From positions 1-52,184 of the forward strand of contig NZ_FONH01000024.1 in assembly GCF_900112865.1 (NCBI RefSeq): a DNA stretch of 52,184 nt, written 5' to 3'. Position numbers and translations under genes: made by a program. Shown here piece after piece: positions 1 to 52,184 of this stretch. The notes below the pieces were generated by a model. It did not search any database and had not been told where the DNA came from. It worked only from the letters and a program-made list of their open reading frames with translations. The stretch's first letter is position 1, and every line of letters begins with the position of its first letter. This stretch comes from Dyella marensis (lineage in GTDB: Bacteria > Pseudomonadota > Gammaproteobacteria > Xanthomonadales > Rhodanobacteraceae).

Positions 1-110
1 ATGTTGGGGTTACGGGCTGCATCGGCAGCCCGCCCTTCGGGCCATCCGCTACGCGGATGTTCGCTACGGCATCCTGCCTTCGCAGTCGCCTGCGGCTCAC
101 CCTAACCTAC
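1..110. repeat. Degenerate copy of palindromic repeat family A (GTAGGTTGGGG type)
   Basis: The right arm (about 84-110) matches the GCCTGCGGCTCACCCCAACCTAC arm of the family A copies elsewhere in the window, with one T replacing a C. The left side keeps only the inner GTTGGGGTT part, and about 70 bases of other inverted-repeat sequence lie between. It is best read as a truncated or rearranged copy. I see no gene in it. Confidence 0.55.
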
Positions 111-128
111 CTCGGCGGCGAGGCATGG

Positions 129-434
129 TCAGCATTCGCTGCCCATGGTCGAATCCAGATGCTCCACCCGCGCGATCTCGTCCAGCCAGATCCAGCGATG
201 CCAGTCCGGCACCTCGGGACGCTCCAGGCATACTTCGCCGTTGATGCCCTCGCGCCGGTCGCTGGGGTCGAAATAGAGCTGCACGTTCGGGCGTTCCACG
301 ATCACGCCCTCGCAGCTGTCGCCGCTGGTCAGCTCCAGGCGCACGTGGCCATTGGTCGGCAATTCGCGCACCAGCGCTTCCAGCGCCAGGATGGTGGTCT
401 CGTCGGTGTAGACGTGTGCGGCGGTCCGGGCCAT
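129..434 (-). CDS. DUF3247 family protein
   Basis: This encodes a small soluble protein of 101 aa. Its sequence (ARTAAHVYTDETTILALEAL at the N-terminus, then VRLELTSGD and VIVERPNVQLYFDP) fits the DUF3247 family, which I know mainly from xanthomonads and for which no biochemical role is established. I chose the ATG at 434 because a GGAGAG Shine-Dalgarno sequence lies about eight bases upstream; a longer reading to 521 would start inside low-complexity Arg/Pro sequence. It has no signal peptide or membrane segment and is rich in Glu and Asp. It is divergent from the broken MFS gene that follows. The family assignment is from memory of the motif, so moderately sure; the reading frame itself is solid. 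Confidence 0.8.
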   Translation of the reverse strand: MARTAAHVYTDETTILALEALVRELPTNGHVRLELTSGDSCEGVIVERPNVQLYFDPSDRREGINGEVCLERPEVPDWHRWIWLDEIARVEHLDSTMGSEC

Positions 435-540
435 GGGATCAGCTCTCCGCGCTTGAACTTGCGGCCACCGTAGCGGCGCGCGGGGCAACCCCGGATCAAA
501 TCCGCGGCACGATGGCGTCAAGCTTGCCGGGGGACGCGAC

Positions 541-546
541 TACAAT
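541..546 (+). promoter_or_regulatory. Candidate -10 element (TACAAT) for the MFS gene
   Basis: TACAAT is a near-consensus -10 hexamer, 24 bases ahead of the ATG at 571. No good -35 box is visible 16-18 bases upstream. Several other genes here (glutaredoxin fusion, DUF4124 gene, priA, ndh, tal) show the same arrangement of a good -10 and short leader. Confidence 0.4.
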
Positions 547-570
547 GCGCGCTCCCCGGCAAGGATTCCC

Positions 571-1833
571 ATGTCGAACTCGACCTCGCCCGCCGCGTCG
601 CTGCGGCATCACCCCGCGTTCGTGCAGTTCTGGTTCGCGCGCATCGCTTCCGGCTTCGGTTTCCAGATGCTCTCGGTGGCGGCCGGCTGGCAAAAATAAA
701 AGATCACCGGTCGCGCGCTCGACCTCGGCCTGATCGGCCTGGTGCAGTTCATTCCCTCGGTTCTGCTGGCGCTGCCCGCGGGCCACGTGGCCGACCAGTT
801 CGAGCGGCGCCGCATCGTGCTGCTGGGGCAGATCGTCGACCTTGTCGCGATCGCGGTGCTGGCCGCGCTCAGCCTGCGGCATGCGGCGCACGAGGCCAGC
901 ATCCTCGCCCTGGTGTTCGTGATCGGCGTGGCCAAGGCCTTCGAGTTTCCCGCCATGCAGTCGATGCTGCCGGCGCTGGTGCCGCCGCCGCTGCTGGGCC
1001 GCGCGATGGCGGTGAACGCTTCGGCCGGCCAGGCGGCGATGATCATGGGTCCAGCACTGGGCGGCCTGCTCTATGTGGCCGGTCCTGGCGTGGTGTACGT
1101 GGTGTGCGCCCTGCTCTATCTCGCCGCGGTGCTGCTGATGAGCCGCCTGCGCTACGAGCAGGCGCAGCCGAAGCGCGAGCCGGCCACGCTGAAGACGCTG
1201 TTCGCCGGCGTGCACTTCATCCGCGCGCGGCCGGACGTGCTGGGCGTGATCTCGCTGGACCTGTTCGCGGTGCTGCTCGGCGGCGCCACCGCGTTGCTGC
1301 CGATCTTCGCCAAGGACGTGCTGCACACCGGCCCCTGGGGCCTGGGCCTGCTGCGCGCCGCGCCCGCGGTGGGCGCGCTGCTGATGTCGCTGTGGCTGGC
1401 GCGGCACAACCTGGAGCGGCGCGTGGGCACGCTGATGTTCGCCTCCGTGGCCGGCTTCGGCGTGGCGACGCTGGTGTTCGCCGTGTCCACCTGGTTGTGG
1501 GTGTCGCTGGTGGCGCTGTTCGCGCTGGGTGCGTTCGACATGGTCAGCATGGTGATCCGCGGCGCGCTGGTGCAGCTGGATACGCCGGACGACATGCGCG
1601 GACGGGTCAGCGCGGTCAACGCGATCTTCATCAATACCTCCAACCAGCTGGGCGAGTTCGAATCCGGCCTGCTGGCGGCGTGGCTGGGCGCGGTCAACGC
1701 CACCTTGATCGGCGGCATCGGCACCCTGGTGGTGGTGGGACTGTGGATGTGGATGTTCCCCACGCTGCGGCAGCGCCAGAAGCTGCATGCCGAGCCGAAC
1801 GAGCTGAGCGAACCGGCGGCGGATACGCTGTAA
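571..1833 (+). pseudogene. MFS transporter interrupted by an in-frame TAA
   Basis: Without the stop this would be a 420-aa major facilitator superfamily exporter of the EntS/MFS_3 type. The N-terminus (HPAFVQFWFARIASGFGFQM, then LSVAAGWQ) is typical of transmembrane helix 1. A TAA at 697-699 (codon 43) follows GWQK, exactly where the family normally has a Tyr codon (GWQ-x-Y-x-LTG), and the frame then resumes unchanged as KITGRALDLGLIGLVQF. A single TAT or TAC to TAA change explains it. The remaining ORF from the GTG at 742 keeps the A-loop motif GHVADQFERRR and about ten more helices but lacks helix 1. Upstream are a TACAAT box and the start; downstream a GST gene follows at 25 bases and may be co-transcribed. 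Likely inactive unless the stop is read through or is a sequencing error. Confidence 0.8.
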
Positions 1834-1857
1834 TCCATCGCCATCGAAGGGGAAGCC

Positions 1858-2532
1858 ATGATCACCGTCCACCACCTCAATAACTCCCGCTCGCAGCGCA
1901 TCCTGTGGATGCTGGAAGAGCTGGAGCTGCCGTACGAGATCAAGCACTACCAGCGCGACCCCAGGACCCTGCTGGCGCCGCCGGAACTGCGCCGGATCCA
2001 CCCGCTGGGCAAGTCGCCGGTGATCAGCGACGGCAAGCTGGCCCTGGCCGAGTCCGGCGCGATCATCGAATACCTGGCCGACCGCTACGGCCAGGGCCGC
2101 CTGCTGCCGCCGCCCGGCACGCCCGAGCGCCTGCGCAGCACCTACTGGCTGCATTACGCCGAAGGCTCGGCGATGCCGCCGCTGCTGCTGAAGCTGGTGT
2201 TCTCGCGCCTGCCCAATAGCCCGGCGCCGTTCTTTGTCAAGCCGCTGCTGCGCGGCATCGCGGGCAAGGTGCAACGGGTGTTCGTCGATCCGCAGCTGAA
2301 GACGCACCTGGATTACCTGGAAGGCGAACTGGCGCATGCGCCCTGGTTCGGCGGCGCGCAGTTCGGCGCAGCGGACATCCAGATGAGCTTTCCGCTGGAG
2401 GCCGCCACGTCGCGCGCAGGCCTGACGGCAAGCAGCCATCCGCGCCTGTGGGACTTCCTCGAGCGCATCCATGCGCGGCCGGCGTATCGGCGCGCACTGG
2501 AGCGCGGCGGCCCCTATGCCATGGTCGATTGA
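1858..2532 (+). CDS. Glutathione S-transferase family protein
   Basis: A 224-aa cytosolic protein with the two-domain GST layout. The thioredoxin-like N-terminal domain (residues 1-80) has the start MITVHHLNNSRSQRILWMLEE, the cis-proline context LGKSPVI and the glutathione-contacting ESGAIIEYL. An all-helical C-terminal domain follows from about residue 88. The Ser in NNSRSQR is the likely catalytic or activating residue. The family conjugates or reduces substrates with glutathione; the substrate is unknown here. A GGGGAAG ribosome site precedes the ATG by about four bases. It follows the broken MFS gene by only 25 bases in the same direction, which suggests one transcript, possibly detoxification followed by export. 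The family is certain; the subclass is not. Confidence 0.92.
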   Translation: MITVHHLNNSRSQRILWMLEELELPYEIKHYQRDPRTLLAPPELRRIHPLGKSPVISDGKLALAESGAIIEYLADRYGQGRLLPPPGTPERLRSTYWLHYAEGSAMPPLLLKLVFSRLPNSPAPFFVKPLLRGIAGKVQRVFVDPQLKTHLDYLEGELAHAPWFGGAQFGAADIQMSFPLEAATSRAGLTASSHPRLWDFLERIHARPAYRRALERGGPYAMVD

Positions 2533-2622
2533 CGCCAGAAATACCGTCACGCCGGCCCTGTTTACGCACCGCTCACGATGGCGCTGGCATGGTCGTTACC
2601 CTGCACAGAAGGAGAAGCTGCC

Positions 2623-2955
2623 ATGGGCCGTCACCGCGATCTCGAAAGCACCATCAACGGCATCGGCGACCAGATGCGCGACCGCGCTCGCCACTATGCG
2701 GACGTCGCCGGCGACCGCGCGGACGGCCTGATGGAACGCGGCCGCGAACTGCACCGCCGCTTCGGCCGCAACAAGGGCGACTACGCCCGCCGCCTGTCGC
2801 ACGCCGCCGAGGACATGGCCGACGAGGCGAACTACCAGTACCGCCGCCTGCGCCGCCACGTCAGCCGCCATCCGGTGGCCACCGCCGCCATCGTGGCCGG
2901 CACCATCGGCGCCTTCCTGCTGCTGCGGCGGGCATTCCGCGACGAAGACGACTGA
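2623..2955 (+). CDS. DUF883/ElaB-YqjD-like protein with C-terminal membrane anchor
   Basis: A 110-aa protein. Residues 1-85 are highly charged, helical and coiled-coil-like (many Arg, Asp and Glu). One hydrophobic segment follows near the C-terminus (ATAAIVAGTIGAFLLLRRAF), and the end is acidic. This matches the layout of DUF883 proteins such as ElaB and YqjD, which tether to the inner membrane and bind ribosomes in stationary phase in E. coli. The ATG at 2623 was chosen for the strong AAGGAGAA site nine bases before it; the frame opens earlier at 2578 without such a site. The gene stands alone and ends 26 bases before a terminator shared with aceE. Function here is inferred from architecture only. 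Confidence 0.75.
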   Translation: MGRHRDLESTINGIGDQMRDRARHYADVAGDRADGLMERGRELHRRFGRNKGDYARRLSHAAEDMADEANYQYRRLRRHVSRHPVATAAIVAGTIGAFLLLRRAFRDEDD

Positions 2956-2981
2956 GCGCACTTTCAATTGGACGTCCAGAC

Positions 2982-3009
2982 AAAAAACCCGCCTTCCGGC
3001 GGGTTTTTT
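2982..3009. terminator. Bidirectional intrinsic terminator between the DUF883 gene and aceE
   Basis: A six-pair stem CCCGCC/GGCGGG with a TTCC loop is flanked by AAAAAA on the left and TTTTTT on the right. It therefore works as a rho-independent terminator for both convergent genes. Confidence 0.93.
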
Positions 3010-3029
3010 GCGTTCTGCACCGGGGCGCC

Positions 3030-5723
3030 TCAGACGTACAGCGGATTCGGCTTCTCCGGATCCAGCTTGTATTCCTTCATGGCGCGCGCCACGTCCTTCG
3101 GATTGACCTTGCCTTCCTTCGCCAGCGCCGACAGCGCGGCCTGCGCGATCCAGTAGCGGTCGACCTCGAAGAAACCGCGCAGGTGCTCGCGCGTATCCGA
3201 GCGGCCGAAGCCGTCGGTGCCCAGCACCGTGTAGCGCATGCCGTCCGGAATGAAGGCGCGGACCTGGTCGGCGAACTCGCGCACGTAGTCGGTGGCGGCG
3301 ATGGCCGGGCCCTGCCGGCCCTGCAGCATGGCCGTAACGTGCGGCACGCGCTGCTCGGCTTCCGGATGCAGGCGGTTCCAGCGCTCGGCGTCGAAACCGT
3401 CGCGGCGCACTTCGCTGAAGCTCGGCACCGACCAGATGTCGGCGGTGACGCCGAAATCCTTCTCCAGCAGCTCGGCGGCGGCGATGACTTCGCGCAGGAT
3501 GGTGCCGGAGCCCAGCAACTGCACGCGCGGCTCGCCCTTCTTCGGCTTGCCGGCATCCTTGAACAGGTACATGCCCTTGATGATGTGCTCTTCCACGCCG
3601 GCCGGCAGGTCGGGATGGCTGTAGTTCTCGTTCATCACGGTGATGTAGTAGTACACGTCCTCCTGCTCCTGCAGCATGCGGCGCGTACCGTCCTGCATGA
3701 TCACGGCCACTTCGTAGGAGAAGGTCGGGTCGTACGACTTCACGTTCGGGATCGCGCCGGACAGCAGGTGCGAATGACCGTCCTCGTGCTGCAGGCCCTC
3801 GCCGTTGAGCGTGGTGCGGCCGGAGGTGCCGCCGATCAGGAAGCCGCGCGCGCGCATGTCGCCGGCGGCCCAGGCCAGGTCGCCGATGCGCTGGAAACCA
3901 AACATCGAGTAGTAGATGAAGAACGGCAGCATCGGCTGGTTGCTGATGCTGTAGCTGGTGGCCGCGGCCATCCAGGCGGCCATGCCGCCGGCCTCCGAGA
4001 TGCCTTCCTGCAGCACCTGGCCCTTCTGGTCTTCGCGGTAGTACAGCAGCTGGTCGGCGTCCTGCGGACGATACTTCTGGCCGAACGGCGCGTAGATGCC
4101 GATCTGGCGGAACATGCCTTCCATGCCGAAGGTGCGCGCCTCGTCGGCCACGATCGGCACGATGCGCTCGCCGATCTGCTTGTCGCGCAGCAGCAGGTTC
4201 ATGCCGCGCACCAGCGCCATGGTGGTGGAGATCTCGCGCTCGCCGGTGCCCTTGGTGATCTGCTCGAACGCGGCCAGCTCCGGCGCCTTCAGCTTGACGT
4301 CCGAGGTGCGGCGGCGCTGCGGCAGCGAGCCGCCCAGCGCGCGGCGGCGCTCGAGCATGTACTGCACTTCCGGCGAATCCTTGCCGGGGTGGTAGTACGG
4401 CACGTCCTTGAGCTTGCCGTCCGGCACCGGGATGTTGAAGCGGTCGCGGAAGTGGCGCACGGCCTCGTCGTCCAGCTTCTTCTGCTGGTGCGTCGGGTTC
4501 TGCGACTCGCCGGCCGCGCCCATGCCGTAGCCCTTCACCGTCTTGGCCAGGATCACCGTGGGCATGCCCTTGGTGTTCACCGCCTGGTGATAGGCCGCGT
4601 AGACCTTGTGCGGATCATGGCCGCCGCGGTTGAGGCGCCAGATGTCGTCGTCGCTCAGGTTGGCGACCATCTCGCGCGTCTGGGGATACTTGCCGAAGAA
4701 ATGCTCGCGCGTGTACGCGCCGCCGAAGGCCTTGCAGGCCTGGTACTCGCCGTCGATGGTTTCCATCATCAGCTTCTGCAGCACGCCGTCCTTGTCGCGC
4801 GCCAGGAGCGGATCCCAGTAGCTGCCCCAGATCACCTTGATGGCGTTCCAGCCGGCGCCGCGGAACACGCCTTCCAGCTCCTGGATGATCTTGCCGTTGC
4901 CGCGCACCGGACCGTCCAGGCGCTGCAGGTTGCAGTTGATCACGAACACCAGGTTGTCCAGGCCTTCGCGACCGGCCAGCGAGATGGCGCCGAGCGATTC
5001 CGGCTCGTCCGTCTCGCCGTCGCCCATGAAGCACCAGATCTTGCGGTCGGACTTCGGCACCAGGCCGCGGTGCTCCAGGTACTTCCAGAACTGCGCCTGG
5101 TAGATCGCCTGGATCGGGCCCAGGCCCATCGACACCGTCGGCACCTGCCAGTAGTCCGGCATCAGCCAGGGGTGCGGATAAGAAGACAGGCCATGGCCCT
5201 TGCCCGCCACTTCCATGCGGAACAGGTCGAGCTGGTCCTCGCCGATGCGGCCTTCCAGGAAGGAGCGCGCATAGATGCCCGGGCTGGAATGGCCCTGGTG
5301 GAACACCAGGTCGCCCGGATGGTCGGCGCTCGGCGCGCGCCAGAAATGATTGAAGCCCACGTCGTACAGCGTGGCCGAGGACGCGAAGCTGGCGATATGG
5401 CCGCCCAGCTCGCCCGGCTTGCGGTTGGCACGCACCACCATGGCCATCGCGTTCCAGCGGACCAGGGTGCGGATGCGCCACTCGATCGCCGCATCGCCGG
5501 TCATCTTCGCCTCGTTGGCCGGCGCGATGGTGTTGACGTATTCGGTGGTCGGATTGAACGGCAGGTAGCCGCCGGCGCGACGGGTCGAGTCGACCATCTT
5601 TTCCAGCAGGTAATGCGCGCGCTCGGTGCCGTCATGGTTGATGACTGCATTGAGCGAATCGACCCATTCCTGGGTTTCGGTGGGGTCGAGGTCCTGGTGG
5701 AGGATGTCGTCGAGCTGATCCAT
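3030..5723 (-). CDS. aceE: Pyruvate dehydrogenase E1 component, homodimeric type
   Basis: An 897-aa cytoplasmic enzyme that decarboxylates pyruvate with thiamine diphosphate and passes the acetyl group to the lipoyl arms of E2. The ThDP/Mg motif GDGETDEPES starts at residue 234 and closes with NCN at 263-265; FHQGHSSPG (141-149) is the active-site His region. A transketolase-like pyrimidine-binding domain (about 480-700) and a C-terminal domain follow. The length is close to the 887 aa of E. coli AceE, so it is complete. The start has a GGAGAGAAG site and the conserved N-terminus. No aceF or lpd is adjacent, so the complex subunits are encoded apart. It lies downstream of maeB on the same strand, but a terminator separates the two, so aceE probably has its own promoter in the repeat-bearing gap. 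Confidence 0.98.
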   Translation of the reverse strand: MDQLDDILHQDLDPTETQEWVDSLNAVINHDGTERAHYLLEKMVDSTRRAGGYLPFNPTTEYVNTIAPANEAKMTGDAAIEWRIRTLVRWNAMAMVVRANRKPGELGGHIASFASSATLYDVGFNHFWRAPSADHPGDLVFHQGHSSPGIYARSFLEGRIGEDQLDLFRMEVAGKGHGLSSYPHPWLMPDYWQVPTVSMGLGPIQAIYQAQFWKYLEHRGLVPKSDRKIWCFMGDGETDEPESLGAISLAGREGLDNLVFVINCNLQRLDGPVRGNGKIIQELEGVFRGAGWNAIKVIWGSYWDPLLARDKDGVLQKLMMETIDGEYQACKAFGGAYTREHFFGKYPQTREMVANLSDDDIWRLNRGGHDPHKVYAAYHQAVNTKGMPTVILAKTVKGYGMGAAGESQNPTHQQKKLDDEAVRHFRDRFNIPVPDGKLKDVPYYHPGKDSPEVQYMLERRRALGGSLPQRRRTSDVKLKAPELAAFEQITKGTGEREISTTMALVRGMNLLLRDKQIGERIVPIVADEARTFGMEGMFRQIGIYAPFGQKYRPQDADQLLYYREDQKGQVLQEGISEAGGMAAWMAAATSYSISNQPMLPFFIYYSMFGFQRIGDLAWAAGDMRARGFLIGGTSGRTTLNGEGLQHEDGHSHLLSGAIPNVKSYDPTFSYEVAVIMQDGTRRMLQEQEDVYYYITVMNENYSHPDLPAGVEEHIIKGMYLFKDAGKPKKGEPRVQLLGSGTILREVIAAAELLEKDFGVTADIWSVPSFSEVRRDGFDAERWNRLHPEAEQRVPHVTAMLQGRQGPAIAATDYVREFADQVRAFIPDGMRYTVLGTDGFGRSDTREHLRGFFEVDRYWIAQAALSALAKEGKVNPKDVARAMKEYKLDPEKPNPLYV

Positions 5724-5884
5724 GGGGAGTCTTCTCTCCGCGACGCCGGGAACCGGCGTGGCTGCAGGTGGCGCATCGGGGATGCGGGGAACCCTCCGAG
5801 TTTAGCTCCGGCGGGGTCTGGCCGCCAATTCGACTGGGGTCGATACGGCGCCGCATGGAGGGGGTGGGGCGATTTAGAAAAGGC

Positions 5885-5917
5885 AAAAAAAGAACCGGCG
5901 GGTGAGCGCCGGTTCTT
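5885..5917 (-). terminator. Intrinsic terminator downstream of maeB
   Basis: Read on the minus strand, an 11-bp stem AAGAACCGGCG/CGCCGGTTCTT with a six-base loop is followed by a run of T. It ends the maeB transcript about 150 bases after its stop codon. Confidence 0.85.
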
Positions 5918-5940
5918 GGATAACCTTTCAAAGTGGAATC

Positions 5941-6057
5941 CTTCTCCCTCCGGGAGAAGGTGGCGGCAGCCGGATGAGGGTACGGGCGGAGCGGTGCGCA
6001 TCACTCTTGCGCTCCGCCCGCCCCCTCACCCCAACCCCTCTCCCGGAGGGAGAGGGG
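5941..6057. repeat. Palindromic repeat family B, copy 1
   Basis: The outer arms are CTTCTCCCTCCGGGAGAAG and CTCTCCCGGAGGGAGAG, each itself a hairpin. The inner arms are GGGTACGGGCGGAGCG and CGCTCCGCCCGCCCCCTC. It fills the gap between maeB and aceE. Related copies lie at 14457, 43376, 43515 and 52054. Confidence 0.85.
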
Positions 6058-6066
6058 CTCAAAGCG

Positions 6067-8352
6067 TCAGCGGCTCTTCTGCTGCCCGCGGATCTGCGCG
6101 TCCACCGCGGCGATGGCGGTCATATTGACCACGCGGCGCGGCGTCGAGGCCGGGGTCAGGATGTGCGCCGGCTTGTCGATGCCCATCAGGATCGGGCCGA
6201 TGGCGACGCCGTCGGTCATCACGCGCACCATGTTGTAGGTGATGTTGGCGGCGTCCAGGTTCGGCATCACGAACAGGTTGGCGCGGCCGGTCAGCGTGGT
6301 GTTGGGGAACATGCGCGTGCGCAGGCCCTCGTCCCAGGCGGTATCGGCCTGCATTTCGCCGTCCATCTCAAGCTTGGGCAGGCGCGACTTCAGCAGCTCG
6401 TAGACCTTGCGCATCTTGGCCGCGCTGGGGTTGTCGTGGCTGCCGTAGTTGGAATGCGACAGCAGCGCCACCTTCGGCTCGATGCCGAACAGCTTCAGGC
6501 GATAGCTGGCCTGCAGGGTCGCCTCGGCGATCTGCTCGGCGCTGGGGTCGACCTGCACGTGGGTGTCGAGGAAGAACCAGGCGCCCTGGTCGTTGATCAC
6601 GCCGGTCATGGCCGAGGTGCACTGCACGCCCGGATCCAGCCCGAACACGCTGCGCATGTAGCCGAGCTTCTTGTGGAAGCGTCCCACCAGGCCGCAGATC
6701 ATCGCGTCCGCCTCGCCGCGCTCGACCATCAGCGAGGCGATCAGCGTGGGCCGCGAGCGCAGCAGGTTCTTGGCCGCCGCCGGCGACACGCCGCGGCGCT
6801 CGGTCAGCGCGTGGTACTGCTGCCAGTAGTCGTTGAAGCGCGGATCGTCGTCGATATTGGTCAGCTCGAAATCGACGCCTTCCTTCATGCGCAGGCCCAG
6901 GCGCTGGATGCGCGTCTCGATCACGCTGGGGCGGCCGATCAGGATCGGGAAGGCCAGGCGCTCGTCGATCACCGTCTGCACTGCGCGCAGCACGGTCTCT
7001 TCCTCGCCCTCGGCGTAGACCACGCGCTTGCGGTCGGCGCGCGCGCGCTCGTACACCGGCTTCATCAGCAGGCCGGTGCGGTAGATGAACTGGCCGAGCT
7101 TTTCCTTGTAGGCGTCCATGTCGGTGATCGGACGCGTGGCCACGCCCGAATCCATCGCCGCCTGCGCCACCGCGGGCGCCAGCATCACCAGCAGGCGCGG
7201 GTCGAACGGGCGCGGGATCAGGTAATCCGGGCCGAAGGTGGGCACGTCGCCGCCATAGGCGCTGGCCAGGTCGCCGGCTTCCATGCGGGCCAGCTGGGCG
7301 ATGGCGCGCACGCAGGCGGTCTTCATCGCCTCGTTGATGCCGGTGGCGCCGACGTCCAGCGCGCCGCGGAAGATGTACGGGAAGCACAGCGCGTTGTTGA
7401 CCTGGTTCGGATAGTCCGAGCGGCCCGTCGCGATGATGCAGTCCGGACGCACGCGCTGGGCGTCCTCCGGCAGGATCTCGGGGTTGGGATTGGCCAGCGC
7501 CAGGATGATCGGCTGCCGGCCCATGGTGGCGACCATCTCCGGCTTCAGCACGCCGCCGGCGGACAGGCCCAGGAAGATGTCCGCGCCGTCGACGATCTCG
7601 GCCAGCGTGCGCGCCTTGGTGTCGCGCGCGTAGCGCTGCTTGTCCGGGTCCATGTGGTCGCGGCCGGTGTACAGCACGCCCTCGCGGTCGTAGGCGAGGA
7701 TGTGCTCAGGCTTGAGGCCCAGCGCCACCAGCATGTCCAAACAGGCGATGCCGGCCGCGCCGGCGCCGGCGGTGGCCAGCTTCACGTCCTCGATCTTCTT
7801 GCCCACCACTTCCAGCGCGTTGAGCACGGCGGCGCCGACGATGATCGCGGTGCCGTGCTGGTCGTCGTGGAATACCGGGATCTTCATGCGCTCGCGCAGC
7901 TTGCGCTCGACGATGAAGCATTCCGGCGCCTTGATGTCCTCGAGGTTGATGCCGCCGAAGGTCGGCTCCAGGCTGGCGATGATGTCGACCAGCTTGTCCG
8001 GGTCGCGCTCGTCGATCTCGATGTCGAACACGTCGATGCCGGCGAACTTCTGGAACAGCACGCCCTTGCCTTCCATCACCGGCTTGCCGGCCAGCGGACC
8101 GATGTCGCCCAGGCCCAGCACCGCGGTGCCGTTGGTGATCACCGCCACCAGGTTGCCGCGCGCGGTCATCTCGCTGGCGGCGTTGGCGTCCTCGACGATG
8201 GCTTCGCAGGCGTAGGCCACGCCGGGCGAATAGGCCAGCGACAGATCGCGCTGGGTGACCATGGCCTTGGTGGCCGAAACCTTGATTTTGCCGGGGCGCG
8301 GCAGGCGGTGATATTCGAGGGCGGCGAGTCGAAGTTCTTCGGGGAGTGCCAT
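6067..8352 (-). CDS. maeB: NADP-dependent malic enzyme with C-terminal phosphotransacetylase-like domain
   Basis: A 761-aa protein, close to E. coli MaeB (759 aa), that oxidatively decarboxylates malate to pyruvate. The malic N-domain carries the catalytic Tyr in LAYSPGVA (about residue 41) and the Lys in GKPVMEGKG. The NAD(P)-binding domain has the GAGAAG dinucleotide motif and ALANPNPE. From about residue 435 a phosphate acetyl/butyryl transferase domain follows ([25 protein letters not shown]), which in MaeB is regulatory. I chose the ATG at 8352 ([12 protein letters not shown]), matching the family N-terminus; upstream codons to 8451 look non-coding. There is no strong ribosome site. With aceE next to it, this supplies pyruvate and then acetyl-CoA. 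Confidence 0.97.
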
Positions 8353-8540
8353 GAGTGCGCGATTCGCTGAGGATGCGTGAGGGAATGGGCGTGCCGCTTG
8401 CGGCAACATCGCGGGATGGTAGCACCGCGCCGGTGCGATTCCCTTGCGCAATGCGCAAGAACGTACGCGTATGGCGAGCGCGGATGTGCGGCATTAAGCC
8501 ACGCCATGCAGCTCGCGGATCGACGCTTAGCCCGAATGTA

Positions 8541-9815
8541 TTAGAGGCTGAGCGAGAGGCTCTCGGCCTGCACCCGCCCCATGTGGATGCGGTTGACGAA
8601 CAGCGAGAACGCCAGCTTGCCCGCCAGCCCATGCACATGCTGCATCCACGGCGGCAGCCAGCGCGGCGGCACGATCGCGCCGGATTCGAAATGCGGCTGC
8701 AGGCTCAGCACGTCATGCAGCGCCAGCTTGCCGGCGAACAGGTGCCGCAGCATGTCCATGCGCCGCTGCTTGAGTGCCCAGCGGAAGAAGGTGTGCACGG
8801 TGAGCAGGCCGCTCAGGTACACGTTGTCCTTGGCGAAGGCCGCGCCGCCGCCCAGCGGCACGCCGCGGAACACGCGCTGGGCCGAGTGGAAGCTGTCGAA
8901 CGGGTTCTGTCCGCAGCTGGAGAAATACTTGTAGACCTCGACGAAGTCGGCCCCGTTGAGCGCCATGTCGATGGCCAGGATGCGCAGGCTGATGCGCTTG
9001 AGCCGGGCGATGTCGATCGCGCCGGACATCAGCTCGGCGAACACGGCCAGGCCTTCCTGCGTCGCCGTGACCCGCGGCGAGGTGCGCGCCAGCGAGGCCA
9101 GCACCGGCTGGGCACGGCCATTGAGCGCAGTCAGCGAATGCACGTAGGCCTCGTGGGCCAGCAGCTGGTGGCGGTCGTATTCGCTGAAATGGGTGCCGCC
9201 GCGCAGGCGGATGCGGGTGGCGCCGGCCGCGGCCTTCGCGGTCAGTTCGTCGTCGACCTCGACGTGGATCACGCCGTCGCCGAAGAACCGGTCCAGCGTC
9301 GCGGCCAGATCGGCGCGCAGCACGTCGGCCTGCATGCTCTGGCTGTCGTCGTCACCGAGCAGGTCCGAGCCCAGCTCGTCCGACAGCTCGACGAAGTAGC
9401 GCGCCGCATCGAGATTGCTGCGGTCGCTGCCCGGGATCGGATCGCCCGGACGGCCATACAGCACGATCGACGGCGCGGTGAAACCCGCCGTACCCACCGC
9501 CTCGAGCATTTCGGCGGCGATGCGCCAGGACTCGGCGGTGCGGCACAGATATTCGCCCATCGGGTCGTCGTGGCCGGCCTCGCGCTCGATCCTGGCCAGC
9601 TCGGCGCGCGCCTCGGACAGGTCCGGGCGCGGGTAGTCGACCTGGGGCAGGCTGTAGTCGCCCTTGCTGAAGGCCGCGATCAGGCGGTTTTCCAGGGTCG
9701 CCGGCCAGGCCACGGTGGGCAGGATGCGGATGCCTTTGACCGCGGCGAGCAGGCGCTGGTCCAGCGTGGCGTAGCGTTGCAAGGCTGGCGACAGCTCGAC
9801 GCCGGCGACGCTCAT
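8541..9815 (-). CDS. DUF1704 (QEGLA motif) metallopeptidase-like protein
   Basis: A 424-aa soluble protein. The signature QEGLA is at 253-257, about 27 residues after HEAYVH (221-226). Bacterial members are annotated as flavohemoglobin-expression-modulating QEGLA-motif proteins, a name with little direct evidence. The same DUF1704 fold was more recently recognised in the eukaryotic MATCAP tyrosine carboxypeptidases, where HExxxH plus a downstream Glu bind zinc; both motifs are intact here. Peptidase activity is therefore a reasonable inference, but the substrate is unknown. There is no signal peptide. The gene overlaps the upstream membrane-protein gene by four bases (ATGA), so the two are translationally coupled in a run that begins with rsgA. 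Confidence 0.88.
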
Positions 9816-10300
9816 GCCGACCTCCGGCGCAGGGCGTCGATGCGCCGGATCAGGTCCGTGGCGATCGGGCTGGCCTTGAAGGCGCTGAACGGACCGCGCA
9901 TGCCGGCGGGGATGAAATTCACTTCAGACCCCAGCCGCGAGGATTCCGTGCGCAGCGTCAGGGTGATGCGCGGCGGGTTGGTCATGGTGGTGCTGTTGAC
10001 GTTGATGACCTCACCCAGCGCCAGGCGCGTGCTCTCCCCGCGGTTCTTCACCACCAGGGTGTCGCCCTCCAGCCAGACCTCGTCGGACAGATTGAAGATC
10101 AGGCGCTTGAGCAGCAGGCCACCGACAATGCACATCACGAAGGGCACGAACAGGCCCATCCACTGACCGGGATCCGCGGCGGCACGGGCGGCGCCGTTGT
10201 CAAAAATCCAGATAAGCGCGAACACCGCGATGAAACCGAACCACATCACGGGAAAGATCCGCTTGTAGAAGAACGTCTTGGACGACGACAGCCGCTGCAT
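9812..10300 (-). CDS. Two-helix membrane protein of unknown function
   Basis: A 162-aa protein that I do not recognise by name. Two hydrophobic segments lie near the N-terminus (VMWFGFIAVFALIWIF, about residues 18-33, and MGLFVPFVMCIVGGLLL, about 48-64). A soluble beta-rich region follows (VWLEGDTLVVKNRGESTRLA, then ITLTLRTES) that resembles the small PH-like domains of bacterial membrane proteins. It ends with a basic tail. It lies 53 bases after rsgA and overlaps the DUF1704 gene by four bases, so it belongs to that transcript. The position suggests a function linked to the DUF1704 protein, perhaps membrane recruitment; this is inference. Confidence 0.75.
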   Translation of the reverse strand: MQRLSSSKTFFYKRIFPVMWFGFIAVFALIWIFDNGAARAAADPGQWMGLFVPFVMCIVGGLLLKRLIFNLSDEVWLEGDTLVVKNRGESTRLALGEVINVNSTTMTNPPRITLTLRTESSRLGSEVNFIPAGMRGPFSAFKASPIATDLIRRIDALRRRSA

Positions 10301-10353
10301 TCCCGCACCCCTGGCCGCGATGGCCTTATTAGTAAAGCAATCCTAAGAACAAG

Positions 10354-11409
10354 CTACTCCCGCTCCCGCCCGCCGCGATGCCCATGCGGCTTGGTCGGCG
10401 GACGTCCGCCACGCTGCCGGCGCAGGCGCGCCTCCAGCGTGGCCGCCTGTTCTTCGCGCTCGTCGCGCAGCTTCAGGTAATTGCGCCAGCGCTCGGCCGA
10501 GAGTTCGCCATTGTCCAGCGCCGCCTGCACCGCGCAGCCGGGCTCGCTGCCGTGGCCGCAGTCGGCGAAACGGCAGCGCTGGGCCAGTTCGTCGATGTCG
10601 GCGAACAGGTCGAGGTTTTCCTCGCCGGTGAGCTTGAGCTCGCGCATGCCGGGCGTGTCGATCAGGCAGCCGCCGCTGGGCAGCTGCAGCAGGGCGCGGT
10701 GCGTGGTGGTGTGGCGGCCGCGGCTGTCGTGCGCGCGCACTTCGCCGGTGGCCATGCGCTGGGTGCCGAGCAGGGTATTCGTAAGCGTGGACTTGCCCGC
10801 GCCGGAGGAACCCACCAGCACCGCGCTGTCGCCGGGCTGCAGATAGCGCGAAAGCTCGGCCACGCTGGCCGGGTCCTTGCCGTTGATGGCGTGGATCGGC
10901 GTGCCGGCGGGCAGGCGCGAACGCAGGGTTGCGAGCAAGGCGTCCGCGTCGTCGCGGATATCCAGCTTGCTCAGCAGCACCACCGGCTGCGCGCCGGAGT
11001 CCTCGGTCAGCGACAGATAGCGCTCGATGCGCGCGGGATTGAAGTCGCCATCCAGGCCGGTCAGCACCAGCACGTAGTCGATATTGGTGGCGATGATCTG
11101 CCGCTCGTAGCGCTCGCCGGCGGCGGCACGGGACAGCACCGAACGGCGCGGCAGCACCTTGGCGATATGCGGCGGGTTGCCCGGCTCCAGCTCCACGAAA
11201 TCGCCCACGGCGGGGCGTTCGGCGGGATCCAGGCCACGTTTTAGGAAATGTCCGGCCGGCTGGGCCCCGAACAGCGCGACGCCGTCGTGCAGCTCGTAGC
11301 CCGCGCGATGCTGGGCGACCACCCGGGCCAGCCGCAGCTGGCCTGCCGGCAGGGCATCGCCGCGCCAGCCGACGCTGCGCAGGCGTTCGATGGTCTCGGC
11401 CTCGGTCAT
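10354..11409 (-). CDS. rsgA: Ribosome small subunit-dependent GTPase A
   Basis: A 351-aa circularly permuted GTPase that helps late maturation of the 30S subunit. An N-terminal OB domain (about residues 25-95) is followed by the permuted G motifs: G4 as SKLD (147-150), G1 as GSSGAGKST (200-208), then the GRHTTTHR switch and G3 DTPG. A C-terminal zinc knuckle CRFADCGHGSEPGC follows, and a basic tail (RRQRGGRPPTKPHGHRGG) likely contacts rRNA. Length and order match the family. It is the first gene of the minus-strand run and is divergent from alaA, with a shared gap of 137 bases for both promoters. Confidence 0.97.
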   Translation of the reverse strand: MTEAETIERLRSVGWRGDALPAGQLRLARVVAQHRAGYELHDGVALFGAQPAGHFLKRGLDPAERPAVGDFVELEPGNPPHIAKVLPRRSVLSRAAAGERYERQIIATNIDYVLVLTGLDGDFNPARIERYLSLTEDSGAQPVVLLSKLDIRDDADALLATLRSRLPAGTPIHAINGKDPASVAELSRYLQPGDSAVLVGSSGAGKSTLTNTLLGTQRMATGEVRAHDSRGRHTTTHRALLQLPSGGCLIDTPGMRELKLTGEENLDLFADIDELAQRCRFADCGHGSEPGCAVQAALDNGELSAERWRNYLKLRDEREEQAATLEARLRRQRGGRPPTKPHGHRGGRERE

Positions 11410-11546
11410 GAGGGGCGATTATGCCCTGCCTGAAGGCTGCCCGGAATCGCGCTGGCGCACGCCTCGCACGCCCTGCCGGGCGCTGCTAGCATGCGGACGT
11501 ACCCCAGAGCGCCGCACGGCGCCCAGCAGACGAAGGACCCAAGACG

Positions 11547-12788
11547 TTGGCCCCGATGATCCGACCCAGCGCGCACCTGGCCGAAGTGCGCTACGAAATC
11601 CGCGGCGCACTCACCCGCCGCTCGCGTGAACTGGAGGCCGCCGGCCTGCCGATCATCAAGCTGAATATCGGCAACCCGGGCCGCTACGGCTTCGAAACCC
11701 CGCCCCACCTGCGCGATGCCATCGCCGCCCATCTGCGCGACAGCGAGGCCTATGGCCACGAACAGGGCCTGGAAGAAGCGCGCGAGACCATCGCCGCGCA
11801 GCAGCGCGCGCGCGGCGCGCGCGGCGTGGAAGTGGAGCGCATCTTCGTCGGCAACGGCGTCAGCGAACTGATCGACCTGAGCCTGCGCGCCCTGCTGCAG
11901 CCGGGCGACGAAGTGCTGCTGCCCAGCCCGGACTATCCGCTGTGGAGCGCCGCCACCATCCTCAACGACGGCCAGCCGCGCTATTACCGCTGCCTGGCCG
12001 AAAACGGCCACCTGCCCGATCCGGACGAGATCGAGGCGCTGGTCACCGCGCGCACCCGCGCGATCGTACTGATCAATCCGAACAACCCGACCGGCGCCGT
12101 GTATCCGCGCGAGCTGCTGGAGCGCATCGTGCGCATCGCCGAGCGCCATCACCTGCTGCTGCTCACCGACGAGATCTACGACGAGATCCTCTACGACGGC
12201 GCGCAGTTCGTGCCGCTGGCGACGGTGGCCGGCGACGTGCCCTGCGTGAGCTTCGGTGGCCTGAGCAAGGTGCACCGCGCCTGCGGCTATCGCGTGGGCT
12301 GGATGAGCCTTTCCGGCGACCCGGTGCGCACCCACGACTACCGCGACGCGCTGCAGCTGCTCGCCGCGCTGCGCCTGTGCGCCAATGTCACCGCGCAATG
12401 GGCGGTGCGTCCGGCGCTGGAAAGCAAGCCGACCATCGGCGCGCTGACCTCGCCCGGCGGGCGCCTGCACGAGGCGCGCCGGATGATCCTGGAAGGCGTG
12501 GCCAACAGCGAGTTCCTCGACCTGGCCACGCCGGGCGGCGCGCTGTACGCGTTCCCGCGCGTGCGCGCCGACCGCGTGCCGCGCTTCGACGACAACGCCT
12601 TCGCGCTGCGCCTGCTGGAAGAGGAATCGGTGCTGGTGGTGCCCGGCAGCAGCTTCAACGTGCCGGACAGCCGCCACCTGCGCCTGACCCTGCTGCCGCC
12701 GCCGGAGCAGCTGCGCGAGGTGTTCGTGCGCATCGAGCGCGTGCTCGCGCGCATGGCCGAAGGGCAGCACGCGCGCGCGGTCGCCTGA
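11547..12788 (+). CDS. alaA: Alanine/aspartate aminotransferase family, AlaA-like
   Basis: A 413-aa fold-type I PLP enzyme. It shares with E. coli AlaA the blocks LNIGNP, GNGVSELI, PSPDYPLW, INPNNPTGAVY, DEIYDEILYD and LRLCANV; the Schiff-base Lys is K241 in SFGGLSKVHR. It would transfer the amino group of glutamate to pyruvate to form alanine, or the reverse. Two starts are possible: TTG at 11547, which has GAAGGA nine bases upstream, and ATG at 11556 with poor spacing. I prefer TTG. The GDSL hydrolase begins eight bases after the stop, so the two are probably one operon. Confidence 0.92.
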   Translation: MAPMIRPSAHLAEVRYEIRGALTRRSRELEAAGLPIIKLNIGNPGRYGFETPPHLRDAIAAHLRDSEAYGHEQGLEEARETIAAQQRARGARGVEVERIFVGNGVSELIDLSLRALLQPGDEVLLPSPDYPLWSAATILNDGQPRYYRCLAENGHLPDPDEIEALVTARTRAIVLINPNNPTGAVYPRELLERIVRIAERHHLLLLTDEIYDEILYDGAQFVPLATVAGDVPCVSFGGLSKVHRACGYRVGWMSLSGDPVRTHDYRDALQLLAALRLCANVTAQWAVRPALESKPTIGALTSPGGRLHEARRMILEGVANSEFLDLATPGGALYAFPRVRADRVPRFDDNAFALRLLEEESVLVVPGSSFNVPDSRHLRLTLLPPPEQLREVFVRIERVLARMAEGQHARAVA

Positions 12789-12796
12789 CCGCACGC

Positions 12797-13393
12797 GTGC
12801 TGGCTTATCTCGCGCTAGGCGACTCCTACACCATCGGCGAGGGCGTCCCCGCCGAAGGCCGCTGGCCGATGCGCCTGGCCGCTGCCCTGCGCATGCAGGG
12901 CGTGGCGCTGGCCGATCCAGCCATCCTCGCCACCACCGGCTGGACCACCGACGAGCTGTCGGCGGCGATGGATGCCGCCGAATTCGCCCCACCTTACGAC
13001 CTGGTCAGCCTGCTGATCGGCGTCAACAACCAGTACCGCGGACGTTCCGCCGACGACTACCGCGGCGAGTTCCGCCGCCTGCTGGAACGCGCGATCGCCC
13101 TGGCCGGCGACCGTCCCGGCCGCACTCTGGTGCTGTCGATTCCCGACTGGGGCGTCACCCCGTTCGCCCGCGACAGCGGCCGCGATACCGCGCGGATCGC
13201 CGCCGAGCTGGACGCCTTCAACGCCATCGCCGGCGAGGAAAGCCGCCGCGCCGGCGCCGCCTTCGTCGACATCGCACCAATTTCCCGCGAGTTCCCCTCC
13301 CTGCTCGCCGGCGACGGCCTGCACCCCTCCGCCGCGCAATACGCGCTGTGGGCCGAGGCCGCGTTGCCGGTCGCCCGCCGCCTGCTGGCCTGA
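12797..13393 (+). CDS. SGNH/GDSL-type hydrolase
   Basis: A 198-aa protein starting at GTG (12797), right after alaA. It has the SGNH blocks: GDSY with the nucleophile Ser at residue 10, the GVNNQY block with its Asn, and DGLHPS with the catalytic Asp and His near the C-terminus. The family holds esterases, lipases and acyl-hydrolases. No signal peptide is visible, so it is probably cytoplasmic, and the substrate cannot be told. Eight bases separate it from alaA and there is no strong ribosome site, which points to coupling through alaA translation. Confidence 0.88.
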   Translation: MLAYLALGDSYTIGEGVPAEGRWPMRLAAALRMQGVALADPAILATTGWTTDELSAAMDAAEFAPPYDLVSLLIGVNNQYRGRSADDYRGEFRRLLERAIALAGDRPGRTLVLSIPDWGVTPFARDSGRDTARIAAELDAFNAIAGEESRRAGAAFVDIAPISREFPSLLAGDGLHPSAAQYALWAEAALPVARRLLA

Positions 13394-13496
13394 GCGCACC
13401 TTCCGCGCCGCAACAAAGCTGCAACCGCGCCGCCACGAGCCGGTGACCTGCCCCGCGCAGACTGAGCTCCCGGATACCACACCGGGAGAGACCGCC

Positions 13497-14354
13497 ATGG
13501 CGACCTTTCACTGCCGCAGCGCCTTCATCTCCGACGTGCACCTTGGCACGCCCGACTGCAAGGCTTCGTACCTGCTCGACTTCCTGCGCAAGCTCCGCTG
13601 CGAGAAGCTTTATCTCGTCGGCGACATCATCGACATGGAATCGCTGGCCAAGCGCATCTGGTGGCACGCCGATCATGGCGCCGTACTGGCCGAGGTGCTG
13701 GACATGGCGCGGCGTGGCATCGAGGTGATCTACATCCCCGGCAACCACGACGCGCCGCTGCGCGGCCTGGCCGGACAGAGCTTCGGCGGCGTGCGCATCG
13801 AGCTGGACGCCGTGCACGAAGGCGCCGACGGCCGCCGCTACCGGGTCAGCCACGGCGACGAGTTCGATCCCGAGCGGATCGGCCGCACCTGGATGCTGCA
13901 CCTGGGCGAGGTGATGCACCGCTTCATCTGCTGGACCAACCGCCGCGTGCACGCCATGCGGCGCCGGCTGGAGCTGCCGTACCTGCCGCTGTCGATCATC
14001 GTGAAATCGCACATCCGCAAGGCGCTGGCCTATATCCGCGCCTACGAGGAGCGCGTGGCGACCGATGCGCGCGAGCGCGGCTTCGATGGCCATATCTGTG
14101 GGCACATCCACTTCGGCCATGTGCGCGACATGGACGGCGTGCTGTACCTCAACGACGGCGACTGGGTCGAGCACTGCACCGCCCTGGTCGAGGACCATAC
14201 CGGCGCGATGGAACTGATCCACTGGAGCGAGCAGCCGGCCGCGCTCGGCCGCGCCAGCCGCGAGCTGGTGCTGCCCTCGCCCGCCTCCGGCCTGGCGCTG
14301 GCGCCGCTGGCCCGGCACCGGCGCAGCCTGGCGGAACTGCGCCCGGCCGCCTGA
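13497..14354 (+). CDS. Calcineurin-like metallophosphoesterase, UDP-2,3-diacylglucosamine diphosphatase-like
   Basis: A 285-aa protein with the dimetal phosphoesterase motifs in order: DVH (13-15), GDIID (42-46), GNHD (82-85), SHGDE and GHIH. This is the pattern of LpxH-type enzymes, which cut UDP-2,3-diacylglucosamine to lipid X in lipid A synthesis. It is longer than E. coli LpxH (about 240 aa), with inserted helices (FICWTNRRVHAMRRRLE) and an Ala/Leu-rich tail of about 50 residues. It could be an LpxH paralogue rather than the main enzyme, so no symbol is given. The ATG at 13497 has a GGGAGAG site seven bases upstream. Confidence 0.85.
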   Translation: MATFHCRSAFISDVHLGTPDCKASYLLDFLRKLRCEKLYLVGDIIDMESLAKRIWWHADHGAVLAEVLDMARRGIEVIYIPGNHDAPLRGLAGQSFGGVRIELDAVHEGADGRRYRVSHGDEFDPERIGRTWMLHLGEVMHRFICWTNRRVHAMRRRLELPYLPLSIIVKSHIRKALAYIRAYEERVATDARERGFDGHICGHIHFGHVRDMDGVLYLNDGDWVEHCTALVEDHTGAMELIHWSEQPAALGRASRELVLPSPASGLALAPLARHRRSLAELRPAA

Positions 14355-14456
14355 TCCCCGGGGAAACTTTCGCCAGGGACGAGCGGCGAGGACGCGGGGC
14401 GACAGGACGCGCCGCCGCAGGGATGCGGGCCGCGTCCTCGCCGCTCGTTCCTGAAG

Positions 14457-14574
14457 CCCCTCTCCCCTCGGGAGAGGGGTTGGGGTGAGGGTACGGGCAG
14501 AGCGCAAGGCTGATGCGCACCGCTCCGCCCGTACCCTCATCCGGCTGCCGCCACCTTCTCCCGGAGGGAGAAGG
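14457..14574. repeat. Palindromic repeat family B, copy 2
   Basis: The arms are CCCCTCTCCCCTCGGGAGAG and CTTCTCCCGGAGGGAGAAGG. Inner arms around GAGGGTACGGGCAGAGCG pair with CGCTCCGCCCGTACCCTC. It lies between the phosphoesterase and glutaredoxin genes and probably acts as a structured transcript end for the former. Confidence 0.85.
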
Positions 14575-14634
14575 CCTCTCCTCGAAGGGTGAGGACGTTG
14601 AAGCTGCCCGAAGGCGGCGGCATATGGAGGGGCG

Positions 14635-14640
14635 TATCAT
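14635..14640 (+). promoter_or_regulatory. Candidate -10 element (TATCAT) for the glutaredoxin fusion gene
   Basis: TATCAT lies 26 bases before the ATG at 14667. No clear -35 hexamer is at the right distance. Confidence 0.3.
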
Positions 14641-14666
14641 TGACCCTCTTTGCCGGAGTCCCACTG

Positions 14667-15590
14667 ATGTCCCTCGACAGCGCCACCCGCGAACGCATCG
14701 AAACCCTGCTCAAGAACCACCGCGTGGTGCTGTTCATGAAGGGCACCCGCCAGCAGCCGATGTGCGGCTTCTCCGCCGCGGCGACCAACACGCTCAACGA
14801 GCTGCTGCCTGACTACCACACGGTCAACGTGCTGGAAGACCCGGAGATCCGCGAGGGCATCAAGGCCTACGGCGAGTGGCCGACCATCCCGCAGCTGTAC
14901 GTGGAAGGCGAGCTGGTCGGCGGCGCCGACATCATTCGCCAGATGTACACCAGCGGCGAGCTGCACAGCCTGTTCGGCGCCACCCCGCCGGACCGCAGCG
15001 CACCGGAGATCACCATCACCGACAAGGCCGCCGAGGCGATCCGCCAGGGCACCGCCAACGCCAAGGGCCTGGCCCTGCACCTGGAGATCGGTCCGGACCA
15101 CAGCGCCGGCTTCCAGCTGGCCCCGGCCGGCGACCACGACATCGTCTCCAGCAGCAACGGCATCGACGTGCATTTCGACCCGGGCAGTGCCCAGCGCGCC
15201 AAAGGCATCGTGATCGACTGGGTCTCCACCGTGCAGGGCGAGGGCCTGAGCCTGAAGTTCCCCGGTGCGCAGGAGATCAAGAACCTGACCGTGCAGGAGC
15301 TCAAGGCCCGCCTGGCCGCCGGCGACCTGGTGCTGGTCGATGTGCGCCCGGCCCATGGCCGCGCCCAAGCCGCACCGCTGGCCCAGGCCCGCGTGCTTGA
15401 GGAAGAGGGCTACGACACGCTGGCCGCCCTGCCCAAGGACACCGCCATCGCCTTCATCTGCCACCACGGCGTGTCCAGCCGCGGCGTGGCCGAGCGCTTC
15501 GCCGCGCACGGCTTCAGCAACGTCTACAACGTGCAGGGCGGCATGGATGCATGGGCGGAGGAGATCGATCCGAGCGTGCCGCGCTACTGA
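14667..15590 (+). CDS. grxD: Grx4-type monothiol glutaredoxin fused to IscA-like and rhodanese domains
   Basis: A 307-aa cytosolic protein with three domains. Residues 1-108 are a CGFS monothiol glutaredoxin (Cys33 in PMCGFS, WPTIPQLY cis-Pro region, GGADI), a type that binds a [2Fe-2S] cluster with glutathione. Residues 114-205 follow the A-type carrier (IscA/HesB) pattern (ITITDKAAEAI, HSAGFQLAP, GIDVHFDP), but this domain has no cysteine at all, although the family normally uses three. Residues 207-307 are a rhodanese domain with Cys265 in CHHGVSSR. The role is probably Fe-S cluster delivery or sulfur relay. The ATG at 14667 has GGAG about ten bases upstream. The symbol follows the first domain only. 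Confidence 0.9.
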   Translation: MSLDSATRERIETLLKNHRVVLFMKGTRQQPMCGFSAAATNTLNELLPDYHTVNVLEDPEIREGIKAYGEWPTIPQLYVEGELVGGADIIRQMYTSGELHSLFGATPPDRSAPEITITDKAAEAIRQGTANAKGLALHLEIGPDHSAGFQLAPAGDHDIVSSSNGIDVHFDPGSAQRAKGIVIDWVSTVQGEGLSLKFPGAQEIKNLTVQELKARLAAGDLVLVDVRPAHGRAQAAPLAQARVLEEEGYDTLAALPKDTAIAFICHHGVSSRGVAERFAAHGFSNVYNVQGGMDAWAEEIDPSVPRY

Positions 15591-15616
15591 ACACCTAGGA
15601 AAATTTCCTATAAAAA

Positions 15617-15636
15617 ACGGGGCCTTCGGGCCCCGT
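15617..15636 (+). terminator. GC-rich hairpin terminator after the glutaredoxin fusion gene
   Basis: A perfect eight-pair stem ACGGGGCC/GGCCCCGT with the stable TTCG loop, 26 bases after the stop. The following tract is only CTTCGTTCG, so T-run termination is weak on the plus strand. The preceding AAAAAA would serve the opposite direction. Confidence 0.7.
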
Positions 15637-16138
15637 CTTCGTTCGCGAAGGGCAAAAAAACAGGGCAAAACGCGCCTGTTATTCAGCATTTGTTTATTTG
15701 ATTCGCAGTTTCGTGCGAAACGTGCTCGGACTCGCCGCGAGAAGCTGTGAGCACTGGCCGCAAAGGTCTTCGGCTTCCTTGCTACGAGCTTGCGATATCT
15801 CCGAATACCGCAATTACTTGCGTCTGAAATGCGAGATTTTTCGTACGCATGAAGCGCGCCATCGCAGCGCCCATACGTTTTTTCTCACGCCCCGTAACCA
15901 TTGCATAACAAATGCGTGGTTCGTAGCTTCGGTCTAGGCCACTAGTCACGGCGGGGCACGCCATGAAAGGCCTCCGGGTGTGGGGACATCCGGACGAATC
16001 GGGGGAGTAAGGCTTACCAAGGCAGGCATGACAGGGGCATCCCGCTCCGGGCATGGCTTTGCCGTGGGCGGCATTCCGGTTCGATGAAACGACTCGCTCA
16101 GTCTTCGAGACCAAAACATCATCAACCGAGGTTCGACC
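15637..16138. other. Intergenic leader region of the first TonB receptor
   Basis: About 500 bases with lower GC in its first half. Short open frames (for example 15698-15937 plus) lack ribosome sites and show no recognisable protein, so I call none. It probably holds the receptor promoter and a long leader; no convincing -35/-10 pair could be fixed by eye. Confidence 0.5.
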
Positions 16139-19100
16139 ATGACTTCCAGCAAAGCCAATCGCTCCGGTGGTTTTCCGCTGCCGCTGCGCCCGCTCACTCT
16201 CGCCCTGGCCCTTGGCCTGGGCCTTGCGAGCAGCGGCGTCGCGCTTGCCCAGTCCAACGCGACGGGCGTGATCTTCGGCCAGGCCGCGCCGGGAGAAACG
16301 ATCCACATCGAAAGCCTGCAGACCGGCCTCAAGCGCGACCTCACCGCCGACGCGCAGGGCCGCTACCGCGCCGCGTCGCTGCCGATCGGCACCTACACCG
16401 TGTCGCTGGTGAAGGACGGCAAGGTGGTGGACAGCCGCAATGACGTGCAGACCACCATCAGCAGCGGTACCGAGGTGTCCTTCTCCGCCAACGCCGCCAA
16501 TGCGCAGACGCTGGGCGCGGTGCAGGTCGTGGGCAACGTACTGCCGGCGATTGACGTGTCGTCGGTGGACTCGCGCGCCGTGCTCACCGCCGACCAGCTG
16601 GCCAAGCTGCCGATCGCGCGCACCTCGATCAGCTCGATCGCCCTGCTCGCGCCAGGCACCACGCCGGCCGCGAGGGGCTACGGCAACGCGCTGTCGTTCG
16701 GCGGTTCGTCGGCCTCGGAGAACGCGTACTACATCAACGGTTTCTCGGCCACCAACCCGCTGACCGGCGTGAGCTCGCGCCAGCTGCCGTATGACGCGAT
16801 CGACCAGGAGCAGGTGCTGATCGGCGGCTACGGCGCCGAATACGGCCGTTCCACCGGCGGCGTGATCAACGTGGTGACCAAGCGCGGCACCAACCAGTGG
16901 AAGGGCGACATCCAGGCGTTCTGGTCGCCCAGCGACCTGGCGCAGCAGCCGCGCAACGTGTATCGCCGCAACGGCACGCTGTATCAGGTCGGCAATGCCT
17001 TCTCGCCGCGCGACCGCGACGAGATCCAGTACTCGGGCTCGATCGGCGGCGCGCTGATCAAGGACAAGCTGTTCTTCTTCGGCGCCGCGGACGCGGTGCG
17101 CCAGACCGATGTCGCCTACGGCACGCAGTCGAACAACTCGACCGTGCAGAACGACACCAACAAGATCACCCGCTGGCTGACCAAGTTCGACTGGAACATC
17201 ACCGACAACCACATCGTGGAATTCACCGCGATCGGCGACGACGAGACCACCGACTCGCAGATCTACGGTTACAACTATTCCACCCTGTCGAACACCGGCT
17301 ACAAGGGCCACCAGTACACCAAGAACTACAACGGCACCCAGACCAACGGCACGCCGGGCGGCAACATCTACATCGGCCACTACACCGGCTACATCACCGA
17401 CGACCTGACCGTCAACGCGATGTACGGCAAGAGCCGTTCGGACCATATCCAGAGCATCACCGGCGCCGGCGGCACGCCCTGCCCGGCGATCACCGACAAC
17501 CGCGCGATCGCCGCGACCAACCCGGCGCCCAGCTGCCAGTTCGGCGCCACCACCACCTTGCGCCCCGGCTCGCAGGACCGCACCAACGGCTGGAGCTTCA
17601 ACATCGAGTACCGCCTGGGCAGCCATGACTTCCGCGGCGGCATGGACAACTACATCCTGCGCGCCACCTGGGGCAGCGCGCCGGTGACCGGCACCGGCTG
17701 GCGCTACTTCGACCTCGGCAGCGGCCAGGCGATCACCCAGCGCCTGACCAACCTCGGCCTGGATCCGGCCCTGTACAACCCGGCCTCGTTCGCCAACGGC
17801 TACTACGCCGAATCCACCGGCCTGAGCACCGGCACCTCGGCGCGCACCGCGCAGCGCTCGGAGTTCATCGAAGACCACTGGCAGCTGACCGACCGCTGGA
17901 ACATCTACCTGGGCCTGCGCAACGAGCAGTTCACCAACTACAACGGCGTCGGCGCCGCCTATGCCAAGGAGCGCAACCAGCTCGACCCGCGCCTGGGCTT
18001 CGCCTGGGACGTGTACGGCGACAGCTCGCTGAAGGTCTACGGCAACGCCGGCCGCTACCACCTCGGCCTGCCCACCAGCGTGGCCGTGCGCGGCGCAGGT
18101 CCCTCCACCTTCCCGTCCACCTACTACTCGTTCACCAGCATCGACCCGGTCACCGGCGTGCCGCAGGGCCTGAGCGTGGGCGCGCCGTGGTCGCAGACCT
18201 TCTACAACAACGGCGCCAACGGCACCCCGCCGGATGCCAGGACGGTGTCGGTAAAGGACCTGAAGACCTACTACCAGGACGAGTACATCCTCGGCTTCGA
18301 CAAGCAGCTGGCGAACAACTGGACGGTCGGCGCGAAGGCCATGTTCCGCGTGCTGCGCAACCTGATCGACGACGACTGCGACAGCCGTCCGATCCAGGCC
18401 TGGGGCGACGCGCACGGCATGAGCGCCGCGGTCGCCGCCGGTATCGCCAACAGCACGCAGTGCTGGCTGTACAACCCGGGCAACGCCAACACCTTCATCC
18501 TGTCGCCCGCCGCCGGCCAGTACTTCGAAGTGCCGCTGACCGCCAAGGAGATCGGCGAGCCGAAGGCCAAGCGCCGCTACTACATGCTCGACCTGTATGC
18601 CGAGCACCAGTTCAGCGACAAGTGGTACGCCAAGGTCGAGTACACCTTCTCGCGCAGCTACGGCAACTCCGAAGGCCAGCTCGACTCCGACATCGTGCAG
18701 GCGGACGTGTCGACCACCGAGAGCTGGGATGCGCCGGAACTGATGGAGAACACCAACGGCCCGCTGGCCAACGACCAGACGCACCAGCTGCGCATCCTGG
18801 GCGTGTACCAGCCGACGCCGGAATGGCGCCTCTCCACTGTCACCCGCATCGCCTCCGGCACGCCGATCAGCTGCATCGGCGCCCGTCCGGAATCCGCGGG
18901 CGGCGACCCGGTGGGCTACCAGGCGGCGTACTTCTGGTGCAACGGCAAGCCCGCTCCGCGCGGTTCGTACGGCCGCACGCCGTGGACCTACACCATCAAC
19001 CTCAGCGCTGCCTGGCAGCCGGCCTTCCTGGACCACAAGCTGACCCTGTCGGCCGACGTGTTCAACCTGCTCGGCAAGCAGCGCATCACCCAGCTCAACG

Positions 19101-19210
19101 AGACCTGCGAAGACCCCTCGGGCAACACCACCATCAACTGCTTCCGCCCGCGCTCGTTCCAGGACCCGCGCTACGTCCGCCTCGGCGCGCGTTACGACTT
19201 CTCGCTGTGA
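16139..19210 (+). CDS. TonB-dependent receptor, Oar-like, with N-terminal carboxypeptidase-regulatory-like domain
   Basis: A 1023-aa outer-membrane protein. The signal peptide (to about ALAQ, residue 38) has a hydrophobic core LTLALALGLGLASSGVALA. A small beta-sandwich follows (about 40-115, GETIHIESLQTGL and GRYRAASLPIGTYTVSL) like CarboxypepD_reg, then the plug domain (VDSRAVLTADQLAKLPIAR, SFGGSSASENAYYINGF, GGYGAEYGRSTGGVINVVTK). The rest is a 22-strand-type barrel rich in Tyr and Gly that ends with the aromatic signature YVRLGARYDFSL. The family takes up large substrates with TonB energy; the ligand is unknown, and no transport or enzyme genes sit next to it. It is a paralogue of the receptor at 26881-29970, sharing long stretches of the plug. 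Confidence 0.95.
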   Translation: MTSSKANRSGGFPLPLRPLTLALALGLGLASSGVALAQSNATGVIFGQAAPGETIHIESLQTGLKRDLTADAQGRYRAASLPIGTYTVSLVKDGKVVDSRNDVQTTISSGTEVSFSANAANAQTLGAVQVVGNVLPAIDVSSVDSRAVLTADQLAKLPIARTSISSIALLAPGTTPAARGYGNALSFGGSSASENAYYINGFSATNPLTGVSSRQLPYDAIDQEQVLIGGYGAEYGRSTGGVINVVTKRGTNQWKGDIQAFWSPSDLAQQPRNVYRRNGTLYQVGNAFSPRDRDEIQYSGSIGGALIKDKLFFFGAADAVRQTDVAYGTQSNNSTVQNDTNKITRWLTKFDWNITDNHIVEFTAIGDDETTDSQIYGYNYSTLSNTGYKGHQYTKNYNGTQTNGTPGGNIYIGHYTGYITDDLTVNAMYGKSRSDHIQSITGAGGTPCPAITDNRAIAATNPAPSCQFGATTTLRPGSQDRTNGWSFNIEYRLGSHDFRGGMDNYILRATWGSAPVTGTGWRYFDLGSGQAITQRLTNLGLDPALYNPASFANGYYAESTGLSTGTSARTAQRSEFIEDHWQLTDRWNIYLGLRNEQFTNYNGVGAAYAKERNQLDPRLGFAWDVYGDSSLKVYGNAGRYHLGLPTSVAVRGAGPSTFPSTYYSFTSIDPVTGVPQGLSVGAPWSQTFYNNGANGTPPDARTVSVKDLKTYYQDEYILGFDKQLANNWTVGAKAMFRVLRNLIDDDCDSRPIQAWGDAHGMSAAVAAGIANSTQCWLYNPGNANTFILSPAAGQYFEVPLTAKEIGEPKAKRRYYMLDLYAEHQFSDKWYAKVEYTFSRSYGNSEGQLDSDIVQADVSTTESWDAPELMENTNGPLANDQTHQLRILGVYQPTPEWRLSTVTRIASGTPISCIGARPESAGGDPVGYQAAYFWCNGKPAPRGSYGRTPWTYTINLSAAWQPAFLDHKLTLSADVFNLLGKQRITQLNETCEDPSGNTTINCFRPRSFQDPRYVRLGARYDFSL

Positions 19211-19316
19211 GCACTTAAGTCATCACAAAGTGCGCGGGAACCTTTGGATGGAGGTTCCCGCGCCAAGAACAGCTGGTATCTCCCCATATGGGCCGCCGAG
19301 AGGCGGCTCTTTTTTT
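19211..19316 (+). ncRNA. Candidate structured RNA or 3'UTR element, copy 1 (TCATCACAAAG / ATCTCCCC family)
   Basis: Starting at the receptor stop codon: TCATCACAAAG (19220-19230); a perfect 12-bp hairpin GCGCGGGAACCT/AGGTTCCCGCGC (19232-19243 with 19252-19263); a single-stranded linker containing TGGTATCTCCCCA; then a terminator hairpin with a T run. The same order and the same two sequence boxes recur at 30683-30774. The stem bases differ between copies while pairing is kept, which suggests selection on RNA structure. This copy has no visible promoter of its own, so it may be a 3'UTR-derived RNA of the TonB receptor mRNA. Confidence 0.55.
19291..19316 (+). terminator. Intrinsic terminator after the first TonB receptor
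   Basis: Stem GCCGCC/GGCGGC with a GAGA loop, followed by TCTTTTTTT. It forms the 3' end of the structured element described at 19211-19316. Confidence 0.93.
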
Positions 19317-19380
19317 ATCGATGCTGCGTTGCTGCGGGTGACGATGTCCGTGCATTGTCTGTGGAGCGCCAAGCCCATTG

Positions 19381-19508
19381 CTCGTCATTCCGGCGCAGGC
19401 CGGAATCCAGTAGCGCAAACCCTGGATTTTCGCGATAGCGTCAGTTTGGCTACTCGCGACCTTCGAGCGGTGTCGTTACTGGATTCCGGCCTGCGCCGGA
19501 ATGACGAG
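19381..19508. repeat. Palindromic repeat family C, copy 1
   Basis: Perfect 32-base terminal inverted repeats begin with CTCGTCATTCCGGCGCAGG and enclose a spacer of about 64 bases. Related copies at 26675 and 39187 have CATCCCGG in place of CATTCCGG. This is the common short intergenic palindrome class of proteobacteria, with no coding capacity. Confidence 0.88.
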
Positions 19509-19519
19509 CAAAAGAGCCG

Positions 19520-19687
19520 GCGTAGGTTGGGGTGAGCGCAGCGAACCCCAACATCGGCACATCGATGCGCACCGCACGTTGGGGTGCGCCTGCGGCTTAC
19601 CCCAACCTACGCCGGTTGTTTACGCCGGCTGGCGTTGGCACTGCATGCGTAGACGCGCCTTCGTGACGCAGCGGGAGTCCATCTCGA
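19520..19687. repeat. Left copy of the direct repeat flanking the RHS locus (contains family A repeat)
   Basis: This segment aligns without large gaps to 25663-25831, in the same orientation and at roughly 84 percent identity by eye. The first 90 bases are a family A palindrome; the remainder is the 3' end of the small gene described at 25764-26042. Together the two copies bracket the RHS gene and its two downstream genes. Confidence 0.75.
19522..19610. repeat. Palindromic repeat family A copy
   Basis: Arms GTAGGTTGGGGTGAGC and the matching GCTTACCCCAACCTAC close a long hairpin whose inner parts carry CGAACCCCAAC and GTTGGGGTGCG. Confidence 0.88.
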
Positions 19688-19694
19688 TGAATGA
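19620..19694 (-). pseudogene. 3' remnant of a small gene homologous to 25764-26042
   Basis: Read on the minus strand, 24 codons and a TAA encode SFIEMDSRCVTKARLRMQ followed by CQRQPA. The intact gene ends AFVEMGTRCATQAHLRMQ followed by WQQQPA. About two thirds of the residues match and both stop at the same place. Upstream of this stretch the similarity ends, so only the 3' end remains. Confidence 0.7.
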
Positions 19695-19845
19695 TGACGG
19701 GGACGAGGGACATCTAACGCCTCCGGCCCCTTTAAGTCTCTTCGAACGGATAGATATCGAATGACAGAGAAACGCCAAGGCGCGCTAACCGCTGCATCAG
19801 CTCCGAAGTTAGTGAATCAAAGCCGTAGATGACCGAGAAGCGAAC

Positions 19846-20490
19846 TCACTGCACCAGACCTTGCATTGCCTCGAAGGCGTATTGCTGAAGAGCAAACGGC
19901 GCTCGAGGCAAAAACGACTTCACGGCCGTCTCGACCTCGTCGGGCCGAGATGAAAACCAGTGCCCAAGGCCATGCAAGGCGGACTCCTGACAAGCCAGAA
20001 CGTCAACCTCCAGAACGGAGCCGATCGTCTGGCAAATAACAGAGTCGACGTCCTCCATATCTGCGCGCCTAGGGATGCCATGCCTGGGAAACATATCCCA
20101 CCACATGTAGCACGTCTCTCCGTAGCTCTGCGGCAGGCCACCATGCTCTCGATAGGCGCCATTCCCTTCCAACTTCTGCGCAAACAAGTCGGAAAACACA
20201 AATCGCATACCAGCAATCGCCCGCTTGCGGACCTCAAAATCGATCGACGCGTCCAAATATAGGTATGCGATCGGACCGCAACTTGGATTCACCAAGCAGC
20301 GCAGCCCCATGCATACCTGCCCCTCACTAAATTGGCTGCCCATGCTGGCAGCCTGCATGAATACGCCCGCCGTCAATTCGACAAGCAGCTCCTTCGCGAC
20401 AGACGGATCTTCATGCTCATCGCGGAAATACCATTCAAGGCCATCAGTCGGGCGCTCAAATAGATAGTTTGTGAACTCAGTAAGATTCAT
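19846..20490 (-). CDS. Unknown protein downstream of the RHS gene (immunity candidate)
   Basis: A 214-aa soluble, helix-rich protein that I do not recognise with certainty. It starts MNLTEFTNYLFERPTDGLEW, contains a Trp/Cys-rich middle (GETCYMWWDMFPRHGIP), and ends with a HEAT-like helical repeat (CQESALHGLGHWF, then LPRAPFALQQYAFEAMQGL). The ATG at 20490 was chosen for the GAGAGAAGA sequence upstream; an earlier in-frame Met at 20532 is possible. It has no signal peptide. Base composition is clearly lower in GC than the flanks. As the second gene after the RHS stop on the same strand, it may be an immunity protein, either for the present tip or left over from an older one. Confidence 0.7.
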   Translation of the reverse strand: MNLTEFTNYLFERPTDGLEWYFRDEHEDPSVAKELLVELTAGVFMQAASMGSQFSEGQVCMGLRCLVNPSCGPIAYLYLDASIDFEVRKRAIAGMRFVFSDLFAQKLEGNGAYREHGGLPQSYGETCYMWWDMFPRHGIPRRADMEDVDSVICQTIGSVLEVDVLACQESALHGLGHWFSSRPDEVETAVKSFLPRAPFALQQYAFEAMQGLVQ

Positions 20491-20640
20491 GTAGCAGTCT
20501 TCTCTCGACCAGCGCTCAATGGTGCGCAGCACACCATACGAGGCTGCGCAAATAGTCAGCCATGCCTCAATAGTCGCCCGATACAGTTAAAGACATCTCT
20601 CCCTTTAGACTTATTTTCATCCGTATAGACATAGACCTGC

Positions 20641-21108
20641 CTAAAGAAAGAATTGACAATCCTCATATTTAAGCAACGCGAAGCTTGCAGACTCCACACT
20701 CTTGCCAGAGCTAATGATTTGACATTTGACATACGGCAATGTGATTTGCCCATATCTATCGAATTCAAACAATTCGATATAACCGAAGGAGTATGCATCA
20801 GTACGAATGCTGATCGGTAATGACCATTTATAATAGCCATCAACCAAATCGCCAAGCATGACTTCCACGTTGTCGCTGTTAGGGTTCACCAAGACAGCTT
20901 TGGCCTCAGCACCAAGACGAGCGACCGCGCCATCAGAGCCCAGCGCTGGCTTCAGCACCAGTCCGGCAAAAAGCTTTCTTTCGATGGATTCGTAGTCATC
21001 CAAGGGGCCGCAACTCATAAGTGATACATAATGCTTCCTAAAAAAAAAGTTCCACAGAGTAACCAGCGCGTTTCGATAGTCGGACATCAGTTCCGTCACG
21101 TTCTGCAT
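20641..21108 (-). CDS. Unknown low-GC protein directly after the RHS gene (first immunity candidate)
   Basis: A 155-aa soluble protein of unknown family (MQNVTELMSDYRNALVTLWN at the start; VKCQIISSGKSVESASFALL near the end). It starts nine bases after the RHS stop codon on the same strand, the usual place for the cognate immunity gene of a polymorphic toxin. Two 60-base lines inside it (20701-20820) contain 47 G+C of 120, about 39 percent, against over 60 percent in neighbouring core genes, so it was probably acquired together with the toxin tip. No signal peptide or membrane helix is visible, which fits neutralising a toxin in the cytoplasm. Confidence 0.75.
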   Translation of the reverse strand: MQNVTELMSDYRNALVTLWNFFFRKHYVSLMSCGPLDDYESIERKLFAGLVLKPALGSDGAVARLGAEAKAVLVNPNSDNVEVMLGDLVDGYYKWSLPISIRTDAYSFGYIELFEFDRYGQITLPYVKCQIISSGKSVESASFALLKYEDCQFFL

Positions 21109-21117
21109 GGAATTTAC

Positions 21118-24100
21118 CTATGTCATGGGGAATGTTTGTAGGGGCGACAAAGGGTGCACGGGCACGTTCGGCGGCTGGCTCGGAGAACTTCTGCGGAATG
21201 GGTAGCAAACGCATGTCTTTGGATTTTGATTGTATTCAATCCAGTGCCAATGCCAATCACTCGTAGATCCATGCTCGTCGCCAGGGGCTGCCCACGACCA
21301 GCCAGGAGGACAGGGCTTACAGTTTCCATTGCAATCACGCCCCGGATCCGTTGGCAGCACGTCTTGAATAGGGTCGGTTTGACCTCGCGCTCGCGATTCC
21401 ATCCATGGTGTCACATCAATTGGAGCCCCAATTCTTCCTCCTATCCAGGGTTCTACCCAAGGCATCGTTGCTTGAGTGCCAGTTGGATCGGTATAGCGCA
21501 ATGGATTACCCGCTACATAAGCATAGGTATTCCGGCCACCTTGCTGTCCGATCGGGTCGCTTTGCCTATACCGACCGGTCGCTGGATCGTAGTCGCGCTG
21601 CTGGTTGTGGTACCCCCCACTTTCTGCATCGTAGTACTGGCCGGGGTGCCTTAGGTTTAAAGCCATACCAGCCGTTGATGGAGTCTTCTCACCAAACGGA
21701 TTTGCCTGATAGCCCCACTGCCAAATGGTGGCTCCCGTACCATCTGTGACCACACGTGGCGTATTTAGCCCATCTGAATGCACATAGCTCACGATGCTGG
21801 CGGTGTCGGTTGTATCCACTACCGCGACAGGCAAGTTGTCTAACCAAACATAGCTACGGCTTGTCGCTCCGTACTCGCCGATGAGCTGACTGCCTTCGTC
21901 GTAGGCGAAGCGCTGATTAGCCGCCGCCGCCTTGGTTACGCGCTGCCCCATCGCGTTGTAAGTGTAGTTGGCGACGATCTGCCCGTTCCGCTGCACCACC
22001 GCCATGCGATTGCGGTCGTTATAGCCGTAACCAAAGGTGTCGCCACCGGTTGAGCTACCCGTCGTATTGCCATTGGCGTCGTAGGTCCGCGCACTGCTGC
22101 CGATACTCGTCAGCCAGTGCGTACCCGCCTGATAGCCATAGGTGCCAGTCGCCAGGCCATTGCTCACCTTGCTGAGGCGGTCACCCGTCTTGTTGTACGC
22201 GTAAGCCTCAATGGCTTGGCCTTGGGCATCCTTGAGGCCGGTGAGGCGATACAGCGGGTCATAGCTATAGGTTTCGATCGCCGGATTGGCTCCCGACGCA
22301 TTACCTAGCGCCGTGATATTGCCCATCGCGTCGCGGGCGAAGTGCAGGTTCAGCGCCGGGCTGACGACGTCCATCACAGCGTAGTTGGCATCGTAGGTGC
22401 GCGTGATGGTCTGGCCGTTGCCCAGCGTGTAGCTGAGGATGGGGCCGAACGGCAGATAGGTGACGTTGGTGACGACGTTGCCAGCGCCTGCCCCGCTGGT
22501 GCCTGGCGGCAGCACGGTGATGGCGTTGATGCGTCCTGCGCCGTCACGGCCGTACTGGATGGCCGTGCCGTCGGGTGTCAGCGTGCTCGCCAAGCGATCG
22601 GCCGCGGTGTAGGTGTAGCCGACCGTATCGACGTTCGTGCCCTGGGTCTGGCGCTTCTGCGCCACGTTGCCGCGCATGTCGTAGCAATAGACCGTGGTGA
22701 CGGCGGTCTCCAGCACGCGGGTCAGGTGGCCGATCGGGGCGGATCCCACGCAGCCGGTGACGCTGTCGGCTTCGTCGTAGCGGTAGCTGATGTTTTCAGT
22801 GCTGGTCGGATACGTCGTCGCAGTAAGGCGATCGAGGGCGTCGTAAGTGCTGTGGCTGACGATGTTCCTTGCATCGGTGGCCTGGATGCGATTGCCCGCC
22901 GCGTCGTAGACGTAGCTGGACGTGCCGGTGTCGGGGCTGTGCACCGCCGTAGCGTTGCGCAGGCCATCGTAGTCGTAGGTCGTGTTGAGACCGTCCGGGT
23001 CGCTCACGCCCTGCAGTTCGTCCCGCGGACCGTAGGCGAACACGCTCTGGGTGTTCTGTGTGGCGGTATCGGTGCCGTTGTAGTTCTCGATGGTGCTGAC
23101 CAGGCGATTGAGCGCATCGTAACCCTGCTTGCGCTGGACACCCAGTGCATCGGCACTGTGCACCAGGTGGCCGTTGGCGTCGTAGCCGTCGCTGAAGGCG
23201 GCCGAGAACACCGTCTTGTTCAGGCCGTCGACCGTCGCGGTGAGCTGGCTCAGGGCATTGAAGGTGTGCGACAGGCTCTTACGCACCGTACCGCTGCTGT
23301 CGTACACCTGTTCGGCCGTCTTGTTGTTCGCGGCGTCCAGCGTGTACTGCACGTAGTTGCCCAGCGCATCGGTGATGCGGGTCAGCCGATGGGCCCCGTC
23401 GTAGGTATAACTGGTAGTGACCTGGTCGGGATCGGTGACCGAGGCGATCGCGCCGTAGGGCGTATAGGTGAAGCTCGTCGTGGCCCCGCCTACGGTACGC
23501 GAGGCCAGCCACCCACGTGGCGTGTAGGTGAGATCCGTGGTGACGCCGTTGGCGTCCGTGCTGCGAGTGACGCGGCCTGCGCCGTCGTAAGAGACGATGG
23601 TTGTGCTACGGCCGAGGGCGTCGGTCACGGTGTGAAGATCGCCAGCCTGATAGCAGGCGGCTCCCGGCGTGCCACAGCCCACCGCGCTGCTGGTGAGGTA
23701 GTAGCTGTAGGTGGTCGTCTGGCTCAGGTCGGTGCGCGGACCGGTGGCACTCAGCAACAGCCCCTTGATCGGGCACTGGATGCTGTCGACGGCCGTGCAG
23801 TAGGTATAGGTCCAGCGGCGCACGCCGGCGGGAACAGTGCCCGTCGCGGTGCAGATGTAGCTGCCAGCCACCGAGACATCGATCTCGCAGCGGGCCAGCA
23901 CCTGGCCGGCGCTGTTATAGACCCAACCACTGCGAGCCACCACATTGGCGTTCGCGTCGCTGACCGTGCGCAGCAGCGGCAGGCGCAGCGTGGTGTTCCA
24001 GGACGTGGTGGTGGTGCGCTGGCTGGCCGTACCCGAGGCCTCAACCTGCTGGTTGACCAGGCCCGTAGCGTCATAGGTGGTCGCCGTGACGTTGCCGTTG

Positions 24101-25476
24101 AAGTCCGTGGTCGACGCCGGATAACCGTTGGTGTCGTAGGTCCGTGCCTTGAACGGTTGCAAGCAGGCCGGAGCGCAGGCCTGATTCACCGAGGTCACCT
24201 TCATCAGCCCTTGCAGACTGGAGAAGTTGACTTGAGAAGTCAGGCCGAGGGCGTAGGTCACGGTGGTCGAGCCCGTCGTATCGAAGCTGATCTGGGTCAG
24301 TTCGACGCCACCGGCCAGGCTCGATTGGATGGCCGCGCCGTAGTTGTTGTAGAGAATGCTGGCGTAGGTGGTGCCGGTTTCGTCGATGATCCCGGACAGC
24401 GCGCTGGGGTTGGTGTTGCCCGTATTCAGCTGCACCACGGTGTAGGCGTATTGCAGCAACGACGCATCGGGATAGGTCACCGAGAGCAGGTTGCCGGTGC
24501 TCGCCTCATGCGCATAGGTCAGCACGCCGCTATCCGGCTGGGTGACCTGCCGCAGCTTGCCAGCACTGTCGTAGGCCAGCTGGAGCTGGCGGCCGTTGGC
24601 ATCCGTCACCGTCAACAGCAAGCCGGACGTGGGCGCGATGGTCGGGTCGGTCAATGAGGTGCTGTACGTCAGCGTGACGCCGACCCCCGCCTGATCGGTG
24701 ATCGACTGCAGCTGGCCGGACGCATCGTAGTTCTCGAACTGCCGGGACGACGCGATGAACACCGTATAGCCCGTCACCGCCCCTTGGCCGTCCAGGACTT
24801 CGCTCAGCTGGTCGGCCACATCCGTGTCCGTCGACCACTGCCCATTGGCCTTGGTGAACACCAGCTGCGCGCCATCGGGGCGATAAAGCACCGCCCGGGT
24901 AGGCGGCAAGGGACCGGAGGTCGGCGTGGTGTTCGAGTTCTGCAGCCACAAGGATCGATCGAAGCTGTGTCGCCACTTGCTGCCCATCGCCGTCGATGCC
25001 GTGCTGGCATCGCTGTTGTAGTAGCGCTCGAACGTCAGCCAGCCCTGCTTGAAGTCGACGTCCTGATGGAACTCGTTGCCGCTCGCCAACTGGATCGGAT
25101 CGCCGGCGCAGAGGCAGCCGGGGTGCCCGATGCTTTTACCGGGGTTGTAGAGGTAGGCCGTCGCGTTAATACCGTTGGCGCCACCGCCACAGGAATGATT
25201 GGGACTGGTCAGCCACACCAACCCCGCGGTAGCCGACCCCGGCTCGCTATAGGGCGTCCAGAACATGTTGCAGTCCGGCGGATGGAGCCCGTAGTGCACG
25301 TTGTAGTAGGCAAACCAGGCTTGAGCCGCCTCGGCAACCGTATTGAACGGCCCCTTGTACTGCGAAAACGCCGGGTAATATGGCGCCCCGTAATAGGTTT
25401 GTGCCTTAGCACCAACCGAGCTAAACCCCAGCGCCAGGCATACAAATACCAGCGCAATACGCCGAACCAAATCCAT
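21118..25476 (-). CDS. RHS/YD-repeat polymorphic toxin with Cys/His-rich C-terminal tip
   Basis: A 1452-aa protein. The signal peptide is MDLVRRIALVFVCLALGFSS to about AKAQ (start at 25476 with a GGGGAAG site). An N-terminal DUF6531-like region (CLCAGDPIQLASGNEFHQ) is followed by tens of YD repeats (for example YDALNRLVSTIENYNG, YDGLRNATAV). The conserved RHS core ends at LRHPGQYYDAESGGYHNQ and the line DPIGQQGGRNTYAYVAGNPL, then YTDPTG. The last 119 residues, after YTDPTG, are unrelated to the repeats: CNGNCKPCPPGW, then GDEHGSTSDWHWHWIEYNQN, then TCVCYPF. This is the usual place of the toxin domain. The C-terminal 360 bases are locally lower in GC than the core, as is typical of swapped tips. 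No VgrG or other T6SS gene is near, and the Sec signal suggests export by another route. Confidence 0.93.
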   Translation of the reverse strand: MDLVRRIALVFVCLALGFSSVGAKAQTYYGAPYYPAFSQYKGPFNTVAEAAQAWFAYYNVHYGLHPPDCNMFWTPYSEPGSATAGLVWLTSPNHSCGGGANGINATAYLYNPGKSIGHPGCLCAGDPIQLASGNEFHQDVDFKQGWLTFERYYNSDASTASTAMGSKWRHSFDRSLWLQNSNTTPTSGPLPPTRAVLYRPDGAQLVFTKANGQWSTDTDVADQLSEVLDGQGAVTGYTVFIASSRQFENYDASGQLQSITDQAGVGVTLTYSTSLTDPTIAPTSGLLLTVTDANGRQLQLAYDSAGKLRQVTQPDSGVLTYAHEASTGNLLSVTYPDASLLQYAYTVVQLNTGNTNPSALSGIIDETGTTYASILYNNYGAAIQSSLAGGVELTQISFDTTGSTTVTYALGLTSQVNFSSLQGLMKVTSVNQACAPACLQPFKARTYDTNGYPASTTDFNGNVTATTYDATGLVNQQVEASGTASQRTTTTSWNTTLRLPLLRTVSDANANVVARSGWVYNSAGQVLARCEIDVSVAGSYICTATGTVPAGVRRWTYTYCTAVDSIQCPIKGLLLSATGPRTDLSQTTTYSYYLTSSAVGCGTPGAACYQAGDLHTVTDALGRSTTIVSYDGAGRVTRSTDANGVTTDLTYTPRGWLASRTVGGATTSFTYTPYGAIASVTDPDQVTTSYTYDGAHRLTRITDALGNYVQYTLDAANNKTAEQVYDSSGTVRKSLSHTFNALSQLTATVDGLNKTVFSAAFSDGYDANGHLVHSADALGVQRKQGYDALNRLVSTIENYNGTDTATQNTQSVFAYGPRDELQGVSDPDGLNTTYDYDGLRNATAVHSPDTGTSSYVYDAAGNRIQATDARNIVSHSTYDALDRLTATTYPTSTENISYRYDEADSVTGCVGSAPIGHLTRVLETAVTTVYCYDMRGNVAQKRQTQGTNVDTVGYTYTAADRLASTLTPDGTAIQYGRDGAGRINAITVLPPGTSGAGAGNVVTNVTYLPFGPILSYTLGNGQTITRTYDANYAVMDVVSPALNLHFARDAMGNITALGNASGANPAIETYSYDPLYRLTGLKDAQGQAIEAYAYNKTGDRLSKVSNGLATGTYGYQAGTHWLTSIGSSARTYDANGNTTGSSTGGDTFGYGYNDRNRMAVVQRNGQIVANYTYNAMGQRVTKAAAANQRFAYDEGSQLIGEYGATSRSYVWLDNLPVAVVDTTDTASIVSYVHSDGLNTPRVVTDGTGATIWQWGYQANPFGEKTPSTAGMALNLRHPGQYYDAESGGYHNQQRDYDPATGRYRQSDPIGQQGGRNTYAYVAGNPLRYTDPTGTQATMPWVEPWIGGRIGAPIDVTPWMESRARGQTDPIQDVLPTDPGRDCNGNCKPCPPGWSWAAPGDEHGSTSDWHWHWIEYNQNPKTCVCYPFRRSSPSQPPNVPVHPLSPLQTFPMT

Positions 25477-25662
25477 CTTGCTTCCCCTGTTGTTGCTCCA
25501 TGCCCGGAAGGTCGAGACTTCACGAGCATCATCGGCGTGACTTATAGCAAACATCTGGTCATTGCCTGCAGCGATGAGTTTACGCAATCCCGATCTCAGA
25601 CGTGGAGACAGGGGCGAGGTTTGAGGTGAACACCGTCCGGCGCTCCAAGGGTGAGAGGCAGT
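25477..25662. other. Upstream region of the RHS gene
   Basis: About 185 bases between the RHS start and the right flanking repeat. It presumably holds the RHS promoter on the minus strand; no clear -35/-10 pair was seen. No coding sequence is supported. Confidence 0.4.
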
Positions 25663-25831
25663 GCGTAGGTTGGGGTGAGCGCAGCGAACCCCAACGTCGG
25701 CACATCGATACGCACGGCAACGTTGGGGTTCGCCTGCGGCTCACCCCAACCTACGCCGGTTGTTCATGCCGGTTGTTGTTGCCATTGCATGCGCAGGTGC
25801 GCCTGCGTCGCGCAACGCGTGCCCATCTCGA
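25663..25831. repeat. Right copy of the direct repeat flanking the RHS locus
   Basis: Partner of 19520-19687. It holds a family A palindrome (25665-25754) and the last 22 or so codons of the adjacent small gene, which is intact here. Confidence 0.75.
25665..25754. repeat. Palindromic repeat family A copy
   Basis: Arms GTAGGTTGGGGTGAGC and GCTCACCCCAACCTAC, with inner CGAACCCCAAC/GTTGGGGTTCG. Nearly identical in its left arm to the copy at 19522. Confidence 0.9.
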
Positions 25832-26042
25832 CGAAGGCGGCAATGCCGTCGAGCATGATCGGCAGGCGATGGGCATCGATGCTGCCGCGCTCGTCCACCA
25901 GCTCGGCGAGCAACTTTAGCGAGTTGTAGGCGTAGTGCAGCCACTCGGTGGCGTCGTTTAGGAGTTCGTCCGGGCCCGCAGCGGGGTCGGAGAAATAACT
26001 GGTGTGGCGGATGATCCAGGGTTCGCCGAAGACGTTGTTCAT
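25764..26042 (-). CDS. Small helical protein, DUF3077/DUF6124-like
   Basis: A 92-aa protein starting MNNVFGEPWIIRHTSYFSD with an excellent AAGGAG site. The pattern (DELLNDATEWLHYAYNSLKL, then LAELVDERGSIDAHRLPIML) resembles the small DUF3077/DUF6124 proteins common in Pseudomonas, which are of unknown role; this comparison is loose. It is predicted as two or three helices, with no membrane segment. Its last codons are repeated as a remnant at 19620-19694, beyond the RHS locus. It may be co-transcribed with the short reading frame at 26277-26378. Confidence 0.72.
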   Translation of the reverse strand: MNNVFGEPWIIRHTSYFSDPAAGPDELLNDATEWLHYAYNSLKLLAELVDERGSIDAHRLPIMLDGIAAFVEMGTRCATQAHLRMQWQQQPA

Positions 26043-26276
26043 GAGCAACTCCTTGCTAAGCGCCGCAGCCTCGCTCCGTAAACGGCATGCCGCAGACAGC
26101 ACGGCATGCCGCGATCACACGGATTCGAGGGTTCACCGGAAGCTCAAAGGGTGAGCGCCGGGCGGCTTGATTGAGGAAGTGGATACGGAGTCAGTAGTTT
26201 TCGTGGTCGCGCAGAGCTACGTGCCGGGTAGGACGGCTCGGAAAACTGGCGGAGAAAACTCTTAGTCCGAGGTTCT

Positions 26277-26378
26277 TCAACCGTGTCCGCGTAATCGTCG
26301 GACGGCCCGGATGGTCGGTGGGTGTGTCGCCGAGGGGATCGGCGAGCGCGGAAGTCCCGTATGATCTGGCTTAGCCAT
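26277..26378 (-). CDS. Possible 33-aa peptide with strong ribosome site
   Basis: An ATG at 26378 follows TAGGAGAG at a spacing of about eight bases and opens 33 codons: MAKPDHTGLPRSPIPSATHP, then PTIRAVRRLRGHG. The product is Pro/Arg-rich and basic. The same frame is open upstream to a Met at 26450 (ATSYDPLTITNLGELIM-like context, residues after MKARAAGVQ) but with no ribosome site there. It lies 234 bases ahead of the DUF6124-like gene on the same strand and just after the RNA hairpin at 26408-26442. It could be a leader peptide, a small peptide gene, or chance. Confidence 0.35.
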   Translation of the reverse strand: MAKPDHTGLPRSPIPSATHPPTIRAVRRLRGHG

Positions 26379-26407
26379 GATCAACTCTCCTAAGTTGGTG
26401 ATGGTCA

Positions 26408-26442
26408 GCGGGTCGTAGGAGGTCTGAACTCCTGCGGCCCGC
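26408..26442 (-). promoter_or_regulatory. Leader RNA hairpin upstream of the 33-aa frame
   Basis: A stem GCGGG/CCCGC and an inner stem AGGAG/CTCCT are separated by a symmetric 4x4 internal loop and capped by seven bases. On the minus strand the AGGAG lies in the stem, and the ribosome site of the 33-aa frame lies about 20 bases downstream. It has no T run, so it is not a terminator. A regulatory role is inference. Confidence 0.35.
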
Positions 26443-26567
26443 GCTTTCATAGCATTGCTGCCATGGTTGTCCGCAAGGCGCAGAAACACACCGCGGATAA
26501 CGAGAACCACGCTAGCAAAGGCAACCGGCGGTTGTCTGTAGTAATTGCCCGAAAAAGTTTGTCGGGC

Positions 26568-26660
26568 GTAGGTTGGGGTGAGCCGAAGGCGAAGCCCAAC
26601 GCCGCGATGCACATCAGATGCACCGATGTTGGGGTTCGCCTTCGGCTCACCCCAACCTAC
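26568..26660. repeat. Palindromic repeat family A copy
   Basis: Arms GTAGGTTGGGGTGAGC and GCTCACCCCAACCTAC enclosing GCCCAACGCCGCGAT and ATGTTGGGGTTCGCC. Confidence 0.9.
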
Positions 26661-26674
26661 CTCGCGAAATCAGC

Positions 26675-26798
26675 CGTCATCCCGGCGTAGGCCGGGATCC
26701 AGTAACGACATCGCTCGATTTTCGCCAGAATCCACATAAGTTCTATCGCGAAAATCCGTCGTCCTCCTCACTGGATCCCGGCCTGCGCCGGGATGACG
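26675..26798. repeat. Palindromic repeat family C, copy 2
   Basis: Terminal arms CGTCATCCCGGCGTAGGCC and GGCCTGCGCCGGGATGACG, each extended by GGGATCCAGT/ACTGGATCCC, with a spacer of about 66 bases that itself contains GATTTTCGC/GCGAAAATC. Confidence 0.88.
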
Positions 26799-26816
26799 GC
26801 AAGGGAGAGGCGCTCA

Positions 26817-26848
26817 AGAAAAAGCCCCCGCCATAGGCGAGGGCTTCT
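26817..26848 (-). terminator. Intrinsic terminator of the second TonB receptor
   Basis: On the minus strand: stem GAAGCCCTCGCC/GGCGGGGGCTTTTT with one mismatch region and a short loop, then T residues, about 35 bases beyond the stop codon. Confidence 0.82.
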
Positions 26849-26880
26849 TCATCAACAACGGCCAGCTTTCTACGCTCGCG

Positions 26881-29800
26881 TCAGAAGTCGTAACTCACCG
26901 AGAACCGCACATACCGCGGCGTCGTATACGACAACGGCGTCTGCCAGTTCACGCTCGGCGTGCCGGGACCGGACACCGAACCCTGGCGATACTGCGTGAC
27001 CACCTGCTTGTCGAAGATGTTGTAGACCATCACGTCAAACGCCAGCTTCTTGCCGGCCCATTCCGGGCGGTACTCGCCGTTCAAGCTCACGATCTCCTGC
27101 CACGGCGTGCGGCCGGTGGAGCCGTAAGGCGCCGGCGTGCCGTCCGGTCCGCAGAAGTGATAAGCCACGCCGTAGCCGAACGGATCGGTCTGATCCGGAC
27201 CGAAGTAGCTCAGGCAGGTCTTCGGCGTGCCCGACAGGATCTGCACGTTGCCGCCGATCATCCACTCCGGCGTCACCTGGTAGTAGCCGACCATTTTCAG
27301 CTGGTGCCGGCGATCGTTGGCCAGCGAGCCGTTGGAGTTGGTCATCACGCCGGCGTTGTCCCAGTCCTCGGTCTGCGAGACGTCGGTCTGGCCGATATCC
27401 GAACGCACCGAGCCTTCGGTATTGCCGAAGTTGTGCGACCACACATAGTCGATGCGGCCGTACCACTTGCCGTCGAACGGATGCTCCAGGTAGGTGTTCA
27501 ACGCCACGTACTTGCGCTTCAGGTCCGGCATGCCCCAGGCCGACCAGGGGATGTTGAGGATGCTGTAGCCGCCGGCGCCGTTGGAGACGTTGATCTGCGC
27601 GCTCTTACCGGGATTCATGATGTAGCAGCCGGTCGAGCCCAGCGCCGCCACCGGGTCCAGCCCCTGCTGCACGGCGTAGGCCTGGATGGTGTTGTCGTCG
27701 CAGACGTCGTCCAGGTCGTTGCGCAGCACGCGGTAGGTGCCCTTCGCGCCGTACACCCACTTCTGGCCGAACGCATCGAGCGTCTTGTCGAAGCCGGCGA
27801 TGTACTCGTCCTGGTATTCGGCCTTGGCGTTGCGGCTGGTCACCGTCTTCGGGTCGGGCGGAATGCCGAACTCGTTGTTGGCCGACACGCCCGGATAGCG
27901 GTCCTGCGGAATCTGCACCAGGCCGGTCGGCGCGCCGGTGACCGGATCGATGCCGCTGTAGGTGAAGTACTGCGAGGTGAAGGTGCTTCCTGCCGCGCCG
28001 CGGATCGCCACGTTGGCGGGCTCGTCGAGGTAGTAGCGGCCGGCGTTGCCGTAGATCTTCAGGCTGGAATCGCCGAACACATCCCAGCTGGCGCCCAGGC
28101 GCGGCGCCCACTGCGGCCGGGTCAGGCGCAGGTAGGGCACGCCGTCGGGGTTGTAGTTGGTGAACTGGTCGTTGCGAATGCCGATGTTCAGCAGGATGCG
28201 GTCGTTGATCTGCCAGGCGTCCTCGATGAACTGCGCATGCTGCTTGACGCGTGCGCTGGCCGAGTTGGAGTAGATCGTCTGCGCCACATAGTAGCCGGCT
28301 CCGCCCGGTGCGCCCACTCCTTCGCCCGGCAGGGTACTGATCGGCGTGTTCGGGTCGCCCTGGCCATAGACCCAGTAATAGCCCGGGCCCGAGGGCGTGG
28401 TGCCGATGTCGATCGCGTTGACGCTGAGGTTGTCGATGCCCGCGGTGATCGAGTGGCTGCCGATCTTGTAGTTGACGTCCAGGCGCAGGTTCGAGGTCTT
28501 GTCGTGCGAGCGCGGATCGTCGACGGTCTGGTTGATCTGCGTGCCGTTGATGCCGCTGGAACCGGCCGGCAGCAACGCGGGATTCTGGAAGCTGGAGTTG
28601 GTGATGTACGCCGCGTCGCCGCCTTCGGCATTGCTGTAGTCGGTCTGCGTCATCTTGCCGTACAGCGCTTCCACTGTGAGGCTGTCGGTGATGTAGCCGG
28701 TGTACTTGGCCACCCACATGTCGGCGCCGTCCTTGGTGTAGGTCGCCGGCCCGAGGTAGTCGCCGCGCGTGCCCTTCGCGCTGTCAGGGGTGTACGCGTA
28801 GGCGTAGGTGTTGCCGGAGTACGTGCTCTTGTTGGAGGCGCCGGTCAGCTCGAGGATGTTGCTGTCGGTGATGTTCCAGTCGATCTTGCCGTACCACTTC
28901 GGCCGCGAGTACGAATAGGTCTGCTCGGTGTTGGTGATGCGGTCGGAGACGTTGACGCCGCTGTCGATGTGATCGGCTTCCACCGCGCCGAAGATGTACA
29001 GCTTGTCCTTGATCAGCGGGCCGCCGAAATAGGCGTCCTCGACATGCTCCCAGGATTTGTTGTCCTGCCGCGTCCAGAACATCTGCCCCTGCCGGCCATT
29101 GGGGCCGGACAGGAAGGCCGGGCCGGTCGGGTACATCGCATTGTCCGGATCGGACTCGGCGAACTTCGGCTGCCACACCACCTGCGCACCGAAGTGCCAT
29201 TCGTTGGTGCCGCGCTTGCCGACCTGGTTGATCACGCCGCCGTCGGAACGGCCATAAGCGGCGCCGTAGCCGCCGGTCATGACCTGCTCCTGGTCGATCG
29301 CGCCATAGGGCAGGGTCAGGCCGCCGAAGTTATGCAGCGGATCGCTGGTGTTGAAACCGTTGATGTAATACGCGTTCTCCGCCACCGACGAACCGCCGAA
29401 CGAGACCAGCACCTGGCCGGTCGGGCTGGTGAAGTAGCTGCTGCCGGTGTTGACGCCCGGCGCCAGGATCGCCACCGATTCCGCGCTGCGCGCGATCGGC
29501 AGCTTGGCCAGCTGTTCGCTGTTGATCACCGTGCGCGAGTCGACCTGGCTCACGTCGATCGCCGGCAGGGCATTGCCCACCACGGTGACGCTGCCGAGGT
29601 TGGTCGCATTCGCCGCGGAGGCGCCGGCGAACACCACCTGGGTGCCGGCGCCGACGGTCAGGCCCACGTTCTCGCGGGACTCGACCACGGCGCCGTCCTT
29701 CTTGAGGCTGACCTTGTAGCTGCCCAGCGGCAGGCTGGCGGCCGAATAGCGGCCGCTGGCGTCGACCGGCACCTCGCGGGTAACGCCGCTGTCGCTCTGG

Positions 29801-29970
29801 ATCAGCACCGTCTCGCCCGGCGCTGCCGGGGCGGTGCCGAAGATCGCGCCGGTGGAAGCCTGCGCGTAGACCTGCCCCGCGAGGGCACAGCCCGCCGCGA
29901 TGGCGAGCGCCAGCGCGGTGCGGCGAATGGATACATGGCCGTGGAGCGGCCGATGGGATGGATGGGTCAT
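26881..29970 (-). CDS. TonB-dependent receptor, Oar-like, paralogue of 16139-19210
   Basis: A 1029-aa outer-membrane receptor. Its signal peptide (IRRTALALAIAAGCALAGQV to YAQA) starts from the ATG at 29970, which has a GGGGGAG site. A CarboxypepD_reg-like domain follows (GETVLIQSDSGVTREV, GRYSAASLPLGSYKVSL), then a plug (VDSRTVINSEQLAKLPIAR, SFGGSSVAENAYYINGF, GGYGAAYGRSDGGVINQVGK) and a Tyr-rich barrel ending YVRFSVSYDF. It shares much of the plug with the receptor at 16139 but has its own loops, so ligand choice probably differs. The substrate is unknown. The two receptors are convergent and enclose the RHS locus. Confidence 0.95.
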   Translation of the reverse strand: MTHPSHRPLHGHVSIRRTALALAIAAGCALAGQVYAQASTGAIFGTAPAAPGETVLIQSDSGVTREVPVDASGRYSAASLPLGSYKVSLKKDGAVVESRENVGLTVGAGTQVVFAGASAANATNLGSVTVVGNALPAIDVSQVDSRTVINSEQLAKLPIARSAESVAILAPGVNTGSSYFTSPTGQVLVSFGGSSVAENAYYINGFNTSDPLHNFGGLTLPYGAIDQEQVMTGGYGAAYGRSDGGVINQVGKRGTNEWHFGAQVVWQPKFAESDPDNAMYPTGPAFLSGPNGRQGQMFWTRQDNKSWEHVEDAYFGGPLIKDKLYIFGAVEADHIDSGVNVSDRITNTEQTYSYSRPKWYGKIDWNITDSNILELTGASNKSTYSGNTYAYAYTPDSAKGTRGDYLGPATYTKDGADMWVAKYTGYITDSLTVEALYGKMTQTDYSNAEGGDAAYITNSSFQNPALLPAGSSGINGTQINQTVDDPRSHDKTSNLRLDVNYKIGSHSITAGIDNLSVNAIDIGTTPSGPGYYWVYGQGDPNTPISTLPGEGVGAPGGAGYYVAQTIYSNSASARVKQHAQFIEDAWQINDRILLNIGIRNDQFTNYNPDGVPYLRLTRPQWAPRLGASWDVFGDSSLKIYGNAGRYYLDEPANVAIRGAAGSTFTSQYFTYSGIDPVTGAPTGLVQIPQDRYPGVSANNEFGIPPDPKTVTSRNAKAEYQDEYIAGFDKTLDAFGQKWVYGAKGTYRVLRNDLDDVCDDNTIQAYAVQQGLDPVAALGSTGCYIMNPGKSAQINVSNGAGGYSILNIPWSAWGMPDLKRKYVALNTYLEHPFDGKWYGRIDYVWSHNFGNTEGSVRSDIGQTDVSQTEDWDNAGVMTNSNGSLANDRRHQLKMVGYYQVTPEWMIGGNVQILSGTPKTCLSYFGPDQTDPFGYGVAYHFCGPDGTPAPYGSTGRTPWQEIVSLNGEYRPEWAGKKLAFDVMVYNIFDKQVVTQYRQGSVSGPGTPSVNWQTPLSYTTPRYVRFSVSYDF

Positions 29971-30500
29971 TCGATACTCCCCCGAGCAGAGAAAAAACAG
30001 CCAATGAGTTAATTCAGAGAAAAACGCCCCACTCGCCATAACCGTCGGCCATGGCGCTTCGATCAACACCGGATGTCTTGAGTCCTTTGCGTCCAACGAT
30101 CGCAGCGGCGCTTTTGCAATAACGCCGAAACCGAACTCTGGCAACGCGATCCGGCGCCACCCTAATCGGGCGAATAACGGCGAGTCAACAATGATTTATT
30201 GCGCGCTTAACGCCGGGAAATTACGCCGCGTCGCATTAACTTTGTTCCTGCGAAAGCGCGCCACGGGCTTGCGAATGAAGCGCAAGATCGAGGCCATTGC
30301 GGCAAATAAAAGCGATGCCCCGCCAGCCCCGGCAAAACACGCAAATGGCGCGGGTCGCACCGGTATATTTGCGCTCCGATTATCCATGGCGACTGCATCA
30401 ACAAAACAAAACGCAACCTTTGTTTACAGAATATATTTCGCCATGCGCCAATAAATACGCGGCCAGCCGCCAGGCATTAACTTGCGTCAATTAATCGCGC
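29971..30500. other. AT-richer divergent intergenic region
   Basis: Over 500 bases between the second TonB receptor (minus) and the candidate small RNA (plus). Its GC is clearly below the genome level and it has several A/T tracts. Short open frames (for example 30191-30454 plus) lack ribosome sites and family resemblance. It likely carries the receptor promoter. Confidence 0.5.
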
Positions 30501-30529
30501 TTGACAGTGCGGCACTGCCATTGCATAAA
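30501..30529 (+). promoter_or_regulatory. Sigma-70 promoter, TTGACA-17-CATAAA
   Basis: A perfect -35 TTGACA (30501-30506) and -10 CATAAA (30524-30529) at the ideal spacing of 17. Transcription would start near 30536 and meet the terminator at 30749-30774 without any supported gene in between. Confidence 0.7.
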
Positions 30530-30535
30530 AATACA

Positions 30536-30774
30536 AGTCCGGCATTTGATCGCCGCCATTTATCACCCAGCCGGCCACCACTCCACCGTTTCGCACGCAT
30601 TCGGAACGGCATTCAACGCAACAAGACACGCTTCGCCCGAGCTCCGCCGCCCATGGTGCGGCGGAGCCACGACGGCATGGACTCATCACAAAGCGCATGC
30701 GGGCATCAGGACGATGCCGCATGCCGATAATGTTGGATCTCCCCACTAGGGCCGCGCTGCGGCCCTTCTTTTTT
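30536..30774 (+). ncRNA. Candidate small RNA gene, copy 2 of the TCATCACAAAG / ATCTCCCC family
   Basis: A predicted transcript of about 240 bases with its own promoter and terminator and no supported reading frame. Elements in order: hairpin CTCCGCCGC/GCGGCGGAG (30642-30666); TCATCACAAAG (30683-30693), identical to copy 1; hairpin GCATGCGGGCATC/GATGCCGCATGC with one bulged G (30695-30724); linker TTGGATCTCCCCACTA; terminator. The shared part with 19220-19316 starts at TCATCACAAAG. The C-rich single-stranded box would be a plausible mRNA-pairing site (anti-Shine-Dalgarno-like), which is inference. Confidence 0.6.
30749..30774 (+). terminator. Intrinsic terminator of the candidate small RNA
   Basis: Perfect seven-pair stem GGGCCGC/GCGGCCC with a three-base loop, followed by TTCTTTTTT. 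Confidence 0.93.
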
Positions 30775-30784
30775 CATGCGCGCC

Positions 30785-30807
30785 CCCTCTCCCCGGAGGG
30801 GAGAGGG
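30785..30807. repeat. Fragment of a family B repeat arm
   Basis: The hairpin CCCTCTCCCC/GGGGAGAGGG matches the outer arm of family B, but no second arm follows. It lies at the 3' side of amn and may serve as its transcript end. Confidence 0.6.
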
Positions 30808-30857
30808 AGATGTGTGCGCTCGCGACTTTCACTGAGAGAGTCAAAGGCTGGCCGCAC

Positions 30858-31643
30858 TCACTCGACATTTTCCTCAAAGCGCAGATGCTTCACGCTGCGC
30901 CCGTTGCGGCGCACCAGCTTCAGCGCCTCGATGCCGATGCGGATGTGGCGCTCCACGAACTGCGCCGTCACGCTGCGGTCGCTGGCTTCGGTCTTCACCC
31001 CTTCCGGGATCATCGGCTGGTCCGACACCAGCAGCAGCGCGCCGCAGGGGATCTCGTTGTGGAAGCCCGCGGCGAAGATGGTCGCGGTCTCCATGTCCAC
31101 CGCCATGCAACGCGTGCGGCGCAGGTAGTCCTTGAAGTGCTCGTCGTGCTCCCACACGCGGCGGTTGGTGGTGTACACCGTGCCGGTCCAGTAGTCGTAG
31201 CCGAGGTCGCGGATCATGGTGGACACGCCACGCTGCAGCTGGAACGCCGGCAGTGCCGGTACTTCCGGCGGCAGGTAGTCGTTGGAGGTGCCTTCGCCAC
31301 GGATCGCGGCGATCGGCAGCACCAGGTCGCCGATCGCGTTCTTCTTCTTCAGGCCGCCGCACTTGCCCAGGAACAGCGCCGCCTTGGGCGAGATCGCGCT
31401 GAGCAGGTCCATCACGGTGGCGGCATTGGGGCTGCCCATGCCGAAGTTGATCAGGGTGATGCCGTCGGCGGTGGCGTTGGGCATGGGACGGTCGCGTCCC
31501 TGCACTTCCACGCCATGCCACTGCGCGAACAGGTCCACGTAGTGGCCGAAATTGGTGAGCAGCACGTAGTCGCCGAACTGCTCCAGCGACGTGCCGGTGT
31601 AGCGCGGCAGCCAGTTGGAGACGATTTCCTGTTTGTCTTTCAT
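30858..31643 (-). CDS. amn: AMP nucleosidase (short form)
   Basis: A 261-aa protein of the nucleoside phosphorylase/nucleosidase fold. Recognisable blocks are LLTNFGHYVDLFAQWHG, INFGMGSPNAATVMDLL, FLGKCGGLK, GEGTSNDYLPPEVPALPAFQ and MAVDMETATIFAAGF, where the Glu binds the ribose. The reaction is AMP to adenine plus ribose 5-phosphate. E. coli Amn (484 aa) has an extra N-terminal domain; this is the shorter catalytic form known from other proteobacteria. The ATG at 31643 has a GAAGGGT site. Single gene, convergent with the candidate small RNA. Confidence 0.88.
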   Translation of the reverse strand: MKDKQEIVSNWLPRYTGTSLEQFGDYVLLTNFGHYVDLFAQWHGVEVQGRDRPMPNATADGITLINFGMGSPNAATVMDLLSAISPKAALFLGKCGGLKKKNAIGDLVLPIAAIRGEGTSNDYLPPEVPALPAFQLQRGVSTMIRDLGYDYWTGTVYTTNRRVWEHDEHFKDYLRRTRCMAVDMETATIFAAGFHNEIPCGALLLVSDQPMIPEGVKTEASDRSVTAQFVERHIRIGIEALKLVRRNGRSVKHLRFEENVE

Positions 31644-31863
31644 GGGACCCTTCGAGGTCGATGCGCGCGGGAGCCTCCCGCGCCGCGTTACCGGCGACGC
31701 CACGCCGGCGAATGGCCGAATGATTCCAACCATTCTAGCGGCAAGCGCCTGCCGGTCAGCTGTATGGCGCACTGCCGCATGACTGACGCCGGCCTGTCGA
31801 TTCTGTGATGGGGTCGTCAGTGGCGCGGCGGGCCATGGTATGTTGCCGCCGCAGTCCAGCCGA

Positions 31864-32042
31864 GAGCCTGTTTATGACCTTCCCGTGGCCCGCGTTGTTG
31901 TTGAATGGCCGCCAGGTGGTAGTGCGTGGCGCAGGCCTGGCTGGCTGCCAGGGCAAGCCGCGCGCTACCGCCTGGTGGCCATTCAACGGCAACCCGAAGG
32001 GCCGGGATCGGCGCGGGCTACGGGAAGGTCATAAACAGGCTC
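31864..32042. repeat. Long palindromic element D (179 bp)
   Basis: Ends are GAGCCTGTTTATGACCTTCC and its exact reverse complement. Inner arms containing GTTGAATGGCC and GGCCATTCAAC, and further CCAGG/CCTGG blocks, continue the symmetry with mismatches toward the centre. It ends 15 bases before the degV-family start codon. No transposase is encoded; the shape is that of a MITE-like element. No second copy is in the window. Confidence 0.8.
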
Positions 32043-32057
32043 TTGGGGGGTGACGAG

Positions 32058-33002
32058 ATGCGCATGGGCCTGGCCATCGATGCGTCCTGCGATATTCCGC
32101 AGGGTTTCCTGGAGGCAAACCGCGTCACGGTGATGCCGATCACCGTACGGGTCGACAGCGAGACCTTCCTGGACGACCGCGGCACGGAAGAGGTCCGCCG
32201 CTTCATCGACCGCAAGCTGGGCGACCGCGGCCATTCGGCCGAGACCGAGCCCTGCTCCGTCGAGGAAGTGCAGAAGCTGTTCCTGGAGAAGCTGGTGCTG
32301 GAGCAGGACTGCGTGTTCTGCCTCACCGTTACCGCCACGCGCAGCCCGATCAACGACCACGTCAACAAGGCCAGCTTCGCGGTGCTCAAGCACTACCGCG
32401 AGGCGCGCGAGAAGGGCGGCCTCTCCGGCCAGTTCCTGATGCGCGTGATCGACACCCGCAACCTGTTCGCCGGCACCGCGCCGGCCATCGTCGAGGCCGC
32501 CCGCCTGGTCAAGGCCGGCGAGACGCCACCGGCGATCCGCGAGCGCGTCACCTATATCGCCAACCATTCCTACGGCTACATGCTGCCGCGCGACCTGTAC
32601 TACCTGCGCGCCCGCGCCAAGAAGAAGGGCGACCGCAGCGTGGGCCTGTTCAGCGCGGTGCTGGGCTCGGCGCTGGACATCAAGCCGCTGCTGCGCTGTT
32701 TCCGCGGCGAGACCGGGCCGGTGGGCAAGGTGCGCGGCTTCGAGCACGGCGCGGAGACGCTGTTCGGCTACGCGGTGCAGCGCGTGCGCGCGGGGCTGCT
32801 GGTGCCGGTGATGTGCGTCAGCTACGGCGGCGACCTGGCCGAACTGCAGCGCCTGCCCGGCTACGCCGGCCTGCGCGCCGCCTGCGCGGAGCACGGCGTG
32901 GAGCTGATGGAGGCGCCGATGAGCATCACCGGCATGGTCAATGTCGGCGAGGGCGCGATCACCCTGGGCTTCGCCGCCGAGGAACATGAGGCGGAGTTCT
33001 GA
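32058..33002 (+). CDS. DegV family fatty-acid-binding protein
   Basis: A 314-aa soluble protein with the DegV/EDD pattern: the start MGLAIDASCDIPQGFLEANR, the first ligand loop (PITVRVDSETFLD), CLTVTATRSPINDH (the TxSxxxS-like ligand loop) and the DTRNLFAGTAPAIVEA region that holds the acyl chain in FakB. In Firmicutes, FakB proteins present fatty acids to the kinase FakA; Xanthomonadales carry DegV proteins whose partner is unclear. I chose the ATG at 32058, with GGGGGGTGACGAG ahead. The start lies 15 bases from palindrome D, so translation could be influenced by that structure. Confidence 0.88.
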   Translation: MRMGLAIDASCDIPQGFLEANRVTVMPITVRVDSETFLDDRGTEEVRRFIDRKLGDRGHSAETEPCSVEEVQKLFLEKLVLEQDCVFCLTVTATRSPINDHVNKASFAVLKHYREAREKGGLSGQFLMRVIDTRNLFAGTAPAIVEAARLVKAGETPPAIRERVTYIANHSYGYMLPRDLYYLRARAKKKGDRSVGLFSAVLGSALDIKPLLRCFRGETGPVGKVRGFEHGAETLFGYAVQRVRAGLLVPVMCVSYGGDLAELQRLPGYAGLRAACAEHGVELMEAPMSITGMVNVGEGAITLGFAAEEHEAEF

Positions 33003-33024
33003 GTCGGCCCCGCATCCGCGCGCA

Positions 33025-33030
33025 TAGAAT
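33025..33030 (+). promoter_or_regulatory. Candidate -10 element (TAGAAT)
   Basis: TAGAAT seven bases before the ATG at 33038 implies an extremely short or leaderless transcript, or a coincidence. Confidence 0.25.
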
Positions 33031-33037
33031 CCTGCCG

Positions 33038-33667
33038 ATGCGCTCCTTCTTCCTGCTGCTGTTGCTGACGCTGGCCGCCCCGGCCGCCGGCGCCGCCACC
33101 GTGTACAAATGCACCGGCGCCGATGGACGGGTGACCTTCCAGGACCGGCCCTGCGCCCGCTCGCAGCGGCAGGACATCGTCGAGCTGGCCGATCCCGCGC
33201 CGGCCGCGCCGCCGCCGCCGCGCCCCGCCAGCGACGAGCGCGATCCCAGCCCGCCCTCGCCGCCGCCCGCACCGCCGCCGGAACCCTCGGCGCCCCTGCC
33301 CGGACTGTATGCCTGCACCAACGCCACCGACGGCAAGTTCTACATCAGCCGCAACGGCAATCCGCAGCCCTATCTGGCGCCGTTCGGCATGGTCGGCATG
33401 ACCCAGGTGCCGCTGGCGCGCGGCGGGGCCGGCGGTGTATCGGCGCCGGAGCTCAACCGCGGCAAGGTCACTTCCGGGCTGGTATCGAACAACTACGTCT
33501 GGGTGCAGGACCAGTGCCGCCCGCTGACCTTCGCCGAAACCTGCCACGCGCTGCAGGACGACTACGACGACAACGCGCGCAAGCTGCGCCGCGCTTTCAA
33601 GAGCGACCGGCCGCCGCTGGAGCGGCGGGACGAGGAGCTGCGCGGGCAGCTGACGAATTGCCGCTGA
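33038..33667 (+). CDS. DUF4124 domain-containing secreted protein
   Basis: A 209-aa protein. The signal peptide MRSFFLLLLLTLAAPAAGAA is followed by the DUF4124 start TVYKCTGADGRVTFQDRPC, a short beta domain seen in many periplasmic proteins of gammaproteobacteria. A Pro/Ala-rich linker (about residues 52-88) separates it from a C-terminal domain with four Cys (YACTNATDG, DQCRPLTF, ETCHAL, TNC), which probably form disulfides. It is likely periplasmic. No function is known. It begins 35 bases after the DegV gene and may share its transcript. Confidence 0.85.
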   Translation: MRSFFLLLLLTLAAPAAGAATVYKCTGADGRVTFQDRPCARSQRQDIVELADPAPAAPPPPRPASDERDPSPPSPPPAPPPEPSAPLPGLYACTNATDGKFYISRNGNPQPYLAPFGMVGMTQVPLARGGAGGVSAPELNRGKVTSGLVSNNYVWVQDQCRPLTFAETCHALQDDYDDNARKLRRAFKSDRPPLERRDEELRGQLTNCR

Positions 33668-33677
33668 ATCACTCACC

Positions 33678-33764
33678 GTAGGTTGGGGTGAGCCGCAGGC
33701 GAACCCCAACAGGCGCTCCGTCCATGCCTCTGTTGGGGTTCGCCTGCGGCTCACCCCAACCTAC
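33678..33764. repeat. Palindromic repeat family A copy
   Basis: Arms GTAGGTTGGGGTGAGC and GCTCACCCCAACCTAC extend inward through CGCAGGCGAACCCCAACAG and TGTTGGGGTTCGCCTGCG, one of the most symmetric copies. It lies between two convergent genes. Confidence 0.92.
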
Positions 33765-33798
33765 GCCGGTACGGTGCGCCGGCCACGCGGCCCGGCCT

Positions 33799-34581
33799 TC
33801 AGAACCCGTAATTGAGAAACCCGCCATCCACCGCCAGCACCTGCCCGGTGATGTAGCTGGCCGCCGGCAGGCACAGGAAGGCGATCGCCGCGGCCACTTC
33901 CTCCGGCTCGCCGATGCGGCGCAGCGGGGTGTGGTCGAGCACTTCGTCGAGGTATTCGTCGTCCGCCAGCGCCGGCTCCGAACGCTGCGTGCGGATGTAC
34001 CACGGCGCCACCGCATTGACGCGGATGCCGTCGGTGGCCCATTCCGCCGCGAGGTTGCGCGTCAGCTGGTGCAGCGCGGCCTTGCTCATGCCGTAGGCCG
34101 CGCCGGTGCGCACATGGGTGATGCCGGAGACGGAACCTACGTTCACGATCGCCGCGTTGGCGTGCTGCACCAGCTGCGGATGCGCCAGGCGGCACATCTC
34201 GAAAGCGGAAAACAGGTTCAGTTCGAAGATCGCGCGGTAGTCGCGCTCGCTGTATTCCAGCACCGCCGCCGGCGTATTGCCGCCGGCGTTGTTGACCAGC
34301 AGGGACAGCGGCGCGCCGAGGTCGGCGATCCAGTCGAACACCGCCAGCCGGTCCTCCTGCATGCTCAGGTCGGCGGCGAAGGCCAGCACCTCGATGTGGT
34401 CGAAGTCGTCGGCCAGCTCGACCCGCACCTGCTCCAGGTGATCGTCGTCGCGCGCCACCAGCAGCAGGTTGGCGCCGAGCCCGGCCAGCTCACGCGCGAC
34501 GGCGTAGCCGATGCCCTTGCTGGCGCCCGTGATCAATGCGGTATGGCCTTGCAGCTGCCAGGCGTCGATGCGGTTGTTCAT
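33799..34581 (-). CDS. Short-chain dehydrogenase/reductase, tropinone-reductase-like
   Basis: A 260-aa NAD(P)-dependent oxidoreductase with the classical SDR motifs: TGASKGIG (18-25), NNAG (97-100), catalytic Ser near residue 152 in SVSG, Tyr163 and Lys167 in YGMSK, and the C-terminal ITGQVLAVDGGF. The start MNNRIDAWQLQG was chosen because it gives the usual spacing to the glycine motif; codons further upstream to 34677 are in the promoter region of the neighbouring lipoprotein gene. Within the classical SDRs it is most like plant and bacterial tropinone reductase homologues, but the substrate cannot be told. Divergent from the lipoprotein/ABC pair. Confidence 0.92.
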   Translation of the reverse strand: MNNRIDAWQLQGHTALITGASKGIGYAVARELAGLGANLLLVARDDDHLEQVRVELADDFDHIEVLAFAADLSMQEDRLAVFDWIADLGAPLSLLVNNAGGNTPAAVLEYSERDYRAIFELNLFSAFEMCRLAHPQLVQHANAAIVNVGSVSGITHVRTGAAYGMSKAALHQLTRNLAAEWATDGIRVNAVAPWYIRTQRSEPALADDEYLDEVLDHTPLRRIGEPEEVAAAIAFLCLPAASYITGQVLAVDGGFLNYGF

Positions 34582-34682
34582 GCCGGCGAGCTTAGAACCT
34601 GCGTCACGCCCGGGCCAGCCCGAGGTTGCCGCCTCGCCCATCGCGCAGGACACTCCGGGCAGGTCCCTCCGGAGCATCCACC

Positions 34683-34898
34683 ATGAAACGCTGGCTCATC
34701 CTCCCGCTCAGCCTGCTCGCCCTCGCCGCCTGCTCAGGCAAGCCGCCGACCCCGAAAGCCGAAGCCGCGCCCGCGCCGCGCGTCGCCACGCCCTTCGACG
34801 ACCTGAAGAAGCAGGAACAGAAGGCCAAGGACGTGCAGAAAGTGGTCGACAAGCAGGCCGACGAGCAGCGCAAGCAGATCGACGCGGCGGAGCAGTGA
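34683..34898 (+). CDS. Small lipoprotein
   Basis: A 71-aa protein with a lipoprotein signal (MKRWLILPLSLLALAAC, lipobox LAAC with Cys17). A Pro/Ala linker and a charged helix (FDDLKKQEQKAKDVQKVVDK) follow, likely a coiled coil. Residue 18 is Ser, which predicts sorting to the outer membrane. GGAG lies upstream of the start. The stop TGA overlaps the GTG of the next gene. Function unknown. Confidence 0.8.
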   Translation: MKRWLILPLSLLALAACSGKPPTPKAEAAPAPRVATPFDDLKKQEQKAKDVQKVVDKQADEQRKQIDAAEQ

Positions 34899-35755
34899 GC
34901 GACGTGCAGCGCGAATCCGTCGCCGTCGGATTTCCTCCGCACGGCCTGCCCGTACTCGACGCCCCGGTGCTGGAACTGGACCAGGCCAGCGTGCTGCGCG
35001 GCGAGCGCCTGATCCTGGAAGCGCTGAGCCTGCGCGTCGGCGCCGGGGAACACACTGCGATCCTCGGTGCCAACGGCTCGGGCAAGTCGACCCTGGTGAA
35101 GCTGATCACCCGCCAGCTCTATCCGCTGGCGCGCCAGGACGGCCGCCCCAGCGTGCGCGTGTTCGGCCGCGAGCGCTGGCACGTGGCCGAGCTGCGCAGC
35201 CTGCTCGGCATCGTCTCGCCCGCATTGCAGCTGGACTACACCACCGACACGCCGCTGGAAGTATTCGACGCGGTGGTCTCCGGCTTCTTCGCCGCGCGCG
35301 GCCTGGGCCCCGACCATCGCCCGACGCCGGCGATGCGCGAGCGCGCACAGGAGGCGCTGGCGCAGATGGGCATCGCGCACCTGCGCGGCCGCGAGCTGGC
35401 CACGCTTTCCACCGGCGAGGCGCGCCGCGTGCTGATCGCCCGTGCCTTGGTGCACCGTCCGCGCGCGCTGCTGCTGGACGAACCCAGCGCCGGCCTGGAC
35501 CTGGCCACCCGCCGCCATTTCCTGGAAAGCCTGCGCACGCTGGCGCGCGGCGGCACCACGCTGTTGCTGGTGACCCACCACATCGAGGAAATCGTGCCGG
35601 AGATCGGCCGCGTGCTGCTGCTGCGCGAGGGCAAGGCGCTGCGCCACGGCGACAAGGCCGGCGTGCTCACCGATGACGCGCTGAGCGAGGCGTTCGGCAT
35701 GCGCGTGCGGGTGGGGCGCGAAGGGGATTACTTCAGTGCCTCTGTGAGGGAATAG
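34895..35755 (+). CDS. ABC transporter ATP-binding protein (stand-alone)
   Basis: A 286-aa ATPase: Walker A GANGSGKS (58-65), signature LSTGE (171-175), Walker B ALLLDEP (191-197) and the H-loop in LLLVTHHIEE. The Gly residues of the LSGGQ consensus are reduced to LSTGE. It resembles single-domain ATPases such as YlmA/ModF halves; no permease gene is adjacent, so its partner is elsewhere or it is not a transporter. GTG start at 34895 overlaps the stop of the lipoprotein gene (GTGA) and is preceded by GGAG, so the two are coupled. Confidence 0.88.
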   Translation: MSDVQRESVAVGFPPHGLPVLDAPVLELDQASVLRGERLILEALSLRVGAGEHTAILGANGSGKSTLVKLITRQLYPLARQDGRPSVRVFGRERWHVAELRSLLGIVSPALQLDYTTDTPLEVFDAVVSGFFAARGLGPDHRPTPAMRERAQEALAQMGIAHLRGRELATLSTGEARRVLIARALVHRPRALLLDEPSAGLDLATRRHFLESLRTLARGGTTLLLVTHHIEEIVPEIGRVLLLREGKALRHGDKAGVLTDDALSEAFGMRVRVGREGDYFSASVRE

Positions 35756-35844
35756 GGAATAGAGAGTCGGGAATAGGAAGAGCGAACATCGCGCGCTAGC
35801 GAAGCCTGCTTTTCCTATTCCCTATTCCCGATTCCCTATTCCCC
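35748..35844. repeat. Inverted array of GGGAATAG units (element E)
   Basis: GGGAATAG-type units are repeated about three times on the left and appear in reverse complement about four times on the right, with a GCGCGCTAGC-bearing centre. They form a long AT-containing hairpin between convergent genes, beginning inside the stop region of the ABC gene. It probably ends transcription in both directions. Confidence 0.75.
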
Positions 35845-35846
35845 GC

Positions 35847-37709
35847 TCAACGCGGTTCGCAGAAGCAGTAGGCGTACACGTTCGGCTTGCCCGACTGCGC
35901 GTTCTTCAGCAGCTTCAGTTCCGGCGCCATCGCCGGCAGCTGGGCCACCCACGACGGCAGCTGCACGCCGTAGGCACGCAGGGCGATGCTGGCCGAGCTG
36001 TCGCTGGCGTTGATCATCATCTGCGTGATCGCGCTTACCGGCGCCTCGACGTAGTGCACCGCCGGGGTCTTGCCCAGCTTGGCGCGCTGCGCGGCGTCGG
36101 CGATGGCTTCGCGCAGGCCGCCGAGCTGGTCGACCAGGCCGCGCTCCTGCGCCTGCTGGCCGGTCCACACGCGGCCCTGGGCGATGGTGTCGATGGCGTC
36201 GTATTCCTTGCCGCGCGCCTTGGCCACGCCGCCGACGAAATCGCGGTAGCCCTTGTCGATGATCGCCTGGATCAGCGTGCCGACCTTCGGGTCCAGCGGA
36301 CGGGTGATGCTGAACGCGCCGGCCAGCGGGCCGGTACCGACGCCATCGGTCTTCACGCCGAGCTTGTCCAGCGTGCCCGGCACGGTGAAGTACATGCCGA
36401 AGATGCCGATCGAGCCGGTGATGGTGTTCGGCTCGGCGAAGATGCGATCGGCATTCATCGAGATCCAGTAGCCGCCGCTGGCGGCCACGTTGCCCATCGA
36501 GACCACCACCGGGATGCCGGCGTCCTTGGTCAGCGCGACTTCGCGGCGGATCTGCTCGGCCGCATACACCTCGCCGCCCGGCGAGTTCACGCGCAGCACC
36601 AGCGCCTTGGTGCGGCGGTCCTCGCGCGCGGCGCGGATCAGCGCCGCGGTGGATTCGCCGCCGACGGTGCCCTGCGGCTGTTTGCCGCCGACGATCTCGC
36701 CTTCGGCCACCACCACCGCCACGCCCGGCTCCATCAGGTTCTCGACCGACAGGCCGGCCCCGTAGCGGCGCAGGTCGACCTGGCGGAAGCCTTCGCCCTT
36801 GCGGCCGGCGGGGACGCCTTCCTTGCGCATCATGTTCTCGAGGTCGTCGCGCGTGGCGAGGCCGTCGACCAGGTGTTCGTTGAAGGCCAGCTGGCCGAGG
36901 TCGCCCTTGGTGCCGGCGATCGCCTCCGGCAGGCCGTCGACGGCGGCGCGCAGCGCGGCCGGCTGGAGCTTGCGCAGCTTGGCCACCTCGTCGATGTAGC
37001 GGTCCCACAGGCCGCCCATCCAGTAGGCGTCGGCTTCCTTCGATTCGGGCGAGGCGTGGTCGAGGATGTATGGCTCGGCCGCGCTCTTGAACTGGCCGAC
37101 GCGGAACAGGTGCACGTCCACGCCCAGGCGGTCGAGCAGGTCCTTGTAGAACAGGCGGTAGTTGGCCAGGCCGGTCAGCACCACGCCGCCCATCGGATCG
37201 AGCAGGATGCGGTCGGCGTGCGCGGCCAGGTAGTACTGGCCCTGGTCCATGCTGGCTGCCCACACCACCACCGGCTTGCCGGCCGCGCGGAAGCGGTCGA
37301 GCGCATCGGCCACTTCGCGCAGCGAGGCGAAGCCGCCGCCGTGCAGGTCCTGCGGCTCGAGCAGGATGCGGCTGATGCGGTTGTCGGTGGTGGCGGCGTC
37401 GATCGCGCCGACCAGATCGCGCACCTGCACCTGCTTGGGCGCATTGCCGGACAGGCTCTGCACCGCACGCTCCAGCGGCTCGATGCTGAACTGCTCGACC
37501 AGCTCGCCCTGCGGCTTGAGCACCAGCACGGTGTCGTTCTGGATGCCCAGCTCCATGTGGCTGCCGGCCCAGAAAGCCAGCAGGAGCAACAGGAACAGGC
37601 CGAAGAAGGCGAAGAAGACCAGGTTGAGGATGACCAGCCTGACCATGTTGATCCCGCGCCCGAACACGCGCAGGAACGCCCAGAAACCGTTGGTGCCACG
37701 CTCCGTCAT
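35847..37709 (-). CDS. sppA: Signal peptide peptidase SppA, 67K type
   Basis: A 620-aa inner-membrane serine protease with one N-terminal anchor (LVILNLVFFAFFGLFLLLLL, about residues 25-45) and two ClpP-like repeats. The Ser/Lys dyad is split between them as in E. coli: Lys208 in RVGQFKSAAEP and Ser411 in NVAASGGYW. NSPGGEV and GSIGIFG frame the C-terminal active site. It degrades cleaved signal peptides in the membrane. Length is the same as E. coli SppA (618 aa). It lies 53 bases after the MATE gene on the same strand and may be transcribed with it. Confidence 0.96.
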   Translation of the reverse strand: MTERGTNGFWAFLRVFGRGINMVRLVILNLVFFAFFGLFLLLLLAFWAGSHMELGIQNDTVLVLKPQGELVEQFSIEPLERAVQSLSGNAPKQVQVRDLVGAIDAATTDNRISRILLEPQDLHGGGFASLREVADALDRFRAAGKPVVVWAASMDQGQYYLAAHADRILLDPMGGVVLTGLANYRLFYKDLLDRLGVDVHLFRVGQFKSAAEPYILDHASPESKEADAYWMGGLWDRYIDEVAKLRKLQPAALRAAVDGLPEAIAGTKGDLGQLAFNEHLVDGLATRDDLENMMRKEGVPAGRKGEGFRQVDLRRYGAGLSVENLMEPGVAVVVAEGEIVGGKQPQGTVGGESTAALIRAAREDRRTKALVLRVNSPGGEVYAAEQIRREVALTKDAGIPVVVSMGNVAASGGYWISMNADRIFAEPNTITGSIGIFGMYFTVPGTLDKLGVKTDGVGTGPLAGAFSITRPLDPKVGTLIQAIIDKGYRDFVGGVAKARGKEYDAIDTIAQGRVWTGQQAQERGLVDQLGGLREAIADAAQRAKLGKTPAVHYVEAPVSAITQMMINASDSSASIALRAYGVQLPSWVAQLPAMAPELKLLKNAQSGKPNVYAYCFCEPR

Positions 37710-37762
37710 TCGTACTTATCCTCGAGAAGACGGCGGCAGCGTAACCCGTCGTCCCTTACAGG

Positions 37763-39145
37763 TCATGTGGGAGAAGTGCTGGTCTGGCGACGCCAGCGCT
37801 CGGTCGCCGAATTGCGCCAGAAGCGGGTGAACAGCAGCAGCGCGGCCACGCTCAGGCCCGCCACCAGGCCCATCCACATGCCGCGCGCGCCCAGCCCCTG
37901 GCGGAACGCCAGCCACCAGCCGAACGGCATGCCGATCATCCAGTAGGCGAACAGCGTCATCGCCATCGGCACGCGGGTGTCCTTGAGGCCGCGCAGCGCG
38001 CCGTTGGAGGCGACCTGGATGCCGTCGGAGAACTGGAACACGCCGGCCAGCACGATCAGCTGGGTGGCCAGCGCGATCACCGCCGCGTCGCGCGTGTACA
38101 GCGAGGCGATCAAATGCGGCAGGCCGAGCATCAGGCTGGCCGAGACGACCTGGGTCAGCAGGGCCAGGCCGATGCCGCAGAAGCCGGCATAGCGCACGCC
38201 CTGCGCGTCACCGCGGCCGACCGCGTTGCCCACGCGCACGGTGATCGCCATGGCCAGGCCCAGCGGGATCATGAAGAACACCGAGGCGATGTTCAGCGCC
38301 ACCTGGTGGCTGGCCACCACGGTCTCGCCCAGGGTGCCCAGCGCCAGCGCCACCGCCACGAACAGGCCGCCCTCGGCCAGCAGGGTGATCGCCATCGGCA
38401 GGCCGATCGAGAGCAGCTCGCGGATGCGGCGCGGGTCGGGCAGGTCGAAGCGCTGGCCCAGGTTCAGGCCGCGGTAGTTGCGATGGCGCGCGATGTACAG
38501 CGCGAAGCCCAGCATCTCCAGCCACAGCACCAGCGCCGTGGCCATGCCGACGCCGCGCGCGCCCTGCGGCTCAAGGCCGAGCTTGCCGAACATCAGCACA
38601 TAGCCCAGCGGCGCCAGCACGCACAGGCCGGCCAGGGCGAAGAACATCGACGGCAGGGTCATCGACAGGCCTTCGGACAGGCCGCGCAGCGCGAAGTAGC
38701 AGGTCAGCGCCGGCGCGCCCCAGCTGATCGCGTGCAGGAAGGCGTCGACGTCCCGGCGCAGGCCCGGGTCCACGCCGATCAGGTCGATCAGCGGACCGGC
38801 ATGGCGCACGCCGAACCACAGCAGCACGCCCATGCCCGCCGCCAGCCACAGCGCCTGGCGGAACACCGCACCGACCTCGGCGCGGCGGCCGGCGCCGTCC
38901 AGCTGCGACACCGACGGCGGCACCGCCATCATCATTCCGATGCCGCTGACGATGGCCAGCGCCCAGATGCTGGCGCCGACGGCCACCGCGCCGAGCACAT
39001 GCGCGCTGTAGTGGCCGGCGAGCACGGCATCGACCACGTTGGTGCCCACCGCGGCCAGCTGGGCGGCGATGAGGGGCAGCGCGAGGCGAACCGTGGCGCC
39101 GATCTCGTGCGCCACGCGGGCGCGATCGGAAGGGGAAAGGAACAT
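37763..39145 (-). CDS. MATE family multidrug exporter, NorM-like
   Basis: A 460-aa inner-membrane protein with twelve hydrophobic segments in two halves. It has family motifs such as LPLIAAQLAAVGTNVVDAVL and GHYS in helix 1-2, and the matching second-half LGLPMAITLLAEGGLFV region. It exports cationic drugs or metabolites by Na+ or H+ antiport. The start MFLSPSDRARVAHEI at 39145 fits the family; the frame continues open upstream only through repeat family C. A GGAG sits about ten bases ahead. Confidence 0.93.
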   Translation of the reverse strand: MFLSPSDRARVAHEIGATVRLALPLIAAQLAAVGTNVVDAVLAGHYSAHVLGAVAVGASIWALAIVSGIGMMMAVPPSVSQLDGAGRRAEVGAVFRQALWLAAGMGVLLWFGVRHAGPLIDLIGVDPGLRRDVDAFLHAISWGAPALTCYFALRGLSEGLSMTLPSMFFALAGLCVLAPLGYVLMFGKLGLEPQGARGVGMATALVLWLEMLGFALYIARHRNYRGLNLGQRFDLPDPRRIRELLSIGLPMAITLLAEGGLFVAVALALGTLGETVVASHQVALNIASVFFMIPLGLAMAITVRVGNAVGRGDAQGVRYAGFCGIGLALLTQVVSASLMLGLPHLIASLYTRDAAVIALATQLIVLAGVFQFSDGIQVASNGALRGLKDTRVPMAMTLFAYWMIGMPFGWWLAFRQGLGARGMWMGLVAGLSVAALLLFTRFWRNSATERWRRQTSTSPT

Positions 39146-39186
39146 AGGCGGGACTCCAGGGCCGGGCATTCTACAGGCTCTCGATC

Positions 39187-39322
39187 CGTCATCCCGGCGC
39201 AGGCCGGGATCCAGTGGCGACAAGCTACGCACGGGCGAGGGCGTCGAAAAGCATGGCTCTTGAGCGTTACCGCGAAAACCCGACGGTATCGCCACTGGAT
39301 CCCGGCCTGCGCCGGGATGACG
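39187..39322. repeat. Palindromic repeat family C, copy 3
   Basis: Arms CGTCATCCCGGCGCAGGCC and GGCCTGCGCCGGGATGACG, extended by GGGATCCAGTGGCGA and its complement. The spacer is about 75 bases. It lies between the divergent MATE and DUF3667 genes. Confidence 0.9.
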
Positions 39323-39416
39323 AGCAAAGGCGTGGCCGGCATGGGGTGACCGATGCGCGCTGCTATCGGTCAAGCTCTTATGCCAAGATCGCCCGCTTGC
39401 GAGGGGAGGGGTCAAG

Positions 39417-40661
39417 GTGAGCGGGAAAGAAATCGTCTCGTACGAGGGCGTGCACTGCGCCAATTGCACAACGCCCATGCAGGGCGAGTACTGCCACGAC
39501 TGCGGGCAATCGATCCACACCGTGCTCAAGCCGGTGCACCACATGTTCGAGGACACGCTGGAGACCTTCCTCCACGTGGACGGCCGCGTGCTGCACACCT
39601 TGCCGCCGCTGGTGACCAAGCCGGGCTTCCTCACCCTGGAATATTTCTCCGGCCGCCGCCAGCGCTACGTGCCGCCGTTCCGGCTGATGTTCGTGCTGTG
39701 CCTGCTGGCGTTCTTTCTTACGCATATCGCGGTCGACGTGCTGGTCTCGCACGGCAAGGACCTCGCGCCGGGCGTGCATGTGGACCGGCACCAGTTCGAC
39801 GATCTGAATACGCCGGACGAAGTCCGGCATGCGCTGGACGAGCAGCTGGCCAGCCTGGACCAGGCCCGTTCGACCGTGGCCAACGTGCCCGGCGCCGACG
39901 CCGGCCTGGTCAAGGCCCAGAAGGAATTGCGCAAGCAGGCGGACCGGCGCATCGCGACCCTGGCGGCGGAGGATGCGCCGGCAGCGGGCAAGTCGGCCGC
40001 GACACCGGCGGCAGCCGCCTCCGCGCCGGTCGCATCCGCACCGGCCGCTGCCTCCACGGTCGCATCGAAGCCGGCCAAGGACGAAGACATCGAAGCGGAA
40101 GACTGGCTGGCCAAGCCGACCAATGCCCGCATCTCCTGGCTGCCCGAATTCATGAACGCGCGGCTGGCGCACGCGGCGGCCAACCTGCGCGCCAACGTGA
40201 AGGGCCTGAAGAGTTCCAACCCGGAAGTGCGCGACCAGGCCATCGAGCGCATGAAGGCTGGCATCTTCAGCGCGCTGCCACAGACCATGTTCGTGCTGAT
40301 GCCAGCGTTCGCCCTGCTGCTGAAGCTGTTTTACCTGTTCAAGCGCCGGCTGTTCATGGAGCACTTGATCGTGGCGCTGCACAGCCACGCCTTCCTGTTC
40401 GCCAACGTGCTGCTGTGGGTGCTGCTGGCCCTGCTCAAGGCCTGGATCGCGCCGCATGCGGCCTGGGCCGGGTACCTGCTGGGCTGGCTGGAATTCGCCC
40501 TGGCGATATGGGCGCCGGTGTACCTGCTGCTGATGCAGAAACGGGTCTACCGGCAGGGCTGGCCGATGACCGTCCTGAAGTACCTGATGATCGGCTGGTG
40601 CTACACGTGGCTGCTCGGATTCGCCCTGATGAGCGCGCTGGTGCTGGGTGTCGCGCACTAG
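39417..40661 (+). CDS. DUF3667 domain membrane protein with zinc ribbon
   Basis: A 414-aa protein starting at GTG 39417 after GAGGGGAGGGG. The N-terminus carries a zinc ribbon CANCTTPMQGEYCHDCGQ, then the DUF3667 block (ETFLHVDGRVLHTLPPLVTK, FSGRRQRYVPPFRLMF). One helix follows (LMFVLCLLAFFLTHI), a cytoplasmic or periplasmic Ala-rich insert of about 150 residues, and four more helices up to the C-terminus. The family is common in Bacteroidetes and Xanthomonadales; function unknown. It stands alone. Confidence 0.88.
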   Translation: MSGKEIVSYEGVHCANCTTPMQGEYCHDCGQSIHTVLKPVHHMFEDTLETFLHVDGRVLHTLPPLVTKPGFLTLEYFSGRRQRYVPPFRLMFVLCLLAFFLTHIAVDVLVSHGKDLAPGVHVDRHQFDDLNTPDEVRHALDEQLASLDQARSTVANVPGADAGLVKAQKELRKQADRRIATLAAEDAPAAGKSAATPAAAASAPVASAPAAASTVASKPAKDEDIEAEDWLAKPTNARISWLPEFMNARLAHAAANLRANVKGLKSSNPEVRDQAIERMKAGIFSALPQTMFVLMPAFALLLKLFYLFKRRLFMEHLIVALHSHAFLFANVLLWVLLALLKAWIAPHAAWAGYLLGWLEFALAIWAPVYLLLMQKRVYRQGWPMTVLKYLMIGWCYTWLLGFALMSALVLGVAH

Positions 40662-41040
40662 CGCGATGCCCTTGGATTCTGTGACCAAGATCACGACGAA
40701 ACCGGGCAGTGGCCGACGCATCGAGCCCTGCCAGAATCGGGCCAGCGAGGGTTTTGCACAGCATCACAGGACTGTCAATAGATTGACCATCGCTATGTCA
40801 ATTGGATGAACACCAGCCGAGCGGCCTCTGTAACTTATTGAATCCAAATAGCATTACAAGTTGGCTAAAAGTTCGACAGCTCGTCGGAAAGTCCTATTTT
40901 TCTGGCTTTGAGGGCACCCTTCCCCGGCGCATCCACAGACTTATCCACAGCTCTTGTGGATAAGGCAAATTCTTCCGGTTGCTGAGCCACTTACCGGGTA
41001 CTTCTCGACCGGGGGCAAGCAGGGGGCCGACAGGGAAGGC
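40662..41040. other. Intergenic region upstream of priA with DnaA boxes
   Basis: About 380 bases, AT-richer than the flanks, with no supported reading frame. It holds the inverted DnaA-box pair at 40941-40963 and ends at a family A repeat. Confidence 0.6.
40941..40963. promoter_or_regulatory. Inverted pair of perfect DnaA boxes
   Basis: TTATCCACA (40941-40949) and TGTGGATAA (40955-40963) are both exact consensus DnaA boxes in inverted orientation, separated by five bases. A weaker site, GCATCCACA, lies just upstream at about 40929. Their position 216 bases before priA suggests DnaA control or titration. Confidence 0.65.
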
Positions 41041-41128
41041 GTAGGTTGGGGTGAGCCGCAGGCGAACCCCAACATGGCGGCCACGTGGGAGGTTTGTTGG
41101 GGTTCGCCTGTGGCTCACCCCAACCTAC
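41041..41128. repeat. Palindromic repeat family A copy
   Basis: Arms GTAGGTTGGGGTGAGC and GCTCACCCCAACCTAC, with GGCGAACCCCAAC and GTTGGGGTTCGCC inside. Confidence 0.92.
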
Positions 41129-41152
41129 GCCGCGGAGTAGCGGAACGGTCGT

Positions 41153-41158
41153 TACACT
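41153..41158 (+). promoter_or_regulatory. Candidate -10 element (TACACT) for priA
   Basis: TACACT lies 20 bases before the ATG at 41179, downstream of the family A repeat. No clear -35 box. Confidence 0.35.
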
Positions 41159-41178
41159 GGCCGGCCTTGAGGATCGCC

Positions 41179-43362
41179 ATGCCTTCCGTTCTTCGCGTCG
41201 CCCTGCCCGTCCCCCTGCCGACCCTGTTCGACTACCTGCCGCCCGCGGCGGGCGAGGCGCGGCCGGGCAGTCGGGTGCTGGTGCCGTTCGGGCGCGGCAA
41301 GGCGGTGGGCGTGGTGGTGGAAACGGAGGTCGAGTCCGCGCTGGGCGGCGCGCGCCTGAAGCAGGCGCTGCGCCTGCTCGACGACACGCCGCTGCTCGAC
41401 GCAGAACTGATGAAGACCCTGGCCTGGGCCGCCGACTACTGGCTGGGCGCGCCCGGCGAGGCCTACGCCAATGCGCTGCCGCTGGCCCTGCGCGAAGACA
41501 AGCCGCTGCCGGATACCCACGAGGAAGTGTGGGCGCTGACCGTCGCCGGCCGCAGCGCGCTCGACGCCGGCAGCCGCAAGGGCGGCAGCCGGCGCCTGCT
41601 GGAAACCCTGGCGGCGGCGCCGCTGGGCGCCGCCGAATTGCACGAGCGCCTGCCGGACTGGCGCGACGCCGCGCGCCGGCTGGCCGCCGCCGGGCTGATC
41701 GAACGCGTGCGCCGCGAAGCCGACGCCGCGCCGCAACCGGTCACCGCCGCGCCCGCGCTCAGCGCCGAGCAGCACGCTGCGGTGGACGCGGTCGGCGCGG
41801 AGCTGGGCCGCTTCCAGCCCTTCCTGCTCGACGGCGTCACCGGCAGCGGCAAGACCGAGGTGTATCTCGCCCTGATCGAACGCGTGATCGCCGAAGGCAA
41901 ACAGGCGCTGCTGCTGGTGCCTGAAATCGGCCTGGCGCCGCAGACCGTGCGCCGCGTGCGCGAACGCCTGGGTGTGCCGGTGGAGGTGCTGCATTCCAAC
42001 CTGGCCGAGGGCGACCGCGCGCGCGCCTGGCTGCGCGCGCGCGACGGCGAGGCGCGGGTGATCCTGGGCACCCGCTCGGCGGTGTTCACGCCCTTGCCGC
42101 GCGCCGGCCTGATCGTGGTCGACGAGGAGCACGACGGCGCCTACAAGCAGCAGGAAGGCTTCCGCTACCACGCGCGCGACCTGGCCCTGCTGCGCGGCCG
42201 CGCGCTGGGCGTGCCGGTGCTGCTGGGCTCGGCCACACCATCGCTGGAATCGCTGGCCAACGTGGAAGCCGGCCGCTACCGCGCGCTGCACCTGCGCGCG
42301 CGGCCGGGCGCGATCCGGCCGCCGCAGGTGCAGATCGTCGACATGCGCGCGCAGCGGCTGGAGCACGGCCTCTCGCCCACCCTGCTGGCCGCGGTGGCCG
42401 ACGCCGTCGCGCGTGGCGAGCAGGCCCTGGTGTTCCGCAACCGCCGCGGCTACGCGCCGGTGCTGCTGTGCCATCAATGCGGCTGGCATGCCGAATGCCC
42501 ACGCTGCGAGCATCCGCTCACCCTGCACGCAGGCCGCCGCCAGCTGATCTGCCATCACTGCGACTACCACGCGCGCCTGCCCGAGCACTGCCCTTCCTGC
42601 GACGCGCCGGACCTCAAGCCGCAAGGCCAGGGCACCGAGCGCCTGGAAGAAGCGCTGGCGGCGCGCTTCCCGGACACGCCGGTGCTGCGCATCGACCGCG
42701 AGACCACGCGCCGCCGCGACGCCTTCGACGAACTGCTCGAGCGCCTGCGCGGTGAGGGCCCGGCCATCCTGGTCGGCACGCAGATGCTGGCCAAGGGCCA
42801 CGACCTGCCCAACCTGACCCTGGTCGCCATCGTCGGCGTGGACGAGGGCCTGCACAGCGTGGACTTCCGCGCCAGCGAGCGCCTGGCGCAGCTGATCGTG
42901 CAGGTGGCCGGCCGCGCCGGGCGCGCCAGCAAGCCGGGCCGGGTGATCCTGCAGACCCACCATCCGGACCACCCGCTGCTGCGCCAGCTGCTGGCGCAGG
43001 GCTATGCCGCCGCGGCGAAGGAACTGCTGGCCGAGCGCCGCTCGGTGCAGCTACCGCCGTATATGCACCAGGTGCTGCTGCGCGCCGATGCGCACCAGCG
43101 CGAGCATGTGGAAGCGTTCCTGCATGAGGCGTACGGCATGCTGTTACCGGCAGCGGCGCAGGCGGAACTGGCCATCGCCGGCCCGATGCCCGCACCGATG
43201 CCGCTGCGCGCGGGGCGGCATCGCGGGCAATTGCTGGTCGAGGCGGGTAGCCGCGCGGTCCTGCATGCGGCGCTGCGGCCGTGGGCGCGGGGTTTGTCGG
43301 CATTGCCGTCGGCGCGGCGGGTGCGGTGGTCGTTGGATGTGGATCCGGTGGATCTGTACTGA
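41179..43362 (+). CDS. priA: Primosomal protein N', replication restart helicase
   Basis: A 727-aa superfamily 2 helicase that reloads the replisome at stalled forks. The N-terminal 3'-DNA-binding domain (LRVALPVPLPTLFDYLPP) comes first, then a winged-helix region. Walker A is GVTGSGKTE (219-227), followed by VVDEEHD and LLGSATPSLES. The paired zinc clusters follow (CHQCGWHAECPRC and CHHCDYHARLPEHCPSC, with eight Cys), then motifs V/VI (VGTQMLAKGHDLPNLTL, QVAGRAGRA). Length matches E. coli PriA (732 aa). The ATG at 41179 has GAGG upstream. Confidence 0.98.
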   Translation: MPSVLRVALPVPLPTLFDYLPPAAGEARPGSRVLVPFGRGKAVGVVVETEVESALGGARLKQALRLLDDTPLLDAELMKTLAWAADYWLGAPGEAYANALPLALREDKPLPDTHEEVWALTVAGRSALDAGSRKGGSRRLLETLAAAPLGAAELHERLPDWRDAARRLAAAGLIERVRREADAAPQPVTAAPALSAEQHAAVDAVGAELGRFQPFLLDGVTGSGKTEVYLALIERVIAEGKQALLLVPEIGLAPQTVRRVRERLGVPVEVLHSNLAEGDRARAWLRARDGEARVILGTRSAVFTPLPRAGLIVVDEEHDGAYKQQEGFRYHARDLALLRGRALGVPVLLGSATPSLESLANVEAGRYRALHLRARPGAIRPPQVQIVDMRAQRLEHGLSPTLLAAVADAVARGEQALVFRNRRGYAPVLLCHQCGWHAECPRCEHPLTLHAGRRQLICHHCDYHARLPEHCPSCDAPDLKPQGQGTERLEEALAARFPDTPVLRIDRETTRRRDAFDELLERLRGEGPAILVGTQMLAKGHDLPNLTLVAIVGVDEGLHSVDFRASERLAQLIVQVAGRAGRASKPGRVILQTHHPDHPLLRQLLAQGYAAAAKELLAERRSVQLPPYMHQVLLRADAHQREHVEAFLHEAYGMLLPAAAQAELAIAGPMPAPMPLRAGRHRGQLLVEAGSRAVLHAALRPWARGLSALPSARRVRWSLDVDPVDLY

Positions 43363-43375
43363 GCGATGCGTAAAG

Positions 43376-43489
43376 CCCCTCTCCCACCGGGAGAGGGGGT
43401 GAGGGTACGGGCGGAGCGCGGAAGTGATGTGCATCGCTCCGCCCGCACCCTCATCCGGCTGCCGCCACCTTCTCCCGGAGGGAGAAGGG
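43376..43489. repeat. Palindromic repeat family B, copy 3
   Basis: CCCCTCTCCCACCGGGAGAG at the left and CTTCTCCCGGAGGGAGAAGG at the right, with inner GAGGGTACGGGCGGAGCG and CGCTCCGCCCGCACCCTC. First of two copies in tandem. Confidence 0.88.
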
Positions 43490-43514
43490 TTCCTATTTGG
43501 AACGGAGAGGTGAT

Positions 43515-43624
43515 CCCCTCTCCCTCCGGGAGAGGGGTAGGGGTGAGGGTACGGGCGGAGCGCTAGAGTGATGTGCACCGCTCCGCCCGCCCCCTCATCC
43601 ACCCGCCGCCACCTTCTCCCGGAC
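43515..43624. repeat. Palindromic repeat family B, copy 4
   Basis: Direct tandem neighbour of copy 3, 25 bases on. The right arm stops at ACCTTCTCCCGGA and lacks its own inner hairpin, so this copy is slightly truncated just ahead of the ndh promoter. Confidence 0.85.
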
Positions 43625-43642
43625 TGAGCGCAAGCAGCCCGG

Positions 43643-43648
43643 TAAAAT
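43643..43648 (+). promoter_or_regulatory. Candidate -10 element (TAAAAT) for ndh
   Basis: TAAAAT lies 31 bases before the ATG at 43680, directly after the truncated family B copy. No clear -35 box. Confidence 0.4.
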
Positions 43649-43679
43649 ACGCGGCGCCCTTCCCCAACGAGCCCCCCCG

Positions 43680-44951
43680 ATGTCCCAGCCCGATCCCCGG
43701 CCGCACATCGTCATCCTCGGCGGCGGTTTCGGCGGCATGGCCGCCGCGCACCGGCTCGACGATCCCGCGCTCCGCGTCACCCTGGTCGACCGGCGCAACC
43801 ATCACCTGTTCCAGCCCCTGCTCTACCAGGTCGCCACGGCGGGCCTGTCCGCACCGTCGATCGCCGCGCCGCTGCGGCAGATCCTGCGCAAGCAGCAGAA
43901 CGTCACGGTGTTGATGGACGAGGCGCAGGGCATCGACCTGGCCGACAAGCGCGTCCGGCTGGCGCAGGGACCGCTCGACTACGACTACCTGATCGTCGCC
44001 ACCGGCGCCACGCACGCCTACTTCGGCCACGACGACTGGGCCCGCTACGCGCCCGGCCTGAAGACGCTGGACGATGCCTTCGCGATCCGCCGCCGCGTGC
44101 TGCTTGCCTTCGAGCATGCCGAGCGCGAGGACGATCCGGCGCGGCGGCAGGCCTGGCTCAACTTCGTGGTGGTCGGCGGCGGCGCCACCGGCGTGGAGCT
44201 GGCCGGCACGCTGGCGGAGATCGCGCGCCACACGCTGCCGCGCGAATTCCGCCGCAGCGATCCGCGCGCCGCCAACATCCTGCTGGTGGAAGCCGGGCCG
44301 CGCGTGCTGCCGGCGTTCGCGCCGGAGCTGTCGGCGAAGGCGCAGCGCCAGCTGGAGAAGCTCGGCGTGCAGGTGCGCACCGGCACCGCGGTCACCGCGA
44401 TCGGGCCCGACAGCGTCAAGTTCGGCGACGAGACCCTGGCCTCGCGCACCGTGCTGTGGGCGGCCGGCGTCGCCGCCTCCCCGCTCGGCCAGCAGCTGGG
44501 CGTGCCGCTGGACCGCGCCGGCCGAGTGCTGGTGACACCGGAACTGGCGGTGCCGGGGCATGCGGAGGTGTTCGTGGTCGGCGACCTGGCCAGCGTCACC
44601 CGGCCCGACGGCAAGCCCGTGCCCGGCATCGCCCCGGCGGCCAAGCAGATGGGCCGCTACGTGGCGGACGCGATACTCGAGCGCATCCGCGGCCGCGCCG
44701 CCCCGGGGCCGTTCCGCTACCGCGACGACGGCACTCTGGCCACCATCGGCCGCATGGCCGCGGTGGCGCAGTTCGGCAAGGTGAAGCTGTCCGGCGTGCT
44801 GGCCTGGTGGGTCTGGCTGGTGGCCCACGTGTATTTCCTGATCGGCTTCCGCAACCGCCTGGTGGTGCTGCTGGACTGGGCCTGGTCGTACTGGACCTAC
44901 CAGCGCCATGCACGCATCGTCACCGGTTCCGAACCTGCAGACGAAAGCTGA
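43680..44951 (+). CDS. ndh: Type II NADH dehydrogenase (NAD(P)/FAD-dependent oxidoreductase)
   Basis: A 423-aa peripheral membrane flavoprotein that moves electrons from NADH to quinone without pumping protons. FAD-binding GGGFGG (14-19), the quinone-site region [17 protein letters not shown], the NAD-binding [18 protein letters not shown], and [10 protein letters not shown] before the [10 protein letters not shown] helix are all present. The C-terminal amphipathic helices ([19 protein letters not shown]) anchor it to the membrane. Length is typical of NDH-2. The ribosome site is weak. Transaldolase follows after 62 bases with its own -10 candidate. Confidence 0.93.
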
Positions 44952-44980
44952 GCGCGCTTTGCCCGGCGCCGCCGGGCGGC

Positions 44981-44986
44981 GACAAT
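44981..44986 (+). promoter_or_regulatory. Candidate -10 element (GACAAT) for transaldolase
   Basis: GACAAT lies 27 bases before the GTG at 45014. Confidence 0.35.
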
Positions 44987-45013
44987 AGACCGTTCCCTCT
45001 GACGGATTCCGCC

Positions 45014-45967
45014 GTGTCCAACCAACTCGAACAGCTGCGCCAGTACACCACCGTGGTCGCCGACACCGGCGACATCGACGCGATCGCCCGCTATCGCCCG
45101 GTCGACGCCACCACCAATCCCTCGCTGCTGCTGAAGGCGACCGAGCTGCCGGCCTACGCGCCGCTGATCGACGAAGCCGTGCAGTGGGCCAAGGGCCAGA
45201 GCGCCTCGCGCGAGCAGCAACTGGTCGATGCCAGCGACTACCTCGCCGTCGCCGCCGGCCGCAAGATCGCCGAGCTGGTGCCCGGCCGCGTCTCCACCGA
45301 AGTGGATGCGCGCCTGTCGTTCGACACCAACGCCACCATCACCAAGGCCGAGCGCCTGATCGGCCTGTACGCCGCGGCCGGCGTGCAGCGCGAGCGCATC
45401 CTGATCAAGATCGCCTCCACCTGGGAAGGCATCCGCGCCGCCGAGGCGCTGGAGCGCCGCGGCATCCAGTGCAACCTCACCCTGCTGTTCTCGTTCGAGC
45501 AGGCGGTGGCCTGCGCCGAGGCCGGCGTGTACCTGATCTCGCCGTTCGTCGGCCGCATCATGGACTGGTACGTGGCCAATACCTCGACCAAGACCTATGC
45601 GCCGGCCGAAGACCCGGGCGTGCTGTCGGTGCGCCGCATCTACAGCTGGTACAAGCAGCACGGCTTCGACACCGTGGTGATGGGCGCGAGCTTCCGCAAC
45701 ATCGGCCAGATCCAGGCGCTGGCGGGCTGCGACCGCCTGACCATCAGCCCGGACCTGCTGGAGAAGCTGGAAGCGACCAGCGAACCGCTGCCGCGTGCGC
45801 TGCAGGACAACGGCGAGCGCGAAGCGCGCCTGCAGCCGCTGGACGAGGCCGCGTTCCGCTGGGGCCATAACGAAGATGCGATGGCGACGGAGAAGCTCGC
45901 CGACGGCATCCGCAAGTTCGCCGCCGACCAGCGCAAGCTGGAGGCGATGCTGGCGGCAAGGCTCTAA
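45014..45967 (+). CDS. tal: Transaldolase, subfamily 1
   Basis: A 317-aa enzyme of the non-oxidative pentose phosphate pathway that transfers dihydroxyacetone from sedoheptulose 7-phosphate to glyceraldehyde 3-phosphate. DATTNPS lies at 31-37, EVDARLSFD follows, and the Schiff-base Lys132 is in [12 protein letters not shown], the same number as in E. coli TalB. CNLTLLFS and [11 protein letters not shown] complete the active site. The start is GTG at 45014 ([11 protein letters not shown] next), matching the family N-terminus. Complete length. Confidence 0.97.
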
Positions 45968-45984
45968 CACCGGCGCCTCCCGGC

Positions 45985-46076
45985 GTAGGTTGGGGTGAGC
46001 CGCAGGCGAACCCCAACAATGCGCAACGGCTGGATGTGGTCATGTTGGGGTTCGCCTGCGGCTCACCCCAACCTAC
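45985..46076. repeat. Palindromic repeat family A copy
   Basis: Arms GTAGGTTGGGGTGAGC and GCTCACCCCAACCTAC, with GCAGGCGAACCCCAACA and TGTTGGGGTTCGCCTGC inside. It lies between the convergent tal and efflux-channel genes and probably forms the shared transcript end. Confidence 0.92.
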
Positions 46077-46085
46077 GCCGCCGGG

Positions 46086-47531
46086 TTATTTGGCCGACGC
46101 CAGATCTTCCGCCGTCCACCCGCCACCCAACGCCCTCACCAGCTGCACACTCGCCCGCAGCTGCCGCGTATCCAGGTCCAGCAGGCTGCGCTGCGCATCC
46201 AGCGACGCCGTCTGCGCCTGCACCACGTCGAGATAACCCACCGCGCCCTGGCGATATCGGTCCATCGCGATATCCAGCGAGCGCTTCGCCGCGTCCGCCG
46301 CATCCTGCTGGTCGTTGCGCGCCGCGCCGTAGTGATCGAGCTGGGCGAGGTTGTCCTCCACCTGCTGGAACGCATTGAGCACGACGCCGCGATAGCGCGC
46401 GCCGGCTTCCTCGGTCGCCGCCTTGGCGGCCTCGACGCCGGCCTTGCGGCGGCCGCCGTCGAACAGGGTCAGCAGCGCGGTCGGGCCGATCGCCCAGAAC
46501 TGGTTCGGCGCGGTGAACAGGCCGCCGTAGCGGTCGCTCTGAAAACCGCCCTGCGCGCTCAAGCCCAGCGAGGGAAAGTACGCCGCACGCGCGATGCCGA
46601 TGCGTGCGTTCGCGGCGGCGACGCGGCGCTCGGCGGCGGCGACGTCGGGACGCCGCTGCAGCAGCGTCGACGGCAGGCTCACCGGCACGGTCGGCAGTGG
46701 CACTACCGCGATGTCGGCCGGCAGGTTGAAGTTCGACGCCGACTCGCCCACCAGCGACGCGATCGCATGCTCGACCAGCGCGCGCTGCGCCTGCGTCTGC
46801 GACCACTGCGACTTGGTCGAGGACAGCTGCGTCTGTGCACGCGCCACATCCAGACCCGAAGCGATGCCGCCGCTGTGCCGCGTCTGCGTCAGCTCCAGTG
46901 CCTTCTGGTAAGCGGCGATGCTTTCCTTCAGCAGCTGGATCTGCTGATCGAGGCCACGCAGCACCAGATAGTTATCGGCCAGCTGCGCCTGCAGGCTCAG
47001 GCGCGCGGAAGCGAGATCCGCCGCCGCCGCCAGCGCATCGTCCTTGCCCGCTTCGACAGTATTGCGCACGCGGCCCCACAGATCGACTTCGTAATCGACC
47101 TCGGCGCCCAGCGTGTAGCTGTCGTAGTTGGCCGGCGAGGTGGCGCCGCGCAGCGGGCGCGTATCCGACTGGCGGTCGCGCTGCGCATTGGCGTTGACGC
47201 CCACCTGCGGGAACAGCCCTGCACGCGCCTGCCGGCTGAACGCCTGCGCCTGCTGGTAATGCGCCAGCGCGGCGGCGAGGTCGGCGTTGTTCTTGAGCAG
47301 ACGCTGCTGCAGATCGCTCAGCCGCGCATCGCCGTACAGCGTCCACCAGCCGTCGCGCGGCAGCTGGTCGGACGGCTGCGCCGCCACCCAGCTCTTGCCG
47401 TAGGCCTCGCCGTGTTCCTGGTACTGCCCGGCCACCGGCGTCTCCGGCACCTTGTACGCCGGCGCCAGCGAACAACCGGCCAGCGCGGCCGCCAGCGCGA
47501 ACGCGAGGACGCGCTCAGGCCTTCTTTTCAT
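46086..47531 (-). CDS. RND efflux outer-membrane channel lipoprotein, NodT/OprM family
   Basis: A 481-aa TolC-like channel. It begins with a lipoprotein signal (MKRRPERVLAFALAAALAGC, Cys20). Two repeated OEP domains have long helices (LSDLQQRLLKNNADLAAALA and ASGLDVARAQTQLSSTKSQW) and the conserved RRPDVAAAERRVAAANARIG. It forms the exit duct of a tripartite pump. The start overlaps the adaptor gene by 17 bases, so it is the last gene of the three-gene operon. Confidence 0.95.
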   Translation of the reverse strand: MKRRPERVLAFALAAALAGCSLAPAYKVPETPVAGQYQEHGEAYGKSWVAAQPSDQLPRDGWWTLYGDARLSDLQQRLLKNNADLAAALAHYQQAQAFSRQARAGLFPQVGVNANAQRDRQSDTRPLRGATSPANYDSYTLGAEVDYEVDLWGRVRNTVEAGKDDALAAAADLASARLSLQAQLADNYLVLRGLDQQIQLLKESIAAYQKALELTQTRHSGGIASGLDVARAQTQLSSTKSQWSQTQAQRALVEHAIASLVGESASNFNLPADIAVVPLPTVPVSLPSTLLQRRPDVAAAERRVAAANARIGIARAAYFPSLGLSAQGGFQSDRYGGLFTAPNQFWAIGPTALLTLFDGGRRKAGVEAAKAATEEAGARYRGVVLNAFQQVEDNLAQLDHYGAARNDQQDAADAAKRSLDIAMDRYRQGAVGYLDVVQAQTASLDAQRSLLDLDTRQLRASVQLVRALGGGWTAEDLASAK

Positions 47532-48735
47532 TGGCGCGCCCCCGGTTCTTGGCCAGCTCGGTGTCGTCCTTCGCGGCGGTGCGCACGGTGTCGCCGTCGA
47601 CCAGGCCGTCCGGCGGGCTTTCGATCACCTGGTCGTCCGCGCCGAGGCCGGAGCCGATCTCCACGGTCTTGCCGTAGTCGCGCAGGATGGTGACCTGCTT
47701 GAAGACGATCTTGTGGTCCGCGCCCAGCGTCGCCACCCGCATGCCCTTGTCGTCGAAGATCAGCGCGCTGGCCGGCACGCGTAGCGCGGTGGCGTCGCCG
47801 GGACGGTCCAGCCGCACGCTGGCGAAGCTGCCGGGCATCAGCTTGCCGTCGGCATTGTCGACGGCGAGCTGGATCAGGGTGGTGCCGGATTCGGCGGCGA
47901 CGGCGCCGGCGGAGGCTTCGACGCGCGCCTGGAACGTGCGGCCCGGATATTCCGGCAGCGACAGCGTGGCGACCTGGCCGGGCTTGATCGACGGCGCGTA
48001 GTTCTGCGGCACGCGCACGTACACGCGCAGCTTGCGCACGTCGGACACCACGAACAGTTCCGGACCGCTGCCGCTGCCGGCATTGATCAGCGCGCCGACG
48101 TCGGTCTCGCGCGCGGTGACCATGCCGTCGAACGGCGCGACGATGCGGGTGAAGCCCTTGAGCGCCTCGATGCGATCGACATTGGCCCGGGCCGCCTTGG
48201 CGATCGCCTGCTTGGCGGTGAAGTCGCCGGTCTTCTCGTCCACCTCCTGGCGCGACACCGAATCCGAACCGAGCATCGCCTGCCAGCGCTTGGCGGTGGT
48301 GGCGGCCAGCGCGGCGTTCGCCTCGGCGCTGGCGAGGTCCGCCTTGGCCTGCAGCAGCTGCTGGTCCAGGTCGGGCGTCTCGATCTCGGCCAGCAGCTGG
48401 CCGGCCTTCACCGGCGCGCCGATGTCCACTTTCCAGGACTTCAGGTAACCGCTGACGCGCGCGTAGATCGGTGCGCGCGCATAGGCTTCGAGGCGGCCCG
48501 GCAGGTCGAGCGAGGCGCCCGCGGCGCTGCGCTCTACCGGCACCACGCTGACCGTGGGCACGGCCTGCCGGTCGGTCCAGTCCTTCAGCTTGCGCGCGTC
48601 GTTGGCGCGGGTGACCACGCCGGTAGCGACCACCGCCACGACGACGACGGCACCGATGATGCCGGCGCGGCGCAGGCGATGCGCCGGCACGGGGCGAGGG
48701 GTATGGGGAGACGCGTTGGAATGATCAGACGACAT
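47515..48735 (-). CDS. RND efflux periplasmic adaptor subunit
   Basis: A 406-aa membrane-fusion protein. One N-terminal anchor (AGIIGAVVVVAVVATGVV, about residues 24-41) is followed by the lipoyl half-motif GRLEAYARAPIYARVSGYL and GAPVKAGQLLAEIETPDLDQ, an alpha-hairpin (about 110-175), the second lipoyl half (RIVAPFDGMVTARETDVGALI), a beta-barrel and the membrane-proximal domain. It links the permease and channel. The ATG at 48735 (MSSDHSNASPH) has GGAGAG upstream and overlaps the permease gene by 11 bases. Confidence 0.95.
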   Translation of the reverse strand: MSSDHSNASPHTPRPVPAHRLRRAGIIGAVVVVAVVATGVVTRANDARKLKDWTDRQAVPTVSVVPVERSAAGASLDLPGRLEAYARAPIYARVSGYLKSWKVDIGAPVKAGQLLAEIETPDLDQQLLQAKADLASAEANAALAATTAKRWQAMLGSDSVSRQEVDEKTGDFTAKQAIAKAARANVDRIEALKGFTRIVAPFDGMVTARETDVGALINAGSGSGPELFVVSDVRKLRVYVRVPQNYAPSIKPGQVATLSLPEYPGRTFQARVEASAGAVAAESGTTLIQLAVDNADGKLMPGSFASVRLDRPGDATALRVPASALIFDDKGMRVATLGADHKIVFKQVTILRDYGKTVEIGSGLGADDQVIESPPDGLVDGDTVRTAAKDDTELAKNRGRANEKKA

Positions 48736-51700
48736 GAGCGGGCTCTCCGGAAACCGAAGCCGGGTCGGATGCGCGGCCATGCCGCGCGTGGATGATGCGG
48801 AAGACGACGGGAACGAAGAACAGCGTGGCGACCGTGGCGAAGATCAGGCCGCCGATCACGGCGCGGCCCAGCGGGGCATTCTGCTCGCCGCCCTCGCCCA
48901 GGCCCAGCGCCATCGGCGCCATGCCGATGATCATGGCCAGCGCGGTCATCAACACGGGACGGAAGCGCACGAAGCCGGCTTCCATCGCCGCCAGGTGCGC
49001 GTCGCCGTGCTCGGCCAGGCGCTCGCGGCAGAAGCTCACCACCAGGATCGAGTTCGCCGTGGCCACGCCCATGCACATGATGGCGCCGGTGAGCGCGGGC
49101 ACCGACAGCGTGGTGCCGGTGGCGAACAGCATCCACACGATGCCGGCCAGCGCGGCGGGCAGCGCAGTGACGATCACGAACGGATCGCTCCACGACTGGA
49201 AATTCACCACGATCAGCAGGTAGATCAGCACCGCCGCGCCGAGCAGGCCGAGGATCAGGCCGGAGAAGGCGTTGTTCATGGTCTGCACCTGGCCCAGCAG
49301 CGCGGTGGAGGAGCCCTTGGGCAGTTCCTTGGCGTGCGCGGCGACGATGTTCTGGATATCCGCGGCCACGGCGCCGAGGTCGCGCCCCTGCGTGGTGGCG
49401 AAGATCTCCACCATCGGCTGGATGTTGTACTGGCTCACCACCGCGCTGCTGGCGCCGCGCCGGATGGTGGCCAGGCCACCGAGCAGCTGCGAGCTGCCGC
49501 CGCCGCTGGAGGTGACCGGGATGTTCTCCAGTGCCGACAGCGAATCGAGCTTGTACTGCGGCGTCTGCATCACGATCGGGTAGGAGATCTGGTTCTGCGG
49601 ATTCAGCCAGAAAGTCGGCGCCACCTGGCTGGAGCCGGCCAGGTTCACCACCAGGCTGTTGGTAACGTCACGCTCGGTCACGCCCAGCAGCTGCGCGCGC
49701 GTGCGGTCCACGTCCACGGCGAAGGTGGGATTGGCCTGCGACTGCTGGATGCGCGCGTCGGCCACGCCCGGCACGCGGCGGATCTCGCGCAGCAGCTTGT
49801 TGGCGTAGACGAAGTTCTGCGGCAGGTTGTTGCCGCGGACCTGCAGGTCGATCGGCGCGGGCGAGCCGAAGTTGAGGATCTGACTGATGATGTCCGCCGG
49901 CGGGAACGAGAACGTCACGCCCGGGAACTGGCGCGGCAGTTCCTCGCGCATGCGGCGCACGTAGTCGGCGGTGGGACGGTGGCCTTCGTTGAGCGCGATC
50001 TGGATATCGCCGTCCCAGGAACCGATGGTGCCGGTGTTGTTGTAGGCGGTGTTGATGCCGCTGATCGGCTGGCCGATGTTGTCGACCACCGTGCCCAACT
50101 CTTCCGGCGGCACGATGCGGCGGATCGCCGCCTGCACGTTGGCGAAGATGGTGGCGCTTTCCTCCACGCGCGTGCCGATCGGTGCGCGCACGTGCATCAG
50201 GATCTGGCCGGCGTCCACCGACGGGAAGAAGTTGCGGCCCAGGAACGGCACCAGCGCGAACGAGGCGACCACGAAGGCGAGGAAGCCGCCGACGAATACG
50301 CGGCGATGCTCCAGTGCCATCGCCAGCAGGTCGCGGTAGGCCGCGCGCACCCGCTCGAAGCGCGCCTCGAAGCCGCGCTGGAAGCGCACCAGCGGATTGC
50401 GCGACGGCGGCAGCGCGGCGTCGGAGCCGTGCTCGTCGGTGTGCGGCGCATGCGGCTTGAGCAGGTACTTCGCCATCGTCGGCACCAGGGTGCGCGACAG
50501 GATGAACGAGCAGATCATGGCGAACATCACCGCTTCGGCCATCGGCACGAACAGGAAGCGCGCCACGCCTTCCAGGAAGAACATCGGCACGAACACGATG
50601 CAGATGCACAGCAGCGAGACAAAGGCCGGCGTCACGATCTGGCGTGCGCCGTCCATGATCGAGGTCTCCACGTCCTTGCCGTGTTCCAGGTGCCAGTTGA
50701 TGTTCTCGATGGTCACCGTGGCGTCGTCGACCAGGATGCCCACCGCCAGCGCCAGGCCACCCAGCGTCATGATATTGAGCGTCTCGCCCACCGCGGACAG
50801 CGCGATGATCGAACCGAGGATCGCCAGCGGGATCGAGGTGGCGATGATCACGGTGGAACGCCAGCTGCCCAGGAACAGCAGGATCATCAGGCTGGTCAGC
50901 GCCGCGGCGATGATGCCCTCCTTCGCCACGCCGCCGATGGCGGCGCGCACGAACAGCGACTGGTCGCCGATCGGCGCGATCTGCAGGGTGTCGGGGAAGG
51001 ACTCCTTGGCGTCGAGCAGCTTTTTCTTCACGCCCTCGATGATCGCCAGCGTGGAGGCCGAGCCGTTCTTCATCACCGTCATCAGCACCGAGCGGCTGCC
51101 GTCGACGTGCACGATATTGGTCTGCGGCGGATTGCCGTCGCGCACCTGGGCCACGTCGCGGATGTACACCGTGGTGCCGTTGACCGTCTTGACCGGCAGG
51201 TCGCCCAGCGCGCGGATGTCGGACGGCGCGTTGTTGAGCTGCAGCGTGTATTCGTACTCGCCGATCTTCTGCGTGCCCACCGGCACGATCAGATTCTGCG
51301 CGGCCAGCGCGTTGGCCACGTCCTGTGCCGACAGGCCACGCGCTTGCAGGGCGGCAGGATCGATATCGATCTGCACCTGGCGCGACTTGCCGCCGAACGG
51401 AAACGGAATGGAAGCGCCCGCCACCGACGTGAGCACCGGGCGCACCGCATTGATGCCGAGGTCGCCGAGGTTCTGTTCGCTCAAGCCCTTGCCCGACAAC
51501 GCCAGCTGGATGATCGGCACGGTCGAGGCGTTGTAGTTGAGGATCAGCGGCGGCGTGATGCCCGGCGGCAGCTGGCGCAGCAGGGTCTGCGCCACCGCCG
51601 TCACCTGCGCGTTGGCGGTGCGGATGTCGACCGTCGGCTGGAAGAAGATCTTGATCACGCCGAAGCCGTTGATCGACTGCGCTTCGATGTGTTCGACGTC

Positions 51701-51931
51701 GTTCACCGTGGTGGTGAGCACGCGCTCGAACGGCGAGGCGATGCGCCCGGCCATCTGGTCCGGCGGCAGGCCGGTGTACTGCCACACCACGCTGATCACC
51801 GGGATCTTGATGTCCGGGAAGATATCGGTCGGCGTCCGCAGCGCGGACAGCGGGCCGATGATCATGATCAGCAGGGCGAGGACGACGAAGGTGTAGGGCC
51901 GCGAGAGCGCGATCCGGACGATGCCAAGCAT
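48725..51931 (-). CDS. RND efflux permease, HAE1-like
   Basis: A 1068-aa inner-membrane proton antiporter of the AcrB fold: twelve helices and two large periplasmic loops. The helix-4 acidic pair is present in LAVGILVDDATVTIENI. The helix-10 motif reads MCMGVATANSILVVSF, where AcrB has Lys940 (GLSAKNAILIVEF), so the relay Lys is absent. Conserved pore-domain blocks include TDIFPDIKIPVISVVWQY at the start. The ATG at 51931 (MLGIVRIALSRPYTF) was chosen over the longer frame because it fits the family N-terminus and has GGAA. First gene of the operon permease-adaptor-channel. Substrates unknown; no regulator gene is in the window. Confidence 0.95.
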   Translation of the reverse strand: MLGIVRIALSRPYTFVVLALLIMIIGPLSALRTPTDIFPDIKIPVISVVWQYTGLPPDQMAGRIASPFERVLTTTVNDVEHIEAQSINGFGVIKIFFQPTVDIRTANAQVTAVAQTLLRQLPPGITPPLILNYNASTVPIIQLALSGKGLSEQNLGDLGINAVRPVLTSVAGASIPFPFGGKSRQVQIDIDPAALQARGLSAQDVANALAAQNLIVPVGTQKIGEYEYTLQLNNAPSDIRALGDLPVKTVNGTTVYIRDVAQVRDGNPPQTNIVHVDGSRSVLMTVMKNGSASTLAIIEGVKKKLLDAKESFPDTLQIAPIGDQSLFVRAAIGGVAKEGIIAAALTSLMILLFLGSWRSTVIIATSIPLAILGSIIALSAVGETLNIMTLGGLALAVGILVDDATVTIENINWHLEHGKDVETSIMDGARQIVTPAFVSLLCICIVFVPMFFLEGVARFLFVPMAEAVMFAMICSFILSRTLVPTMAKYLLKPHAPHTDEHGSDAALPPSRNPLVRFQRGFEARFERVRAAYRDLLAMALEHRRVFVGGFLAFVVASFALVPFLGRNFFPSVDAGQILMHVRAPIGTRVEESATIFANVQAAIRRIVPPEELGTVVDNIGQPISGINTAYNNTGTIGSWDGDIQIALNEGHRPTADYVRRMREELPRQFPGVTFSFPPADIISQILNFGSPAPIDLQVRGNNLPQNFVYANKLLREIRRVPGVADARIQQSQANPTFAVDVDRTRAQLLGVTERDVTNSLVVNLAGSSQVAPTFWLNPQNQISYPIVMQTPQYKLDSLSALENIPVTSSGGGSSQLLGGLATIRRGASSAVVSQYNIQPMVEIFATTQGRDLGAVAADIQNIVAAHAKELPKGSSTALLGQVQTMNNAFSGLILGLLGAAVLIYLLIVVNFQSWSDPFVIVTALPAALAGIVWMLFATGTTLSVPALTGAIMCMGVATANSILVVSFCRERLAEHGDAHLAAMEAGFVRFRPVLMTALAMIIGMAPMALGLGEGGEQNAPLGRAVIGGLIFATVATLFFVPVVFRIIHARHGRASDPASVSGEPAHVV

Positions 51932-52011
51932 GCGGGGGATTCCGAGCGCGAATGTTGCGTCGCGAAATTTTGACACGGCGCCCCGGCCGGGCGGCCGGTC
52001 AGGTGGATGAA

Positions 52012-52033
52012 GATATTTTCATATTGAAATATC
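52012..52033. promoter_or_regulatory. Candidate operator palindrome upstream of the RND operon
   Basis: GATATTT and AAATATC form an inverted repeat around an eight-base centre, about 80 bases upstream of the permease start. In an otherwise GC-rich region this AT-rich dyad suits a TetR- or MarR-type repressor site or overlaps the promoter. The matching regulator is not seen. Confidence 0.4.
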
Positions 52034-52053
52034 CGACGCTGAAGAGGACTTAG

Positions 52054-52184
52054 CCCCTCTCCCCCCGGCGACCCGAAGGTAGTCCCTGAGAGAGGGGGTG
52101 GGGTGAGGGTGCGGGCGGAGCGCGAGGGTGATGTGCATCGCTCCGGCCGTACCCTCATCCGGCTGCCGCCACCTTCTCCCGGAG
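52054..52184. repeat. Palindromic repeat family B, copy 5 (cut by the window end)
   Basis: The left arm CCCCTCTCC is interrupted by an insertion (about 52062-52090) before GAGAGAGGGGGTGGGGTGAG, then GGGTGCGGGCGGAGCG and the complementary CGCTCCGGCCGTACCCTCAT. The right arm CTTCTCCCGGAG runs off the window. Confidence 0.8.

Follow-up and report, generated by a model that had tools for sequence, protein, structure and literature searches.

Two structured RNA elements in a 52,184-nucleotide stretch of DNA from the soil bacterium Dyella marensis (the window) probably belong, with odds that we put at about two in three, to a group of sibling trans-acting RNAs that block translation of TonB-dependent receptors through an anti-Shine-Dalgarno box. 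The elements are homologous, their structure covaries, relatives stand behind receptor genes in several genera, and the core of the box, CUCCCC, is the exact complement of a word enriched at receptor start sites. This match to the ribosome-binding site of the receptor family suggests that small RNAs from these genes lower one another's expression. Bacteria with many TonB receptors must choose which to make and, to our knowledge, little is known about post-transcriptional control of this choice outside a few model species.

Two homologous elements beside receptor genes

The argument draws on these features of the window:

16001..16007, plus strand: GGGGGAG in the receptor 1 leader, about 130 nt before the start codon, a possible pairing site
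16139..19210, plus strand: receptor 1, TonB-dependent receptor (Pfam OMP_b-brl_4 and Plug over cut-off, CarboxypepD_reg just below)
19220..19316, plus strand: copy 1 element, 3′UTR and terminator of receptor 1
19232..19263, plus strand: copy 1 long hairpin, 14 pairs, GGAU apex
19279..19285, plus strand: copy 1 box UCUCCCC, proposed seed (mean P(unpaired) of CUCCCC 0.73)
19290..19316, plus strand: copy 1 terminator hairpin and U-run, from the fold
26881..29970, minus strand: receptor 2, paralogous receptor divergent from copy 2 (Pfam OMP_b-brl_4 over cut-off)
29977..29983, minus strand: receptor 2 Shine-Dalgarno sequence GGGGGAG, complementary to CUCCCC, unchanged in genomes G086 and G087
30501..30529, plus strand: promoter-like TTGACA-17-CATAAA upstream of copy 2
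30683..30774, plus strand: copy 2 element, structured 3′ part of a proposed stand-alone small RNA
30695..30724, plus strand: copy 2 long hairpin, AGGAC loop, from the fold
30738..30744, plus strand: copy 2 box UCUCCCC, proposed seed, full form GGAUCUCCCC (mean P(unpaired) of CUCCCC 0.78)
30748..30774, plus strand: copy 2 terminator and U-run

A covariance model trained on the copy-1 sequences of five Dyella genomes, the window's own among them, matches in the window, at E≤1, copy 1 itself and copy 2 (E 7.9e-13, E-values of these models being rough); the likeness is therefore not chance, and the preliminary description was right to place homologous elements at these positions. Both copies carry TCATCACAAAG (19220-19230 and 30683-30693, the only two occurrences in the window with one mismatch allowed) and ATCTCCCCA (19278-19286 and 30737-30745). 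The TCATCACAAAG box alone is weak evidence because 7 of 100 shuffles gave at least two matches with up to one mismatch. Each element ends, as first described, in a terminator with GGGCCGC on its 5′ arm and a T-run next to it, and the fold z-scores are −4.3 for copy 1 and −2.7 for copy 2. The 12 pairs originally assigned to both long hairpins hold, with one bulge, for copy 2, whereas copy 1 has 14 in its fold. A strict two-box pattern has two matches genome-wide, namely these two copies. The remaining 232 genomes of the family have none, since the sequences of the outer box and of the hairpin drift.

Copy 1 is the 3′UTR and terminator of a TonB receptor gene. It starts 9 nt past the stop of receptor 1, which we take to be Oar-like. 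Of five other Dyella genomes, four show DNA likeness that continues from this gene through the element and breaks off at 19316, where the T-run ends; the receptor 1 start context also recurs in two relatives. Copy 2 does lie near receptor 2, as had been noted, but is divergent from it and has a promoter-like sequence of its own, TTGACA-17-CATAAA, which is kept in all three Dyella genomes with copy 2; the leader behind this sequence is not conserved, and a stricter promoter rule found no promoter upstream of copy 2. Copy 2 looks like a stand-alone small-RNA gene, for which we propose an RNA of about 30536-30774 with a predicted start. Its neighbor encodes a PNP_UDP_1 (Pfam) protein, presumably amn-like, and in G086 and G087 copy 2 again lies between a divergent receptor 2 and such a gene. 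In G088, receptor 1 and its element adjoin the amn-like gene and no copy 2 was found; in G089, one of the five other Dyella genomes, neither element was found. The receptor 2 3′UTR lacks CTCCCC.

Covarying structure

Among eight Dyella sequences (five of copy 1, three of copy 2), 11 of the long hairpin's 12 pairs, and 2 of 8 in the terminator, are changed on both sides. Paired cells amount to 91.1%, against 78.6% in shuffles, and the covariation score is 0.416 against 0.199; none of 500 shuffles attains the observed covariation count or score, while the number of further pair types is unexceptional (20 versus 17.4, reached in 51 of 500 shuffles). Controls in which the structure was slid along the alignment gave 1 to 3 pairs with double changes. 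The structure for this test was set by hand on a MAFFT alignment, and RNAalifold, given no structure, returned the same two stems, bearing out the early suggestion of a structured RNA family with compensatory changes. When the eight sequences are folded singly, G087_2 alone folds otherwise. The box is mostly unpaired in the Dyella copies (P 0.71-0.95).

The hairpin apex reads GGAY in all eight Dyella sequences while the arms change, and its GGA has P(unpaired) 1.00 in seven of them and 0.60 in G087_2. CsrA prefers GGA loops, and the Dyella hairpins could be RsmA/CsrA sites, in elements that bind or obey that protein. GGA is found in, or at most 2 nt from, the upstream hairpin loop of 6 of 19 further elements, yet the other 13 lack it, including three in Luteibacter and that of the second G086 receptor. 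CsrA/RsmA-titrating RNAs of the RsmZ type carry several GGA hairpin loops each; here there is one GGA apex per element (for copy 2, in the structured 3′ part of the proposed RNA), and a single site per RNA is no sponge design. We consider this explanation distinctly unlikely, although the kept GGAY apex, together with GGA in 6 of 19 others, hints at RsmA or at a second pairing site.

Complementary words at the two ends of receptor genes

An unprompted scan of 6-mers in one Dyella and one Luteibacter genome (32 start-site and 330 3′UTR words tested) ranked GGGGAG first at start sites, in 15 of 28 receptors versus 2 of 247 controls (p 2.3e-15), and in 3′UTRs ranked TTTTTT, CTTTTT and then CTCCCC, the exact reverse complement of GGGGAG (12/28 versus 10/247, p 3.6e-8); these p-values overstate independence because the receptors are paralogues. 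The idea that the CUCCCC box could pair with Shine-Dalgarno sequences, raised before any such count, is supported by these complementary words, which emerged without prompting. A script called the open frames from codon-position GC and guessed the gene starts; in both sets alike, every ATG within the first third of a frame (≤230 codons) counted as a start site. A sequence rule for the C-terminus selected the receptors; long frames within receptor stretches that did not satisfy it were excluded from both sets. Of the two Dyella controls with GGGGAG, the one in L267 has a barrel-like end and stayed among the controls.

By genus, GGGGAG lies within −19..−4 in 10 of 14 Dyella receptors (2 of 210 controls, p 8.9e-13) and GGGGAGATC in 3 of 14 (no controls), and AGGA occurs in none of the 14 but in 44 of 210 controls; the start signal of the receptors therefore differs from that of many genes. 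In Dyella alone, 3′UTR CTCCCC (4/14 versus 10/210, p 0.007) is not among the top 6-mers. In Luteibacter G120 (genus label g16), GGGGAG marks the starts of 5 of 14 receptors and none of 37 controls, and CTCCCC occurs within 150 nt in the 3′UTRs of 8 of 14 receptors and 1 of 37 controls. It could be argued that the elements are mere terminators or mRNA stabilizers, with the C-rich stretch either incidental or a signal related to Rho or an RNase; a strong terminator does end each element, and T-runs are the top 3′UTR feature. A plain terminator, however, needs neither a CUCCCC core shared across genera nor a covarying upstream hairpin, and CTCCCC combined with a GC run is rare in controls (4/210 in Dyella, 0/37 in Luteibacter) compared with receptors (4/14 and 7/14). 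We give this view very little credence.

Complementarity suggests pairing between the box and receptor mRNAs. Copy 2 GGAUCUCCCC has a perfect 10-bp complement, GGGGAGAUCC, at one receptor start, and duplex energies between linkers and leaders favor receptors over controls (p 8e-5 for the copy-1 linker, 4e-4 for that of copy 2, and 0.14 for the copy-2 linker read backwards). The start of receptor 1 has no GGGGAG; the GGGGGAG in its leader also occurs in Dyella sp. SG609 and OK004. This leader, considered as a structured RNA, gave no credible Rfam match and a fold z-score of −1.5. Co-variation between copy 2 and receptor 2 was sought and not found: in G086 and G087 the copy 2 box reads CACCCC and the receptor 2 site is unchanged. 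In Luteibacter, a 12-nt complementary pair, AUCUGGGGAGAU and AUCUCCCCAGAU, was rejected as extended pairing: each word can pair with itself through its ends (AUCU...AGAU), so that only the core was counted, and a CCCC loop may instead meet a GGGG loop.

The same site is not confined to receptors. Genome-wide, GGGGAGA stands 3-10 nt ahead of an ATG at 61 places, which include dispersed repeats, and the reversed pattern does so at 5; several of the 30 loci examined are repeat copies. One gene with the site, GGGGAGAACAACAATG, we read as hfq from its protein sequence. One GGGGAGA match, near 48.7 kb, was set aside because the frame behind it has just 24 codons.

The box might instead act in cis, each 3′UTR folding onto the start of its own mRNA and tuning that receptor alone, with no separate RNA. 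Own-start GGGGAG is indeed present in three of four box-bearing Dyella receptors (L074, L077 and the first receptor of L072) and in three of eight in Luteibacter G120 (one each of L282 and L284, and L292). The other five Luteibacter receptors have the box and lack the own-start site, as does receptor 1, several GGGGAG receptors have no box, and copy 2 lies outside any receptor mRNA, behind its own promoter-like sequence. On balance we think cis pairing unlikely.

A wider family behind receptor genes

What was taken for a two-copy family proved wider. Its core, a hairpin followed by UCUCCCC, a GC-rich terminator and a U-run, recurs after the stop codons of TonB receptor genes in Dyella, Luteibacter, Frateuria and Pinirhizobacter. 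Judged from the sequences, the most constant part is UCUCCCC a few bases before the GC-rich terminator, less so the hairpin or TCATCACAAAG. Under strict filters, covariance model R1 matches 11 of 233 genomes. Outside Dyella, four of its six matches directly follow frames that encode a TonB-receptor C-terminus; those in G147 and G223, with no receptor before the match, were taken as chance. The second G086 receptor (on C8) also has an element. Model R2, trained on 13 elements, matches 53 of the 233 genomes, many weakly. Among 19 new loci listed outside its training set, 14 have a receptor stop placed anywhere from 2 nt within the match to 32 nt ahead of it, and 12 of these 14 contain CTCCCC, a count that is partly circular because R2 contains the box, although the place behind receptors is not; the remaining five (L219, L221, L223, L226 and L227) are not clearly behind receptors.

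TCTCCCC 18-45 bases before T6 occurs at six distinct places in the window's genome (three behind receptors, copy 2, and two on C28 and C37), with 11 raw matches against 3 for the reversed pattern. Across the species genome collection, the box-plus-terminator pattern occurs in at least 112 stretches. Among the matches listed, all 12 stretches titled with a Rhodanobacteraceae genus have a receptor-type stop, judged by C-terminal sequence rather than Pfam, 30-159 nt before the pattern; many of the other 100 have no nearby frame end, and some lie behind unrelated genes (L112, L113 and L135), like ordinary terminators. A Sphingopyxis match (L125) stands behind a long frame with a barrel-like end.

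Proposed mechanism

We posit that each sibling RNA would end in a structured hairpin, an exposed (A)UCUCCCC box and a terminator with a U-run. Copy 1, carried in a receptor 3′UTR, could act within the mRNA or once cut out; copy 2 would be transcribed from its own promoter. The box would pair with the Shine-Dalgarno GGGGAG(AUC) in the mRNAs of paralogous receptors and of certain other genes, possibly including the presumed hfq gene, and thereby block ribosome entry, so that expression of one receptor would lower that of its siblings. We infer that the RNAs exist and how long they are, that they may use Hfq and that the regulation is repressive. Several points weaken this scheme: (i) the receptor 1 start lacks GGGGAG, and simple self-repression of receptor 1 was dropped for this reason; (ii) the box varies in two copy-2 relatives; (iii) other genes share the site; and (iv) an RNA like sX13 could account for the pattern instead.

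More tentatively, and with somewhat less than even odds, receptor 3′UTRs may carry a silencing module directed at the family's shared ribosome-binding site, giving mutual exclusion with copy 2 as a condition-controlled master. If so, transcribing one receptor would lower translation of its siblings, an RNA-based mutual exclusion of outer-membrane receptors. In this one gene family, starts with GGGGAG and 3′ ends with CUCCCC supply the two halves of a candidate code, and a mechanism of receptor choice becomes testable in Rhodanobacteraceae.

Comparison with known systems

As the preliminary description surmised, no named Rfam family fits. Rfam 15 gave no matches at the gathering threshold in the window or in nine chosen loci with relatives, and lax thresholds gave nothing credible, the best match to either copy scoring 22.7 bits against a threshold of 45. 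Among the matches listed from the open PMC literature, no title or abstract describes this family and none reports a small-RNA study in Rhodanobacteraceae.

The SisA-D RNAs of Caulobacter crescentus (alphaR8 family), in the sections of their report consulted, are siblings in one genome with a hairpin, then an internal single-stranded C/U-rich anti-Shine-Dalgarno stretch, and a Rho-independent terminator, and their targets are rich in TonB-dependent receptors (PMC12559287). The Dyella copies share this layout, G087_2 being the one of the eight sequences to fold otherwise singly, and the target class is the same. As far as those sections go, the SisA core UUUCCUCCCU differs from the (A)UCUCCCC(A) found here, which is not that single-stranded 10-mer, and the SisA-D RNAs are alphaproteobacterial, with no account there of the receptor-3′UTR location seen here.

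Dyella belongs to the Rhodanobacteraceae, in the order Lysobacterales, and Xanthomonas to a related family. The Xanthomonas RNA sX13, as the parts of the report seen describe it, acts independently of Hfq through C-rich unpaired motifs on G-rich motifs near translation starts, has three C-rich hairpin loops and lies beside polA (PMC3771888). The earlier comparison with sX13 is apt as to mechanism, since here too a C-rich motif is complementary to G-rich start sites, but sX13 itself is a different RNA. Copies 1 and 2 have the C-box in a linker and GGAY at the apex, unlike the three C-rich apical loops of that account, and stand on C13 beside TonB receptors and the amn-like gene, whereas the sole DNA_pol_A match of the genome is on C32. 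The likeness is closer in some relatives: in 10 of 19 folded, mostly from Luteibacter, the box CCCC forms one hairpin loop (commonest form AUCU-CCCC-AGAU) and may make first contact with G-rich sites through this loop, as sX13 does.

A separate sX13-like candidate with three stem-loops and C-rich loops does lie behind polA in the window's genome, so that both RNAs may act on the same sites. This candidate could even be the RNA that targets the G-rich starts, as sX13 does in the portion of its report at hand (PMC3771888), with the receptor 3′ boxes as mimics, decoys or elements of another role. That account does not say why the pre-terminator CTCCCC is tied to receptor genes or why the structure of copies 1 and 2 covaries, and the enriched GGGGAG is longer than the 4G target motif, although its AG may be part of the ribosome site; we regard it as very improbable. 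Sibling RNAs acting through the box remain our preferred reading.

The FopS family of Bacteroides thetaiotaomicron offers a third parallel: according to the parts of its report at hand, these paralogous small RNAs act at the start region to repress translation of SusC-like TonB-dependent transporters, and of 14 members nine are intergenic, four antisense and one 3′UTR-derived (PMC11697453). Their target class is that of the Dyella elements; as described there, they differ in having a 5′ seed, in associating with RbpB and in belonging to another phylum. In their proposed action the elements are thus like SisA-D, sX13 and FopS, and by the tests made they are members of none. On our best reading, what sets them apart from SisA-D and sX13 is that they appear to be encoded within the receptor genes themselves.

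Surroundings of the elements and receptor genes

The two TonB receptor genes are separated by an interval that includes one large gene:

Window 21118-25587, (-) strand: RHS-repeat gene between receptor 1 and receptor 2

Directly 3' of copy 2, the proposed stand-alone small RNA, lies CTCTCCCCGGAGGGGAGAGGGAGATG (window 30785-30820), a dispersed repeat present in dozens of copies across Dyella genomes. Part of the receptor 1 leader (window 15930-16010) is common to Dyella sp. SG609 and OK004 and closes with CGGGGGAGTA, a word found identically at the ribosome site of receptor 2; an Rfam search of this leader stretch returned nothing credible.

An apparent second receptor C-terminus remnant sits between the receptor stop and the element at a Dyella subtropica locus (L188). 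This arrangement looks as if the element moves with receptor 3' ends through recombination.

Box hairpins and a possible additional target

In several relatives (L031-L033, L209-L211, L213-L215, and L218), the box and its flank are predicted to be able to fold into a short stem closed by a CCCC loop, most commonly AUCU-CCCC-AGAU, and the start of one Luteibacter receptor carries its mirror hairpin with a GGGG loop, AUCUGGGGAGAU.

The receptors may not be the only members of the target set. Judged by its protein sequence, the following gene looks like hfq:

G000 (the genome of the window), C24:198381-198396: start site of the hfq-like gene (L245)

Because this start reads GGGGAGAACAACAATG, the gene may belong to the same set as the receptors. 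In Xanthomonas, the targets of sX13 include hfq (PMC3771888).

Resemblance to sX13

The sequence 3' of polA in Dyella contains a terminator and three stem-loops with C-rich loops in the predicted fold:

G000, C32, 3' of the polA stop: sX13-like RNA candidate (L298)

In adjoining polA and in its three modeled C-rich stem-loops, this candidate would resemble sX13. Upstream hairpins in some relatives (L161, L192, L212, L214, and L284) contain another C-rich word, in the loop or arm, and these second words resemble sX13 loops.
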